Part shown: positions 1 through 64,000 of the stretch, piece after piece
Numbering within the stretch: the stretch's first letter is position 1
Layout of the letters: each line of letters opens with the position of its first letter
Assembly (NCBI RefSeq): GCF_002289565.1
Contig: NZ_NTFY01000067.1
Span: 1-64,000 of the forward strand
Length of the DNA: 64,000 bases
Direction of reading: 5' to 3'
Source of the DNA: Rhodopirellula sp. SM50
GTDB lineage: Bacteria > Planctomycetota > Planctomycetia > Pirellulales > Pirellulaceae
Made by a program: the position numbers and the translations under genes
Notes under the pieces: model-generated
Database searches by the model: none
Seen by the model: the letters and a program-made list of their open reading frames with translations, nothing else
What the model was told of the DNA's origin: nothing

Positions 1-4
1 GATG

Positions 5-76
5 AAGGACCGGAGGGCTCGCGCCCTGCCGCTAAAACCTCAAGAAACACAGGGGAAAATGCTTCACAGCGTTGCC
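5..76. repeat. Right half of a 136-bp palindromic repeat (family B)
   Basis: This stretch contains ACCGGAGGGCTCGCGCCCTG followed by CCGCTAAAACC and ends in ATGCTTCACAGCGTTGCC. It matches the right half of the complete palindromic copies at 259-394 and 40902-41037. The left half would lie beyond the window edge. No protein is supported here. Confidence 0.75.
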
Positions 77-110
77 TTTAAGGTGTTCATCCGTTGAGAC
101 TAGAAGTCAG

Positions 111-152
111 CCTCCCCTCGCTCCGCTCGACCCTCCTGCCAGGAGGGTGACT
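111..152. repeat. Short GC-rich inverted repeat fragment
   Basis: The segment reads CCTCCCCTCGCTCCGCTCGA and closes with CCTCCTGCCAGGAGGGTGAC. A near-identical string occurs near 51457-51498 and a diverged trace near 19798-19826, so it is a dispersed intergenic repeat and not coding sequence. Confidence 0.5.
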
Positions 153-258
153 TCAAAACGGCACGACCTCCGTTCCCCATTTAAGCAAAAGACCGACACG
201 ATGTTTGCTCGTCGCTGGTGGAGAAATCTGCCGCCACACCAACCCCACCGCCCCTTGC

Positions 259-394
259 GGCAACGCGGTGTCGCATTTTTTAGCGGTAGGGCGCGAGCCC
301 TCCGGTGTTTTGGCAAAGAGGAAGAACCGGAGGGCTCGCGCCCTGCCGCTAAAACCTTAAGACACACAGGAGAAAAATGCTTCACCGCGTTGCC
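259..394. repeat. Complete 136-bp palindromic repeat (family B, long form)
   Basis: The outer arms read GGCAACGCGGTG and CACCGCGTTGCC. The inner arms read TTAGCGGTAGGGCGCGAGCC and its near complement ending CCGCTAAAACC. A second full copy of the same length sits at 40902-41037. The element has no coding potential and could fold into a long hairpin. It lies immediately upstream of the glycosyltransferase start at 402. Confidence 0.8.
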
Positions 395-401
395 TTTGCG
401 G

Positions 402-1547
402 ATGCAGTTTGTGATCACCAGCATGCCGGTCGGTGGTGCCGAGACGTTGTTGGTCAATCTGCTGCGGCGGATGGATCGCAATGTGGTCTGTCCGGAAGTG
501 ATTTGTTTGAAGGAACCGGGACCGCTGGGGGAGGCGATTGCCGATGAGTTTCCCGTGCACAGCCATTTGATCGGCGGCAAATATGACGTCTGCGTGCTGT
601 CCAGGCTGGTTCGGCTGATGCGACGGCGTCAGAGCGATGTGGTGATCACCGTGGGTGCGGGCGACAAAATGTTCTGGGGGCGTCTGGCCGCCTTCCTGGC
701 CGGCGTGCCCGTGATTGCGTCGGCGTTGCACAGCACCGGATGGCCGGATGGCGTGGGGCGTTTGAATCGAACCTTGACGCCGTTGACCGATGCCTTCATC
801 GCGGTCGCCCAGTCACACGGCGAGTTCTTGCATCGGTTCGAAGGCTTTCCCCAGGACAAGGTCCATGTGATTCGCAACGGGGTGGATTGTGAACGATTTA
901 AGCCCAATGAAGTCCATCGCCGGGAGGTGCGTGAGGAATTGAAGCTCGATCCGGACGCGCAGCTGGTGGGCATCGTGGCGGCACTTCGCAGCGAAAAAAA
1001 TCATTCGCTGTTGGTTCGCGCCGCGGCGCGATTGCGTGATCGTCACCCACAGTTGCATTGGTTAATCGTCGGTGACGGACCCGAGCGTGATGGCATCGAG
1101 CGGCTCGCCGAAGAGCTTCAGGTGGCGGATCGAATTCACCTGTTAGGAACACGCCACGACACACCGCGACTGCTTTCGGCGTTGGACGTCTTCACGTTGT
1201 GTTCGCTCAACGAAGCCTCGCCGGTATCGATCCTGGAAGCGTTGGCTTGTGAAGTGCCGGTGGTGGCCAGCGACGTCGGCTCGGTCGGCGAGACCGTCAT
1301 CGACGATCGCACCGGCCGACTGTTCGCATCCGAAGATCTCGATGCGATGTCCCAGGCGATCGAGCAGCTGCTCGGTGACCCGGCGTCGCGGCGTCGCATG
1401 GGCCAAGCGGGGCGCGACTTGGTGCTTCGCACCGGATCGCTCGAGTCGATGGTTGCCGGCTATCAGAATTTGGCCACGTCGCTCTATGACCAGGCCTGCC
1501 CGCAACAATCTGCGGTTGCCAAACAGACGCCGGTGTCAATCCGATAG
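402..1547 (+). CDS. Glycosyltransferase family 4-like protein
   Basis: A 381-residue GT-B glycosyltransferase, probably moving a sugar from a nucleotide-sugar donor onto a polysaccharide or lipid acceptor at the cytoplasmic membrane. The N terminus MQFVITSMPVGGAETLLVNL is the glycine-rich acceptor-domain start typical of GT4 enzymes. The C-terminal half carries LVGIVAALRSEKNHSLLVRA and the EX7E signature in EASPVSILE, followed by ALACEVPVVASDVGSVGE. The reading frame stays open upstream to 72, but that part only translates repeats, so the start at 402 is preferred. It is followed 82 bp later by an acyltransferase and then kdsA, which suggests envelope glycan or LPS synthesis. The acceptor and the sugar cannot be told from sequence. 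Confidence 0.85.
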   Translation: MQFVITSMPVGGAETLLVNLLRRMDRNVVCPEVICLKEPGPLGEAIADEFPVHSHLIGGKYDVCVLSRLVRLMRRRQSDVVITVGAGDKMFWGRLAAFLAGVPVIASALHSTGWPDGVGRLNRTLTPLTDAFIAVAQSHGEFLHRFEGFPQDKVHVIRNGVDCERFKPNEVHRREVREELKLDPDAQLVGIVAALRSEKNHSLLVRAAARLRDRHPQLHWLIVGDGPERDGIERLAEELQVADRIHLLGTRHDTPRLLSALDVFTLCSLNEASPVSILEALACEVPVVASDVGSVGETVIDDRTGRLFASEDLDAMSQAIEQLLGDPASRRRMGQAGRDLVLRTGSLESMVAGYQNLATSLYDQACPQQSAVAKQTPVSIR

Positions 1548-1629
1548 GCGGTCGTACGGTCGCGGCAGGCCGCCCGGAGTGGGCCTGCGACCACTTATTC
1601 TCGCTGCAGTCGATGATTAGACTTGGGGC

Positions 1630-2235
1630 ATGACCCTCACTAGTCATGTCATCGTACTGCTGGCGAAGCTGTTTAGCGGCTTCACCGTGCGCTGGGTCGA
1701 TTGTCAGCCCGACACCTGTCAGCGCATCTATTTTGCCAATCACACCAGCCATTTGGATGCGGTGGTGTTGTGGTCTGCGCTGCCCAAAGAAATCCGTGCG
1801 GTCACCCGCCCCGTGGCTGCCAAGGACTATTGGAGTTCCGGCTGGGTCAAGCCGCACATGGCAGCCAGTTTCAACGCGCTGTTGATCGATCGCAAGGAGA
1901 TCAAAGTGCACCGCAGTCCGATCGATATCATGCTGGAAGAAATGGGTGACATTTATTCGCTGATCGTGTTTCCCGAAGGCGGACGCAGTGCCGGCGACGA
2001 GATGGGCGAATTCAAAAGCGGGCTGTATTACATGGGCAAGAAACGTCCCGATCTGGAGCTGGTGCCGGTTTACATCGACAACGTCAATCGAATCTTGCCG
2101 CGGGGCGAAGTGTTGCCGGTGCCGCTGTTGAGTTGCATCACGATCGGGGCGCCGATTTTCCTGGAGGCCGGCGAGCCGAAAAACGCGTTCTTGAAGCGTG
2201 CCAAAGAGGCCGTTCAACGGCTGAAGGATCTGTGA
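1630..2235 (+). CDS. 1-acyl-sn-glycerol-3-phosphate acyltransferase-like protein (PlsC family)
   Basis: A 201-residue acyltransferase. The catalytic HX4D motif is visible in NHTSHLDAVV (about residue 38) and the substrate-binding block in VFPEGGRSAGD (about residue 115), both typical of PlsC/LPLAT enzymes that acylate lysophosphatidic acid or related lysolipids. The short length fits a single-domain PlsC protein. The first residues are hydrophobic and could contact the membrane. It lies between a glycosyltransferase and kdsA, so the acceptor could be a phospholipid or an envelope lipid; the sequence does not decide which. Confidence 0.85.
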   Translation: MTLTSHVIVLLAKLFSGFTVRWVDCQPDTCQRIYFANHTSHLDAVVLWSALPKEIRAVTRPVAAKDYWSSGWVKPHMAASFNALLIDRKEIKVHRSPIDIMLEEMGDIYSLIVFPEGGRSAGDEMGEFKSGLYYMGKKRPDLELVPVYIDNVNRILPRGEVLPVPLLSCITIGAPIFLEAGEPKNAFLKRAKEAVQRLKDL

Positions 2236-2237
2236 GT

Positions 2238-2347
2238 GTGGGATAGGCTTCCAGCCTGTCATTTCGGCATCGACAGGCTGGAAGCCTATCCCACGGTTGA
2301 CAGGCTGGAAGCCTATCCCACGGTTGACAGGCTGGAAGCCTATCCCA
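2238..2347. repeat. Cluster of family A repeats (23-27 bp, both orientations)
   Basis: One copy starting GTGGGATAGGCTTCC is followed by three inverted copies ending GGAAGCCTATCCCAC. The last two sit in tandem, separated by GGTT. The cluster fills the gap between the acyltransferase stop and kdsA. The same sequence recurs at 5079-5642 and 38651-38707. Confidence 0.9.
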
Positions 2348-2415
2348 CCTGTGATCCGCGAGGCCCTCGCGCACTGCGATTGCCAGAACTCAGCGAATCG
2401 CCCAAACTCACGGGT

Positions 2416-3294
2416 ATGAGCAATTCAGAGACTTCCGCAGGTGTACGATCCGTTTCCGTCGGCCCGTATCGGTGTGGCGACCGACAGCCGTTGTTGTTGA
2501 TCGCCGGTCCGTGCGTCTTGCAATCGGATCAGATTTCATCGCAGATCGCCGACGTTCTGTGCAGAATCAACGCGCGAGACGATGTCAATGTCGTCTTCAA
2601 AGCTTCGTTTGACAAAGCCAATCGCACCAGCGCCGCGGCGATTCGTGGACCCGGCATGGAGCAGGGGCTGTCGATGCTCGACCGGATCGCTCGCCGAACC
2701 GGGTTGCCGGTCACGACCGACATCCACTTGCCCGACCAGGCCCAGACGGTCGCGGAGGTCTGTGACCTGCTTCAAATCCCCGCGTTTTTGGCTCGTCAGA
2801 CGGATTTGATCGTTGCCGCGGCGGAAACCGGGCGACCCCTGAATGTCAAAAAAGGCCAGTTCATGGCTCCCGAAGACATGCGATACGTGGTCGACAAAGC
2901 CAACGCCGCGGGAGATGGGGGCGTGATGCTCTGCGAACGGGGGACCTTTTTCGGCTACGGCAGACTGGTCAATGACATGCAATCCCTGCCGATCATGCGA
3001 TCGCTCGGGGTGCCGGTCGTGTTCGATGCAACCCACAGCGTGCAGCGGCCCGGATCGGGGCAGGGATCCACAGGGGGAAACCGGGAAATGGTCGAACCAT
3101 TAGCCCGCGCGGCCGTAGCAATCGGTACCGACGCGATCTTTTTCGAGACCCATCCGGATCCAGATTCCTCCCCGAGTGATGGTGCCAACATGGTGCCCCT
3201 GGACCGATTCGAGGGCTTGGTCGATCGCCTGCTCCAGATTCGACACACGATCCTCTCCGTTGGCCAATTGAATGGCACCGACCAAGCTCCCTAG
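2416..3294 (+). CDS. kdsA: 3-deoxy-8-phosphooctulonate synthase (KDO-8-P synthase)
   Basis: Condenses phosphoenolpyruvate with arabinose-5-phosphate to KDO-8-phosphate, the precursor of the KDO sugar that links lipid A to the LPS core. The 292-residue protein shows the family blocks [57 protein letters not shown] and [19 protein letters not shown]. Cys33 in AGPC corresponds to the metal-ligand cysteine of the Aquifex-type class, so this looks like the metal-dependent form rather than the E. coli type with asparagine. The frame is open upstream through the repeat cluster, but MSNSE at 2416 gives the normal length. It implies this planctomycete makes a KDO-containing LPS. Confidence 0.95.
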
Positions 3295-5074
3295 GTTTTG
3301 CTTCACCTTCCCCGTTCCACACCGCAGACGCGGTGGCGTCCATCGATGGGGAGCCCTGTGGATTGGCGTGGCGAGCCTGTTGGCCGTCGGGTGTCAGGAC
3401 GACACCGCGTTGGTCCGTGAGATCCAAAGCCGACGGCAAGCCCAGCAAGAAACGCTCGCGCAGCGCGATCACCTCGGTGAATCATTTGTGTTGCTGCGAA
3501 AGTACGTCGAGCTCGATGCGGAAAAGGCGCAGGAACAGATCGCGTTTCATCTCAACGGCTGGAGTGCCACCCGACCGCCGAGTGAAGTCACTGAGCCCAA
3601 CCTGGTCGATACCCTCGGCGATCTGATCTCGCAAAACGAACTGGCCGACCGTGTCACCGGCCGGACCTTTTTGCCTAGCGATGTATTGCATCTGCGTGAC
3701 AGCTACCTGTTCCATTCGCTGTACAGTTGGGTGGACGTGCCGCTGCAGGACGAGTCTCTGTTGACCGATTGGTTCAAGCAGCAGCGTGAGACGCTTGCGG
3801 CCGAGACGGTCGATCGGCTGGTCACGGCGACACGTTTGTTCGACTGGACGGTTCGCAACATCGCCTTGGAGCCGAATCAGCCGTTGAATCCCGCCCCGCA
3901 AGGACCAGACTTTCCAGCGGGCATCGAGTTTCGCGGTGCAGGTTATCGTCAGACGGATTTTCAAACCGTCATGCGTGGAACCGGTGACGGACTGCAGCGG
4001 GCCGGAGTGTTCACTCAATTGTGTCGGCAAGCGGGGGTCCCCGCCGCGGTGTTGGGCACGATTGACGGCCAGTCCGGGGACGTGACGCCGTTTTGCGTCG
4101 GTGTGCTGGCGGGCGAGCAGATCTATCTGTTCGAGCCGACCCTGGGCGTCTTTGTCCCCGGCCCTGATCAAGTCGGAATCGCGACGTTGGCTCAAGCACG
4201 CCGTGACGCCGTCGTCTTGCGGCGTTTGGGAATCGCCGGTCTGGATCAATTCACCTATCCGGTGACGAAGGAAGACGTTCAACAATGTGTGGCGTTGCTG
4301 AATCTGTTGCCCGAGGCGATCAGCCCGCGGATGAAGAAACTTCAATCGGGTTTAACAGGCGATCGCAGGATGAACGTCTACGTCGATGCCGATACCGTCG
4401 CCGAACAATTTGACGCGGTCACGGGCATCAGCTCGGTTCGGCTTTGGGACGTTCCGGTGAAAGCGGAGATCTACCAGGCGATTAGCCAACAGTACACCCA
4501 ACGCGATCCGGTGTTCGCGTTCTGGTACATGGCCCGCTGGGCGATGATGGATGCCGGTTTCGAATCCGCACGAGAGCTGACGCGCGGACGATGGCAGCAC
4601 TTGAAGGGGCAGTTCGCCGATCGCGAAGAAGACAGCATCACCGGCGCGCGGACGTTGTACATGAATCAGCGGGCACCGGAATTCGAGATCGAGGATTTGA
4701 GGATCGACGTCGAGCTTCAAAAACAATACGGCATCCGACGGGAACTGGGAGTCGACGCACAAGTGTACGACCAACAGGTCGCTCAGATCCAAGGGTTGCT
4801 GCGGATGGGCAAACGCACCGCGACGTATTGGTTGAGCCTGTTGCAAGCCGACGACGGCCGACTGGAAACCGCTGAAAGTTGGCTCGAAAAACGCGTGCTC
4901 ACCGAGGAGCAGCAATCGTATTGGACGCCGGCGGCCCGCTACAATCTGGCCCGCTTGCACGAGGCGCTCGGGAAAACCGAGCAGGCGATCGAGATGTACA
5001 AACGCGAAGGCGAACCCCAGGAACACGGCAACCGCGTTCGCGCGCGGTTGGTCGCCAAGCAAGTCGACGAGTAG
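3272..5074 (+). CDS. Lipoprotein with transglutaminase-like and TPR-like regions
   Basis: A 600-residue exported protein whose start overlaps the last 23 bases of kdsA. The N terminus is arginine-rich, then has the hydrophobic stretch [16 protein letters not shown] with a lipobox ending at Cys41, so it is probably a lipid-anchored periplasmic or outer-membrane protein. The middle part (about 200-310) contains [20 protein letters not shown] and [13 protein letters not shown], which resemble the cysteine region of transglutaminase-like folds, but the full catalytic triad is not clear. The C terminus has one tetratricopeptide-like unit, [20 protein letters not shown]. Function unknown; a role in envelope maintenance is only suggested by its neighbours. 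Confidence 0.75.
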
Positions 5075-5078
5075 GTCA

Positions 5079-5642
5079 GTGGGATAGGCTTCCAGCCTGT
5101 CGATGCTGGGATGACAGGCTGGAAGCCTATCCCACTGTCTTCCCTTGTTGCCAGGCTCCGCCTGGCAACACATTGTCATGGAGGCTCCTGCCTCCTACCT
5201 GCCAGCCGCGTGTGGCGAGAGCCACATCGGCATTGCGTTGCAACGCGGAGCCATGGAACGAGCTGGTGTCGATGCTGGAATGACAGGCTGGAAGCCTATC
5301 CCACTGTCTTCCCTTGTTGCCAGGCTCCGCCTGGCAACACATTGTCATGGAGGCTCCTGCCTCCTACCTGCCAGCCGCGTGTGGCGAGAGCCACATCGGC
5401 ATTGCGTTGCAACGCGGAGCCATGGAACGAGCTGGTGTCGATGCTGGAATGACAGGCTGGAAGCCTATCCCACTGTCTTCCCTTGTTGCCAGGCTCCGCC
5501 TGGCAACACATTGTCATGGAGGCTCCTGCCTCCTACCTGCCAGCCGCGTGTGGCGAGAGCCACATCGGCATTGCGTTGCAACGCGGAGCCATGGAACGAG
5601 GTGGTGCCGATGCTGGGATGACAGGCTGGAAGCCTATCCCAC
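5079..5642. repeat. Composite repeat block: family A ends enclosing three 169-bp tandem units
   Basis: The block opens with GTGGGATAGGCTTCCAGCCT and closes with the inverted copy. Copies of GACAGGCTGGAAGCCTATCC begin at 5113, 5282, 5451 and 5620, which is an exact 169-bp period. Each unit contains CTTGTTGCCAGGCTCCGCCT and CATGGAGGCTCCTGCCTCCT. The units are almost identical. The open frames inside are repeat artefacts. A block with the same plan is at 61885-62364. Confidence 0.9.
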
Positions 5643-5720
5643 TGTCTGCATTGCGTTCCGGCGGAGCCTTGAAACGAGGTGAGGGGCATGCACAGCATGT
5701 CCTACGGCTATCCCACTATC

Positions 5721-6770
5721 TTACGGGCGATCGCGGAAGGGCCATTCGGGACTGCCCTTGGGGTCGTCGCGATGCGGCGTCTTGCCGAGTTCAAAGTCTG
5801 TCGGTTGCAGATTCAGCTCTTCCCAATACTCTTTGTCGTTGATGAATCCGTAGAAGGTCGGGTAGTACGGATCCACGTAGTCGACGTCGGCTTTTTCCGG
5901 CACCGTTTTGTCGAGCAGGAAGTAGGTGGCGTTGACGAGCAACCGGCGTAGGTCTTCGTTGACCAAGTCGACGCTGGCACCGGCGGTCGTGCAAAACGAT
6001 CGCCCCTTGGTCCCCGAGGGCGACACATAGGGGTGCAGCCAGGCCAAGGGCTGCATCGGATCGTTCTTGGGTCCCTCGACGTTGGCTGATTTCGGGTCGA
6101 GCGACTCGGTCACCGCGCCACGCAACAGAATCGTGTCCTGGTCGGTCAGGTGGGTGACACCATAAACGTCCGAGGGGACGAAGATGTCGCTGACGCTGTT
6201 GAGGATCGGATGTTCTGCGGCCTGATCGGTGATCACCGCCCGCGCGCCTTGGCGTTTGTGTTGGCCGTGGTGGCTGACCCACTGCTCACCGAGGATCTTG
6301 CGTCCAAAGTTGCCATAGGTCACTTCACCGCCGAACGAACCCTTTCCGTTGAAGGCGTGTGTCGCGGTGCGGATTCCGATCAACGGTTTTCCGTCGTTGA
6401 TGAACCTGGTGATGTGGGCCGCTTGCGACTCGCTGGGTTTGCGAAAACGCGTTCCGATGATCATCAAGTCGGCATCGTCAAGCGCTTCCCAGCCGACCAC
6501 GCCACTCTGGTTGTTCGGGTCGATGTATCGCCCATCGGCCGACATCGAAAACAGAACGGTGCAATCAAAGCCGTGTTTCACGCTCAGAATTTTAGCCAAC
6601 ATCGGCATCGACTCTTCGGTGCGATACTCTTCGTCGCCCGAAACGAGAACGATTTTGCCGTGGGAATCACCCTTGGCGGGAAAGTGGAGTACGCCCGACT
6701 GGGCCGCCAAAGAATGACTGACCAGCGGAACGAAAAGCAGGGCGAGCGAAAGAAGCGTGCGATAAATCAT
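5721..6770 (-). CDS. Secreted ThuA-like domain protein
   Basis: A 349-residue protein with a signal peptide (MIYRTLLSLALLFVPLVSHS then LAAQ). The mature part begins GKIVLVSGDEEYRTEESMPM and continues with DADLMIIGTRFRKPSESQAA and GKPLIGIRTATHAF. This is the glutamine-amidotransferase-like fold of the ThuA family, which is expanded in planctomycetes and often linked to carbohydrate use. No catalytic cysteine of a true amidotransferase is visible. The start at 6770 is chosen because it gives a clean signal peptide. It stands alone, converging on the repeat block at 5079-5642, so its role is unclear. Confidence 0.8.
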   Translation of the reverse strand: MIYRTLLSLALLFVPLVSHSLAAQSGVLHFPAKGDSHGKIVLVSGDEEYRTEESMPMLAKILSVKHGFDCTVLFSMSADGRYIDPNNQSGVVGWEALDDADLMIIGTRFRKPSESQAAHITRFINDGKPLIGIRTATHAFNGKGSFGGEVTYGNFGRKILGEQWVSHHGQHKRQGARAVITDQAAEHPILNSVSDIFVPSDVYGVTHLTDQDTILLRGAVTESLDPKSANVEGPKNDPMQPLAWLHPYVSPSGTKGRSFCTTAGASVDLVNEDLRRLLVNATYFLLDKTVPEKADVDYVDPYYPTFYGFINDKEYWEELNLQPTDFELGKTPHRDDPKGSPEWPFRDRP

Positions 6771-7049
6771 GCTGCGGGACGGGGTTAAAGGACGACGGGG
6801 CAGAAAGGTGTCGCGACGGGAGTCGTCACAACAAGAGTTTAACGAGACGACGCTGGTTTGAGGTCCAGCGGCCGAAAAATACCAGCACGAAGCGTTCGCG
6901 AGTGGTCCTCGGACGCTGCGTGTTGACTGGCCGGCTGATCTCAATCGATGATCAGCCGTATGGCGCGAGCCTACCGGCCCCACTAGAGGAAGCAACGCTT
7001 CCTTGGCGGGAATGAGCTTGATTGCGTTGATTTCGGATCATCGATTCAA

Positions 7050-9041
7050 TCAAATCGTTTGCAGCAAGCGAACCCAACGCAGCAGATCATCGATCTCCGT
7101 TTCGCCGCCCAGGGAGATGGGGTATCCGGCGGTCGCCAGCGGAGCCAGCCAGGTCGGGCCGTTGTCGAGTGACTCGATGGGCAACATGATTTCCAGGGCG
7201 CGATCGGGCTCGTTTTCACGCAGCCGAACGGCGGGGGGCTTGGCACTTGCCGAGACCGCGATGCCGGCAAAATTCTTTCGATCCGACAGCGCCATCGCGA
7301 TCACCATGGAATCGGCCGCCGAAGCCGGCGTGTCCTTGATCGCCCCGTTCGCCGCGACCGCGCTGACGAGGACAGGAACGCGCTGCGCCATCAGGGTGGC
7401 CATACGAGAGACGACGTCGATTTCTTTTTGTTGCCAACGCTGTTCATCTTCGCTGCAGACGGCGCAGACCACGACGCCGGCTTTTCCGGCTGCATCGCGC
7501 CAACCCTGCAATGCTTTTTGCGGGTCGCGGGTGTCCGGGGGTAGCAACAGCACCAGCAACGCCAGTCCGTCGTCGGCCGCCATCGCATCGGGTTTGGGGG
7601 CCACATAGGCGGCGAGGTTGGGGACATCGGGAAGCCGCAATTCCTGGACATCCCAAGGGTTTTCGGGCGGCTCGCCGGACCATTGATCGATCGTCTTTTT
7701 TAGTGTCGGTCCTGCGATCGGCGTGGGGGTCAATTTGATTTCCAACGGTTCCCCGTCCCGATCGATGGCCAGCGTCAGTTCTTCATCGGCGACCGCGGTG
7801 ATCATCGTCCGGCCGGCCGTTGCCACGTCCGTGATTTCGGTTTGGTCGATTTGTTTGATCACATCGCCGGGGTTCAATTTGCCGTCGGCGGCTGTGTCGG
7901 GGACGACGGCGCGGACGACCACCATGGACTGCTTCGGCGCCTCGTCGTTGGCGACCTCGGCGTCTTCTTCCGTCTCTTCGGTCAACCAGACACCCAGACG
8001 CAGCGGACTCAACGGAGGAATCGACTCGGCCAGGGTGACGCTGACGGTCCGTGTTTCGCCGTTTCGACGCAACGTGATCTCGATCGACTCGCCGGCATCA
8101 TAGGGGCCGAGGGCTTGTTTGATTTGCTGAAACATCCGCACGGGTTTTCCGCCGATGGCAACGACGGAGTCCCCGGGCTGGATACCGGATTTTTCCGCCG
8201 GGGATCGGCTGCGGACGGCTGCCAGTTCGGTGTCTTCGGCGTACGGGTCTTTGGCCTTGGGGACAATCCCGATCAGCCCCTTGCGGATGTCTTCTCCGGC
8301 ACGCAGACGCGTCAGTTTGTTTGCCAATACCGGCGAGGGGACGGCGAACGCGATTCCCGAGTCGTACCAACTGGTGTCGTCGGGCGCTCCGCCCTCGGCG
8401 ACCGCGGGGACCAGGACACCGATCACGTTTCCGTACAGATCGACCAAGGGGCCGCCGTAAAACGATGGGGAGACGCGCGCGTCGCTTTGCAACATCGTGC
8501 CTTCCAATCGGCCGGTGGCACTCAAGATGCCGCTGCTGACCATCGGCGATCGATCGCCGCCGTAGCGTCCGATGGCGACGACGGTTGACCCGATCGGCGT
8601 GTTCACCGCTTCGGCCAACTCGATCGGGACCAGGGGCGTTTTGGTATCGACCCGGAGCATCACCAGGCCGCGGTGATAGTCGCGAGCGACGAGGGTTGCG
8701 GCCAGTCGCGTCGCGTCGGGCAAGACGACCAAGATGCTGGCCGACGGCCGACGGACGATGATGTCCGATGCGACGACGTACCCATCTGCGTCAACGACAA
8801 TCCCACACGAGGGTGCGTCTTGAGCGACTTCGCTTTGCTGGTTCCCGCCGCCGGCCACTTCGGCCACTCCGATCACTTCGATAGAAACGATCGATGGCAA
8901 GACACGCTGGGCAGCGTTGCGGACCGCGCGGGCCATCGCTTGACGATACTCTGCGGTGTCGCTTTGTGCCGAGCAGAACGTGCTTGCGAGCAGACACGCC
9001 GTGATGACCGTGAAGCAGTAGACCGTTTTTAATTTCACCAC
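7050..9041 (-). CDS. HtrA-like PDZ protein with all catalytic residues replaced (pseudoprotease) and extra C-terminal domain
   Basis: A 663-residue exported protein, last gene of a four-gene operon; GTG start 11 bp after the previous stop. After a signal peptide (cleavage near CSAQ) comes a trypsin-like domain in the HtrA layout, but the triad is gone. The TNxHV position reads ASDIIV (His to Ile94), the D-L-A-V position reads HRGLVML (Asp to Gly125), and the GNSGGP position reads SPSFYGGPLV (Ser to Tyr195). Two PDZ-like domains follow, with SPAEKSGIQPGDSVVAIGGK and TAADGKLNPGDVIKQID. The last 190 residues form an additional alpha/beta domain not found in HtrA. It is probably a non-catalytic binding or regulatory partner of the intact protease at 10099-12006. 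Confidence 0.8.
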   Translation of the reverse strand: MVKLKTVYCFTVITACLLASTFCSAQSDTAEYRQAMARAVRNAAQRVLPSIVSIEVIGVAEVAGGGNQQSEVAQDAPSCGIVVDADGYVVASDIIVRRPSASILVVLPDATRLAATLVARDYHRGLVMLRVDTKTPLVPIELAEAVNTPIGSTVVAIGRYGGDRSPMVSSGILSATGRLEGTMLQSDARVSPSFYGGPLVDLYGNVIGVLVPAVAEGGAPDDTSWYDSGIAFAVPSPVLANKLTRLRAGEDIRKGLIGIVPKAKDPYAEDTELAAVRSRSPAEKSGIQPGDSVVAIGGKPVRMFQQIKQALGPYDAGESIEITLRRNGETRTVSVTLAESIPPLSPLRLGVWLTEETEEDAEVANDEAPKQSMVVVRAVVPDTAADGKLNPGDVIKQIDQTEITDVATAGRTMITAVADEELTLAIDRDGEPLEIKLTPTPIAGPTLKKTIDQWSGEPPENPWDVQELRLPDVPNLAAYVAPKPDAMAADDGLALLVLLLPPDTRDPQKALQGWRDAAGKAGVVVCAVCSEDEQRWQQKEIDVVSRMATLMAQRVPVLVSAVAANGAIKDTPASAADSMVIAMALSDRKNFAGIAVSASAKPPAVRLRENEPDRALEIMLPIESLDNGPTWLAPLATAGYPISLGGETEIDDLLRWVRLLQTI

Positions 9042-9052
9042 GCGGCGGGCTC

Positions 9053-10102
9053 CTAAGGTTGCAAACGAATCGGCAGCACTTCGTTGCCGCGTTGGATCGT
9101 GATCGACACGGCGTCGCGCCGATCGATCCGACGCAAAAGATCGATCAGGGTTTGTTGGTCACCGACACGCTGTCCTTCCAACAACAAGATCAAATCGTCT
9201 GGACGCAGTTTTGCATCGGCCGCCGGCGAGTCAGAGGCGACGGCATCGATGTAGGCCGGTGTGGATTCCAGGACGTTGGGCACAAGCACCAATCCCAGCG
9301 TCGTCAGGTTGTGCGACTGGTCCCGCCGCAGCACGGGGTTCTGTTCTTTGGGGACGGTCGTCGTGCGACCGGCGATGATGTCACCGAGTGCGGTTCGAAG
9401 CGCATCGATCGGCAAGGCATAGTTCAGCCAGACCCCGGTGCCGCTGTCGCGAAGCTCTTTCCCCAGCATGCCGATCAAGCGGCCCTCGCCATCGACAACC
9501 GCGCCGCCGGCGGCGCCGGGGTTGTTGGCGATCAAATCCAAGATCAGCACCTTGCCGCGGTACGGTGTCTTGAAGGTGCCGCGCCGCGCGTCCAGGTTGG
9601 TTACCGCGGCAATGGTGCCTTGCATCACACTGGCCGGTTCGTTGCCCGCGGCAATGTTGAACAGATTGCTGACGGCCAAGATGGGATCACCCCACTGGGC
9701 ATTGAGTTCCCTGTCGACTTCGAAGTACGGCAAATCGGAGGCGTCGACTTTCAAGACCGCCAGTTCCAGCGCGGGTTCGATCCCCACGATCGTGGATTCG
9801 AACCGGCGTCCGTCATCGAGCACCACGATCGGTTCGACGTCCAGCACATAGCTCCAGGCCGTCGCAATGTGGCCTTCCGGTGAAACCAGAAAACCGCTTT
9901 GGTAGGCCTCCAGCCCCTTGATTCCGCCGGCACCGTAAATCTTGACCACACGCTGTTGGACGTCACGCGCGCTCGGTGCAACGGGCGGTTGGGCCAACGC
10001 GTCGGCTGTGATCAGCAGGCAGGTGAGCAGGCTGGCCAGCAGGTAGGGCAGTCGGGGCAGTCGTGAGACGAGGGTTGGCGAGGGACGACGCAGGGACATC
10101 AT
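9053..10102 (-). CDS. HtrA-like PDZ protein lacking the catalytic triad (pseudoprotease)
   Basis: A 349-residue exported protein whose ATG overlaps the stop of the preceding protease gene (ATGA, 10099-10102). It has a signal peptide (LLASLLTCLLITADALAQ), a trypsin-like domain and one C-terminal PDZ domain (SPAADAKLRPDDLILLLEGQ). The overall HtrA pattern is easy to follow, but the catalytic His is replaced in TAWSYV (Ser84), the Asp is Glu113 in ALELAVLKV, and the nucleophile Ser is Ala198 in NNPGAAGGAV. The surrounding fold motifs are kept, so this is not decay into a pseudogene. It most likely binds peptides or assembles with the active paralogue encoded upstream. Confidence 0.8.
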   Translation of the reverse strand: MMSLRRPSPTLVSRLPRLPYLLASLLTCLLITADALAQPPVAPSARDVQQRVVKIYGAGGIKGLEAYQSGFLVSPEGHIATAWSYVLDVEPIVVLDDGRRFESTIVGIEPALELAVLKVDASDLPYFEVDRELNAQWGDPILAVSNLFNIAAGNEPASVMQGTIAAVTNLDARRGTFKTPYRGKVLILDLIANNPGAAGGAVVDGEGRLIGMLGKELRDSGTGVWLNYALPIDALRTALGDIIAGRTTTVPKEQNPVLRRDQSHNLTTLGLVLVPNVLESTPAYIDAVASDSPAADAKLRPDDLILLLEGQRVGDQQTLIDLLRRIDRRDAVSITIQRGNEVLPIRLQP

Positions 10103-12006
10103 GGCTGTGCGGTCTCCGTTTGCTTCCAGTCGCTGATCGAAACGTCCAGTGCGACGTCGGTTCCGTAACGCAATTCCAATCCGCTGATGCTCTCGCCCTC
10201 GCGACGGATCCAAAGTTCCGCCGGGTCCGAGTCGCGATCGGCGAACACTTCGACGCATTCGACCAAGCCGCTTTCGGGATGAGAAAGCCAACGCACTTCC
10301 ATGTCCCCGTACAGACCGATCATGCAATCGCGCAAGGGGCGTTCGCCGCCCAACGGCATCGTGCCTTGGTAGTAGGCCTCGCCGAACTTCTGGGGGCCGA
10401 GTTTCAACATGGTCCGCCAGGCATCCAGCGCGGGCAGGATCCCGGCGATCGAATCGGTGTCGACCGCATCGTACAATTCCGATCGTTTCGTCGCCTGCAT
10501 CGCCGTTTCACCGACCAGGATTGCAAACTGATCGTCGGCGACGCTGAGTTTGACCTCGGCCTCGCCGGTCTTGCCGGTGATCGTCCAGGCGGTGGAGTTC
10601 GATTCCGCATCGGCGGGAAATTGATCGGCGGGAAACTGGTTCCGCAGCGAGTCGATGAAACGATCCTGCTGGACTTGATTGAAGTGATAGTTGGCATATC
10701 CCCGGCGTGGGATGATCAGGTCGGAAACCGATTTGGGGATCGCCGGTTTCGCACCGCCGTGGGGTGATGGCGGCCGCGGCCGTTTTGGATCGGGCGGTTG
10801 AGGCGCCTCGTCATCGTTTTCGGTATCGTCTTGATTTTCCTCGGCGTTTTCTTCCGCATCTTTTTCGTCTTCCGGTTGATCTGGAACCGGCGGTGGGGGC
10901 GGCAGGGCCGAGGACATTTTGGCGAGCAGTTCGTCCTGGCGATGAACGCCCATCAATCGGACCGGGACGCGTTTGGTGATTCCGTCGTAGCGAAACGTGA
11001 CCGGGACGCGCCATCCACTGGGCAGGGTTCCCAGCACATTTTGAACATCGTTTGCGGTCATCACGGGACGGCCATCGATTTCCAGGATTTGGGCGTTGTA
11101 GCGAAGCCCGCGTCGGTACGCGTCACTGGATTCAAGAATGTTGCTGACGACGACTCCGCCATCGGGATCGGTCGTCACGGTCGCGCCGAGTGTGGCGTGG
11201 TCGACGATGCGGCCGCTGCGCAGATAGCCGAGGAAGTTTTTCGCCTGGTTGATGGAAATCGCATAACCGACTCCGACGTTGACACGTCCGCGTTTTTCGA
11301 ACGAGCACCGCCCGACGATGCCCAGCAATTCGCCTTGAGCGTTGTAGATCGGGCCGCCCGAGTTTCCGGGGTTGATCGACGCATCGGTCTGCAGGCAATC
11401 GGCATATTCCAGCAGCGTGCCGGAAGGATATTGGTAGCGCCCGACGCCGCTGAGGATTCCCCAGGTCACGGTGGGTTGAAGATTGGTCGCCAGCAGGAAC
11501 GGGTTGCCGATCACCATGCACCAGTCGCCGGCGCGGGCTTGTCGGCTGTCGGCCAGCGTGGCGTAGGGGAAATCGTCGCGTCCGAGCAGCTGGATCATCG
11601 CCAAGTCGCCGACCGGATCGAGTCCGACCAGGACGGCATCGTAGACGCGGCCGTCGCTCAATCCGCAACGCATGAACGTTCCGGCGGGGCTGGTGACGTG
11701 AAAGTTGGTCAGCGCGAAGCCGTCCGGCGAGATCAGAACGCCGCTCCCGCCGCCGCCGCCACCGGGCACAAACACACTGACGGCGCTGGGACGGGCACGA
11801 TCAATCGCCGCAACACGCGCCTGTTCGACCGACTGCAGCAGCGGATCCAATTCGAGGGGACCGGCGATCGAAACCGTCTCGGGTGCAGCGTCTTGCGCAT
11901 GCGACAGCGGTGCCGGGCAGAACGGTGTGATGGAAAACAGCGCCAACCACGACGCGGCGAATAGCGCGGCCGCTGGCGGCATTGGGTTGTTCACTCGTCG
12001 GCTCAC
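10099..12006 (-). CDS. HtrA/Deg-like trypsin-family serine protease with PDZ domain
   Basis: A 635-residue exported protease, second gene of the operon, with a GTG start overlapping the previous stop (GTGA, 12003-12006). It keeps the whole catalytic triad: His103 in LTNFHV, Asp134 in DPVGDLAMI and Ser216 in NPGNSGGPI. A PDZ domain follows (SDAYRRGLRYNAQILEIDGR). Next is an acidic, proline-rich linker (about residues 355-400) and a C-terminal region of roughly 230 residues of unknown fold. A signal peptide ends near SHAQD. By family it would degrade or refold damaged envelope proteins. It is the only member of this three-paralogue operon expected to be proteolytic. Confidence 0.85.
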   Translation of the reverse strand: MSRRVNNPMPPAAALFAASWLALFSITPFCPAPLSHAQDAAPETVSIAGPLELDPLLQSVEQARVAAIDRARPSAVSVFVPGGGGGGSGVLISPDGFALTNFHVTSPAGTFMRCGLSDGRVYDAVLVGLDPVGDLAMIQLLGRDDFPYATLADSRQARAGDWCMVIGNPFLLATNLQPTVTWGILSGVGRYQYPSGTLLEYADCLQTDASINPGNSGGPIYNAQGELLGIVGRCSFEKRGRVNVGVGYAISINQAKNFLGYLRSGRIVDHATLGATVTTDPDGGVVVSNILESSDAYRRGLRYNAQILEIDGRPVMTANDVQNVLGTLPSGWRVPVTFRYDGITKRVPVRLMGVHRQDELLAKMSSALPPPPPVPDQPEDEKDAEENAEENQDDTENDDEAPQPPDPKRPRPPSPHGGAKPAIPKSVSDLIIPRRGYANYHFNQVQQDRFIDSLRNQFPADQFPADAESNSTAWTITGKTGEAEVKLSVADDQFAILVGETAMQATKRSELYDAVDTDSIAGILPALDAWRTMLKLGPQKFGEAYYQGTMPLGGERPLRDCMIGLYGDMEVRWLSHPESGLVECVEVFADRDSDPAELWIRREGESISGLELRYGTDVALDVSISDWKQTETAQP

Positions 12007-13211
12007 TTGATCAACCTGGGTTTCAAGAATCGGACCTGGTCTCCGACGTCACCATCGTCGCCTGCCAAGGCTTCCAGCCGGACGCGGTTGGCACCCGCGA
12101 CCGGAACGCGAAATCCTTTGCTGCTTGAATCGGTCAGCGACTGTTCCCATTGCACTTGGCCATCGACGACCACGCGAACGATCACCGTGCCGCCTGCGGA
12201 GACAAGTTTATCTCGCCCGACGCTTCCGGCCAGCGTTTGGAATCCCGGCTCGACGCGATACTCGGCGTTTCCTCCGGCGACCATCACCAGATCCTCGCCC
12301 TCGGCCGCCGGTCCGAACCAATCGGTCATTAGGCTGGTCGGCAATTTCGTTTGCAGCAGGGGGGACACTCCGGTTGAGGCGGGGCTTTCACGCGCCAGCA
12401 TGACCCGACCGCTGGACCACGTGATGCGTTCGATCTGGTCCAACGCAATGCGATGGCGGACTTGGCCGGACAACAGAAATTCGATCGCGTCTGCCGCGTC
12501 GCTGGGTTCCAGACGGGCGACCAGAAACGTGGAACCATAGATGTCGCTGATCTTGACCGCTGCCCTCGCATCCGATGACGCAGCCGAGCGAAGAAAAACG
12601 CCCTCAAGGCGGTCTCGCGGCGCTTCGATTTTGTCTCCGTCGAGTTCAAAGAGCAGATTCTGCGGATCCAAGCCGACCACCACGCCTTCGATCGGATCGA
12701 GCTGGTCATTGCCGCGTCGAATCACCATCAAATCACTACGCTGCTCTTTGTCCTCCAAGCCGAACCATTGTGGATCGGTGGCCGGTCCGCCTTGACGAAA
12801 GCGGATCGAACGCACCTGGTTGATCGGAACATTGATTGTGGATTGACGCCGCGGTTCGATTTTGACCGTCGTGTCATCGATCGAAACGTCTTGCGCGAAG
12901 ATGGACGATCCGTTCGTCAGCGTGACGCTGATCGTCGGGCCGGCCGACGTCTCCTGCGGCGCAGACAGTTTCAGAGTGACGACCTGGTCGGCGGGTAGCT
13001 TTCGCACCGACGATCCGTCATTGAGTTGCAGCGACGAAGCGGTCGTCCCGGCCCATTGGCCGCTGACGATTTCACCCGAGCTCAATTCGATCTGCACCTC
13101 CGTCGCCTGAACATGGGATGCAAAGGCCGGAACCAGCAAGGCGGCGCCGAAGACTGCAGTGCCGATGACTGCGGCACACGAGATCGCGGGCAACCACGGA
13201 AAAAATTTCAT
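12003..13211 (-). CDS. Secreted NPCBM-domain protein with Sm-like beta repeats
   Basis: First gene of the operon that encodes the protease and its two inactive paralogues. The 402-residue product starts MKFFPWLPAISCAAVIGTAV and has a signal peptide to about residue 36. Three beta-rich modules begin VQIELSSGEIVSGQW, ISVTLTNGSSIFAQDV and IEGVVVGLDPQNLLFEL, each resembling small Sm-like barrels. The C-terminal 90 residues (YRVEPGFQTLAGSVG to the end) look like an NPCBM/NEW2 galactose-binding-type domain with VRLEALAG near the end. It probably binds a glycan or a protein in the envelope. Start at 13211 is chosen for the signal peptide. Confidence 0.75.
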   Translation of the reverse strand: MKFFPWLPAISCAAVIGTAVFGAALLVPAFASHVQATEVQIELSSGEIVSGQWAGTTASSLQLNDGSSVRKLPADQVVTLKLSAPQETSAGPTISVTLTNGSSIFAQDVSIDDTTVKIEPRRQSTINVPINQVRSIRFRQGGPATDPQWFGLEDKEQRSDLMVIRRGNDQLDPIEGVVVGLDPQNLLFELDGDKIEAPRDRLEGVFLRSAASSDARAAVKISDIYGSTFLVARLEPSDAADAIEFLLSGQVRHRIALDQIERITWSSGRVMLARESPASTGVSPLLQTKLPTSLMTDWFGPAAEGEDLVMVAGGNAEYRVEPGFQTLAGSVGRDKLVSAGGTVIVRVVVDGQVQWEQSLTDSSSKGFRVPVAGANRVRLEALAGDDGDVGDQVRFLKPRLIK

Positions 13212-13408
13212 AGAGCGCGGGTCGATAGGGAGCGTTGACGGGGTGCTTCGGTGGCGGCGAGCCACGACCGTCACAGTTTATCACAACATCCCGTCAAACG
13301 GATCGCCCGAATCGTGTCGAAGGCGGAGCCAAGCGTTGACGCCCCCCGATGTGTCCAATGAAGACCTGTCGGGGGTGGCGGCGACCGCAAACGTTTCTTG
13401 CTCGTCCG

Positions 13409-13624
13409 CTACGGCGTTTCGCCGACGGGGGTTTCGCTGGCGGTGGTCGTGTTTCCAGTCATGTTGCTGGTGGTGTTGCTGCCGCTGGTATTGCTGCTCA
13501 CCGTCACGGCCGGTTCGGAGCTGTCGGCAGCCGGCGCCGGGGGTTTCGGAGGTTGGCAGCCGAGTGAAAAAGTCATCAGTGCTGCTGCGGCGGAACCGGC
13601 GAGGATTCGTGAAACGTTTTTCAT
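13409..13624 (-). CDS. Small lipoprotein, function unknown
   Basis: A 71-residue protein with a clear lipoprotein signal: MKNVSRILAGSAAAALMTFS followed by LGCQPP, giving a lipidated cysteine near residue 23. The mature part is short and rich in Thr, Ser, Asn and Pro with no recognisable fold. The start at 13624 is preferred to an upstream ATG because it begins with a proper n-region. It lies 197 bp upstream of the NPCBM gene on the same strand and could share its transcript. Confidence 0.6.
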   Translation of the reverse strand: MKNVSRILAGSAAAALMTFSLGCQPPKPPAPAADSSEPAVTVSSNTSGSNTTSNMTGNTTTASETPVGETP

Positions 13625-13943
13625 GGGGTTCTCCAAAATCAGAATGAGGGGGGCGGGACCCTGCAATCCGTTCGGCATGGGACGACGGCAGGGCGGAGCG
13701 GGATGATTCTCTCGTGCGCCTCATTCTTTGCAGACTGGCGTCAAATGACCATCCCCGAACGGGTGACTTTTCGGTTGGATCGGGCCAATGGCAGCAAAAT
13801 AACCATCGATGACCCGATAACCGGCACGAAGAGACCGTTTGGCAGGGTTTTTGGCCTCACGTTTTTTGCCACGCTCATACCCCGGGACCCATGATGCCGA
13901 TTCGATTCCCACCCGCCCTTCCAAATTTACCCCGGGGAATCCC

Positions 13944-14393
13944 ATGAAATCCAACCTCAAACACGGTCTGCTCGGTATCGTCTGGGCCGCCATGGCATCG
14001 ATCCTGACGGCCGGCTCGGCCCTCGCCCAGTTCCCGTTTCCCGAAGCCTCTGCGCCGGACATCGCTCCGCCGGATATCAACCGTCCCGAAGCCGCTGCGC
14101 CGCAACGCCTCGCCCAGAAACCCGCCGCCGAGGACGCCGACATCATCGTCACGCCCCGGTTGGTCGATGTCGTGCCCAGTTCGTCCGACCTGTCCGCCGG
14201 CGAGCCGACCGCCGCCGAACTCCGCCAAGCCCGAGCCCAATTCCGTTCGCAACAGCGGATGGAGCGGATGGAGCGAAACCTGTGGGCCGGCTATGAACCG
14301 CTGCGTCCCAACTGGAATTCGATTCCGATGATGAGTAGCCGCTACCCGTATCGCCAGACGGTCGTTGTGCCGCTGTACGTTTACCCTCGGTAG
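13944..14393 (+). CDS. Secreted protein of unknown function
   Basis: A 149-residue protein starting MKSNLKHGLLGIVWAAMASI with a signal peptide cleaved near SALAQ. The mature part is proline- and alanine-rich, then has a charged segment (RQARAQFRSQQRMERMERNL) and ends in an aromatic tail (YRQTVVVPLYVYPR). No family is recognised. It is divergent from the small lipoprotein gene across a 319-bp gap that presumably holds both promoters. A hairpin follows the stop at 14442-14477. Confidence 0.6.
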   Translation: MKSNLKHGLLGIVWAAMASILTAGSALAQFPFPEASAPDIAPPDINRPEAAAPQRLAQKPAAEDADIIVTPRLVDVVPSSSDLSAGEPTAAELRQARAQFRSQQRMERMERNLWAGYEPLRPNWNSIPMMSSRYPYRQTVVVPLYVYPR

Positions 14394-14441
14394 GAAAGTC
14401 CTGCCCTCGGTAGGAATGCTGCCGTTGATCTCAAGACCGGA

Positions 14442-14485
14442 TGCCTGTGAGCTGCGATCGACTCGTGCTCGCAGGCAGTGTTGTT
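14442..14485 (+). terminator. Probable hairpin terminator after the secreted-protein gene
   Basis: TGCCTGTGAGC at 14442 pairs with GCTCGCAGGCA at 14467 (10 of 11 Watson-Crick, one G-T pair), followed by the T-rich GTGTTGTTTTAT. The rest of 14394-14754 shows no gene that I can support; a minus-strand frame there is antisense to the next gene. Confidence 0.5.
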
Positions 14486-14754
14486 TTATCCCTCTTGTTG
14501 GATTAGGTCGTCCCCCGTCGATTTGAGTTGAACGATTGTGACACCTCGGGCGTTTCGGGAATCACTGGCTTTGGTAGGGACCGCAACGCGACAAAACGGC
14601 GCTTGCCTCACGATCGCAGCCAACGCCGCTCAGTACCGCCTCACGGCGTGCCGATAGCTCTCCCTGGGACGAACGGTTGAGATCAATCACTCGGCCGCAC
14701 CACCGCCCCGAATCGCATCCGTGACTTCCGCTCAATTGCAGGCATCCCACGCAG

Positions 14755-15000
14755 ATGGACAAAGAGATAAACGTGCTGGCTTTGGTCAAAGGCGAAGAGA
14801 AATTCATCTTCATGTTCGACGATGCCAATCGCGACCAAACGCTACGTCAGCTCGCACGGTTTGCCGCCAATCCCGAATTGGATTTCTCGTGGTATGACGC
14901 GGCGATGTTGAGTCGCAAGATCCGCGACGCGGTGCCCGTCGAAGACGACCTGCTGATCGACAACGAACTCGACAACCTGTCGGTCGAAGACTTCAGCTAG
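14755..15000 (+). CDS. Small conserved-looking acidic protein, function unknown
   Basis: An 81-residue soluble protein, [20 protein letters not shown] onwards, with no signal peptide. It has two basic/aromatic helices ([32 protein letters not shown]) and a strongly acidic tail. It ends 16 bp before the XerC/D recombinase gene, so the two are probably co-transcribed. I do not recognise the family. Composition and codon use match its neighbours, which supports a real gene. Confidence 0.65.
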
Positions 15001-15016
15001 AGCACGAGGAGCTCGC

Positions 15017-15919
15017 ATGCACTCAGCGATCGCCCAGTTCCTGCGATACCTGGTGACCGAACGCAACGCGTCGGAGTTGACGATCAAGTCCTATCGCGAG
15101 GATCTGTTCAGCTTCGTCGAGTGGCTCGAAGCGACGCGCGGCAGGGTGCCGCATCCCGATTCGCTTTCGCCGCAGGAACTGAGGTCGTTTCAAGCGGCGC
15201 TCCAGCAAGCCGATTACGCCCGATCGAGCATCGCTCGCAAACTGGCGGCGCTGCGCAGTTTTTATAAATTCGCGATGCGTGAAGGTCTGGCAACGAGCAA
15301 TCCGGCGAAGCCGCTGCGCAACCCGCGTCGGCAACGCAAACTGCCGCACGTGTTGACCGACGACGAGGTGGGGCGTCTCTTGCTCGCTCCGCCGGCAGAC
15401 AAGGTTGCCGGGCTGCGCGACCGCGCGATCTTGGAAACGATGTACTCGGCAGGATTGCGGGTCAGCGAGCTGGTCGGGCTTCAAGACGGTGACATTGACA
15501 CGCACGAACAAATCGTTCGCGTCCGCGGGAAGGGCCGGAAGGAACGGATTTGTCCGCTCGGTTCGTTCGCCATCAAGGCGATCCAGGCCTACGCCAAACG
15601 CCGCCAACGCAGCGACAATAGTCAGGCCTTGGGACGTAAGGCGCCGGTGTTCGTCAATCGCTTCGGCAATCTCCTGACCGCGCGAAGTGTCGGCCGGATG
15701 CTGGAGAAATATCTGGCCGTCGCCGAACTCGATTCGCGAACCAGTCCCCACACCTTGCGCCATTCGTTCGCGACGCATCTGCTCGACCGCGGCGCGGATA
15801 TCCGCAGCGTTCAAGAGTTACTCGGTCACAAGAGCTTGGCGACCACGCAAATCTACACGCATGTCAGCGCCGCCAGCCTGCGCGCGGTTTACGAACGGGC
15901 GCACCCGCGAGCCAACTGA
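15017..15919 (+). CDS. Tyrosine recombinase, XerC/XerD type
   Basis: A 300-residue site-specific recombinase, the usual length for XerC or XerD, which resolve chromosome dimers at dif. The N-terminal SAM-like domain (about 1-100) is complete. The catalytic residues are all visible: Arg148 in GLRVSEL, Lys172 in RGKGRKER, His245 and Arg248 in HTLRHS, His271 in LLGHKS, and Tyr280 in [14 protein letters not shown] lies just upstream of the ATG. There is no sign of an integron or phage around it, so a housekeeping role is more likely than a mobile-element integrase. Sequence alone does not separate XerC from XerD here. Confidence 0.9.
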
Positions 15920-16005
15920 CCAGACCAAACGGTGCCAAGTGTCGAAACACCGGCTGCAACCGAAAAAAAGGCTCCTGACCCCTTTTTCTCAAGTCGCAAA
16001 TGGGC

Positions 16006-16161
16006 GGCTAGCGCCCAATACCGCTAAGTTAAGCGTCGTTTCTTCAGATGAGGGCCCGTAGGCTCGCGCCAAACGGCTGATATTCGTTTGATATCAGCCG
16101 GTTCGCGCCAGCGTCCGGGCCCCCTCATTCATGTTCACTTAGCGGTATTTGGGCTAAAGCC
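16006..16161. repeat. 156-bp imperfect palindromic element
   Basis: The left end GGCTAGCGCCCAATACCGCT and the right end AGCGGTATTTGGGCTAAAGC are inverted copies. Inside them, ATGAGGGCCCGTAGGCTCGC and the complementary CCGGGCCCCCTCAT form a second inverted layer, and GGCTGATAT/ATATCAGCC forms the centre. The whole sequence could fold into one hairpin. It lies between two convergent genes. Confidence 0.75.
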
Positions 16162-16188
16162 TGCATACCAACGTGCTCCTGATCTTTT

Positions 16189-19230
<3,042 letters not shown>

Positions 19231-19338
19231 ATCAATTCGATCGTGGTAGGTTCGATGAAGGGAGGCGTGGAGGGTCGGACGCAATGGCAGTCCGTCCCCT
19301 GGTCCATCAGATTGTACGGCAAGTGGTGCGGTGTCATT

Positions 19339-19731
19339 TCAGGGGTCGACCAATCCCTGGGCCCCGCGCAGCTGGATCAGATCCTCGCTCCAGCGGAGAA
19401 ACAATTCTCTTCGTTCGCTCGGATCTTGAAAGACCCGGACGGAGTTTGTTTTGTGGCGAATGTCGTCGCGGACCAGCCCGTACAGGTTTTCGTAGACCGC
19501 TTCGGGATCGGGACCCTCGGTTTCTTCGGCCTGCAGTCGCGCCGTCGCTTCGAAGCGAAACACCTGGAGCCAACCGGGGCGTTGGACGGCGACCAGACGC
19601 ACGTTCTTGAGTTTCGCCGAGCCGCCGTAATAGCCGTTTTGGGTCAGGTGTTTTCGGATCAACAATTCCATTTCGCGGTCGCCGCACCAGTCATTCCATT
19701 TTTGCTGAAGCGATTTCAGGAGTGCGATCAT
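19339..19731 (-). CDS. Conserved-looking protein of unknown function
   Basis: A 130-residue cytoplasmic protein, MIALLKSLQQKWNDWCGDRE at the start. Two features stand out: a basic amphipathic N terminus and the segment VRLVAVQRPGWLQVFRFEAT, which looks like a beta sheet. I do not recognise the family. It sits between the M28 peptidase and the cytochrome gene on the same strand with no overlaps. Codon usage looks like a real gene. Confidence 0.6.
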   Translation of the reverse strand: MIALLKSLQQKWNDWCGDREMELLIRKHLTQNGYYGGSAKLKNVRLVAVQRPGWLQVFRFEATARLQAEETEGPDPEAVYENLYGLVRDDIRHKTNSVRVFQDPSERRELFLRWSEDLIQLRGAQGLVDP

Positions 19732-19832
19732 GGAATGCCTCGGCGGGTTGGCTGGAATGGTGAACGTCGGAGGGGCGGTTGAAGTTTATCTGTCGTCACT
19801 CGACGCTCCCGTCGCTGCGCTCGACCTTGTTA

Positions 19833-22205
19833 CTATTGCGAGCCGTCCATCTTTTCCTTGAGCAGCCTGACTGCGGTTTGGAACTCGGGGTTGTCCGGTT
19901 CCAGCTTGACGGCTTTTTCGAGGTGCGAAAGTGCGGCGTCGAGTTGTCCGTCCAGGTACAGCAACAGTCCGTAGCGGTACTGAATGCCGGCGATTTGGGG
20001 CGCCAGTGCGGCGTCGCGCGCCAGCAGCGGCAGTTCCTGCTTGCGGAGTGTTTTGACGCGTTTGAGCAAGGCGTCTCGCTCGGATTCGGGCACGTTCGGG
20101 GCAAGCTGTTCCAGCAGGCTGGCCAGATTGGTCCTGGCACCGACGGCATTGGGTTCGACGCGAATCGCCGTCTGATAAGACTCGATCGCTTCGCCGTAGC
20201 GTCCCAATTGTTCGCAGATTCCGGCCCAGCCCATGTGTGCTCCGGCGCGGTCCGATGCGACCATGAACTCCTCGTGGACTTCGTTCAACACGGATTCCAG
20301 TTGGGTCCGCTCGGACGGTGAAAGCTGGCCGAACGCGGGGGATCCCAGCAGCGCACGGGCGGCCGAGGTTCGCACCAGACGCGAGTCGTCACCGAGTAGC
20401 TTCATCAGCTTGCTTTTACCGGTCGACGCGTTGGCCATCGCCAGCACGGAGGCGGCGGTTGAGCGGACCAACGGATGCTGGTCGGTTTGATCGGCCAGTT
20501 CGGCGGCGACGCGTGGCACCGCGGCGACGCCTTGTCTGGCGAGTTCCTCCAGCAGCGTTGCTTTGGCGATCGCCGGGGCGCGTTCGTCGTTGATCGCCAG
20601 CATTTCAATCGCTTTCCGGGCGGCACTCGGATCGCCGCGACGCAGTGGCACGAGTGCTTCGGCGAAGTGCAGCGGTTGCTTCCTTTGTTCACCGTACCAT
20701 TGTTCGCAAGCGTCATCACACCACTGGTCGGTTTGCCGCATCAACTCCGCCAGGGTTTCGCCGTCGGTCCCGATGGGTTGTTCGCCGTCTTGCTCGGCGG
20801 CCAATAGCCATTGCGAGTATTCCTTGGACTGGAACGTCTCGCGATGCTCGGCGGCGATCTGCGGAAGTCGATCCTTGACGTGGCAGTGGCTGCAGGCATT
20901 GGGGGTACCCAGTCTGACCGACAGATCTGGTCGCGGGATCCGCAAGCTGTGGTCTCGCCGCGGGTCGACTTCCATGTAGGTGGTGTGGGGCATGTGACAG
21001 TTCACGCACTTGGCGCCTTCGGTGCCGGGGGCGTGATGGTGGTGGGCCGGAACATCGTATTTGCCGGCGGCGTGCTGATGGCAATTGGTGCAGGTCTCGT
21101 TGCCGGGGAATTTTAATTTCAGCGAGTGGGGATCGTGGCAATCGGTGCAACGGATGTCTTTGTGATACATCTTGCTTTGGATGAACGATCCGTAGACATA
21201 GACTTCGTCTTTGATTTGCCCGTCACCGTGGTACGTCGCTTCGCCGAGTGTTTCCAGGCGATAGTGGTCAAAGTAATCGGGGCCGGCGGTGAATCGTTCA
21301 TCCATCACGCCGCGCCGGCTGTGGCACGGCGCACAGGTCTGCAGTTGGGGCTCGGGATCGGGCCCTTTCAATTTGGCCAATCCATATCCGTAGCGTCGAT
21401 CCCAGAACAGCGATTTCTTATTGGCCAGTTCGATGTGCAGGGACGCCGGGCCGTGACAGGCTTCGCAACTGACGTCGATTTCGGAGAACGTCGTGTGGTA
21501 GGTGCCCGAGTCGGGGTCGAAGTTGCGTTTCAGGTTGGTGGAGTGGCAATCGGCGCACATCGTTTGCCAGCGCTGCGCGATGCCGGTCCAGTGCAGCGGG
21601 TCGTCGGCGGCCAGTTTGTCCGCGACATCCGGCGGGCGGAGGTAGAACCACTTGTGGTCGCGCGAGTCCCAGCTGATGCGGAGGACTTGCAGGCGAGCGA
21701 CGTCACAGGATTGCATGTCTTCGCTGCGGTCAAATTCGACCATGTACTGTTGCAGCGGGTAGACGCCGAAAACGTATTTGACTTCGAAGTCCTGCATCGT
21801 GCCGTCTTCGCCTTCGGTGTGAACCATAAAGCGTTTGCCGTCGCGAAACAATCGATTGACCAATCCGTCGTGCTCGAAGGTGACATCGTTAAAATCGCCG
21901 AGTACGGTTTCATCGGTCGCCAGGTCCATGGCCTTGTCGTGGTCCGACCCGATGAAATCTTCGGTTTGTCGTCGGTGGCATTCGATGCAAGCGTCGCGTC
22001 CGACGTAGCTGCGCACGATGCCTTCGGGTTCGGCCGACCAGTAATCGGCCAACACGCCACCGGCGATCAGCACCCCCAGGACAAGGACAGGAATCGACCA
22101 ACGCCGCAACAACCCGCGGGGCGGCTCGGCGGTGGGCGCGGCGTCCGGATTCGCTGGCGAGGCAGGTGGGGGGAGCTTCGATGATGGGCGTCGGCGGTCG
22201 GACAA
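19833..22205 (-). CDS. Membrane-anchored octahaem cytochrome c with HEAT-like and TPR regions
   Basis: A 790-residue protein. One membrane helix (IPVLVLGVLIAGGVLADYW) anchors it. Eight CXXCH haem-binding motifs follow at about residues 73, 217, 247, 291, 353, 372, 400 and 438, in the order CIECH, CADCH, CEACH, CAPCH, CTDCH, CTNCH, CVNCH, CSHCH. The second half has alanine-rich HEAT-like helices and then TPR units (GRYGEAIESYQTAIRVEPNA, GQLDAALSHLEKAVKLEPDN). It is expected to carry electrons outside the membrane, with the helical part as a docking scaffold. The substrate cannot be read from sequence. The start codon is TTG, 10 bp after the preceding stop. Confidence 0.85.
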   Translation of the reverse strand: MSDRRRPSSKLPPPASPANPDAAPTAEPPRGLLRRWSIPVLVLGVLIAGGVLADYWSAEPEGIVRSYVGRDACIECHRRQTEDFIGSDHDKAMDLATDETVLGDFNDVTFEHDGLVNRLFRDGKRFMVHTEGEDGTMQDFEVKYVFGVYPLQQYMVEFDRSEDMQSCDVARLQVLRISWDSRDHKWFYLRPPDVADKLAADDPLHWTGIAQRWQTMCADCHSTNLKRNFDPDSGTYHTTFSEIDVSCEACHGPASLHIELANKKSLFWDRRYGYGLAKLKGPDPEPQLQTCAPCHSRRGVMDERFTAGPDYFDHYRLETLGEATYHGDGQIKDEVYVYGSFIQSKMYHKDIRCTDCHDPHSLKLKFPGNETCTNCHQHAAGKYDVPAHHHHAPGTEGAKCVNCHMPHTTYMEVDPRRDHSLRIPRPDLSVRLGTPNACSHCHVKDRLPQIAAEHRETFQSKEYSQWLLAAEQDGEQPIGTDGETLAELMRQTDQWCDDACEQWYGEQRKQPLHFAEALVPLRRGDPSAARKAIEMLAINDERAPAIAKATLLEELARQGVAAVPRVAAELADQTDQHPLVRSTAASVLAMANASTGKSKLMKLLGDDSRLVRTSAARALLGSPAFGQLSPSERTQLESVLNEVHEEFMVASDRAGAHMGWAGICEQLGRYGEAIESYQTAIRVEPNAVGARTNLASLLEQLAPNVPESERDALLKRVKTLRKQELPLLARDAALAPQIAGIQYRYGLLLYLDGQLDAALSHLEKAVKLEPDNPEFQTAVRLLKEKMDGSQ

Positions 22206-22214
22206 GATGTGCGG

Positions 22215-22865
22215 CTAGGGGGTGAGTCGAGGAGGGGGGCGAAGGCGGTCGTGGGATGTGGGCGACGGATCGCCGGGCAGTCCGCCGGATGTGTGTGCCC
22301 GCTGGTGCGATCGGGGCTGGCGATTCGATTGGGGCGGGTGGGGGCGATGGGGATCGGCCGGATCTTGCAGTACCGGATCTTGCAGCAATCGAACCGCTTC
22401 CTGGTGCATCTGATTCACCAAGTACGTCTGATTTTCGCTCTTGGGTTCGATTTTGTCGAGCAAGCGCGCCGATTTCAGAAGCATTTCGGCGGCCCGCCGT
22501 CTGCGGCGGACCGATGGGGTTCCCGGCGAGGTTGGTGGCGGCGCGGTCGTGGGCATCTCTGGAGAGGCGAATTTTGGATCGAGGGACGACCCGTCCAGGA
22601 CACTGCCGGTGCTGCGCAGCAGGTCCTGCAAGTCATCGGGTAATAGGGGGGCAGCGTCGCGATCGCCTTGCAGCGCCCGTGAAAGCGCCTCGCGGGCGGC
22701 CGGGTTATCCTGGGGTTGGGAGTCTACCGGCAAGGGGACATCGGGCAACGGCAGGATGCGTTGGGGTGGTTCGGCGGTGAGCGGTCCGGCGAGCAGTCCG
22801 AGGTGCAGCAGAAACCCGCCGGAGGCGAAGAACAAGACAGCGGGCCGCGCTAGCAACGTGATCAT
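22215..22865 (-). CDS. Exported proline-rich protein, function unknown
   Basis: A 216-residue protein with a signal peptide or membrane anchor (ITLLARPAVLFFASGGFLLH). The remainder is proline-, arginine- and serine-rich with one helical segment (RRAAEMLLKSARLLDKIEPK). It ends 9 bp before the octahaem cytochrome start on the same strand and is therefore probably its operon partner. No family is recognised, and the low-complexity C terminus makes the prediction less certain. The ATG at 22865 is preferred to a TTG two codons upstream. Confidence 0.5.
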   Translation of the reverse strand: MITLLARPAVLFFASGGFLLHLGLLAGPLTAEPPQRILPLPDVPLPVDSQPQDNPAAREALSRALQGDRDAAPLLPDDLQDLLRSTGSVLDGSSLDPKFASPEMPTTAPPPTSPGTPSVRRRRRAAEMLLKSARLLDKIEPKSENQTYLVNQMHQEAVRLLQDPVLQDPADPHRPHPPQSNRQPRSHQRAHTSGGLPGDPSPTSHDRLRPPPRLTP

Positions 22866-23164
22866 CGTCAAATCCGTTTGTGGTGGAGAGGTCGTGCGGG
22901 CGGGCAGGATAGCTTCTCAGGCGGTTGCGGGCCAACAACAAATCGGCTCCAAAGAAGCCCCCAATGTGACCAATGTTTTTTTGAAAATCGTTCTGGCTTT
23001 GGCGGAGCGAGGGTGGCGGTTGATCGTCCAAAATCTAGACTGTGTTGAGGACGATGGTGGAATCTCGGCGACGGTTCAGCAATGCGATGAACTCGCTTCG
23101 GTCGCCCGTCAATAAACGCTTGAACGCTTCCAACAGACCAGGCCCGTGATCGGCATCGGTTGAT
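22866..23164. other. Divergent intergenic region between the cytochrome operon and sucA
   Basis: About 300 bp without a supported gene. It must contain the promoters for the minus-strand cytochrome operon and for sucA. No convincing sigma-70 boxes, operator or riboswitch could be identified by eye. Confidence 0.4.
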
Positions 23165-26017
23165 ATGAATAGCTTTAGCTTGGACTACATCGACGATTTG
23201 TACGTCCAGTATATTCAGGATCCTGAGAGTGTCTCGGAGACCTGGCGGCAGTATTTTGAGCAGTTCATGGTGAGCTCTCCCGCAACGGCCAGGAAACGCA
23301 ACGCCGGCGTTTCACAAAGCCGTCGCGCGTCCGCATCGAAATCCGCTGCGGCCGGAACGTCCGCTGGCAAGTCCGGCGGAAACGGTTCCGCCCTGGCCCT
23401 CGCCGAACGCAGGGGGTCCACCGGTGACGAAGCGACCGATCAGGCACTGTGGATGTCGCGGATGCAAGACCGCGTCAACCAATTGGTCCGCGAGTATCGG
23501 GTCCGCGGACACCTCAAAGCCCAGCTCGATCCGTTGGGCATCGACCGCGGCGACCGGCCGGAGTTGAGCCCCCAACGCTACGGCCTCAGCGAAACCGACA
23601 TGCAGCGCCGCTTGGATTCCTCAGCGGTCGAGCACGTCAAGGGTGATACGCTTGACGTCATTTTGACGAAGCTTCGCAACACCTACTGTCGGTCGATCGG
23701 CGCGCAGTTCATGCACATCGACGATCGCAACATTCGCGATTGGTTGCAGCAGCGGATGGAGAGCACCGAGAATCGGCTGGACCTGCCTCACGAAACGCAG
23801 CGGCGGATCTACGCGCGGTTGGCCGACGCCTCGATCTTCGAAGAATTCGTGCGGCGTAAGTTTGTCGGCGCGAAAACGTTTTCACTCGAAGGTGCCGAAA
23901 CCCTGATCCCGCTGATCGACTTGGCGCTGGAGAAGGCGGGCGAGCACGGGGTGCAGGAAGTCGTCATGGGGATGGCTCATCGCGGTCGTTTGAACGTGAT
24001 GGCCAACATCCTCAAAAAACGCGCGATGAACATCTTCTGGTCCTTCGATGATCCCAATCCGGAACTCAGCCGCGGCGGCGGCGATGTCCGCTACCACTTG
24101 GGATACAGCAGCGACTGGAAAACCGCCCGGGGGGATCATCTCCACATCTCCTTGTGCTTTAACCCCAGCCATCTGGAATACGTCAACACGGTCGCGATGG
24201 GACGCACGCGTTGCAAGCAGGATCATCGGGGGGATACCGACCGGCGACAGGTGATGAATGTGCTGGTCCACGGCGATGCCGCGTTCGCCGGCGAAGGGGT
24301 CGTGCAAGAAACCTTGAACTTGAGCCAGTTGGACGGCTATCGCGTCGGCGGGACGCTGCACATCATCATCAACAACCAGGTCGGGTTCACGACCGAGCCG
24401 GAGCAAGGCCGCAGCACCACCTACGCGACCGACGTGGCGAAGATGCTGCAAATCCCGATCTTTCACGTCAACGGCGAAGACCCCGAGGCGGTCGCGCAAG
24501 TCGTCGCCTTGGCGATGGATTTCCGTAACGAATTCCAACGCGACGTCGTTATCGATCTGTACGCGTTTCGTCGTTGGGGACACAACGAAGGCGATGAGCC
24601 ACGGTTCACGCAGCCTCGCATGTACGCCGAAATCGATCGTCGCGCCGGCGTCCGCGAACAGTACCTCAATCGACTCAAGGCACTCGGGAAAATCTCCGAA
24701 GAGGAAGCCGAGGAAATTCAGAAGGAACGAACCGAGAAGTTGGAGTCGGAATTCGACGCCAGCAAGAATCACCAATTCGTCCCCGACACGCAAACGCTCG
24801 CCGCCGGTTGGAGTGACTACTTCGGCGGCCCCGAGCCGGTCGAGCCGACCGACACGACCTTCGACGAAACCCTGTTGGGCGAACTGGTCGACGCGGCGAC
24901 GCGGTTGCCCGAAGGGTTCGCACAACACAAAAAATTGAAGCGGTTGATCGCCAATCGTCGCGGGATGGCGGCCGGCGAAAAGCCGTTCGATTGGGCGACC
25001 GCGGAACTGGCCGCCTTCGCGACGCTGCTCTCACGCGGGCACGCGATCCGGCTGACCGGCCAAGATTGCCAACGCGGAACGTTCAGCCAACGGCATGCCG
25101 TTCAGCACGACGTCAAGACCGGCCAGACCTACATGCCGCTGGAGCACTTGGCCACCAACCAGGCACGCGTCGAACTGCACAATAGCCCGCTCAGCGAAGC
25201 CGGTGTGCTCGGATTCGAGTGGGGGTATTCGCTCGACGCGCCCGACAGCTTGGTGCTCTGGGAAGCCCAGTTCGGTGACTTTTGGAACTGTGCACAAGTC
25301 ATCGTCGATCAGTTCATCGCCAGCGCCGAAGACAAATGGAACCGACTGAGCGGTCTGGTGATGTTGTTGCCGCACGGGTTCGAGGGGCAAGGCCCCGAGC
25401 ACTGCAGCGCCCGGGTGGAACGGTTCTTGGCCATGACCGCCGAACACAACATCCAGGTCTGCCAGCCGACCACGCCGGCGCAATACTTTCACCTGCTGCG
25501 TCGTCAAGTGATTCGCAAGTGGCGAAAACCCTTGATCGTGCTGACCCCCAAGAGCCTGCTGCGACACCCCGAAGTGGTCAGCGATCGCAAGGTGCTTGCC
25601 GAAGGATCGTTCGAGCGAATCCTGAGCGACAAGGATGTGGATCTGTCGAAGGTCCGCCGCGTCATGCTGTGCACCGGAAAGATCTACTACGACTTGAAAA
25701 AGAGTCGCCAGGAACGCGAACTCGATGACGTGGCGCTTATTCGTCTGGAGCAACTTTATCCATTGGAAAGCGACGAATTGATCGCCGCCCTGGATGGAGT
25801 GCCCCGCAATGCCGAGATCTTCTTTGTCCAAGACGAACCGCGGAACATGGGAACCTGGCCTTACCTGAAGCTGAACTTCGGTGATGATTTTAATAGCGCC
25901 GGTTGGACGCTGGTTCCCATCACGCGCGCCGAGTCGGCCAGCCCCAGCACGGGAAGCATGGCGGCACACTTGATGGAACAAAAGGAACTGATCGAAGCCG
26001 CCTTCGCAGGGCTGTAG
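23165..26017 (+). CDS. sucA: 2-oxoglutarate dehydrogenase E1 component
   Basis: The thiamine-diphosphate-dependent decarboxylase subunit of the 2-oxoglutarate dehydrogenase complex in the TCA cycle. The 950-residue length is typical. The N terminus has the E2-interacting start (LDYIDDLYVQYIQDPESVSE) and a disordered basic linker. Family blocks include FSLEGAETLIPLIDLALEKA, GMAHRGRLNVMANILKK, HLGYSSDW, FNPSHLEYVNTVAMG, VHGDAAFAGEGVVQETLN, INNQVGFTT and RRWGHNEGDEPRFTQP. The E2 and E3 genes are not adjacent. A cluster of family B repeats begins 15 bp after the stop. Confidence 0.97.
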   Translation: MNSFSLDYIDDLYVQYIQDPESVSETWRQYFEQFMVSSPATARKRNAGVSQSRRASASKSAAAGTSAGKSGGNGSALALAERRGSTGDEATDQALWMSRMQDRVNQLVREYRVRGHLKAQLDPLGIDRGDRPELSPQRYGLSETDMQRRLDSSAVEHVKGDTLDVILTKLRNTYCRSIGAQFMHIDDRNIRDWLQQRMESTENRLDLPHETQRRIYARLADASIFEEFVRRKFVGAKTFSLEGAETLIPLIDLALEKAGEHGVQEVVMGMAHRGRLNVMANILKKRAMNIFWSFDDPNPELSRGGGDVRYHLGYSSDWKTARGDHLHISLCFNPSHLEYVNTVAMGRTRCKQDHRGDTDRRQVMNVLVHGDAAFAGEGVVQETLNLSQLDGYRVGGTLHIIINNQVGFTTEPEQGRSTTYATDVAKMLQIPIFHVNGEDPEAVAQVVALAMDFRNEFQRDVVIDLYAFRRWGHNEGDEPRFTQPRMYAEIDRRAGVREQYLNRLKALGKISEEEAEEIQKERTEKLESEFDASKNHQFVPDTQTLAAGWSDYFGGPEPVEPTDTTFDETLLGELVDAATRLPEGFAQHKKLKRLIANRRGMAAGEKPFDWATAELAAFATLLSRGHAIRLTGQDCQRGTFSQRHAVQHDVKTGQTYMPLEHLATNQARVELHNSPLSEAGVLGFEWGYSLDAPDSLVLWEAQFGDFWNCAQVIVDQFIASAEDKWNRLSGLVMLLPHGFEGQGPEHCSARVERFLAMTAEHNIQVCQPTTPAQYFHLLRRQVIRKWRKPLIVLTPKSLLRHPEVVSDRKVLAEGSFERILSDKDVDLSKVRRVMLCTGKIYYDLKKSRQERELDDVALIRLEQLYPLESDELIAALDGVPRNAEIFFVQDEPRNMGTWPYLKLNFGDDFNSAGWTLVPITRAESASPSTGSMAAHLMEQKELIEAAFAGL

Positions 26018-26031
26018 GCGAAGCCGCTTTT

Positions 26032-26211
26032 GTTAGCGGAACGGCGCGAGCCGTCCGGTCGAGCTGTAGGCGCGCCGCTTTTGTTAGCGGAACGGCGCGA
26101 GCCGTCCGGTCGAGCTGTCGACGCGCCGCTTTTGTTAGCGGAACGGCGCGAGCCGTCCGGTCGAGCTTCAAAACACTGTGAAAGACCGGAGGGCTCGCGC
26201 CCTGCCGCTAC
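26032..26211. repeat. Family B repeats: three 51-bp tandem left arms and one right arm
   Basis: TTAGCGGAACGGCGCGAGCC starts at 26033, 26084 and 26135, an exact 51-bp period, and is closed by AAAGACCGGAGGGCTCGCGC ending in CCGCTAC. One right arm can pair with any of the three left arms. The frames here that translate to LAERREPSG are repeat artefacts. The segment 26018-26362 holds no other gene. Confidence 0.85.
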
Positions 26212-26362
26212 AACCGAGTGCAACACAGAACGAACTGCTGGCGACGAAAACGTTTTGCCCAAAAGTGTTTTGCCATCAAACAGTTCGCGCATCGTTCGTT
26301 TTGACGATGGAGTACAATCCTGACCGACGCCACGTCGACGCTCTTCGATTGATTCTTTCTCC

Positions 26363-27190
26363 ATGGCCGAAGCACGGATGAACACGCTTTCTGTTAGCCA
26401 GCTCTCAACACTGCGTTGGGACCTGGAGTCGGACGTTAACGCCTATGCCCAACGCGGGTTTGGCGGCATCGGACTGTATCGTCCCAAGGTCGAAGATTAT
26501 GGTGTCGAGCGAACGATCGAATTGCTCGGAGAGCATTCGATGGTGGCCACGTCGCTGTCCTGGGGCGGCGGGTTCACCGGCAGCGACGGCCGGCCGTTCG
26601 AAGATGCCGTTTCGGATGCGGTCAGCGCCGTGATCCAAGCCTCGCAATTGCGTGCCGGCACGCTGATCGTGTTAGCCGGCGGCAAGAACAACCACATCAA
26701 AACACATCTTCGCCGGACGCTGTGTCAGGCACTCGTTCGGGTTGCCGCGGTTGCGTCGGAACACGGCGTCAAGTTGGCGTTGGAACCGTTTCACCCCGGT
26801 TGTGGTGACGAATGGTCGTTCGTCCATGATCTGCAATCCACGCTCGATATCATCGAACGCGTTGATAACCCGTCCCTCGGCATGGTGCTGGATACCTACC
26901 ACATCGGGATGGATCGTGATGCGCTGCGTTGGCTACCCGACGTGGCGCGCCATCTTCATCTGGTTCAACTCGGGGACGGTCGGCATTGTCCACACGGCGA
27001 GATGAATCGTTGCCTGCTCGGTGACGGATGCGTGCCGTTGCCCGAACTGATCGAACTGTTGCACGAAAATGGTTACTGCGGGTCGTGGGAAGTGGAATTA
27101 ATCGGAGAGGACGTCGAATCGATCAGCTACGATCATCTGCTCGATCACACCAAACGTTATCTCGATCATACCCTTGGTCAGTTGTGCTGA
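26363..27190 (+). CDS. Sugar phosphate isomerase/epimerase (xylose isomerase-like TIM barrel)
   Basis: A 275-residue protein of the AP-endonuclease-2/xylose isomerase-like superfamily. Metal-binding and barrel motifs include LALEPFHPGCGDEWSF, MVLDTYHIGMDRDAL, HLHLVQLGDGRHCPHGE and YCGSWEVELIG, where the Glu, Asp, His and Glu residues are the likely divalent-metal ligands. Such proteins isomerise or epimerise keto-sugars. The substrate is not predictable. The first ATG is at 26363; MNTLSV at 26378 is an alternative. It stands alone between two repeat clusters. Confidence 0.75.
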   Translation: MAEARMNTLSVSQLSTLRWDLESDVNAYAQRGFGGIGLYRPKVEDYGVERTIELLGEHSMVATSLSWGGGFTGSDGRPFEDAVSDAVSAVIQASQLRAGTLIVLAGGKNNHIKTHLRRTLCQALVRVAAVASEHGVKLALEPFHPGCGDEWSFVHDLQSTLDIIERVDNPSLGMVLDTYHIGMDRDALRWLPDVARHLHLVQLGDGRHCPHGEMNRCLLGDGCVPLPELIELLHENGYCGSWEVELIGEDVESISYDHLLDHTKRYLDHTLGQLC

Positions 27191-27258
27191 GATCGTGAGT
27201 GACCGAGGGTGAGACCGGAGGGCTTTCGCCCGATGCCACTTACTTTGGCTCTGAAGGT

Positions 27259-27338
27259 GTTAGCGGAACGGCGCGAGCCGTCCGGTCACGCTTCAAAAAC
27301 ACCGTGAAAGACCGGAGGGCTCGCGCCCTACCGCTAAC
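27259..27338. repeat. Family B repeat, short 80-bp form
   Basis: The palindrome starts GTTAGCGGAACGGCGCGAGC and ends GGGCTCGCGCCCTACCGCTA plus AC. It sits 68 bp after the isomerase stop. A second fragment, GACCGGAGGGCTTTCGCCCG, lies just before it near 27213. The whole gap 27191-27360 is repeat-derived. Confidence 0.8.
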
Positions 27339-27360
27339 AAATGCTTCACCGCGTTGAACA

Positions 27361-28194
27361 CTAGGGTGCCGCTGGATCGCCGGTCGCCGTCAAGCCCGAC
27401 ATCCAATCGACGGCGGAAAACCGTAGATCATCGCGTTTCTTGTCGATCGCCTTGTTCAGCTTGGCGTGAAGCTTCTCGTTGATGTCGTCGATCAAAATCT
27501 CATTGACGATCTTTTCAACGATCTCGCCCCAGGTTTCTGCGACCTCGCCGCCCACTTTGCTGATCCGGTCGACATGCAAGGCATCCAGATGCAATGACGC
27601 CGACGTCACCGTGGGGTCGATCACGATCGCCGGTGGAAGCACCGAATAATCGGGATAGCTGCTCAGCCGTCCGTGCACGGTCAGTCGGATTTCCATGTGC
27701 CCGCTGACTTCCACGCTGTACCACTGGACTCCCAGATTCCAACGCTCGATGCGAGCGGAAAAGTCCAGCGGCGTCGCCAATTCACATTCAATTGTCCAAC
27801 CGGAGCGCTCGGACGCGTCGCCGTTGCAATGCCTGACCTGACGCACCTCGCCAATGGCGGGTCGAGGTGCCGACGCGTCGCCGGGGAATTGCACTTGGTA
27901 GCGTGTTTGCAACCCGTGACGGACCTCGCGCCAGCGGCGATGCGTGGAAAGCTTCAACCCGTCGCGGCGGAACCGCACCCCGGCCCAAATCTTCTTCGTC
28001 TTTTCCCAGTTCTTCTTGCCGTTGTACTGGTGGGGCGTCTTGCGGATCGCCAAGTCCACGAGCGACTGGACCGTCGCGCGGGCTTGGTCGGAAGTCATCA
28101 TCGAGCCGAGTCCATTCGGCTCGTTGTCCGGCAGCGGGGCTTGCGCCCCGGCACGACGTGAAGCGACAAGCAGCAGCGCGGCGGTTGCTAGCAT
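27361..28194 (-). CDS. Exported protein of unknown function
   Basis: A 277-residue protein with a short signal peptide (MLATAALLLVASRRAGAQAP). The mature part is mixed alpha/beta; clear segments are WYSVEVSGHMEIRLTVHGRL and the amphipathic C-terminal helices EIVEKIVNEILIDDINEKLH. I do not recognise the family. It starts 38 bp after the stop of the CAP-domain gene on the same strand and is probably co-transcribed with it. Confidence 0.65.
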   Translation of the reverse strand: MLATAALLLVASRRAGAQAPLPDNEPNGLGSMMTSDQARATVQSLVDLAIRKTPHQYNGKKNWEKTKKIWAGVRFRRDGLKLSTHRRWREVRHGLQTRYQVQFPGDASAPRPAIGEVRQVRHCNGDASERSGWTIECELATPLDFSARIERWNLGVQWYSVEVSGHMEIRLTVHGRLSSYPDYSVLPPAIVIDPTVTSASLHLDALHVDRISKVGGEVAETWGEIVEKIVNEILIDDINEKLHAKLNKAIDKKRDDLRFSAVDWMSGLTATGDPAAP

Positions 28195-28232
28195 GTAGCC
28201 GACAGCACGGCGGCTTGGTCGGCTGAGTTCGT

Positions 28233-28826
28233 CTAGCGATAGACCACTGCGAAGTAAACGCCATCGCGACCGGTGACCATGGCGGCGCCGGCGGCGGTCA
28301 TTCTGGGATCGCTGGTGTAGCACGCGGAGACTCCACGAGGCGAAAAGGAGCTGGACCAGCCGACACCTTCGTAGCGGCCAGGTGCAAACGATCCCGGCGG
28401 ATGCGACTTCAGACCCATGCTGGCCATCTGGCGTGCGCGGCGCTCGGCAACCGATTGCAATGTTGCGTCATATCGCAGGGTCCGCAGCCCCTGTCGAGAG
28501 CGCTGGTTGTTGAGCATGCTCAGAACGTTCTGAACGCCTCCGCTGGCTTTCTGATAAGCAACTTGGGCAACCGATCGGACCGGGGTCGCGGTTGCAGCCT
28601 GGGGCGCCGAAGTGGTGGTCGTCGTCGTTGCCGCCGGCTGCGAGGTCGCGTGGATGCGGCCGCATTTCGGGCAAACGTAACTCGACGCGGTGGTCACCAC
28701 GCCCGAGGCGGATGGCGCCGTCGATTGGGCGGTCACCCGATTTCCAGACAGGCTGAACATCAGGACAGTGCACAGAATCGCCAGGACTGCACGAAGGCGA
28801 ACACGAGAAATTGCGGTTGAACGCAC
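28233..28826 (-). CDS. Secreted CAP-domain (SCP-like) protein with a CPKC motif
   Basis: A 197-residue exported protein. GTG start with AGGAG eight bases upstream; signal peptide through LSGNRVTAQS. A zinc-ribbon-like YVCPKCGRIH and a threonine-rich linker precede a CAP domain: VLSMLNNQRSRQGLRTLRYD, LQSVAERRARQMASMGLKSH. The end of the domain is abridged, with EGVGWSS where GEN-type residues are expected and no NSPGHR helix, so enzymatic activity is doubtful. CAP proteins are usually extracellular and bind lipids or glycans. Confidence 0.75.
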   Translation of the reverse strand: MRSTAISRVRLRAVLAILCTVLMFSLSGNRVTAQSTAPSASGVVTTASSYVCPKCGRIHATSQPAATTTTTTSAPQAATATPVRSVAQVAYQKASGGVQNVLSMLNNQRSRQGLRTLRYDATLQSVAERRARQMASMGLKSHPPGSFAPGRYEGVGWSSSFSPRGVSACYTSDPRMTAAGAAMVTGRDGVYFAVVYR

Positions 28827-29192
28827 GTTGGTTTTCTCCTACGAAAAGGACGAGTCGTGGCGGCCGACATCTGGCCGCGACGAGTGAATTGGCCGCAAAG
28901 CTTCTCGATCGTTCGAGTTTGCGGAAGGGGCAGGCTGGGGAGAATGCAAAAGTTTTGCGGCCTGCCTTTCTTTGGCACGCCCGTAATCGAATCGCACCAA
29001 GGGCTTGCGGCGACGAGCGGTCCCGGCAAAAAATTTTGGCGGACTGTCAGGCCAGGAAGAATGCGTTAAATGGGAGGTTCCGTGCAGGCGTTGACGGGCT
29101 GCGTCGCCGCGACGGAGCAGACAATTTCAGGCGATCCCAAGAGAGACCGGTTCGCGACGACGCCGGGGCGGTTCACGATTCTCCCGGCCGAT
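28827..29192. other. Intergenic region with one inverted repeat
   Basis: 366 bp without a supported gene. GGCAGGC and GCCTGCCTTTCTTT near 28930-28972 could form a hairpin. The region should contain the promoter of the CAP-protein gene; nothing more specific is visible. Confidence 0.35.
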
Positions 29193-29672
29193 TCACCCCT
29201 CTCGGAGGCGAACGGTGTAGCACCAGCGGTACGTGCCGCCACCGGAAAAGGTGCCGTCGGGTCGGATTCGCGTGGACGCCGTGTCGGCCGTGACGTTCGA
29301 TGCTGCCGCAGGTTCGATCTCGATCGCGGTCGAGTCGTGGTAGGTCGTGCCGAGTAGCTCAGGGGTTTCTTTCGCGCGACAGGCCCAATCGAAGCGAAAT
29401 CCTTCGGGCGCCGGTTCGACACTCAAACTCCAGTGACTCGTTCCCGCACAGCCGACACCGAGGGCCACGTCGCGTCCGTCGATTGATTCGATCGACAGCT
29501 GCTGGATCGGCGGCGATTGCGGCCAAGCCTGTTCACCGGTGCCGTTTCGGCAGGCGATCTGCCGGCCATCGAAATCGATGGTGTGATCGAAGCGGTCATG
29601 GGTCCAGACAAAGTGGACGGTGCCGAGACCCTGCGGATGTTGCAGCGAGAGCGGCGTGGTGGAGGTGGACAC
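29193..29672 (-). CDS. Protein of unknown function downstream of hisH
   Basis: A 159-residue soluble protein starting with GTG at 29672, 12 bp after the hisH stop. It is beta-rich (TVHFVWTHDRFDHTIDFDGR, GTSHWSLSVEPAPEGFRFDW, GGTYRWCYTVRLREG) and looks like an immunoglobulin- or lipocalin-like sandwich. No family is recognised. The close spacing suggests the same transcript as hisH. A longer frame upstream overlaps hisH and is not preferred. Confidence 0.6.
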   Translation of the reverse strand: MSTSTTPLSLQHPQGLGTVHFVWTHDRFDHTIDFDGRQIACRNGTGEQAWPQSPPIQQLSIESIDGRDVALGVGCAGTSHWSLSVEPAPEGFRFDWACRAKETPELLGTTYHDSTAIEIEPAAASNVTADTASTRIRPDGTFSGGGTYRWCYTVRLREG

Positions 29673-29683
29673 GATAGGTTTGG

Positions 29684-30313
29684 CTAGGTGTTGGGCTGGG
29701 TGCGGCCGGCGAGTTGGTGGAAGGATCGGAGCAGTTGCAGCCCGTTTGCCTGGCTTTTTTCGGGGTGAAACTGCGTCGCAAAAAGGTTCTCGCGTGACAC
29801 CATCGCGCAAAACTCGTGTCCGTAATCACAGGCCAGCGCCGTCAGCGATGGATCCTCCGGTCGGACGTAGTACGAGTGGACGAAGTAGAAGTGGCTTTCG
29901 TCGGCAAGGTCGTCCAGCAGCGCCGATTCAGACGTCTTGCGGACGGTGTTCCAGCCCATGTGCGGGACTTTGAACGTGTCGGGCAGTTCAAAGCGAACGA
30001 CGTCGCCGGGCAGAATGCCGAGCCCGCGGTGTGTTCCGTGCTCGTAACTTTGCTCGAACAGCAGCTGCAATCCCAAGCAGATTCCCAGGAAGGGGCGTCC
30101 GGTTTGGACAAAATCGTGAATCGGTTGTGCCAGATCGCGCCGGTTGATTTCCGCCATCGCGTCCCCAAACGCTCCGACACCGGGCAGGATCAATTGTTCC
30201 GCAGTGGCGATTTCGTGCGGGTCGGACGAAAAGACGGCTTGGCCGCCGACTCGTTCGATCGCTTTCTGGACGCTCCGCAAGTTCCCCATTTGGTAGTCAA
30301 CGATCGTGATCAT
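29684..30313 (-). CDS. hisH: Imidazole glycerol phosphate synthase, glutaminase subunit
   Basis: Supplies ammonia from glutamine to HisF in the fifth step of histidine biosynthesis. The 209-residue class I amidotransferase starts MITIVDYQMGNLRSVQKAIE. The nucleophile is Cys79 in GICLGLQLLFE, and the His-Glu pair is in ATQFHPEKSQ near the C terminus. PGVGAFGDAM and PHMGWNTV are also characteristic. The start at 30313 gives the standard length. It is divergent from hisE-hisG. hisF is not in the window. Confidence 0.95.
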   Translation of the reverse strand: MITIVDYQMGNLRSVQKAIERVGGQAVFSSDPHEIATAEQLILPGVGAFGDAMAEINRRDLAQPIHDFVQTGRPFLGICLGLQLLFEQSYEHGTHRGLGILPGDVVRFELPDTFKVPHMGWNTVRKTSESALLDDLADESHFYFVHSYYVRPEDPSLTALACDYGHEFCAMVSRENLFATQFHPEKSQANGLQLLRSFHQLAGRTQPNT

Positions 30314-30615
30314 GGCAAAAGCGACGGTTTGGGCAGCAAGAACATGGGCAACGAGAACGCAGTGAACACGGAAACGACACACTAATGGGAATTGCGTTCG
30401 CTGCAAATCCCCACCGCAACGAATCGCAACGGACGGTTGATCGCAAGCGACCGGCAGTCTCCCAGGCCCCTCCGTAAGGCAGTCGGAAAGGCTCTCGATT
30501 GGTGGCGGAGTGGACGCCGACAAACGTCTCATCTACGATCCCCGCTCCGACTATCGGGATTTTTTCTGCCGGGAATGACTGACGCCCCCTCCGCCTTACG
30601 AAACCGTTGTTTTCG

Positions 30616-30966
30616 ATGTCCGACTCGCTCCTGCCGCTGCGACGACTGATGCAAACTTTGACCGAGCGAGCCCAGACGCGCCCGGAAGGGTCCTACACGA
30701 CGAAGTTGATGGCGGGCGGGACCGGCAAGATCGGCGAAAAAATCTTGGAAGAGGCGCGCGAATTGATCGAGGCGGCCGACGAACCGGGCGAGGCCGGCCG
30801 CGAGCACTTCCTCTATGAGGCTGGGGATCTGATTTATCACACCCTGGTGATGTTAGCCTATCGCGGAGTCGATCTGGACGAGGTCGCCGCGGAACTGGGG
30901 CGTCGTGAAGGGACGTCCGGATTGGTCGAAAAAGCCAATCGAAGTCAACCGAAAACGGACGAATAG
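30616..30966 (+). CDS. hisE: Phosphoribosyl-ATP pyrophosphatase
   Basis: Hydrolyses phosphoribosyl-ATP to phosphoribosyl-AMP, the second step of histidine biosynthesis. The 116-residue MazG-like helical protein has the metal-binding signature KIGEKILEEARELIEAA and YEAGDLIYHTLVMLA. A TTG three codons upstream is an alternative start. It is separate from HisI, as in many bacteria. hisG begins 17 bp after its stop, so the two form an operon. Confidence 0.93.
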   Translation: MSDSLLPLRRLMQTLTERAQTRPEGSYTTKLMAGGTGKIGEKILEEARELIEAADEPGEAGREHFLYEAGDLIYHTLVMLAYRGVDLDEVAAELGRREGTSGLVEKANRSQPKTDE

Positions 30967-30982
30967 ACGCAAGCGATCCACC

Positions 30983-31846
30983 ATGGGACAACTGAGTAAC
31001 AATTTAAGAATCGGGCTTCCCAGCAAGGGGCGGCTCAGTGAGTTGTCCGGCGAGCTGCTGCTGCAGGCCGGACTGAATTTTCGCCGCCAAAACCGCGGGC
31101 TGTTCGCCAAGGTCAAGGGACTGCCGATCGATTTGGTCTTTTTGCGGACCGATGACATCCCGACCCTGGTGGCCGAGGGCGCCATCGACATGGGATTCAC
31201 CGGCAGCGATTTGGTGGAAGAAGCCAACGCCAACGTGACCACCCGGATGCGTTTGGGCGTCGGCCGATGCCGCTTGGCGATTTGCATCCCCGATGACAGC
31301 CCGATCCGATCGGCCAACGAGCTTGACGGAAAACGCATCGCAACCAGCTTCCCCCACATCACCAAAGCCTATCTGGGACAACACAACGCGTTGGCGCACA
31401 TGGTTTCGCTTTCCGGCAGCGTCGAAGTGATGATCCAATTGGGGGTGGCCGACGCGATCGTGGATCTGGTGGAAACCGGCAGCACGTTGGCGGCCAACCG
31501 TTTGCGAATCCTGGAGGAAATCGGTTCTTATGAAACGATTCTGATTCAAAACGATGCCTGTCGCGATTCGGAGATGGCCGATCGTGTGGTTCGACGGCTG
31601 GAAGGAGTGGTGATCGCGCGAGATTACTCGCTGCTGGAATACAACATTCCGACGGCCAAGCTGGCTGATGCGGAGAAGATCACGCCGGGATTCAATTCGC
31701 CGACCATCGGAACGCTCGAAGACGCAGCCTGGCGGAGCGTGCGGGTGATGGTGCGGAGCAGTGAGGTGATCGACGTCATGGAAAAACTCGAACGACTCGG
31801 CGCCTCGGCGATCTTCCAAACCACCATCTCCAACTGCAGACTCTAG
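30983..31846 (+). CDS. hisG: ATP phosphoribosyltransferase, long form
   Basis: Catalyses the first committed step of histidine biosynthesis, joining ATP and PRPP. The 287-residue length and C-terminal ACT-like regulatory domain (ISPGF-type region ITPGFNSPTIGTLEDAAWRS) identify the long, hexameric, histidine-inhibited form, which does not need HisZ. Typical blocks are IGLPSKGRLSELSGELLLQA, DLVFLRTDDIPTLVAEGAID and IVDLVETGSTLAAN. A family B repeat follows 35 bp after the stop. Confidence 0.95.
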   Translation: MGQLSNNLRIGLPSKGRLSELSGELLLQAGLNFRRQNRGLFAKVKGLPIDLVFLRTDDIPTLVAEGAIDMGFTGSDLVEEANANVTTRMRLGVGRCRLAICIPDDSPIRSANELDGKRIATSFPHITKAYLGQHNALAHMVSLSGSVEVMIQLGVADAIVDLVETGSTLAANRLRILEEIGSYETILIQNDACRDSEMADRVVRRLEGVVIARDYSLLEYNIPTAKLADAEKITPGFNSPTIGTLEDAAWRSVRVMVRSSEVIDVMEKLERLGASAIFQTTISNCRL

Positions 31847-31881
31847 CGGTCCGTCGATTGGCCCCTTTTCCGCTCAAAGGT

Positions 31882-31962
31882 GTTAGCGGAACGGCGCGAG
31901 CCGTCCGGTCGCGCTTCAAAAATACCTTGAAAAGACCGGAGGGCTTGCGCCCTACCGCTAAC
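31882..31962. repeat. Family B repeat, short form
   Basis: GTTAGCGGAACGGCGCGAGC is followed by its inverted partner ending CCCTACCGCTAAC. It closely matches the copy at 27259-27338 and lies between hisG and the rhodanese gene. Confidence 0.8.
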
Positions 31963-32048
31963 AACAAACACCCCGCTTGGCGTCGAAGTAGATGGCATTG
32001 GGCTTACGCCTGCGGGTTCCAACCAACAGACCACGAGGACGGAAAACG

Positions 32049-32387
32049 ATGTCCAACGACTATCCGATCGAAATTGATGTTCAAACCGTCAAAGCACTTC
32101 AGGATTCGGATGAATCCTTCTTGTTGCTCGATGTGCGTCAAAATGAAGAGTATGCGACCGCAAAGATCGATGGCAGCGTGCTGATTCCGATGGGGGAGCT
32201 GGGGCAACGTCTGGATGAATTGGACCCGTACAAGGATCAACGGATCGTGGTGCATTGCCACCACGGCGGACGCAGCATGCAGGTGACCGAGGCATTGCGG
32301 TCACGTGGTTTTGACAAGGTTCAGAACATGGCCGGCGGGATTGACGCCTGGAGCCTGCAAATCGACAGCTCGGTTCCGCGTTATTAA
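32049..32387 (+). CDS. Rhodanese-like sulfurtransferase
   Basis: A 112-residue single-domain rhodanese. The active-site loop is CHHGGRS, with the catalytic Cys70, and the domain ends with the usual NMAGGIDAWSLQID. LLLDVRQNEEYATAKIDGSV is the conserved N-terminal block. Single-domain rhodaneses carry persulfide sulfur to various acceptors; the specific acceptor is unknown. ATG at 32049 is chosen because the family begins about there. Confidence 0.9.
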   Translation: MSNDYPIEIDVQTVKALQDSDESFLLLDVRQNEEYATAKIDGSVLIPMGELGQRLDELDPYKDQRIVVHCHHGGRSMQVTEALRSRGFDKVQNMAGGIDAWSLQIDSSVPRY

Positions 32388-32552
32388 TCCGGCGCCGAAC
32401 GCGGCGGAGTGGTGCAGGTCAGGGTACATTAGAGGAATGGGTTGTTGACGCCCTATTGTGAAAGCAGTTCCGTCGCGTTCCCGATTCCGGGTGACGGCGT
32501 TCCACTGCTGACGACTCTTCGATGATGATTTCGGCGACTGCTGGAGGCCCGC

Positions 32553-33617
32553 ATGTTCACCCACGGAAACGAATCGCGACAGTCCGAAACCGACGCGGAG
32601 TCGTCTGATGCCCCGATTGCCGACCAGCGGGAACGGCGTGATTCCCCCTCGGCCGCCGGCCGGCCCCACACCGATCCCGAGGTCGCTCGCGGGCTGTTGG
32701 GGAAAATCGAGACGGTCCGGACGCAATTGCAGAGCGTGATCCGCGGCAAAGCGGACGTCATCGATTCGGTGCTGACTTGTATCCTGGCCGAAGGGTCGGT
32801 GCTGGTCGAGGATGTTCCCGGTGTCGGCAAGACCACGCTGGCCAAGTCCATCGCGGCGCTGATCGACTTGGATTTCCAGCGGATCCAGTGCACGCCCGAC
32901 CTGCTGCCATCGGATATCTTGGGCAGCGCCATTTTCCAACCCGCCAGCGGCGAGTTTCACTTTCGTCGCGGCCCGATTTTTTGCAACCTGTTGATCGCCG
33001 ACGAAATCAACCGCGCCTCGCCGCGAACCCAGAGCGCCCTGTTGGAGGCGATGGCAGAGTCCCAGGTCACGATCGATTCGACGCAGTATCGGTTGGAGAA
33101 ACCGTTTATCGTCATCGCGACTCAAAACCCGGTCGGATTTGAAGGGACCTATCCCCTGCCGGAATCGCAGCTGGATCGGTTCTTGTTCCGATTGTCGATG
33201 GATTACCCGGATCAAGAAAGCGAAATTGATTTGTTGCTCGACCAAGCATCGCATGACCCTTCGAGCGAGCTGACGCCGGTGATGCATCGTGACGACCTGG
33301 CGATGCTGCAGCGTTTTGTTCGCGAAGTCACGGTGGATCGAAAGGTGGTCCGCTATCTGGTGGCGCTGGTCAATGCGACCCGCCAGGACACGCGGTTGCG
33401 GGTCGGTTGCAGTCCTCGCGGATCAAAGATGTTGCTGCGCGCGGCACAGGCTCGGGCGGTGCTGGACCAACGCGATTACGTGTTGCCCGACGACATTCAA
33501 GAAGTCGCCGTCGCCGTGCTCGCCCACCGAGTCTCGATGCGCTCGGTGTCCACGTCGTGGAATGATGCGGCGTCGGTGATCGACGAGCTGATGCGGCAGA
33601 CGGAGGTGGTGGTGTGA
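32553..33617 (+). CDS. MoxR-family AAA ATPase
   Basis: A 354-residue AAA+ ATPase that probably acts as a chaperone for a partner with a von Willebrand or DUF58 domain. Walker A is PGVGKTTLAKSI (about residue 90). Walker B is LLIADEINRASPRTQSALLE, and sensor 1 is VIATQNPVGFEGTYPLPES. CTGGAGG sits five bases before the ATG. The stop overlaps the next gene by GTGA. The order MoxR, DUF58, transglutaminase is widespread in bacteria. Confidence 0.93.
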   Translation: MFTHGNESRQSETDAESSDAPIADQRERRDSPSAAGRPHTDPEVARGLLGKIETVRTQLQSVIRGKADVIDSVLTCILAEGSVLVEDVPGVGKTTLAKSIAALIDLDFQRIQCTPDLLPSDILGSAIFQPASGEFHFRRGPIFCNLLIADEINRASPRTQSALLEAMAESQVTIDSTQYRLEKPFIVIATQNPVGFEGTYPLPESQLDRFLFRLSMDYPDQESEIDLLLDQASHDPSSELTPVMHRDDLAMLQRFVREVTVDRKVVRYLVALVNATRQDTRLRVGCSPRGSKMLLRAAQARAVLDQRDYVLPDDIQEVAVAVLAHRVSMRSVSTSWNDAASVIDELMRQTEVVV

Positions 33618-35062
33618 GTGCGGACGTGTCGGTCAATCCGCCGGCTGCACCAGGTGAGACGCTTGGCAGCCAGGGTAATGGCAGCCAGGAGTCGAGTAGC
33701 CAGGGGGGAATGGCTGGGCGCGCGATGCGGCCGGAGGATGGCCGCGATCGGGGCCGCCCCGTGACCGTCGCGGCGGGCAGAACGTGGAGGCGGGTGGCGC
33801 GCCGCGTGTTGCACGGTTTGGCGCGCATTGTGACCGCACCGATTCGGGCCTACTTGTCGCTCCGCCGCAGCATGACCGTCGCGTCGGTGTCCGTGTTGTT
33901 GACGTTGTTCATGACGCTCAATGTGATCTGGGGGTTTCCCTGGAACGGCATGATGGGAGCCGCGGTCGGGTTGCTGGTGGTCGGTTTCGCGATCAATCGA
34001 ATCATGTGTCCGCGATTGAAGATGAGCGTCTCGCTCCCCCGATCCGCCGTCGCCGGGCACCCGTTCTCGGTCAACGTTCGGCTGACCAATGCCAGAATGT
34101 TGCCGGCATTGAACGTTCGTGTCGGCTGGCACCGCGAAGGTGTCCGCGACATCTACCCTCGTCGCAGTGCGACGGTATGGGACGCCTCACCGCCGGTGTC
34201 GTTGGATCTGTTGCGGAGCGGCGACCAGATGCAATGGCACGGGGCGATGCGATTTCACGATCGAGGCATCCACGCGTTGCCGGACTTTCAAGTCGCATCC
34301 ACGTTTCCGTTTTACTTGTTCCATTGTCGCCGCGGCATGGCCACCGACACCCAGATCGCGATCACGCCGGCACCGGCCCGCGATGACGATGATTCGACCA
34401 CACGCGCGCTGCTCGCCGCGATCGGCGACTGGGCACAGCAGCTCGTCGCCGGTGCCCCGGTGGAGTACGTCGGGAACCGAGAGTATGAAGTCGGTGTGCC
34501 GGTGCGGCGATGGGATTTCGCCTCCTGGGCGCGGCTGGGGCGTCCGATCGTTCGCGAGTATCAATCTCCATCGATCCAGGCGGTGACTCTGATCGTCGAC
34601 ACGTCGCAGCGCCCGGTCGACGATCGTTCCGCATCACGCGCCCAGTTGAAGCAGCGGAAACTCGAGGCGGAGGCATTGTTTGAACGATTGATGTCGGTCA
34701 CCGCGACCGCGATCGCCGAGATCACCAGTCGACGGGTGCAGCTTAATCTTTGTCTGACCCATGAGCCGGTCGTCGAGCTCCCCACCCGTTCGCTGGCCCA
34801 GCCGACCGAAGACGTCGAGCGGATGCTCGTTCGCCTGGCGGCCGCCACGCCGGTCGATCCACTCTTGGGTGAAGAACGTGTTCACGAAGCGATCCAATCG
34901 ATCCGGTCGCAACCGACGTTGATCTTTTCGATGTTGGATCTCGGCGATCAAGAGCGCGCCGGACTTGCCGGCACCCTGCCCGGTCACGTGACCTACATGA
35001 GGATCCGACCTCCAAAACGCGAGGGCCACGACGCACATTCGGGAGATGCAGATGATCGATAA
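33614..35062 (+). CDS. DUF58 domain protein
   Basis: A 482-residue protein with a GTG start that overlaps the MoxR stop. Two membrane helices are likely at about residues 85-125 (VASVSVLLTLFMTLNVIWGF, GAAVGLLVVGFAINRI). The DUF58 block is YEVGVPVRRWDFASWARLG followed by a von Willebrand-like strand TLIVDTSQRP. The protein is the likely client of the MoxR ATPase. A disordered Gln/Ser-rich N terminus of about 45 residues is unusual. Its exact biochemical role is not known for the family. Confidence 0.88.
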   Translation: MSADVSVNPPAAPGETLGSQGNGSQESSSQGGMAGRAMRPEDGRDRGRPVTVAAGRTWRRVARRVLHGLARIVTAPIRAYLSLRRSMTVASVSVLLTLFMTLNVIWGFPWNGMMGAAVGLLVVGFAINRIMCPRLKMSVSLPRSAVAGHPFSVNVRLTNARMLPALNVRVGWHREGVRDIYPRRSATVWDASPPVSLDLLRSGDQMQWHGAMRFHDRGIHALPDFQVASTFPFYLFHCRRGMATDTQIAITPAPARDDDDSTTRALLAAIGDWAQQLVAGAPVEYVGNREYEVGVPVRRWDFASWARLGRPIVREYQSPSIQAVTLIVDTSQRPVDDRSASRAQLKQRKLEAEALFERLMSVTATAIAEITSRRVQLNLCLTHEPVVELPTRSLAQPTEDVERMLVRLAAATPVDPLLGEERVHEAIQSIRSQPTLIFSMLDLGDQERAGLAGTLPGHVTYMRIRPPKREGHDAHSGDADDR

Positions 35063-37421
35063 ACCGATCCATCGACGCAGTTCGCTGGTCGCTGCCGATC
35101 GATTGAACGATTCGCCGGCAAAGTTCTGGCTGTTGCCGGGGTTGTTGTTGGTCCAGGCAATCTTCGTGGGATCGGCGTTCGAAACGATGGCGATGACCTT
35201 GGGCGCGTTTGCGTTTGCCCTACTCGTCGTCGGTTTTTTTCTGCAGGGGATCGGGCAGCGCGCCGCGGTTCGGGCAAAGTCCGCGTCAGCGAACCGCCAC
35301 CCGGGGCAGTCTGACTCGCTCGCGCCGGCAACCCCAGCCGACGCCCGCCACAAGGATCGCGCGGGGACGCCTCCCGGCAGCGATCACCTGATGCTGTTGC
35401 GGAAATTTGCGATGTTGCCAGTCTTGCTAATCGTCAGCGGACTGGGGGTGTCGCTGCGGATCGTGCATCACATGTCGGGCAATCTGAATCCGGTCGCGAT
35501 GGTCGTCGATTCCACGTCGCACCTGGCATTTCTGGTGATTGCGACGCTATGGGTGTTCTACCCGCGTCGCGGACATCCGGCGATGTTGGGCTGTGGTCTG
35601 TTGCTGGTTCTGACGACCGTGACCGGTGGTGGGGTCAGCCAAACGATCACCGGCCAGTTGGTCGCCGCGCTGGCGACGGTGATCGCATTTTCATTCGGGG
35701 CGGACCACATCCTGCGGCGTTGGCAGAGCGATGGATCCAGGACCCGACGCAAGTCGGCGCAAGAACGATTTCCCAAGACCACCCCCCTGCCCCGATCCAC
35801 CGTTTCGATCTCGACCCATTCGGATCAGGCGAGCGCTGGCCGCAGTACCTTGATCTATTCGGTGTTGGCACTCTCGGTCTTGCTGATGTCCACCAGCGCC
35901 GCGGGGCACTTGGCCAACCACATCGTGCCGGGGCTGCAGCTGGATTTCTTCGATCGCCTCTCTCAATCGCTCGAAGCGGTCACGGCCAACTCCATCATCG
36001 GTGGCTCTCGCTATGTCAGGGGCAGCAAGCTGGGGTCGGTCCGAAATCACATGATCGGAGATCCGGGCGAAGCGGCCGTCCGCGCGTTTTCGGTCACCGC
36101 TCCCGGATATCTACGTGGCACGGTGTTTGATTTGTATCTCGATGGCCGTTGGTCCTCGGCCTCGTATCGCAACTTCACACGCGGGGTCGAGATCGAGTCG
36201 ATTCTGCCGCGAACGGCCGAGGTGGAGGGTCCCGGTGAGACAACTCTGGTCGTCAGCAATGGTGCCAGCTTGGAACGATTTCACGTGCCAAAGAATCCGC
36301 CAGAAGAGGATTCGGATGAGGACTTGTTGGGCACGATCGAAGTTCACAATGTGCCGCTCAAAGGCCGACTGATCTTTACAGCACTCTCGACCGATTGGAT
36401 CGAAGCGGCAACGTCCGGCGCAAGGCTTTCGCATCATGACATGGTGGTCAATGGAGTGGATTCTCGACAGCCCTATGTGTTGGGCATCCGCTCGGACGCA
36501 CCGCGGGAAACACTCGATCCGCTACGCGAAGCGATCCTGCTCGAATTGCCGCGGCAATTACGGAATGCCATTGCACCGGTTGCGCGATCGGTTTGTGACG
36601 GACGACTGACCGCCCGATCGAAAGCACGCGCCATCGAAGACTACTTCCAAGCCAACTATCGCTACTCCCTCAGCGGCGTGACGACACCGACGAACGTCGA
36701 TCCGATCGAACACTTCTTGAGCACTCAGCACCCGGCGCACTGCGAGTTTTTTGCCAGTGCCGCCGCCGTCATGCTTCGCGCCGAAGGCGTCCCGACGCGT
36801 TATGTGACCGGGTATGTCGTCACCGAACGGAGCGAAGGAGACGACTATTGGCTGGCGAGGAATCGCGACGCCCACGCTTGGGTGGAAGCGTACGATGAAA
36901 TCAGCGAGCAATGGTTTCCCGTCGAGGCCACGGTCGGACGGACGTACCGAACGTTGATGACCGAGCAAGGTTTGGACGATACGAGTGCCGGCGCCCAAGA
37001 CGGTTTCTTGGATGGCGAGGAGGACCAGTCGCTGCTGGGGATGATCGTGGGACGGCTGTTGTCGTTTCGCGCAACCGATTCGTTGACGTTTCTGTTTCGC
37101 ATCGCCCAGTTGCCACTGTTCTGCATCGTCGTTGGACTGCTCTGGATCCGCCACCGCCAAAAACAACGGGCCGGTAGCGATCCGATGGAGTTCGAAAGTC
37201 GGCAAATGTTGCATCGGGTGGATCGAAAGCTGCGCAAACACGCGCTGATTCGTGATCGATCCGAAACCTTGCATCAGTTCGCGTCCAGGGTCGAGTCGGT
37301 CGCGGGCGAGCGACCCGAAGCGGCGAGCTGGTTGGCCCGTGCCGCACAGTGGTATCGAGACTACGCCGCGGCTCGCTATCGCGGCAAGATGCCAACCCCG
37401 ATGGATGTGACGGGCGGGTGA
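35046..37421 (+). CDS. TgpA-like membrane transglutaminase
   Basis: A 791-residue membrane protein. Several N-terminal helices (FWLLPGLLLVQAIFVGSAFE, FALLVVGFFLQGIG, LPVLLIVSGLGVSLRIV) precede an extracytoplasmic transglutaminase core. The catalytic Cys is in HPAHCEFFASAAA and the His in RDAHAWVEAY; the third position is Glu in FPVEATVG in place of the usual Asp. One more helix (LPLFCIVVGLLWIRHRQ) and a DUF4129-like cytoplasmic tail follow. It overlaps the DUF58 gene by 17 bp and is the third member of this operon. Confidence 0.88.
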   Translation: MQMIDKPIHRRSSLVAADRLNDSPAKFWLLPGLLLVQAIFVGSAFETMAMTLGAFAFALLVVGFFLQGIGQRAAVRAKSASANRHPGQSDSLAPATPADARHKDRAGTPPGSDHLMLLRKFAMLPVLLIVSGLGVSLRIVHHMSGNLNPVAMVVDSTSHLAFLVIATLWVFYPRRGHPAMLGCGLLLVLTTVTGGGVSQTITGQLVAALATVIAFSFGADHILRRWQSDGSRTRRKSAQERFPKTTPLPRSTVSISTHSDQASAGRSTLIYSVLALSVLLMSTSAAGHLANHIVPGLQLDFFDRLSQSLEAVTANSIIGGSRYVRGSKLGSVRNHMIGDPGEAAVRAFSVTAPGYLRGTVFDLYLDGRWSSASYRNFTRGVEIESILPRTAEVEGPGETTLVVSNGASLERFHVPKNPPEEDSDEDLLGTIEVHNVPLKGRLIFTALSTDWIEAATSGARLSHHDMVVNGVDSRQPYVLGIRSDAPRETLDPLREAILLELPRQLRNAIAPVARSVCDGRLTARSKARAIEDYFQANYRYSLSGVTTPTNVDPIEHFLSTQHPAHCEFFASAAAVMLRAEGVPTRYVTGYVVTERSEGDDYWLARNRDAHAWVEAYDEISEQWFPVEATVGRTYRTLMTEQGLDDTSAGAQDGFLDGEEDQSLLGMIVGRLLSFRATDSLTFLFRIAQLPLFCIVVGLLWIRHRQKQRAGSDPMEFESRQMLHRVDRKLRKHALIRDRSETLHQFASRVESVAGERPEAASWLARAAQWYRDYAAARYRGKMPTPMDVTGG

Positions 37422-37738
37422 ACGGTCAATTGGATTACAAACAGATCGATGCGGAAACGTTGCGGGTCCGCGTCCGCGTCACGCCGGGCGCCAAGAAGGC
37501 CGGAATCGGCGGCACCCACGACGGAGCGCTGAAGGTTGCGGTTCACCAGGCACCCGAGAATGGGAAAGCCAACCAGGCGGTCATCAAAACGATCGCCAAG
37601 CAACTCGGGATCAGTAAGAGCCGGGTCGTGATCTTGGCCGGACAATCCGCTCGTGTGAAATCAATCGAAATCAACGGATTGGCCGCGGCCGAGGCGATCG
37701 AGCGACTGACGGCATTGGCGTCCGCGCCGCTTCAATGA
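37418..37738 (+). CDS. DUF167 (YggU) family protein
   Basis: A 106-residue protein, GTG start overlapping the transglutaminase stop by GTGA. The family signature VRVTPGAKKAGIGG, VHQAPENGKANQAVIKTIAK and LGISKSRVVILAGQSARVKS is complete. Members are small nucleotide- or RNA-associated proteins of unknown function. The overlap makes it the fourth gene of the MoxR operon, where DUF167 is not a usual member. Confidence 0.88.
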   Translation: MNGQLDYKQIDAETLRVRVRVTPGAKKAGIGGTHDGALKVAVHQAPENGKANQAVIKTIAKQLGISKSRVVILAGQSARVKSIEINGLAAAEAIERLTALASAPLQ

Positions 37739-38146
37739 CTCTCCCTGCCAGGCAGCGGTCTCGACACCCCTGAATCACCGTCCCCGGCAGCATTGGTATC
37801 GACGCATCTTTTGCATGTCAGATCTGTTTTGAGTCGCTGGTTTCGGCCAACGGCCGTTTACCTCCATCACCTTGGTCATCGCCCAAGGTCCGCTGATCCG
37901 CACAATCGGCACCATCGGCCAGATTCGCGAGTCGTTAGAGTTTCTCTTGCCCCATTCTGTTCTCTAAACGGACTCCTTTGCCTAATCAGCGTGCTAGGTT
38001 TTTTTGGCCCAGCGTTCAGCAAACTTCCAGCGAGAACCATCGCCAACGCTAACCGTCCCTGACCGCGACTAAAGTCGCAAACGGTGACGGTCGCAACGCA
38101 ACGCACGGGGCCGGATGGTTCGACTGTTTCCCAAGGAATCCAACGC
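37739..38146 (+). other. 408-bp intergenic region, no gene seen
   Basis: No frame here shows plausible protein composition, and no tRNA or known riboswitch fold was recognised. The second half presumably contains the promoter and leader of the downstream gene. It is one of the few long gaps in the window without a repeat of families A-C. Confidence 0.4.
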
Positions 38147-38632
<486 letters not shown>

Positions 38633-38650
38633 GCGACGAGCGGAAATTAA

Positions 38651-38707
38651 GTGGGATAGGCTTCCAGCCTGTCGATGCTGAAATGACAGGCTGGAAGCCT
38701 ATCCCAC
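38651..38707. repeat. Family A inverted pair
   Basis: A left arm beginning GTGGGATAGGCTTCC and a right arm ending AGCCTATCCCAC are separated by GATGCTGAAAT. It matches the arms flanking the block at 5079-5642, and lies 18 bp downstream of the preceding stop codon. Confidence 0.9.
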
Positions 38708-38778
38708 TTTAAAAGATCCGACACTTATATTCCGCTCGTTGCTAAGCGATTGCACCGCAGCAACGAAACATTCAAGTT

Positions 38779-38817
38779 GGGCATCTGGCGACGGGGCATC
38801 GCCAGATGCCCTTTTTT
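38779..38817 (+). terminator. Strong Rho-independent terminator between convergent genes
   Basis: GGGCATCTGGCG pairs with its complement CGCCAGATGCCC around a GACGGGGCAT-type loop and is followed by TTTTTT. The T-run overlaps the stop codon of the minus-strand dehydratase gene, so the stem may end transcription from both sides. Confidence 0.85.
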
Positions 38818-40771
38818 ATTTCCCCCGCGCCTTCATGCCCGCCTTGAGCGTCTCGATGATCTCGTCGACGTCATAAATGCAACCGCCCCAGGCTCCGCCG
38901 CCGACCTGTTGCAGTGCCGCCCACAGACGTGTGTCCTCGGGCATTGCCGATTCGACCGCCAATTCAGGATGTGGCGAACGTTCTGTCAGCAAGGTCGCCG
39001 CCGGCGTGCCATCGGCTGATTCGATCAACTCGACGCGACCATCCAGGCTGTTGCGGTCGATCTCGATTTCGATCACATCACCATCGCGGACTTTGGCGAT
39101 CGGGCCGCCGGCGAGCGCTTCGGGACCGACATGGCCGACACACGCTCCCGTGCTGACGCCGGAGAATCGGGCGTCGGTGACCAGCGCGACCTCTTTGCCG
39201 AACGACAAGTACTTGAGCGCCGAGGTGATTTGATAGGTTTCTTCCATTCCGCATCCGAGCGGTCCGCGGCCGATCAGCACGATGATGTCTCCGGCGACGA
39301 TCGGTTTGCCTTGCTGGCCTTTGACCGCGGCGATCGCATCACGCTCGCTGGTGAAGACCCGCGCGGGGCCTCGTTTCCGATACACGTCGTCGTCGTCGAT
39401 CACGCTGGGGTCGATGGACGTTGCTTTGATCACTGAGCCTTCGGGACAGAGATTGCCGACCGGAAAACTGACCGTCGGGGTCAGCCCCTTGGCCGCCGCG
39501 TTGGCCGGTGGAACGATCACGTCGTCTGGATCCACGGCGTCGGACTCGGCCAGTCGTGCACGACAAAACGCTCGGCGATCGCTGGATCGCCATTGATCCA
39601 AGATGTCGTCCCACGTCATTCCGGTGACGGTCCGCGCGTCGGATTTCAATAATCCCAGTTCGCGCAGATGCCAGGCCACTTCCGGCACACCACCGGCCAG
39701 GAAAAAACGAATCGTCGGATGGCCAACCGGGCCGTTGGGCAAACAATCGACGAAGCGTGGGACCGATCGGTTGATGCGGCGAAACATCTCCGCATCCGGG
39801 CGTTTCAATCCCGCGGCGGCGGCGATGGCGGGGATGTGCAGCAACAGGTTCGTGCTGCCACCGACCGCGGCGTGAATCAACATCGCGTTGTACAACGCGT
39901 CCTCGGTCAGGATCTCGCCCAACGTGGCACCGGCGGCAACCTGATCCATCGCAACGTCGGCCGAGTCGCGCGCCATCTGGGTCCAGATCGGGCCGCCGCT
40001 GGGGCCGAGTGCCGCGTGCGGAACGGTCATGCCCAATGCTTCGGCGACCACCTGACTGGTCGCGGCGGTGCCAAGGAATTGACAGCCGCCACCGGGAGTG
40101 CCGCAGGCCCGGCAGCCTTCCAGCGATGCTTGTTCGAGCGTCATTTCACCTTTGGCGTAACGCGCGCCGATCGATTGGACTTTCCCCGCGTCTTCGCCGA
40201 CGGTTGCCGGTAAGGTGACGCCACCGGGAACCAGCACGCTGGGCAAGTCCTTCGCCCCGGCCAAGGCCATCATCATCGCGGGCAATCCCTTGTCGCACGT
40301 CGCGATACCGATCACGGCCTTGCGTCGCGGCAGCGATCGGATCAGTCGTCGAAAAACGATCGCCGCATCGTTGCGGTACGGCAACGAATCGAACATCCCA
40401 TGGGTGCCTTGGCTGCGGCCATCACAGGGATCGCTGCAGTAGGCCGAAAACGGCACCGCACCTCGCTCGGTCAACTGCTCGGCCGCGGCCCGCACCAACA
40501 AGCCGATTTCCCAGTGCCCGGTGTGGTAGCCGAGTGCCAGCGGTGTTCCGTCGTTCTCTCGCAGACCGCCCTGCGTGCTGAGGATCAAGTATTGGTCGCC
40601 CAGCACCCGACGAGGGTCAAATCCCATGCCCACACTTTGCGTCAACCCGAACAGATCACCGGAAGACCACGTCCGCAAGATTTCGTCGGTTAGCGGCAGA
40701 GTTCCGGCCGGCCCATCGGCGTGGGTGACAAGCGAATCGGGATCGGGCGGAGTGGCGAAGAAAGAGGGCAC
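38816..40771 (-). CDS. yjhG: Sugar-acid dehydratase of the IlvD/Edd family, YjhG/YagF type
   Basis: A 651-residue iron-sulfur dehydratase. It follows the E. coli YjhG/YagF D-xylonate dehydratase pattern closely: [20 protein letters not shown] then [43 protein letters not shown], and [20 protein letters not shown] then LAGGPI. Cysteines in SDPC, ATCDKG and GGGCQF are the likely cluster ligands. It would convert an aldonic acid such as xylonate to the 2-keto-3-deoxy acid. The GTG at 40771 gives the family length. An aldehyde dehydrogenase lies upstream on the same strand, fitting an oxidative sugar pathway. The true substrate needs testing. Confidence 0.85.
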
Positions 40772-40901
40772 GGAGACTCTGAAGGGAAAGCGGGGGGATG
40801 AAGAACGAGGGCCGACGGCCGGCACTATACCAAACCAAGCCCTGTCGGGATTGGACGCGGGGCCTACGGCCGCTCTGTAATCGCTGGCATGACCCCGCCG
40901 T

Positions 40902-41037
40902 GCAACGCTGTGAAGCATTTTTTTAGCGGTAGGGCGCGAGCCCTCCGGTGCTGTGGCAGAGATGAAGAACCGGAGGGCTCGCGCCCTGCCGCTAAAACCT
41001 CAAGAAACACATGGGGAAAATGCTTCACAGCGTTGCC
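40902..41037. repeat. Complete 136-bp palindromic repeat (family B, long form)
   Basis: The outer arms GCAACGCTGTGAAGCATTTT and AAAATGCTTCACAGCGTTGC are perfect inverted copies. The inner arms are TTAGCGGTAGGGCGCGAGCC and the complement. Same length and layout as 259-394. It fills most of the gap between the dehydratase start and the aldehyde dehydrogenase stop. Confidence 0.85.
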
Positions 41038-41054
41038 CGCAGGGGTCAAAGCCG

Positions 41055-41090
41055 GTAGCCGGAGGCGAGCGGAGCGACACCTCCGGCTAC
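41055..41090. repeat. Short inverted repeat
   Basis: GTAGCCGGAGG at 41055 and CCTCCGGCTAC at 41080 are perfect inverted copies with a 14-base spacer. It may form a hairpin downstream of the minus-strand aldehyde dehydrogenase gene. Confidence 0.6.
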
Positions 41091-41169
41091 TCGCTGAAAT
41101 CCCTTCGGGATACTCGGTTCGCTGGCGCTCTCCACGAACACCTGCAGTGCTCAACTCTCAAACCGCTCC

Positions 41170-42651
41170 CTACAGCTTCACCGTTACGGTTTTGCTTTCG
41201 GTATAAGGCTTGAGTCCTTCTTCGCCGAGTTCGCGGCCGTAGCCACTCATCTTGAACCCGCCGAAGGGGGCGGCGGCGTCGAACACGTCGTAGCAATTGA
41301 CCCAGATCGTGCCGGCCCGCACGCGGGCGGCGAAGTCATGGGCGTTGGAGATGTCACGCGTCCAGACCGCAGCGGCCAAACCGTAGAATGTATTGTTCGC
41401 GCGGCGGATCATGTCGTCTTTATTGTCAAACGTCAGCACGCTCATCACCGGTCCGAAGATTTCATCGGTCGCGATCGACATGTCATCTTGCACGTTGTCA
41501 AAGATCGTCGGCGCGATGAAGTAGCCGGTGTCGCCGACACGATCACCACCGGTGACACACTCGGCGCCTTCGTTTTTTCCTTTGTCGATGTAAGACATGA
41601 TCTTGTCGAATTGTGCCTTGTCGACTTGCGGTCCCTGTTGGGTGTCCTGGGCGAACGGGTCGCCGACTTTGCGTTTCATCGTCAGCGCGGTCAGTTTTTC
41701 GACAAACTCATCGTGGCAACTCTTTTCCACGAACACGCGGCTACCGGCACAGCAGCATTGGCCTTGATTGAGGAACAGGCCGATGTAGGCACCTTCGACG
41801 GCGGCGTCCATGTCGGCGTCGGCGAAGACGACGTTGGGGCTTTTGCCGCCGAGTTCAAACGTCAGTCGTTTGAGTGTCTCTGCGGAATCGCGGGTGATGA
41901 TTTGCGCCGTGCGATGTTCGCCGGTGAAGGCGATCTTGTCGATCAACGGATGTTTGACACAGGCCGCGCCGGCAGTCGGTCCGAAACCGGGCACGATGTT
42001 GATCACGCCATCGGGAAATCCGACTTCTTTGGCCAGTTGCGCCATCCGCAAACACGTCAGCGGTGTCTGTTCGGCCGGCTTCATCACCACCGTGCATCCG
42101 GCCGCGAGCGCGGGTCCCCATTTCCAGGCTAGCATCAGGAGCGGGAAATTCCACGGAATGATTTGCCCGGCAACGCCGATCGGCTCGCGCCGCGTGTAGC
42201 ACAAATAATTTCCGCGAATCGGAATGGTGCTGCCGTGCAGTTTATCCGCGTAGCCGGCGTAGTATCGGATCGCGTCGATCGCCAGCGGCAAATCCGCGGC
42301 CAGGCTGTCGTTGAGCGGCTTGCCGTTGTCGAGCGTTTCCAGCGCGGCCAAGGCATGGATTTCCTGTTCCATCCGATCGGCCAACCGGTACAGCAATCGC
42401 CCGCGATCGCGAGCGTCCATCTTGGGCCAATCGCCGGAATCAAAGGCGGCTCGGGCAGCCTTGGCGGCGGCGTCCACGTCGGCCGCGTCGCCTTCCGCAA
42501 TCTGAGCGATCTCCTGTTCCGTTGCCGGGTTCAAGGTGGCGAACGTTTTTCCGCTGACCGCAGGAACCCATTTGCCATCAATAAAGCACTCGGTGTGTTT
42601 CACGTCGACTTCATTGGCCGATTTGGGTGCGGGTGAGAGTGTGGTGCTCAT
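41170..42651 (-). CDS. NAD(P)-dependent aldehyde dehydrogenase
   Basis: A 493-residue aldehyde dehydrogenase oxidising an aldehyde to the acid. The catalytic Cys300 is in [17 protein letters not shown] and the general base Glu266 in FELGGKSPN; the cofactor region [20 protein letters not shown] is typical of the ALDH1/2-betaine aldehyde group. The start at 42651 matches the family; sequence upstream is poor coding. It is the nearest upstream gene of the YjhG-type dehydratase on the same strand, which could mean a sugar-derived semialdehyde is the substrate. That link is inference. Confidence 0.92.
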
Positions 42652-42856
42652 GGTGACCTCGTGCGGAAGGGGGGAATCGGTATCGGGACGGGAGGGAGTG
42701 TGTTTTACCGAATCGAATCGAGCCAAAGGGCGCTGAACTGCTCTTGACCTGATTTCTCCACCCATTTTAGGGTGATGATTGCCAGAGGGTAAACCGATAG
42801 CCGATGAAGGAATGTCGGCATGCGCCAACCAATTCGCCCGAGAAAAGGCTGCAAGG

Positions 42857-43981
42857 ATGCAGAAACGAACGAAGCTCAAGCAACAGTTGTTGATCGCCGG
42901 TTGCGCCGGCATGATTCTCACGGCCAGCGGCTGCCGCAGTGCCATGCCCAAATGGAACATGTTCAGCTGGCGCAGTGCACCATCGGCCGAAGCGCTCGCC
43001 GGTGCCGGTCCAACCGTCACCTACCCCGCGCCTCCCGGTGAATCCGCAACGCCCGAAGCGATCGCATCAGTCGCCGGCGGAACCAGCGGACCGGCAACAC
43101 AGAACGTGATCGCGGCATCCGCCCAATCACCGAGTTCGCCCGTGACCGGCTTTGACGCAGTTGCCGCGGCCAACCGCACCGCATCGTCGGCCAACCGGGC
43201 CGCCGCCCAAGCGAACGGCTTCAACGTCGCATCTAACCCGTCAGCCGGCGGATTGTCTGCAGCCAAGCTGCCCGGCTCTCCGAATCCCGATGCCGCTGCC
43301 CCAGGCAATCATTCCTCCGTTCCGGCGATCCCTGCCGGATACCAATTCGGCACCAATGCGAAGTCGGCGGCGCGGCCCGAGGCTGCAGCCGGCAGCCGCT
43401 ATGCGATGCCGTCGTCCTACCCGGCACCCGGTGCCCCGGAAACCGGATCGGGCGCCGCATCCGGCTACACCCTGCCTGGCAACTCCAGTCCCGGTGCTAG
43501 TTCCTCGCCCTCGCCCTCGTCCGGCGCGGGCGGTTTCGGTTTCCCTTCGGCCGGCGCATCGAACTCGGCAACGTCGCCCGGTGGGTTTGCGTTGCCCGAT
43601 TCAATGATCAACACGGTCAAGGCAGCTGCATCCGGTGCCTCCGCGACCGGGCCAACCCAGTCACAGCCGTTCACGCCCAAGCCATCGACAACCAACGGGT
43701 CGGCGACGCAAGCGATCGCCGGATCGACGACCAACTCGGGGTTCAGTCTGCCGGGTGACACCACGCCCTCGGCGCCAGTGAATGGTTCCGCGACAGCGGA
43801 TCGCAGCGCGTCGGCACCCTCGTTTTCCACCGCCAGCGCGTCGCTGGCGCCGTCTGCCAACGAATCGATCCGTTCGAATTCCGGCAGCGGATATGCCCCC
43901 GGCAGCACTGCCGGATCCGGCTCTTACCCGACCACCAGCGGTTATCCGAGTACGGGGACCGACGGAAGCTTTTACCGGTAA
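42857..43981 (+). CDS. Ser/Ala/Gly/Pro-rich lipoprotein, function unknown
   Basis: A 374-residue protein beginning [20 protein letters not shown], with a lipobox LTASGC that gives a lipid-anchored cysteine near residue 26. Nearly all of the mature part is low-complexity Ser, Ala, Gly, Pro and Thr, with recurrent short motifs such as FALPDS, FSLPGD and YTLPGN. It looks like an extended, flexible surface protein. No domain is recognised. The next gene starts 8 bp after its stop. Confidence 0.6.
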
Positions 43982-43989
43982 TCAGACCG

Positions 43990-44418
43990 ATGAACTTGAT
44001 GATCTACATCGCGACGTGGTCCGCCGTGTCGCTCTCGGCGGCCACGTTCTCGGCGAGCGGGATTTTGCCGGGTGGCCGCGATTCCAACACGACCGTGGCG
44101 GAAGTAGATCTGGTCGAGTTGAACCACTTTCTAGACGACCATGGCCGTGAAGTGTTTCGCCAAGTCGTCTTTTTCGACTGGTCACGAAAGAACCGCCAGT
44201 TCGAAGTCCGCGCCTGGCGGTTGGTCAAGCATCCCTCACAACTGCCGCGCCAGGTCGACCAGTCATCGACGTATCTGGTCCGCTGGCAAGACAAATCGAT
44301 CACACGTCAGGTGCGCGCCAAGTCGATGCGCGAGACGTGGAGTCAGGAGGATCCGGAGCGAGTCAACCGCGCGATCTTGCCGGAGAATCAGCGCCGCCCC
44401 CTATGGCCGACGAACTAA
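43990..44418 (+). CDS. Exported or membrane-associated protein of unknown function
   Basis: A 142-residue protein with a weak hydrophobic N terminus (MNLMIYIATWSAVSLSAATF). The rest is a compact alpha/beta sequence with VAEVDLVELNHFLDDHGREV and FDWSRKNRQFEVRAWRLVKH. It directly follows the low-complexity lipoprotein gene and is probably co-transcribed. I do not recognise the family. Confidence 0.6.
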   Translation: MNLMIYIATWSAVSLSAATFSASGILPGGRDSNTTVAEVDLVELNHFLDDHGREVFRQVVFFDWSRKNRQFEVRAWRLVKHPSQLPRQVDQSSTYLVRWQDKSITRQVRAKSMRETWSQEDPERVNRAILPENQRRPLWPTN

Positions 44419-44463
44419 TCGTCCCGGAGCGACTTTTTCGACTTCTGCGTGGGATTTTAGGTA

Positions 44464-44603
44464 GCCACGAAAGAGCGCAAAGAACGCAAAAGGGTGAGCG
44501 CGAGCAGTGGACCCACTTGGCGAGCGGAACAGTGGTGGCCAGACGCTCTACGAACGCGCGGGGCTTTCTTCTGTTGCGTTCTTTGTGCCCTTTTGCGGCC
44601 ACT
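44464..44603. repeat. Degenerate inverted repeat
   Basis: GCCACGAAAGAGCGCAAAGA on the left and GCGTTCTTTGTGCCCTTTTG plus CGGCCACT on the right are imperfect inverted copies around a unique centre. No credible gene lies in 44419-44758. Confidence 0.5.
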
Positions 44604-44758
44604 CGTTTGGAATCACCATGACTGCCACACCACGGCACCACGGCCTGGGGCTCTCGCGCGCGTTGCCCGGATGGTCAACGCGGGGCACTGCGACCCGTGG
44701 CGAACGGAGGGAGGTGGTGGGCGAGAGGAGCAGGCAGGCTGGGAAGCACCAGCCGGAT

Positions 44759-45184
44759 TCAGCCTTCGACGTCGATGCCCATGCTGCGGGCGGTGCCTTC
44801 GATCATTCGGACCGCCTGGTCCATGCTGCGGGCGTTCAGGTCGGCCATCTTCTTGGTGGCGATGTCTTCGCACTGGGCACGGGTGACCTTGGCGACTTTG
44901 TTGACGTTCGGCACACCGCTTCCCTTGGCGATTCCGGCGGCCTGCTTCAGCAGCGAGGCTGCCGGCGGGCTTTTGGTGATGAAGTCAAAGCTGCGGTCGT
45001 TGTAGACCGTGACGATGACCGGGATCGGGGTTCCGTTGTATTCTTTGGTGCGATCGTTGAACGCTTGGACGAACTGTCCCAGGTTCACGCCGAACTTACC
45101 CAAGGACGTACCGACGGGAGGCGCCGGGGTGGCTTGACCGCCGGGAACTTGAAACTTTGCCTGTCCTGTAACTTGCTTTGCCAT
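44759..45184 (-). CDS. rplK: 50S ribosomal protein L11
   Basis: A 141-residue ribosomal protein of the GTPase-associated centre, needed for factor binding and the stringent response. Complete family sequence, for example GQATPAPPVGTSLGKFGVNL and TKSPPAASLLKQAAGIAKGS. It lies 54 bp after nusG on the same strand. The usual following gene rplA is absent: the next genes downstream are on the opposite strand. Confidence 0.97.
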   Translation of the reverse strand: MAKQVTGQAKFQVPGGQATPAPPVGTSLGKFGVNLGQFVQAFNDRTKEYNGTPIPVIVTVYNDRSFDFITKSPPAASLLKQAAGIAKGSGVPNVNKVAKVTRAQCEDIATKKMADLNARSMDQAVRMIEGTARSMGIDVEG

Positions 45185-45238
45185 GATCGGATGATTGGTA
45201 TGATTTTGAGTTGACTGAGTGGTTCGGCGTTAGGTTAA

Positions 45239-46033
45239 CTACACCGGTTCGACTTGCCAGTGATCCAGTTCCATAGGAACACTGCGGCCGAAAATATTGA
45301 TGATCACAGTGATGCGGCCGTTGGCTTCATCGACGGCGTCGACATCACCTTCTTGGTTTTCAAAATTGCCTTCCTTGACCCGCACACGATCGCCGACTTT
45401 GAACGGGATCGCAGTTTTGATCGGGGCTTCTTCTTCGTCCTCGGCGATCGGCCGGTTGATGAACCGATCCACATCCGCCGGGTCCATCGGCATCGGCTTG
45501 CCCGCCGAACCGGTAAAGTCGCTGATCCCGCCGGTTTCGCGGACCAGGAACCAGGTGTCGTCGTTGATGGCCATGCGGGCCATGATGTAGCCGGGCAAAA
45601 GCTTTCGTTTGGTGATCCGCTTTTTCCCGTCTCGGGTGAACGTGGCTATGTCTTCGCTGGGGACCACCACGTCACCGAAGTATTCTTCCATCCCTTCCAT
45701 CGCGATCTTCTTTCGCAGCGCGTCGGCGATGGAATCTTCGCGGTTGAACGCGACCTTCAGGATGTACCAATCCATTTCGATGTCGCCGCTGGGGGCGTCG
45801 TCATCATCGTCGTCGCTGTCGAGGAAGACCTCGCCGGTCGATTCGCTGGCCGCTGCAGCGGTTTCGGTTTCCTGAGCAGTGTTTTCTGGGGCAGTGTTTT
45901 CTGGGGCTGCGTTTTCTGGGGACCCGTTTTCCTCGGAACCAGTGTCCGCGGAATCGTTTTCCTCAAGCACTTCACTGGACTCGTCAATCACTTCAGAGTC
46001 ATCGGTGTTGGGAGATTTGGATTCGTCGGTCAT
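45239..46033 (-). CDS. nusG: Transcription termination/antitermination factor NusG with acidic N-terminal extension
   Basis: The NGN and KOW domains are complete: DWYILKVAFNREDSIADALR, LLPGYIMARMAINDDTWFLV, and VGDRVRVKEGNFENQEGDVD. The protein binds RNA polymerase to promote elongation and couple to Rho. It is 264 residues long because about 85 acidic residues precede the NGN domain, including near-repeats of PENTA and a run of aspartates. The repeats come from a 15-bp tandem duplication. secE is upstream and rplK downstream, the canonical order. Confidence 0.95.
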   Translation of the reverse strand: MTDESKSPNTDDSEVIDESSEVLEENDSADTGSEENGSPENAAPENTAPENTAQETETAAAASESTGEVFLDSDDDDDDAPSGDIEMDWYILKVAFNREDSIADALRKKIAMEGMEEYFGDVVVPSEDIATFTRDGKKRITKRKLLPGYIMARMAINDDTWFLVRETGGISDFTGSAGKPMPMDPADVDRFINRPIAEDEEEAPIKTAIPFKVGDRVRVKEGNFENQEGDVDAVDEANGRITVIINIFGRSVPMELDHWQVEPV

Positions 46034-46141
46034 TGGAACACTGGAAACGGCTGGGAGCGTAAAACGTGAAAAGCGGCGGGCGAGAGGTGCGGCGACCGAC
46101 CAGATTGCAAATCTACCAGCAAATCGCCTCAGAGCAATCGG

Positions 46142-46600
46142 CTATGCGGTCGCCCACAGGGCATCGAAGAAAGCTTGCCAGAAGACGTCGAACAGGAACA
46201 GGGAAATCGCCAGGATGGCGATCGTCACGATCACGACGACCGATGCCCGTTTGACCTCGTCGCGGCTGGGCCACGTCACCTTCTTCATCTCCGCTTCGAC
46301 GGCGATCAGAAAATCGGCAAAGCGTGGCCAGTTGATCAGCCGAAAACCGATCCACAGCCCGGCCAACAAGATGCCCGCGGGAATGCCCACCGCGATCGCC
46401 TTGTTGGAGGTGGATCCGTCCAGGGTGGCGTAAAGACGCCATGCTCCGAGTGCAACGATCAGCCAGATTGCCAGAACGGTCAACTGGCGGACGATGCGGC
46501 CTTGGTTCGGTTTGTATACGGAAGCGTGGAACAGTTCACTTGACAGCGAACCTCCACTCGGGGCGGTACTCGCTTTGCTCCCGGCGATGTCTCGAGACAC
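46142..46600 (-). CDS. secE: Preprotein translocase subunit SecE
   Basis: A 152-residue membrane protein of the Sec translocon. The conserved C-terminal block FLIAVEAEMKKVTWPSRDEV precedes the essential helix ASVVVIVTIAILAISLFLFD. Two additional N-terminal helices (LTVLAIWLIVALGAW, AIAVGIPAGILLAGLWIGF) give the three-helix form. The start codon is GTG at 46600. It is followed by nusG and rplK and preceded by tRNA-Trp, a common bacterial arrangement. Confidence 0.93.
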   Translation of the reverse strand: MSRDIAGSKASTAPSGGSLSSELFHASVYKPNQGRIVRQLTVLAIWLIVALGAWRLYATLDGSTSNKAIAVGIPAGILLAGLWIGFRLINWPRFADFLIAVEAEMKKVTWPSRDEVKRASVVVIVTIAILAISLFLFDVFWQAFFDALWATA

Positions 46601-46752
46601 TCGATTGTCCTTACGTTCGGATCGGCCGGCTCATTCGGGCCGGCTTTTGTCAGCCAGTGTGGACGGAGGACCCGTTGCCTCCGCGGAAAAGCTCATCGTA
46701 CATCCGCTCCCGGTCTTGGCACCAGGGCAGCGTGAAAAGCCGAAATTCAAAG

Positions 46753-46825
46753 CAGGAGTGGAGGGACTTGAACCCGCAACCGCTGGTTTTGGAAACCAGT
46801 GCTCTGCCAATTGAGCTACACTCCT
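46753..46825 (-). tRNA. tRNA-Trp (anticodon CCA)
   Basis: The minus strand folds as a cloverleaf: acceptor AGGAGTG with CACTCCT, D-arm GCTCAATTGGCAGAGC, anticodon stem CTGGT/ACCAG around TTCCAAA, and T-arm with GGTTCAAGTCC. The discriminator is G, as expected for tryptophan. CCA is not encoded. It lies between tuf and secE. Confidence 0.93.
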
Positions 46826-46869
46826 TCGCTGTGGCCGAACCGAAATCCGGCTTCGCGTAGTTTAAAGCA

Positions 46870-46906
46870 GAGAACCAACGAGCCGACAGACGGTTCGTTG
46901 GTTCTC
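46870..46906 (-). terminator. Hairpin downstream of tuf
   Basis: GAGAACCAACGA and TCGTTGGTTCTC form a perfect 12-bp inverted repeat with a 13-base loop, 60 bp after the tuf stop. On the minus strand it is followed only by TGCTTTAAA, so termination may be partial and allow read-through to tRNA-Trp. Confidence 0.5.
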
Positions 46907-46966
46907 GCGTTATTTTTCATCGAGTTTGGCGTGCCGAGCAGGTGCCAAACGGTCCCGATTCGGGGA

Positions 46967-48163
46967 CTACTCGACGATTTTGGTCACAACGCCCGAACCG
47001 ACCGTTCGGCCACCTTCGCGGATCGCGAAGCGGACGCCATCGTCCATGGCGATCGGCTTGTGCAGTTCGACGGTGACTTTGACGTTGTCGCCGGGCATGC
47101 ACATTTCCGCACCTTCCAGGTTGGCGGTGCCGGTCACGTCGGTGGTTCGGAAGTAGAACTGGGGACGGTAACCGCTGAAGAACGGGGTGTGTCGACCGCC
47201 TTCATCTTTGCTCAAGCAGTAAACTTCGGCTTCGAACTTGGTGTGCGGGGTAATCGAGCCCGGCTTGGCCAACACTTGGCCACGCTGGATTTCTTCACGC
47301 TTGATCCCACGGAGCAGGCAGCCGACGTTGTCTCCGGCACGACCTTCGGTCATTTCCTTGCGGAACATTTCGACGCCGGTGCAGGTCGTTTTGGCCGAGT
47401 TCGGGCCGAGGCCGACGATTTCGACTTCTTCGCCGACCTTGATGACGCCGCGCTCGATCCGACCGGTAGCGACCGTTCCACGACCTTCGATCGAGAACAC
47501 GTCTTCGATAGCCATCAAGAACGGCTTGTCGTCTTCGCGGACGGGCTCGGGGATGTATTCATCCAACGCTTCCATCAGCTCGGTGATGCACTTGCTGGCT
47601 TCCGCATCGCTGGGGTTGTTGTAGGCCGGCAGTGCCGATCCACGGATCACGGGGACGTCGTCGCCCGGGAAGTCGTACTTGCTGAGCAGTTCACGGGCTT
47701 CCAGTTCGACCAGTTCCAACAACTCTTCGTCGTCGACCAGGTCGCACTTGTTGAGGAAGATGACGATGTAAGGAACGCCGACCTGGCGAGCCAGGAGCAC
47801 GTGTTCCTTGGTTTGCGGCATCGGGCCGTCGGCGGCCGAAACCACCAGGATCGCACCGTCCATCTGGGCGGCACCGGTGATCATGTTCTTGACAAAGTCA
47901 GCGTGGCCCGGGCAGTCGATGTGGGCGTAGTGACGATTGTCCGATTCGTACTCGACGTGGGCGACCGCGATGGTCACCGTCTTAGTTGCGTCACGCACGG
48001 TACCGCCCTTGGCGATATCCGAATACCCCTTTGCCTGTGCCAAGCCTTTGGCGGCTTGGACTGCCAGGATTGCACCCGTCGTCGTTGTTTTACCGTGGTC
48101 AATGTGCCCAATCGTGCCGACGTTTACGTGGGGCTTGGTCCGTTCAAATGTTGCCTTGGCCAT
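46967..48163 (-). CDS. tuf: Elongation factor Tu
   Basis: The GTPase that delivers aminoacyl-tRNA to the ribosome. All G motifs are present in 398 residues: [21 protein letters not shown] and [10 protein letters not shown], with the start [20 protein letters not shown]. It lies downstream of four tRNA genes and upstream of tRNA-Trp and secE, the classical tRNA-tufB arrangement. The 342-bp leader between tRNA-Thr and tuf has no gene. Confidence 0.98.
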
Positions 48164-48577
<414 letters not shown>

Positions 48578-48586
48578 GACGCTCAG

Positions 48587-48657
48587 AGCGGGTGAAGGGA
48601 ATCGAACCCTCGTATTCAGCTTGGAAGGCTGCTGCACTACCATTGTGCTACACCCGC
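48587..48657 (-). tRNA. tRNA-Gly (anticodon TCC)
   Basis: Acceptor GCGGGTG with CACCCGC, anticodon loop TTCCAAG giving TCC, and T-arm GGTTCGATTCC on the minus strand. Nine bases separate it from tRNA-Thr. Confidence 0.93.
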
Positions 48658-48732
48658 TTGTCGTGCTCGGGGATCGTCCACCCCTCGGCACGGTTCTCAG
48701 ATTCGGAGATCGCGTCATCTCTCATCCTTCAG

Positions 48733-48814
48733 TGGGGGCTATTGGATTCGAACCAATGTAGGCGTAGCCAGCGGATTTACAGTCCGCCCCCTTTAACCAC
48801 TCGGGCAAACCCCC
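48733..48814 (-). tRNA. tRNA-Tyr (anticodon GTA)
   Basis: An 82-base class II tRNA: acceptor GGGGGTT with AGCCCCC, discriminator A, anticodon stem GCGGA/TCCGC around CTGTAAA, a long variable arm TGGCTACGCCTACA and T-arm GGTTCGAATCC. Confidence 0.93.
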
Positions 48815-48985
48815 TCAACGTTTATCTTGTTGTCTTGATCTTGTTGCTCGTCCGGTTCCTGTAAAAGCTGGTCTGGAGTGTTCGTCGCGAAGTTTGTCGT
48901 TTCGAGCCGTCAGTGGCAAGGTGGCCAGACGCTTCGGTTGGGAAGTACCAGGTTGTCGATGCCCAGGCCGGTGATCCCCTGCCAG

Positions 48986-49058
48986 AGCCAGCGGAGGGAT
49001 TCGAACCCACGACCGGCTGATTACAAATCAGCTGCTCTGCCAACTGAGCTACGCTGGC
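48986..49058 (-). tRNA. tRNA-Thr (anticodon TGT)
   Basis: Acceptor GCCAGCG with CGCTGGC, D-arm GCTCAGTTGGCAGAGC, anticodon stem GCTGA/TCAGC around TTTGTAA, T-arm GGTTCGAATCC. It is the first gene of the minus-strand tRNA-tuf cluster; its promoter should lie in 49059-49351. Confidence 0.93.
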
Positions 49059-49351
49059 GATTCGACCGCCCTGCCGCCAGGTTGATCTTCCTGGCACTGT
49101 CTTTTTCCCCGCGCCGATGCCAAGCATCAATCGCTGGGAGACGGCAGAGTTTAGCAATCGATCGTTCTGGGGCAAGCCGGATTTGACGTCTCCGGTGCTC
49201 AAACACCCAGATCGGCCTGATTCGCCTGACCGCGACGGGTTCGCCTGGATCCGGTTTCGCTGACATCTGGACAGTCCGCTGAACACTTCGGTTCGCTGCG
49301 TGAAGCACTCTTTCGGCCATCTGATCGCCGATCATGAGGCAATTCGGCGGT

Positions 49352-50113
49352 TCATCGGCCGAATTCAACGACCTCGCGATCGGCGGCCAAACTGACGCAG
49401 GTTTGTCGCCCCCGCAGCGCCTCGGTGACCTCTCGAAGCATCAGTTCCGGCTCCGCATCGATCGGATTGACGTGCGTGAGCATCAGGTGCTTGGGCGCCG
49501 ACGCCTGGGCGATTTTGGCCAGCCGGCTGCTCCAGGTGTGCCCGGTCTTATTCGCCCACTCCGAGCTGGCGTCGGAAAAATAGCACTCGTGCATCAGCAG
49601 ATCCGCCCCGGCGTTCCACTCCATCGCCTCCCCGCTCTCGTCCCCGGTCGTGTCGGTCAAATACAACAGCCGCGTCCCGTTGCCCCAGTCCAGTCGATAC
49701 CCGACGGACATGCCCGGGTGCTGTTGAGGTCGCCAACGGATCGTGCAGTCGCCGATCGTGAAGTCGGGCAACGCGTCGATCTCCCGATATTCCGCCTGGA
49801 TCGGTACCGGAAACAACAGATCTGAAAACAGGTGCTGCTCGATCGCCGCCAGCTTTTCTTTTTCGCCCCAGATTCGCAACCGATCGACGGGCCGTTGGTA
49901 CAACACGTCCAGCAAAAACGTGAGACCGGCGACGTGATCCAGGTGGGCGTGGCTGAGCAGAATGTCCAGCGTCGGCGTCTCAATCAATTCGGCCAACCGA
50001 AACAGCCCCGTGCCGGCATCCAAGACAATTCCGCTCTCGGGCAAAAAGTAGCAGCTCGTGTGCCGATCCTCGTTGGGGTGATACCCGGCAGTTCCGAGGC
50101 AATGCAGTTGCAT
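49352..50113 (-). CDS. Metallo-beta-lactamase-fold hydrolase (RNase Z-like)
   Basis: A 253-residue MBL-fold protein. The two-metal motif HxHxDH is HAHLDH at residues 55-60, with further ligands in GYRLDWGNGTRLLYLTDTTG, LMHECYF and LTHVNP. The start MQLHCLGTAGYHPNEDRHTS resembles RNase Z and related phosphodiesterases. It may process RNA 3' ends or hydrolyse a small cyclic phosphodiester; the exposed arm of true tRNase Z is not seen. Confidence 0.8.
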   Translation of the reverse strand: MQLHCLGTAGYHPNEDRHTSCYFLPESGIVLDAGTGLFRLAELIETPTLDILLSHAHLDHVAGLTFLLDVLYQRPVDRLRIWGEKEKLAAIEQHLFSDLLFPVPIQAEYREIDALPDFTIGDCTIRWRPQQHPGMSVGYRLDWGNGTRLLYLTDTTGDESGEAMEWNAGADLLMHECYFSDASSEWANKTGHTWSSRLAKIAQASAPKHLMLTHVNPIDAEPELMLREVTEALRGRQTCVSLAADREVVEFGR

Positions 50114-50192
50114 GATCGACTGTGCTGGCGGTTCGGGAGAGCGAAAAAAGCTGGCGTCGGCGTCAATTGTAGTGCAAGCGACGCCCGCGTTG

Positions 50193-51104
50193 CTATCGCT
50201 GCCCCCGTTTCCTCTCCGCCCGCGTCAGCCTCTCCGCCCGCGTCAACTCGTACAGCAGGATCGCGGCGGCCACCGAGACGTTCAAACTGTCGACCAGCGG
50301 TCCGCACCCCTGGGTGGTGGGCTGCGGGGTGGTGGGCTGCGGGGCGGTGGGCTGCGGGGCGGTGGGCATCGGAATCGTCACCCGTTCGCTCGCCGCACGC
50401 TGGACTTCCTCGGGCAACCCCTCGGCTTCATTGCCCATCACCAGGACCGTCGGTTGCGTGTCGATGGATACCTCGCCGATCGAAATCGCATCGGCCGCCA
50501 ACGTCGATGCCAGGCTGACCACCCCTTGATCGGCCAAGGACCGTAAATCGCCGGCCGGATCGTTCATCACCAGCCAACGCATCCCCAGCACCGCTCCCAT
50601 GCTGACCCGCATCGCCCGCCGAGAAAACGGATCGACCGAGCGGTGATCGATCAAGATCTGTCGGATCCCCATTGCCGCCGCCGAACGCACCATGCTGCCC
50701 AGATTCTCCATGTCGGTCGTATGGACGAGTGCCAGGGAGACCGGATCGGGGCGGAAATCGTCGATCCCGCCGAGCGGTTTTCGCGCCGCGCTGGCCAGGA
50801 AGCCGCGGTGGAAATCGAAGCCGGCCAACTGACGCATTTGGTCGCGGGAAACGGCATAGACCGGAGTTCCGGCAGCCACCTCGCCCAACGCGTCCAAATC
50901 ACGACCCTGTTCGACCACCACCGAACGCACGCCAAAATCGCTGGCGATCAAACGGCCCGTGATCAGTTGCCCCTCGACGACGAAGTGTGTCGAGTTCAAC
51001 ACGCGTCCGGTCGGTCGACGCTTCAAGTCGCGAAAGTCCGACAGGCGGGGATCGTCGACCGAATCGATCGGGATCGGCTGGATCAGTGGGTGACTTCGAG
51101 TCAT
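50193..51104 (-). CDS. SpoU/TrmH-family RNA 2'-O-methyltransferase with a repeat insertion
   Basis: A 303-residue SPOUT methyltransferase that probably methylates a ribose in tRNA or rRNA using SAM. An N-terminal substrate-binding domain precedes the knot: DMENLGSMVRSAAAMGIRQI, VLVMGNEAEGLPEEVQRAAS and VDSLNVSVAAAILLYELTRA. The last two motifs are normally about five residues apart after IPM. Here an in-frame run of PTAPQ/PTTPQ units separates them, from a 15-bp tandem repeat near 50313-50368. The target RNA is not predictable. Confidence 0.82.
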   Translation of the reverse strand: MTRSHPLIQPIPIDSVDDPRLSDFRDLKRRPTGRVLNSTHFVVEGQLITGRLIASDFGVRSVVVEQGRDLDALGEVAAGTPVYAVSRDQMRQLAGFDFHRGFLASAARKPLGGIDDFRPDPVSLALVHTTDMENLGSMVRSAAAMGIRQILIDHRSVDPFSRRAMRVSMGAVLGMRWLVMNDPAGDLRSLADQGVVSLASTLAADAISIGEVSIDTQPTVLVMGNEAEGLPEEVQRAASERVTIPMPTAPQPTAPQPTTPQPTTQGCGPLVDSLNVSVAAAILLYELTRAERLTRAERKRGQR

Positions 51105-51196
51105 TCGGCGAGTGCTCCGTCAATTCTTGAATTCAGCGTGCCGCGGAAAAAGGGGCGGGTACGAGACATGCGAAGCTATACGCACCAAGTTAACAA

Positions 51197-51498
51197 GTCA
51201 CCCTCCCTCGGGACGTCGAGTCTATTACTGCAGGCTTTGGCAACCGATTTAGATTCTCTCCCTCTGGGAGAGACGGCGTTTGCGCAGCAAGCAAACGCCA
51301 GGGAGGGCCGGCGCAGCGAAAGTCTCGACGACTCCCGCTGCGATCAAATCCGCCACTTCTACAAACGACGTTCCCTGGGAGGGTCGAGGAGGAGTTTACG
51401 CTCGGAGCGGGGAGGGTCTATGTGGCTCGGAATTGCTCAGCGACGAACGCTCGCCCCTCCCCTCGTTGCGCTCGACCCTCCCTGCCAGGGAGGGTGAC
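51197..51498. repeat. 302-bp element with perfect 12-bp inverted ends
   Basis: GTCACCCTCCCT at 51197 and AGGGAGGGTGAC ending at 51498 are exact inverted copies. The interior contains further GGGAGGGT-type strings in both directions. No gene is supported in 51105-51586. The right part resembles the fragment at 111-152. Confidence 0.55.
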
Positions 51499-51586
51499 GC
51501 AAGATGTGTAGACATCAATGCTCAGAGGGAGGGGCGCTACAACCTCGTTGATGAACAGACCCCTTGTCCGCTTCCGTGGCCGTCCC

Positions 51587-52516
51587 CTACGGCGTGAACG
51601 CGAGCCGCTGCATCTTCGCCGGAATGCCTTCGCTGGTCACCCAGACCCGCCCCTTGCCGTCGACCGCGATCGCTTCGACTTGCTTCAGCTTTGGTAATTC
51701 AAAAATGTCAGGGATCTGCCGCAGACGAGTTTCCAGCGGAATTCGTTTGGAGGCGGGGAAGCGATAGGCTTGAAGGTAATTCGAAATCCAGAGGTCTCCC
51801 GTCGTGGGGCAAAGGTCCATGCCGGTGGCAAGCGGGATCGCGAGTGTCTGGATCGGCTTGGCCTCCAGTTCGATCACCGAGGGGCCTGCTGCCGAGCGAT
51901 CGCCTGGCGGACGCTCGGGCAACGGAATCTCGTACATCGTCGCGAGCAACGGCGACTTGCCCAACATCAAAATCCGTCGCCGGCGAACGTCGACCGCGAC
52001 GGATTCACAGTTCCGTGGTCCGCCCGGATAGCGAATCACCAGGTGCTGGAACGAATTGACATAGGACCTTTTTCTGGGATCCGGTTCGTCGAACAGGTAC
52101 AACGAGACCGATTTGCGTTGGGCATCGTTGTCGCCCACGTCGGCAACGAGCAACCGAGCCCCACCGTCGTCGAACGAAGCCATGTCTTCCCAGTCATGCG
52201 CCGTGACCCCGCGCAGCACCAGCCGTCCACAATACTCGCCGCTGTTGGTGAACGCGTACAATCTCGCTTTGTCGCCGGAATCGTTGTGCGACCAAACGCA
52301 CTGCGGGGCGACATGGGAAAACGCCAAGCCGCTGCTCTCGGTCAGTGAAGGGGCGTCGAGTTGCAGAAACGCGTGCCCCGCCACGACGGCTTCGTTCTTC
52401 GGTTCCCAGGCGTGGACGTTCGCCGGCGTCAAACAAACCGACCCGGGTAGCCAGGCTACCAGGAACGCGAAGGAGCATGCGATGAAAAATCGACGTAGCG
52501 TCGTGCGACGTTGCAT
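51587..52516 (-). CDS. Secreted beta-propeller-like protein, function unknown
   Basis: A 309-residue exported protein with a signal peptide (FFIACSFAFLVAWLPGSVCL). The mature part reads as repeated four-stranded blades: SGLAFSHVAPQCVWSHNDSG, LLVADVGDNDAQRKSVSLYL, GMDLCPTTGDLWISNYLQAY and VEAIAVDGKGRVWVTSEG. This resembles propellers of the phytase-like or NHL type, with DVGDN as a possible calcium site. Substrate unknown. Confidence 0.65.
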   Translation of the reverse strand: MQRRTTLRRFFIACSFAFLVAWLPGSVCLTPANVHAWEPKNEAVVAGHAFLQLDAPSLTESSGLAFSHVAPQCVWSHNDSGDKARLYAFTNSGEYCGRLVLRGVTAHDWEDMASFDDGGARLLVADVGDNDAQRKSVSLYLFDEPDPRKRSYVNSFQHLVIRYPGGPRNCESVAVDVRRRRILMLGKSPLLATMYEIPLPERPPGDRSAAGPSVIELEAKPIQTLAIPLATGMDLCPTTGDLWISNYLQAYRFPASKRIPLETRLRQIPDIFELPKLKQVEAIAVDGKGRVWVTSEGIPAKMQRLAFTP

Positions 52517-52601
52517 GGATCAGCTTGTGGTTGTTTCCGTCTCCCATCCGACACGAGGCGATTGCCTCACCGGATGCCATTCATTTCCGGAAACCATTAA
52601 T

Positions 52602-53582
52602 TTACTGTGACTTGAGCTGCGAGATCACCTGTTGCACGATTTTCTCGATCACTTGATTGGAAACCCGTGGCGTTGGCGCGTCGACAAACTCTTTCAACAA
52701 ATCATCGATCTGCCGCTGGGCTTCGGCAATGGCTTCCTTTTGCCGCTCCGAAATCGGGACGCGTCCCGGACCGAGATCCCAGCCGCGAGACCGGGCGCCG
52801 GCGCGAAACCCTTCGGGGAACTCGCTGATCGAGATCATGGCGTCGAACAGCGGCAGCAGCTGGTACTGCAACTTCATCGCCTGGTCGATGTCGCCGGCAA
52901 CCACGCTGCGGTGAATCGCACGCGTCAGTTCGGGGACGACACCACTGGTCGCGTTGGTCCCGCCGTTGGCCCCCACCACCAGCATCGGCACCAAGGCCGC
53001 ATCCCAGCCCGTCAGGAAACAAAAATCGTCGCGGATCGGACGGATCTGCGAGATCATCCGCATCATGTTCGGCAAGTCACCCGAGCTGTCTTTGATGCCG
53101 ACCACGCGAGGACATTCCGACGCCAAACGCACCACGGTGTCGACGGAAATCGGTGACGCAAACAGGGGGATGTTGTACAGCGTCACGTCCACCGAGACGG
53201 CATCGGCGATCTCGCGGAAATACGCGTAAACGCCTTGATCGGAAAGCCGGTAGTAGAACGGAGCGACGATCGCGACCGCCCGCACGCCCATCGCACCATA
53301 GGCTTCACACGCCGCAATCGTCTCCTTGGCATTCGCTTCGGCGGCACCGGCCAAGACCGGCACGCGGCCGGCGGTCTGGTCCACCACCACCTCCACGATC
53401 CGCCGCCGCTCTTCGGCAGTGAAACGAATGAATTCGCCCGTGCTGCCGTTGGGGTACAGCCCATCGACGCCTTTTTCGATCAACCAGTCCACGTATCGAC
53501 GCAACGTGTCTTCGTCGACACGACCGTCACGATCGACAGGCGTGATGTTGGGGGTCAAGATTCCAGTGATTGGGGTGGGCAT
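52602..53582 (-). CDS. Dihydrodipicolinate synthase/N-acetylneuraminate lyase-family aldolase with C-terminal helix
   Basis: A 326-residue class I aldolase of the DapA family. The Schiff-base lysine is in VVGIKDSSGD, the catalytic Tyr in VTLYNIPLFA, and the substrate loop is NGSTGEF. The family covers DHDPS, sialic acid lyase and 2-keto-3-deoxy sugar-acid aldolases; this one is not obviously the housekeeping DapA. It is about 30 residues longer than usual: after a short DAPTPR linker comes the amphipathic helix NQVIEKIVQQVISQLKSQ. The ATG at 53582 is used. Confidence 0.82.
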   Translation of the reverse strand: MPTPITGILTPNITPVDRDGRVDEDTLRRYVDWLIEKGVDGLYPNGSTGEFIRFTAEERRRIVEVVVDQTAGRVPVLAGAAEANAKETIAACEAYGAMGVRAVAIVAPFYYRLSDQGVYAYFREIADAVSVDVTLYNIPLFASPISVDTVVRLASECPRVVGIKDSSGDLPNMMRMISQIRPIRDDFCFLTGWDAALVPMLVVGANGGTNATSGVVPELTRAIHRSVVAGDIDQAMKLQYQLLPLFDAMISISEFPEGFRAGARSRGWDLGPGRVPISERQKEAIAEAQRQIDDLLKEFVDAPTPRVSNQVIEKIVQQVISQLKSQ

Positions 53583-53639
53583 CAATACGCAGCGAATTCG
53601 AGGATGAAAATGTCTTCCGAAAGAATAGTTCAGAGCTAG

Positions 53640-53818
53640 TGCGTGGGGTAAGCATCTTGCTTGCCATTACGGCGGAAAACCAGGGCGATCGCAAGCTGGA
53701 AGCTTACGCCACTTTCGCAAGCTGGAAGCTTACGCCACTTTCGCAAGCTAGAAGCTTACGCCACTTTCGCAAGCTAGAAGCTTACGCCACTTTCGCAAGC
53801 TGGAAGCTTACGCCACTC
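53640..53818. repeat. Family C: five 26-bp tandem units plus a degenerate inverted copy
   Basis: GCAAGCTGGAAGCTTACGCC begins at 53691, 53717, 53743, 53769 and 53795, an exact 26-bp period. Two units carry CTAGAAG in place of CTGGAAG. A degenerate inverted copy precedes them near 53640-53665. Family C is a diverged form of family A. The block lies just downstream of the minus-strand DUF1501 gene. Confidence 0.9.
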
Positions 53819-53820
53819 GG

Positions 53821-55230
53821 TTAGGCGAGGAGTTCTCGGACGACTCGGGCGGGTTCGACGCCGGTCAGTCGCTGATCGAGCCCCTGGAATTTGACGCTCA
53901 ATCGCGTGTGGTCGAACCCCAGTTGGTTCAAGATCGTGGCATGCAAGTCGCGGACATGCACGCGATCACGTGTCACGTTGAATCCGAATTCATCGCTCTC
54001 GCCCAGCGTCGTGCCCGCCTTCATCCCGCCGCCGGCCATCCACATCGTGAACGCGTTGGGGTGGTGGTCGCGACCGTCGTTGCCGCCGCCCTGAACCATC
54101 GGCGTGCGTCCAAATTCGCCGCCCCAAATCACCAACGTCTCTTCTAACATCCCACGCTGCTTCAGATCTTGGATCAACGCCGCACAGGCCTGGTCGGTGT
54201 TCCTGCAATTGGTTTTCAATCCGCCCACCAGATTGCCGTGCTGATCCCATGCTTCATGAAACAGCTGAACAAAACGAACGCCACGCTCGACCAGCCGCCG
54301 CGCCAGTAAGCAGTTTTTGGCAAAGGACGGTTGGTCGGGATCGGCACCGTACAGGTCCAGCGTCTGCTGCGTTTCCGATTGGATGTCCATCAGTTCCGGC
54401 GCGGACGATTGCATGCGGTACGCCATCTCAAAGGAATTGATGCGCGTCGCGATCTCGGGATCACCAGTCAAGGCCAGATGCTGCTGATTGAGTGCCGTGA
54501 TCGCGTCCAACGCGTCTCGCTGCGCTCGTGCGTCGACCCCCGGCGGATTGGACAAATACAGCACCGGATCGCCGACGCTGCGGAGCTGCACGCCGGAATA
54601 CATGGTCGGCAAAAAACCGCTGCCCCAGTTGCTGTTGCCACCGCTGGGTCCCTTGCTGCCGCTGCTGAACACGACGAACCCCGGCAGATCTTTCGATTCG
54701 CTGCCCAATCCGTAAAGCGTCCAGGCACCCAAGCTGGGCTTGCCAAACAATTGCGACCCGGTGTTCATCATGATCTGCGCCGGGGCGTGATTGAATGCGT
54801 CGGTCGTCATCGATTTCACGATCGTCAATTCATCCGCGACCTGCGCCGTGTGTGGCAAGATCTCGCTGATCTCCGCACCACTCTCTCCATGGCGGGCGAA
54901 TTTGAATTTCGGCCCCAGCAGTTTCGAATTCGGGTCGATGAATGCCGCCCGATAACCTTTCAGCAGCTCCGCCGGCGGCAACGTGCCGTCGAACTTGGCG
55001 AGCTGTGGCTTGTAGTCAAACAGCTCCAGATGGCTGGGCGCCCCGGCCATGAACAGAAAGATCACGTTCTTGACTTTGCCGGGAAAGTGCGGCTGGCGCA
55101 CGGCAAGCGGATCGGCCGTCGACGCGGCACCGGATTCTTCAGCCAACAGCTGTGCGGCCGCGATCGCGCCCAACCCGACGCCGCAATCTTTCAAGAACCA
55201 TCGCCGCGATCGATTTAGGTTATTCATCAT
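53821..55230 (-). CDS. DUF1501 protein with Tat signal
   Basis: A 469-residue protein of the sulfatase-like DUF1501 family, common in planctomycetes. The twin-arginine signal SRRWFLKDCGVGLGAIAAAQ is clear, so a folded protein is exported. Family blocks include FLFMAGAPSHLELFDYKP, LTIVKSMTTDAFNHAPAQIM and LVIWGGEFGRTPMVQGGGND then GRDHHP. The gene starts directly after the stop of the upstream DUF1549/DUF1553 gene, the usual paired arrangement. Biochemical function is not established. Confidence 0.93.
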   Translation of the reverse strand: MMNNLNRSRRWFLKDCGVGLGAIAAAQLLAEESGAASTADPLAVRQPHFPGKVKNVIFLFMAGAPSHLELFDYKPQLAKFDGTLPPAELLKGYRAAFIDPNSKLLGPKFKFARHGESGAEISEILPHTAQVADELTIVKSMTTDAFNHAPAQIMMNTGSQLFGKPSLGAWTLYGLGSESKDLPGFVVFSSGSKGPSGGNSNWGSGFLPTMYSGVQLRSVGDPVLYLSNPPGVDARAQRDALDAITALNQQHLALTGDPEIATRINSFEMAYRMQSSAPELMDIQSETQQTLDLYGADPDQPSFAKNCLLARRLVERGVRFVQLFHEAWDQHGNLVGGLKTNCRNTDQACAALIQDLKQRGMLEETLVIWGGEFGRTPMVQGGGNDGRDHHPNAFTMWMAGGGMKAGTTLGESDEFGFNVTRDRVHVRDLHATILNQLGFDHTRLSVKFQGLDQRLTGVEPARVVRELLA

Positions 55231-58383
<3,153 letters not shown>

Positions 58384-58644
58384 GGGTGAACGTTGCAAGG
58401 CGGGGGAGGAGGGAGGGAACTTCATTGTACCACCGACGTGTCGGCAACGTGACCGGAACTTCCCGACCCGCCGCACAACCTCCCAGTTGGGGAAACAAAA
58501 TTTTCTTACCTCGAATCTGAACATCCGGACGGACGTGCGATCTGCGCGGGACTATCGCCTCGAAGCCATCGCGTCGGATTGAGCAAACGGATTGACTGGT
58601 AGATAATCGCAGCTCACGCGAACGCCTCTTTCCGGACCCGCCCC

Positions 58645-59631
58645 ATGCGAATTGTCCTCTGTTATCCCGTCGGCAAAAAACATATCGACCAGATTCAAGC
58701 CGCGGCGCCGGATTTTGAAGTGGTCAACGCCGGCCAGGAACGGATCGATGAGCTGCTGCCGACGGCGGACATCTTGATCGGTCACGCCAAAGTCCCGGTG
58801 AATTGGGATCGCGTGCTCGAGGCCGGGAAGCTGCGTTGGATTCAGTCTTCGGCGGCGGGGTTGGATCATTGTCTGGTCCCCGGCGTGATCGAATCCGACG
58901 AGATCGTCGTCAGCAGCGCGTCGGGTTTGTTCGCCCCCCAAGTCGCCGAGCAAACGTTTTCGCTGCTGTTTGGTGTGATCCGCCGCGCTCCGCTGTTTTT
59001 CCGTGCCGAAGCGAAACGCGAATTTGTGCGATTGCCCACCGATGATCTGCGTGGCAAAACCGTCGGGATCGTCGGCCTGGGTGGAAACGGTCGCTTTCTC
59101 GCACGCGTGTTGGCGCCTTGGGACGTTCGCATCATCGCCACCGATTTCTACCCCGTCGATTGTCCGGCAGAGGTTTCGGAGCTTTGGCCCGCCGACCAAC
59201 TCGATCGGCTGCTCGGGGAAAGCGACGTTGTGATTCTGACGCTGCCGCTCAACGGGGACACCAAGGGTGTGTTCGATGCCGAACGTTTCACGAAAATGAA
59301 GCGAGGTTCGTACTTGATCAACGTCGCCCGCGGATCGGTGGTCCAGGAGAAAGCGTTGTGCGAGGCGTTGGCGAGCGGGCATTTGGCCGGCGCGGGATTG
59401 GACGTGACGGAGGTGGAACCGTTGCCGCCGGAGAGTTTGTTGTGGGATGACCCGAAAGTCATGATCTCGCCGCATGTGGGCGCCCAGTCCGCTCGGCGTG
59501 TCGACGATTCGACTGCTCTGGCCGTGATCAACTTAAGACGTTATCAGTCGGGCTTGCCCGTCTACAACCGCGTCGACAAACGACTCGGGTTCCCACATCC
59601 GTCGTCGGTCTATCGCGGTCAAGCCAGCTGA
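58645..59631 (+). CDS. D-2-hydroxyacid dehydrogenase family protein
   Basis: A 328-residue NAD-dependent oxidoreductase interconverting a 2-keto acid and a D-2-hydroxyacid. The nucleotide-binding loop is GIVGLGGNGR. The catalytic residues are Arg in NVARGSVV, Glu in DVTEVEPLP and His in SPHVGAQS. The substrate domain is incomplete enough in conservation that substrate cannot be predicted. Its neighbours give no pathway clue. Confidence 0.9.
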   Translation: MRIVLCYPVGKKHIDQIQAAAPDFEVVNAGQERIDELLPTADILIGHAKVPVNWDRVLEAGKLRWIQSSAAGLDHCLVPGVIESDEIVVSSASGLFAPQVAEQTFSLLFGVIRRAPLFFRAEAKREFVRLPTDDLRGKTVGIVGLGGNGRFLARVLAPWDVRIIATDFYPVDCPAEVSELWPADQLDRLLGESDVVILTLPLNGDTKGVFDAERFTKMKRGSYLINVARGSVVQEKALCEALASGHLAGAGLDVTEVEPLPPESLLWDDPKVMISPHVGAQSARRVDDSTALAVINLRRYQSGLPVYNRVDKRLGFPHPSSVYRGQAS

Positions 59632-59702
59632 GTCCCCTCGCGGTGATTCCGCCACCCTTTTTCCGCCCGATCCCACCGCGTGCCTCTCCCACCGCGTGAA
59701 TC

Positions 59703-59903
59703 ATGAGCAGTAGCAATCGAACAACGATCCCCTGTGAAGCGGCGGTCTATCGCAACGATCACCCCGTCGGCCCGATGAGGTTGCCGATGAAAGATCAGGC
59801 GGCGTTCATCAAAGAGTTCAATCGACTGTATCGCGATGCGGGAATCGTCATTGAGCCGATTGAGCATTCAGCTGCCAATTGTAGTCCAGGTAAGCAACGC
59901 TGA
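59703..59903 (+). CDS. Possible small protein, function unknown
   Basis: A 66-residue frame starting MSSSNRTTIPCEAAVYRNDH, with a plausible compact helical segment (DQAAFIKEFNRLYRDAGIVI). It ends inside the 3' end of the convergent DUF547 gene with a 56-bp overlap. No clear ribosome-binding site or family. Composition is reasonable, so it is listed with low confidence. Confidence 0.35.
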   Translation: MSSSNRTTIPCEAAVYRNDHPVGPMRLPMKDQAAFIKEFNRLYRDAGIVIEPIEHSAANCSPGKQR

Positions 59904-60693
59904 CGGCATTGCCCAACGCGGCACGCTGGGCGGTGGAATCGGGCAACCAGCCGGCGATTCGCCGCAACACTTCCGACTGGCCATCGCCGAAATCTTCGCC
60001 GAACCATTTCAAGATGGCCGACAAATAAAATCGTTTCCCCGAAACGTCGTGGCGAAAATTCTGGCTGCGTGAGAAAAAGTCTTTCGCGTTGGTCGTCAAC
60101 TGTTCGTCAACACGCTCGGGGACGTAGGCTTCATTGAGTAGGCGTGGGCAACCGATCGACGCGCACACGATCGCAAAATGGATCCGTGGCTCGTCCATCT
60201 TTCGCAACACCTGGTGTTCGATTTCGTCCAACGAAAACGGTTGATGGCCGACGTGCAATTTCAAGTCGTGCCAGATGTGGTATCCCCACAACTTGGGCGT
60301 GTGGTTGCGAATGCTGGTCGTCGGGTACTCGCGCAAAATGCCCTTGAGGGTCAATGCGTTGTAAGCGTTGATCCAAAACGCGAGCCGATGGACTTGCGTG
60401 GTTTTCTCGTCCGCCGCGATCGAGGCGGTGGATAGATGTTCCAGGTAATCGTCCAGCAGCGTTTGGTCTGGCCCGCTGGCGTGCCAACGCTTGTAATCGA
60501 CTCGCCCGTCTGAATCGACATACTTTTCCAACAGCGTGTTCCAGCTCGAATGATCGATCGAGTGCATTGGCACCAACTTGGCTTTGGCATCACCGACGTA
60601 GACCGGTGTTCCCGCCACGACGTGTCGGGAAGCCGCGATGCTGCAAACCAGCGCAGCGGCTAGTGTCAATGCGGTTGGAAGGTGACGATTCAT
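59848..60693 (-). CDS. Secreted DUF547 protein
   Basis: A 281-residue exported protein (signal MNRHLPTALTLAAALVCSIA). DUF547 blocks are present: LAFWINAYNALTLKGILREY, LWGYHIWHDLKLHVGHQPFS, LDEIEHQVLRKMDEPRIHFA and IVCASIGCPRLLNEAYVPE. The fold is cysteine-containing and transglutaminase-like by family reports; its activity is unknown. The ATG at 60693 is preferred over a TTG two codons upstream. Confidence 0.9.
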   Translation of the reverse strand: MNRHLPTALTLAAALVCSIAASRHVVAGTPVYVGDAKAKLVPMHSIDHSSWNTLLEKYVDSDGRVDYKRWHASGPDQTLLDDYLEHLSTASIAADEKTTQVHRLAFWINAYNALTLKGILREYPTTSIRNHTPKLWGYHIWHDLKLHVGHQPFSLDEIEHQVLRKMDEPRIHFAIVCASIGCPRLLNEAYVPERVDEQLTTNAKDFFSRSQNFRHDVSGKRFYLSAILKWFGEDFGDGQSEVLRRIAGWLPDSTAQRAALGNAVSVAYLDYNWQLNAQSAQ

Positions 60694-60911
60694 GGGCAAA
60701 GGACTCAGGCAGGGGGAAGCTTGATTGTAGCTGGGTGATCTGCGGGCCAGCTACAGTGGCCAATGCCCACCAATGGTCTCGTTCCGCCAGCAGTGGGCAA
60801 TCCCATCGAATTGGCGGACGAGCGGGGCCAACACACATCTCCGGTTTCCAGTGGGATAGGCTGGGAGAGGCTCTCTTCATCGCGACCGACCGCGAACAAA
60901 CCACCGCTGGT

Positions 60912-61111
60912 GTTAGCGGAACGGCGCGAGCGGCCTGTCGTTTTAGTCGATGTTTCGAAATCAGCGTGATCATCCCAGCCCGATGCGTAAGCGAGGGGCG
61001 CCGCGCTGCCCCTTGCTTACGCGTGCGGGCTTAAATCGACAGCCCGCGAGCCGTCCGGTGACAGCTCGAAAACACGTTGAAAGACCGAAGGGCTCGTGCC
61101 CTGCCGCTAAC
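60912..61111. repeat. Family B repeat interrupted by a second repeat
   Basis: The left arm GTTAGCGGAACGGCGCGAGC breaks off after about 20 bases. About 110 bp of another element follow, with GATGCGTAAGCGAGGGGCG and CCCCTTGCTTACGCGTGCGG as inverted halves, flanked by GGCCTGTCGTTTTA and TTAAATCGACAGCC. Then the family B sequence resumes with CGCGAGCCGTCCGGT and closes with CCGCTAAC. The gap 60694-61143 holds no other feature. Confidence 0.7.
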
Positions 61112-61143
61112 AACCAGCACCATACTCCCCGATACAAATCCCC

Positions 61144-61893
61144 ATGACCCAACCCGAGACGCCAGACGACGCTTCCGAGAAACCGTCGGGATCGAAATGG
61201 AAGTTGATCGTCTTTGCGATCTTGGCTGTTGTGATCCTGTCGGTGGGTTTTCTGTATCGCGACGCGATTTCGCTCGCGACGCTCGCCCAACGCGAATCCC
61301 AGCTCCGTGCGTTTCAAGACCAGCATCCGGTCGCGGTCTATGCGATTGCGTTTGGCGTTTACGTTGCCGTCACGGGATTATCGCTGCCTGGAGCCGCCGC
61401 GCTGACGTTGGTCTATGGATGGTATTTCGGATTTGCCCGCGCGCTGGTGTTGGTCAGTTTCGCCTCCACGGCCGGGGCGACGACCGCGTTTCTCAGCAGT
61501 CGCTATCTGCTGCGTGATGCGGTCCAGTCGCGATACGGGGCGTCGATGAAAACGTTTCAAAAACGACTCGCCGAAGAAGGCGCCTTTTATCTGTTCACGC
61601 TGCGGTTGATTCCCGCGGTCCCGTTTTTCGTCATCAATCTGGTGATGGGGCTGACGCCGATCCGGGTGAGGACGTTTTGGTGGGTCAGCCAGCTGGGGAT
61701 GTTGGCCGGTACCGTGGTTTACGTTTACGCCGGATCTCGCGTCCCCAATCTAGGCGTGCTGGCCGAACAGGGCGTCAGTGCTGTGATCGCGCCGTCCCAG
61801 TTGCTGCAGCTGACGGTCGCATTCGCCCTGCTGGGGATTTTCCCGCTCGCCGTCCGCAAGATCCTGTCGGCCCTACGCCCCAAAGTGGCGTAA
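61144..61893 (+). CDS. TVP38/TMEM64 (DedA-like, VTT domain) membrane protein
   Basis: A 249-residue integral membrane protein with helices near 20-40 (LIVFAILAVVILSVGFLY), 62-84, 88-115 and in the C-terminal half. The VTT signature is GAAALTLVYGWYFGFARALV and the loop FLSSRYLLRDAVQSRYGA, with RLIPAVPFFVINLVMGLTPI. Relatives are linked to phospholipid scrambling or flipping and membrane homeostasis. The last two codons and stop coincide with the first bases of a family C repeat. Confidence 0.85.
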   Translation: MTQPETPDDASEKPSGSKWKLIVFAILAVVILSVGFLYRDAISLATLAQRESQLRAFQDQHPVAVYAIAFGVYVAVTGLSLPGAAALTLVYGWYFGFARALVLVSFASTAGATTAFLSSRYLLRDAVQSRYGASMKTFQKRLAEEGAFYLFTLRLIPAVPFFVINLVMGLTPIRVRTFWWVSQLGMLAGTVVYVYAGSRVPNLGVLAEQGVSAVIAPSQLLQLTVAFALLGIFPLAVRKILSALRPKVA

Positions 61894-62364
61894 GCTTCCA
61901 GCTTGCGACTTTTCCCTTGTTCCCGGGCTCCGCCTGGGAACACGATGCGATGGAGGCTCCCGCCTCCTACCCGCGCACCGCGTATGGCGTCACGGGCTGT
62001 CGATTTAGTGAGCCGCAACGCGTAAGCAGCCGGGCATTTCGGCGCCCGCCCGAGGCCTTACGGCCAGCGGCTCACCATTGACTCCGCAGGTCCCGATTAA
62101 ATTGACAAGCCGGTAAGCTTCCCTTGTTCCCGGGCTCCGCCTGGGAACACGATGCGATGGAGGCTCCCGCCTCCGACCGGCGCACCGCGTGTGGCGTCAC
62201 GGGCTGTCGATTTAGTGAGCCGCGACGCGTCAGCGGCCGGGCATTTCGGCGCCCGCCCGAGGCCTTACGGCCAGCGGCTCACCATTGACTCCGCAGATCT
62301 GGATTAAATCGACAAGCTGGTAAGCTTCCTGATTGCCTCCACGCAAGCTGGAAGCTTACGCCAC
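61885..62364. repeat. Composite repeat block: family C ends enclosing two 207-bp-spaced units
   Basis: The left end GTGGCGTAAGCTTCCAGCTT and the right end AAGCTGGAAGCTTACGCCAC are inverted copies. Two near-identical units start with CCCTTGTTCCCGGGCTCCGC at 61914 and 62121. Each contains CGATGGAGGCTCCCGCCTCC and a palindromic half (GTGAGCCG to CGGCTCAC). The first 75 bp of the units are homologous to the 169-bp unit at 5113-5619. Confidence 0.9.
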
Positions 62365-62406
62365 TTGGGCGAACCCCGGTTTGTTTTTCGGCGTCGGTGT
62401 TTTAGC

Positions 62407-63270
62407 ATGACCGACATGAAATTCACCAAAATGCACGGCGCCGGCAACGACTACGTCTACGTCGATTGTTTTTCCCAATCCGCCCCCGAAAACGCTCCCG
62501 AATTGGCTCGTCAGATCGCCCATCGACACTTCGGTGTCGGCGGCGACGGGTTGATCCTGATTCGCCCCAGCGATTCCGCCGATGCGCGGATGCAGATGTT
62601 CAATGCCGACGGTAGCGAAAGTGAAATGTGCGGCAACGGAATTCGCTGCGTCGCCAAATTCGTTTACGACCACGGCATCGCCAAGCGGGACGCACTCAAG
62701 ATCGAAACCGGTGCGGGTGTGCTGGATCTGGCGCTTGAGGTGGGCAGCGACGGGCTGGTCGATCAAGTCACGGTGGACATGGGCGTCCCTGAATTGGTCG
62801 GGCCGAAGGTACCGACGACAATCCCCACCGCCCGCGACGATCAACGTGTGATTGCTGTCCCGGTCGAATTCGCCGGCCAAACACTGGAAGTGACCTGTGT
62901 GTCGATGGGGAATCCCCACTGCGTGATTTTCGTCGACGAAGCCAGCGATGAGTTGGTCCTGGGATTGGGGCCGAAGATCGAAACCGACCCGCGGTTCCCC
63001 AACCGCATCAACGTCGAATTTGTCGAAATCCTGTCGCCGACCGAAGTTCGTCAGCGGACCTGGGAACGCGGTTCAGGTGAGACCTGGGCCTGCGGAACCG
63101 GCGCTTCGGCCGTGTGCGTCGCCGGCGTGTTGGCGAGGCGGACGGAGCGAAAGATTTTGAATCATTTGCTCGGCGGCGATCTGACGCTTGAGTGGATCGA
63201 GCAATCCGATCACGTGATGATGACGGGACCGGCCACCGAAGTTTTTTCCGGTGAGTGGGCGACACGTTGA
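62407..63270 (+). CDS. dapF: Diaminopimelate epimerase
   Basis: Converts LL- to meso-diaminopimelate for lysine and peptidoglycan synthesis. The 287-residue protein has both active-site cysteines: Cys75 in [12 protein letters not shown] and the second in [27 protein letters not shown] and [10 protein letters not shown] are also diagnostic. MKFTKM at 62416 is an alternative start. Its stop overlaps the xseA start by TTGA. It is relevant because planctomycetes were once thought to lack peptidoglycan. Confidence 0.95.
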
Positions 63271-64000
63271 ATGAATCATTCGAATCCGAATCGGACGGGC
63301 TGACGCAAGCCGTTTCCGTCAGCGAGCTGAACCATCAGCTCAAGGCGGTCGTCGAAGGCACGTTCCCGATGATGTGGGTGGCCGGCGAAGTGACCGACGT
63401 GGCCAGGCCACGCAGCGGACACATCTATTTCACCCTCAAGGATGACGACTCCCAAATTCGCGCCGTGATGTGGCGCAACGTGGCGTCGCGTTTGAGGTTC
63501 GATTTGAAAAACGGCCAGTCCATCCTGTGTTTCGGCGGCCTGGAAATCTACACCGTCCGTGGCACCTATCAGATCGTCGTCCGCAAAGCCCAGCCGCAAG
63601 GCGTCGGGACGCTGCAGTTGGCTTTCGAAAAATTGAAAGCACGCCTGAACGCCGAGGGGCTGTTTTCTTATGAACGCAAGCAGCCGTTGCCGAGTCATCC
63701 GCGGCGGATCGGCGTGATCACCAGCCCCAGCGGCGCGGCGGTTCACGACTTTCTGGTCGCCGCGGAAAACCGCATGATCGGCGCGGAGATTTTTGTGATC
63801 CCGGCGCAAGTGCAAGGCAGCGGCGCCGCCGAAACGATCGTCCGAGGTTTAAAAGCCGCAGCGATGGTGCGGCCCAAACTGGATGTCGTCGTCGTCGCCC
63901 GCGGCGGCGGCAGCCTGGAAGACCTTTGGTGTTTCAATGAAGAAGCGGTCGTGCGTGCGATCGCCCAGTGCCCCGTCCCCACGGTGTCGGCGGTGGGCCA
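63267..64000 (+). CDS. xseA: Exodeoxyribonuclease VII large subunit (partial, runs off the window)
   Basis: The frame is open from the TTG at 63267 to the window end, about 244 residues. The N-terminal OB-fold domain reads [20 protein letters not shown] and [18 protein letters not shown]. The catalytic domain begins [20 protein letters not shown] and includes [20 protein letters not shown]. The enzyme degrades single-stranded DNA with XseB. Its start overlaps the dapF stop, so the two are translationally coupled. An ATG at 63271 is out of frame and soon stops. Confidence 0.9.

Follow-up and report, generated by a model that had tools for sequence, protein, structure and literature searches.

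Gene organization of the locus

The window analysed here, a stretch of 64,000 nucleotides from Rhodopirellula sp. SM50 (contig NZ_NTFY01000067.1, positions 1 to 64,000), carries four adjacent genes that we call N, A, B and C. The genes and their parts are located as follows.

12003..13211, minus strand: N, with an NPCBM/NEW2 domain at the C-terminus; ATG start at 13211; Pfam NPCBM 42.4 bits (cut-off 23.9)
10099..12006, minus strand: A, HtrA-type protease with Trypsin_2 (105.5 bits), PDZ, a proline-rich linker and a C-terminal domain
11317..11748, minus strand: trypsin domain of A; His103 at 11698-11700, Asp134 at 11605-11607, Ser216 at 11359-11361
10102..10731, minus strand: C-terminal domain of A; no Pfam family above its cut-off
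9053..10102, minus strand: B, pseudoprotease with Trypsin_2 (75.9 bits) and one PDZ
9467..9898, minus strand: dead trypsin domain of B; Ser84 at 9851-9853, Glu113 at 9764-9766, Ala198 at 9509-9511
7050..9041, minus strand: C, double pseudoenzyme with a dead trypsin domain (Trypsin_2 71.7 bits), two PDZ (PDZ_2 in two stretches) and a dead alpha/beta-hydrolase-like domain
8415..8804, minus strand: dead trypsin domain of C; Ile94 at 8760-8762, Gly125 at 8667-8669, Tyr195 at 8457-8459
7053..7724 (boundaries approximate), minus strand: C-terminal alpha/beta-hydrolase-like domain of C (feruloyl-esterase/PHB-depolymerase type), without a GxSxG nucleophile

Coordinates and overlaps agree with the preliminary description, which had the four minus-strand genes coupled: the GTG start of A lies inside the stop of N (GTGA overlap), the ATG start of B overlaps the stop of A (ATGA overlap), and an 11-bp gap precedes the GTG start of C. 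The residues that it had assigned to the triad sites (His-Asp-Ser in A, Ser-Glu-Ala in B, Ile-Gly-Tyr in C) were recovered in a one-profile alignment. In each of A, B and C, both Trypsin_2 and a PDZ family exceeded their Pfam cut-offs. A signal peptide on N was judged by eye, and from the look of the signal peptides the module is probably exported.

Catalytic sites and domains of A, B and C

Protein A has the sequence hallmarks of HtrA/Deg proteins, namely a trypsin-like domain with His-Asp-Ser and a C-terminal PDZ. Catalytic sites were compared across several classes of Planctomycetota in 149 non-identical loci, which remain from 161 loci once identical B ends (last 150 residues) are removed and which still include close relatives. 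The triad sites of A read His-Asp-Ser in 141 of 147 copies; the other six are incomplete at the triad, and His-Asp-Ser is present wherever all three sites carry a residue. The aligned histidine is doubtful in L221, and A is split over two frames in L195. At least 14 A matches among those listed span one stop codon, which is the gene's own end in the four that were compared (G102, G094, G200 and G053). The single-chain AlphaFold model of A (mean pLDDT 84.5) found the DegP trimer 8f0a as its best Foldseek match. Fold, domain order and triad are common to A and HtrA/DegP/DegQ/DegS; unlike these, A combines one PDZ with an extra C-terminal domain. For this domain, a profile of 29 orthologous tails gave a best PDB match of E 0.27. 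DUF4292 was rejected as its name, being below threshold and confined to 7 of the 29 tails, and the domain was left unnamed.

Both B and C differ from HtrA/DegP/DegQ/DegS in missing the catalytic residues. None of the 149 B copies retains two or more of the three, and B has no His-Asp-Ser triad of an active serine protease. Its nucleophile site is Ser in a single copy of the 149 and Ala in 37 of 41 loci drawn nearly all from the same order as the window. At the His site, Ser, Asn, Gly, Gln or Thr accounts for 147 of 149 copies, and His is kept in two; L217 and L218 from other classes, which keep it, have Gly and Gln at the remaining sites. The glycine two residues before the nucleophile site is present in all 149 copies. 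Among the matches listed, one B (G151) has an internal stop.

In C, at least two catalytic residues are retained in 0 of 143 copies. The nucleophile site is Tyr in 142 of 143 copies from the non-identical loci, and in 38 of 39 within the set of 41 loci from nearly one order, while the His site is occupied by Phe, Ile, Trp and others. The glycine at the oxyanion position, two residues before the nucleophile site, persists in three copies and is lost in 140 of 143, the window included, so that C lacks both the triad and the oxyanion glycine of an active serine protease. A triad located elsewhere in B or C was also considered, and none was seen at the aligned sites, L217 and L218 keeping the His of B alone. 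The protease and PDZ part of C resembles DegP/DegQ structures, with DegP 3otp as the best structural match of the model (pLDDT 89.4).

What is new here is that C bears a second dead domain, which is esterase-like. A profile of 13 orthologous C tails matched LC-Est1C (3wyd) with E 3.2e-13 and also feruloyl esterases, and Pfam Abhydrolase_2 was found in 3 of the 13 tails (best 1.5e-5); the tail is thus homologous to the feruloyl esterase/PHB depolymerase families. The motif G.S.G occurs in 2 of 127 C tails (L150 and L202) and is missing from that of the window, a count that we relied on because an insertion misaligns the tail-nucleophile column in the window's close relatives. The 50 top Foldseek matches of the full A and C models were all HtrA-type proteins, and therefore do not name the tails. 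The hydrolase-like tail was unmatched in the C of 16 of 17 loci from other classes, which indicates that the module does not depend on it.

Co-occurrence, gene order and selection

Across 198 genomes of the class, A was found above threshold in 160, B in 161 and C in 160. According to the presence lists, which were matched up by eye, all three occur in 159 genomes, B plus one partner in two and none in 37. One relative (G018) has neither A nor B above threshold and a stretch of C only. Of the 37 genomes without the trio, 20 were listed, and 17 of those belong to family f21, none of whose listed genomes carries the trio. Across much of the phylum, an active HtrA has been inherited along with its two inactive paralogues.

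Wherever the genes are linked they lie on one strand, and gaps counted from the longest frame exceed 300 bp in 1 of 142 A-B and 4 of 143 B-C pairs. A search for conserved gene order, which had been proposed as a check, returned N-A-B-C, whole or in part, as the sole order in the 161 loci. An N orthologue is present in 131 of the 149 loci; many of the 18 loci without it are short, but L065, L088, L207, L212 and L214 span 13.5-14 kb. Of the 17 loci that belong to other classes, 5 have an A-B fusion. The catalytic states (A intact, B and C dead) also hold in 11 unlinked genes from seven genomes. In the one-contig genomes G059 and G167, A, B and C lie at least 130 kb apart, all three are kept, and B and C are dead. 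Since the genes are unlinked in some genomes, co-translation is not needed.

All three genes are under purifying selection. Compared with 13 same-genus orthologues, dN/dS was similar in the three genes. Although dS is saturated in most of the 13 comparisons made for each gene, the pairs with dS below 1 gave 0.105-0.171 for A (5 pairs), 0.146-0.270 for B (6 pairs, the B coding regions used being extended upstream into A) and 0.113-0.152 for C (5 pairs). In a tree of 24 of the 161 loci plus eight of the nine other HtrAs of the genome that were tried, A, B and C form one clade each, every one with 100/100 support. The tree does not show them as nearest mutual relatives: the fork is open, with one other HtrA among them. 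Alignments A1 and A2 have 24 and 26 rows, A3 contains 63 of 73 named C sequences, A4 62 of 73 named A sequences, and A5 and A6 comprise 13 and 29 tails, respectively.

Taken with the site conservation, the dN/dS values and clades uphold the proposal of the preliminary description that B and C are selected pseudoproteases and not decaying copies. The checks it had suggested gave near-invariant Tyr in C and a nearly complete loss of Ser in B, like dN/dS in all three genes, and single-protein models of A and C that match DegP (8f0a and 3otp). Its idea of a partnership among A, B and C is likewise supported by co-occurrence, co-absence and the A-B fusions. In its further proposals, A may form a mixed oligomer with the two dead paralogues or be gated by them, and the NPCBM protein may sense glycans or the cell wall.

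Genomic neighbourhood of the module

In 7 of 12 loci, genes for MoxR, DUF58, BatA, vWA, UP2, UP1 and UP0 lie upstream of N-A-B-C on the same strand, and the remaining five have a partial cluster beside the module; the 12 loci were hand-picked, not random, and domains were named in two of them (L228 and L230). In these two, UP0-UP2 are conserved proteins without a Pfam match. The genome of the window has the complete cluster, but on a different contig (C59), outside the window. Gene neighbourhood appears to tie the MoxR cluster to the module, a link that is broken in the window's own lineage.

In the 7 of 12 loci, the upstream MoxR, DUF58, BatA and vWA genes recall Bat/MoxR-vWA operons (PMC3557215, PMC5700661). 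Unlike in Bat operons, the cluster is followed in these loci by UP0-UP2, the NPCBM protein and the HtrA trio. MoxR-vWA ternary conflict systems share the pair of MoxR and vWA, and their third component is VMAP, iSTAND, FtsH or a beta-propeller (PMC7159879). This identity was set aside: the MoxR protein of L228 and L230 scores 214 bits with AAA_3 and 40-43 bits with the bpMoxR profile, and its gene is followed by those for DUF58 and BatA. The cluster therefore resembles Bat and not a conflict system. A MoxR-DUF58-BatA-vWA cluster ahead of N-A-B-C in part of the loci is new here, and a MoxR/BatA-type cluster thereby gains a candidate proteolytic partner. Among the open-access papers retrieved with the terms tried, judged by title and opening of the abstract, neither this combination of Bat cluster, HtrA trio, NPCBM and UP0-UP2 nor the N-A-B-C layout was seen.

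Comparison with known systems

Regulation of an active protease by a pseudoprotease is known mostly from animals (iRhom). The plant chloroplast proteins Deg5 and Deg8 are said to function as a hetero-oligomer, and we know of no dead third partner for this plant pair. Their resemblance to the module is that distinct HtrA paralogues, two in this case, share a compartment (PMC3640471). A regulatory pseudoprotease also occurs in magnetosomes, and by analogy the MamE/MamO pair is the closest precedent: proteolysis by the active HtrA MamE requires its catalytically dead paralogue MamO but not the triad of MamO, and apart from activating MamE, MamO also binds metal through its dead protease domain (PMC4794232). 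As in MamE/MamO (and MamE1/MamE2), an intact HtrA and a dead trypsin-like paralogue under selection share one cluster (PMC4794232). The view that no system with this layout had been described is therefore not right as it was put, though MamE/MamO has one dead partner and resides on the magnetosome island, whereas the Planctomycetota module has two, each forming one phylum-wide clade; MamO also carries a TauE domain, and its position 193 is not a glycine, where B has the oxyanion glycine (PMC4794232). The fixed Tyr of C, its dead esterase-like domain in most of the class and the MoxR/BatA neighbourhood are further differences. On A, B and C, the NCBIfam equivalog models of MamE and MamO gave at most 110 bits against cut-offs of 800, and none of the three reached the cut-offs of DegP, DegQ or DegS.

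Proposed function of B and C

Retention of the trio in most genomes of the class suggests that B and C are working partners of A. We favour, with moderate confidence, the reading that A is the sole catalytic subunit of a phylum-deep module and is controlled by B and C, which would be selected HtrA subunits without catalysis that join it in a complex, possibly a single heterotrimer. The minimal unit of HtrA proteases is a trimer, and protomers communicate via loop contacts, as in DegS and DegP. B and C may join the trimer layer of A or dock onto it, and their PDZ domains and loop contacts would then present ligands or partners by which A is switched on or aimed. The A-B fusions suggest that A and B touch. 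As its oxyanion loop is kept, B could hold a peptide uncut. In C, where Tyr replaces the nucleophile and the oxyanion glycine is lost, the pocket is probably closed, and C would act as a structural or docking subunit. N and the dead esterase fold of C may contribute carbohydrate or surface binding. The module may serve envelope-side partners of the MoxR-DUF58-BatA-vWA cluster; because the two are encoded together in several lineages, the proteins that this machine remodels are probable substrates of A, for processing or quality control.

That the losses in B and C reflect nothing but the decay of duplicates is hardly conceivable. Apart from the lost residues themselves nothing points that way, and the dN/dS close to that of A, the single clades and the one internal stop among the matches listed argue against it; conservation of the replacement residues across loci excludes chance or decay as their origin. 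Catalysis by B or C through other residues, such as a shifted histidine or the Tyr of C, could be read from the near-invariance of that Tyr and from the kept oxyanion loop of B. We regard it as very improbable, given that at most one of the three residues survives in any B or C, that the His site is replaced in nearly all copies and that C has mostly lost the oxyanion glycine; we know of no Tyr nucleophile in a trypsin-like fold. Co-occurrence might also reflect nothing more than the vertical descent of an extended syntenic block, with no interaction among the three products. This block is old, its genes are linked in most cases, and the concentration of listed absences in family f21 means that the losses may be few events, but G059 and G167 keep all three genes despite their separation and A and B are fused in some loci, which leaves this explanation little chance.

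A weightier alternative, which we still consider rather unlikely, is that B and C each have a non-catalytic task of their own in the pathway of A, as chaperone, peptide- or metal-binding scaffold or adaptor that delivers clients to A, with no mixed oligomer or gating. Metal binding by MamO is a parallel (PMC4794232), the pocket of C is altered more than that of B through loss of the glycine, and the genes can be unlinked yet are all kept; against this stand the A-B fusions and the near-perfect co-occurrence of A, B and C. Returning to the reading of B and C as controlling subunits, its most specific form is tentative and, as a whole, unlikely to be right: A, B and C would obligately form a 1:1:1 heterotrimer that has one active site in all. 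B would sense peptides without cutting them and C would be a Tyr-plugged dock with a dead esterase fold, the whole forming the periplasmic protease arm of a planctomycete MoxR-BatA-vWA remodelling machine. Owing to the joint inheritance of the trio and the fixed replacement residue of C, a role of dead subunits in HtrA assembly can be tested in named genera; those bearing the trio include Stieleria, Rhodopirellula and Blastopirellula.

The four-gene operon and its catalytic sites

The sequence and the gene calls agree with the preliminary description on the positions and strand of the four coupled genes, and its overlaps and gap were likewise seen in the sequence:

12003-13211, minus strand: N, NPCBM protein (Pfam, above the curated cut-off)
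10099-12006, minus strand: A, Trypsin_2 and PDZ protein (Pfam, above the curated cut-offs)
9053-10102, minus strand: B, Trypsin_2 and PDZ protein (Pfam, above the curated cut-offs)
7050-9041, minus strand: C, Trypsin_2 and PDZ protein (Pfam, above the curated cut-offs)

N and A are joined by a GTGA overlap, A and B by an ATGA overlap, and B and C are separated by an 11-bp gap. By eye, all four N-termini have the look of cleavable signal peptides. Aligned to a common profile, A has His-Asp-Ser at the catalytic sites (His, Asp, Ser), B has Ser-Glu-Ala, and C has Ile-Gly-Tyr. Elsewhere in the window, a 169-bp unit forms a tandem array (5098-5647, 3.3 copies, 98% matches), other tandem arrays lie at 26011-26167, 53689-53817, and 61912-62329, and five tRNA genes (Trp, Thr, Gly, Tyr, Thr) occupy 46752-49058 on the minus strand.

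Conservation of the intact and degenerate triads

B was searched in 40 genomes, the window's own included, and 39 of them had a match with E 1.1e-78 or lower; in the sole exception, G018, neither A nor B was over the threshold and only a stretch of C was found. The 38 other genomes contributed 40 regions, two of these genomes carrying a diverged second copy of the module (L090, G016:C143; L091, G032:C12; C short, B states GQA/GQS); with the window, this makes 41 loci, nearly all of the same order. In this set, A kept His and Asp in 39/39 rows with a residue and Ser in 41/41, while B showed Ser (39/41), Glu (34/41), and Ala (37/41). C had Phe or Ile at the His site (34/39), a variable Asp site, and Tyr at the nucleophile (38/39).

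A profile of B had matches at E <= 1e-40 in 161 of the 198 class genomes and in 43 of the 195 genomes of a phylum sample, 17 of the 43 being from outside the class. A, B, and C occurred together in 38 of 40 further loci (all 17 from outside the class and 23 more), with L190 and L197 lacking C there. Adding 80 of 265 confirmed relatives from a genome collection (named loci of Stieleria, Rhodopirellula, Rubripirellula, Blastopirellula, and many MAGs) gave 161 loci, or 149 once identical B ends were removed; these loci are not phylogenetically independent, class and family labels serving as kinship tags. Beyond the phylum, coverage is that of the collection scan, whose 80 loci are nearly all labelled planctomycete, apart from one MAG labelled Nealsonbacteria and one entry labelled only 'bacterium'.

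Across the non-identical loci, His-Asp-Ser was found in 141/147 A; the remaining six (180-517 aa) have at least one site without an aligned residue. Two or three catalytic residues were kept in 0/149 B and 0/143 C. The nucleophile was Ser in a single B of 149, that of the diverged copy L091, and in C it was Tyr in 142/143 and Val in one. A (144/144) and B (149/149) have the oxyanion glycine two positions ahead of the nucleophile, but just 3/143 C do, which indicates, as far as sequence can predict, that B is a dead protease retaining its substrate loop and C a dead protease whose pocket has been rebuilt.

Among 13 same-genus orthologues, dN/dS was alike in the three proteins, the dead B (0.146-0.270, pairs with dS<1) and C (0.113-0.152) being similar to the live A (0.105-0.171), in keeping with the earlier suggestion of selected pseudoproteases. 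Over all pairs, the upper ends were 0.189 for A, 0.270 for B (one not computable), and 0.276 for C; N was higher (0.153-0.420, all computable pairs). A maximum-likelihood tree was built from 80 domains, taken from 24 of the 161 loci and from eight other HtrAs of the window's genome. In it, A, B, and C each formed one clade with 100/100 support, and the clades attached to one another and to other HtrAs without resolved order. Since each is a single clade, both catalytic losses would most simply predate the sampled diversification.

Gene order and co-occurrence

Conserved gene order had been proposed as a check, and all 161 loci carry N-A-B-C or part of it: N-A-B-C with separate A and B in 131, N-A-B-C with an A-B fusion in 5, A-B-C in 17, N-A-B in 6, and B-C in 2, with no other order in any locus. 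The fusions, single open reading frames of 858-1126 aa with A first, come from 5 of the 17 loci of other classes.

With presence thresholds placed above the generic HtrA background, A was found in 160, B in 161, and C in 160 of the 198 class genomes; by eye comparison of the lists, 159 hold all three and 37 none. The incomplete sets are from drafts of 380 contigs (G209, without A) and 300 contigs (G203, without C). The listed absences sit in few lineages: 17 of the 20 listed trio-less genomes (of 37) belong to family f21, and the listed B matches include none from that family. In G028, G109, and G200, C does not adjoin B and lies elsewhere in the same genome. In G059 and G167, each a one-contig genome, A, B, and C are all at least 130 kb apart and, despite this scatter, read His-Asp-Ser, Ser-Asp-Gly, and Phe-x-Tyr. 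Co-occurrence, retention when unlinked, and the A-B fusions together favour a coupling between A and B that is functional and probably also physical.

Association with a MoxR/BatA cluster

A conserved protein of ~360 aa, UP0, ends directly upstream of N in 85/149 non-identical loci and has an overlapping frame in 3 more; it is absent in 40 with at least 1.3 kb of upstream DNA, the others having too little upstream DNA (3) or no N found (18). In the undeduplicated list, the UP0-less loci are relatives of the window (Stieleria, Rhodopirellula, Rubripirellula, Roseiconus, Roseimaritima, and kin), except L146, L170, and L209. In 7 of 12 hand-picked upstream regions (three of the order, two of other families of the class, two of other classes), genes for squalene-cyclase-like, MoxR, DUF58, BatA, vWA, UP2, UP1, and UP0 proteins lie in this order on the operon strand, with other frames in between in L234 and L235; the other five have UP0 with UP1, UP2, or vWA only. 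Domain names were taken from Pfam in L228 and L230.

In the window's genome, MoxR (74% identity to the L228 protein), DUF58, BatA, vWA, UP2, UP1, and UP0 are grouped on contig C59, with 570 bp between UP0 and the contig end, and N-A-B-C sits within C111. Given this separation, the window operon is best read as a putative detached 3' module of the MoxR/BatA cluster, a neighbourhood that lies outside the window and that the preliminary description missed.

Many planctomycetes have conserved UP2, UP1, and UP0 genes lying between vWA and N; those at L230:11963-18663 and L228:363-5518 have no Pfam match, and a collagen-like repeat stretch occurs in one copy of UP1, that of L191. The window also carries a MoxR-type gene (32673-33602, plus strand; 40% identical to the cluster MoxR), one of 16 matches in the genome.

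Additional domains of C and A

The preliminary description overlooked a C-terminal domain in C and another in A. A profile of 13 orthologous C tails matched LC-Est1C (3wyd; E 3.2e-13), feruloyl esterases, and a PHB-depolymerase family esterase; the esterase motif GHSMGG aligned opposite GrqaGG of the tail, and G.S.G was present in just 2/127 tails. The C-terminus of C is thus a predicted alpha/beta-hydrolase-like domain and, lacking G.S.G beside a dead trypsin domain, makes C a putative double pseudoenzyme wherever the tail is present. The tail was not matched in 28/155 C (not de-duplicated), 16 of them from other classes. AlphaFold modelled C with confidence (mean pLDDT 89.4, pTM 0.78), and DegP is the best structural match of this model. 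For A, the model is good overall (mean pLDDT 84.5, pTM 0.81), and no Pfam family scored over the cut-off in the C-terminal domain.

A possible mixed trimer

HtrA proteases are trimers whose protomers communicate via PDZ and loop contacts (DegS/DegP). Three paralogues with one live member therefore invite the idea of an A:B:C trimer carrying a single active site, which the A-B fusions and co-retention would fit. A weaker version, in which B and C stay outside the trimer and serve as adaptors or activators, matches the data presented here equally well. Beyond inactivity by sequence and conservation, what we say about function is inference: B and C are more probably than not partner subunits controlling A, and a strict A:B:C heterotrimer tied to the MoxR machine seems rather unlikely.

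The nearest described arrangement that we found is MamE/MamO. There, the active HtrA MamE requires its catalytically dead paralogue MamO for proteolysis, and the inactivations are independent among magnetotactic bacteria (PMC4794232). The planctomycete trio appears to be of the same kind; however, it is no member of that system: MamE and MamO models miss A, B, and C by a wide margin, and the trio has two dead partners, a wide spread over a phylum, and a MoxR/BatA context. No publication on the trio was found in the open literature searched.

The window's genome holds another active/degenerate HtrA tandem (L012 and L018; G000:C127:61982-62389 and 62896-63990), in which a His-Asp-Ser protein adjoins one with Ser, Asp, and Cys (VLSPNQCGGPL; aligned in pieces). 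The degenerate member was matched in 14/14 same-genus genomes, the window's own included, and in 6/11 others.
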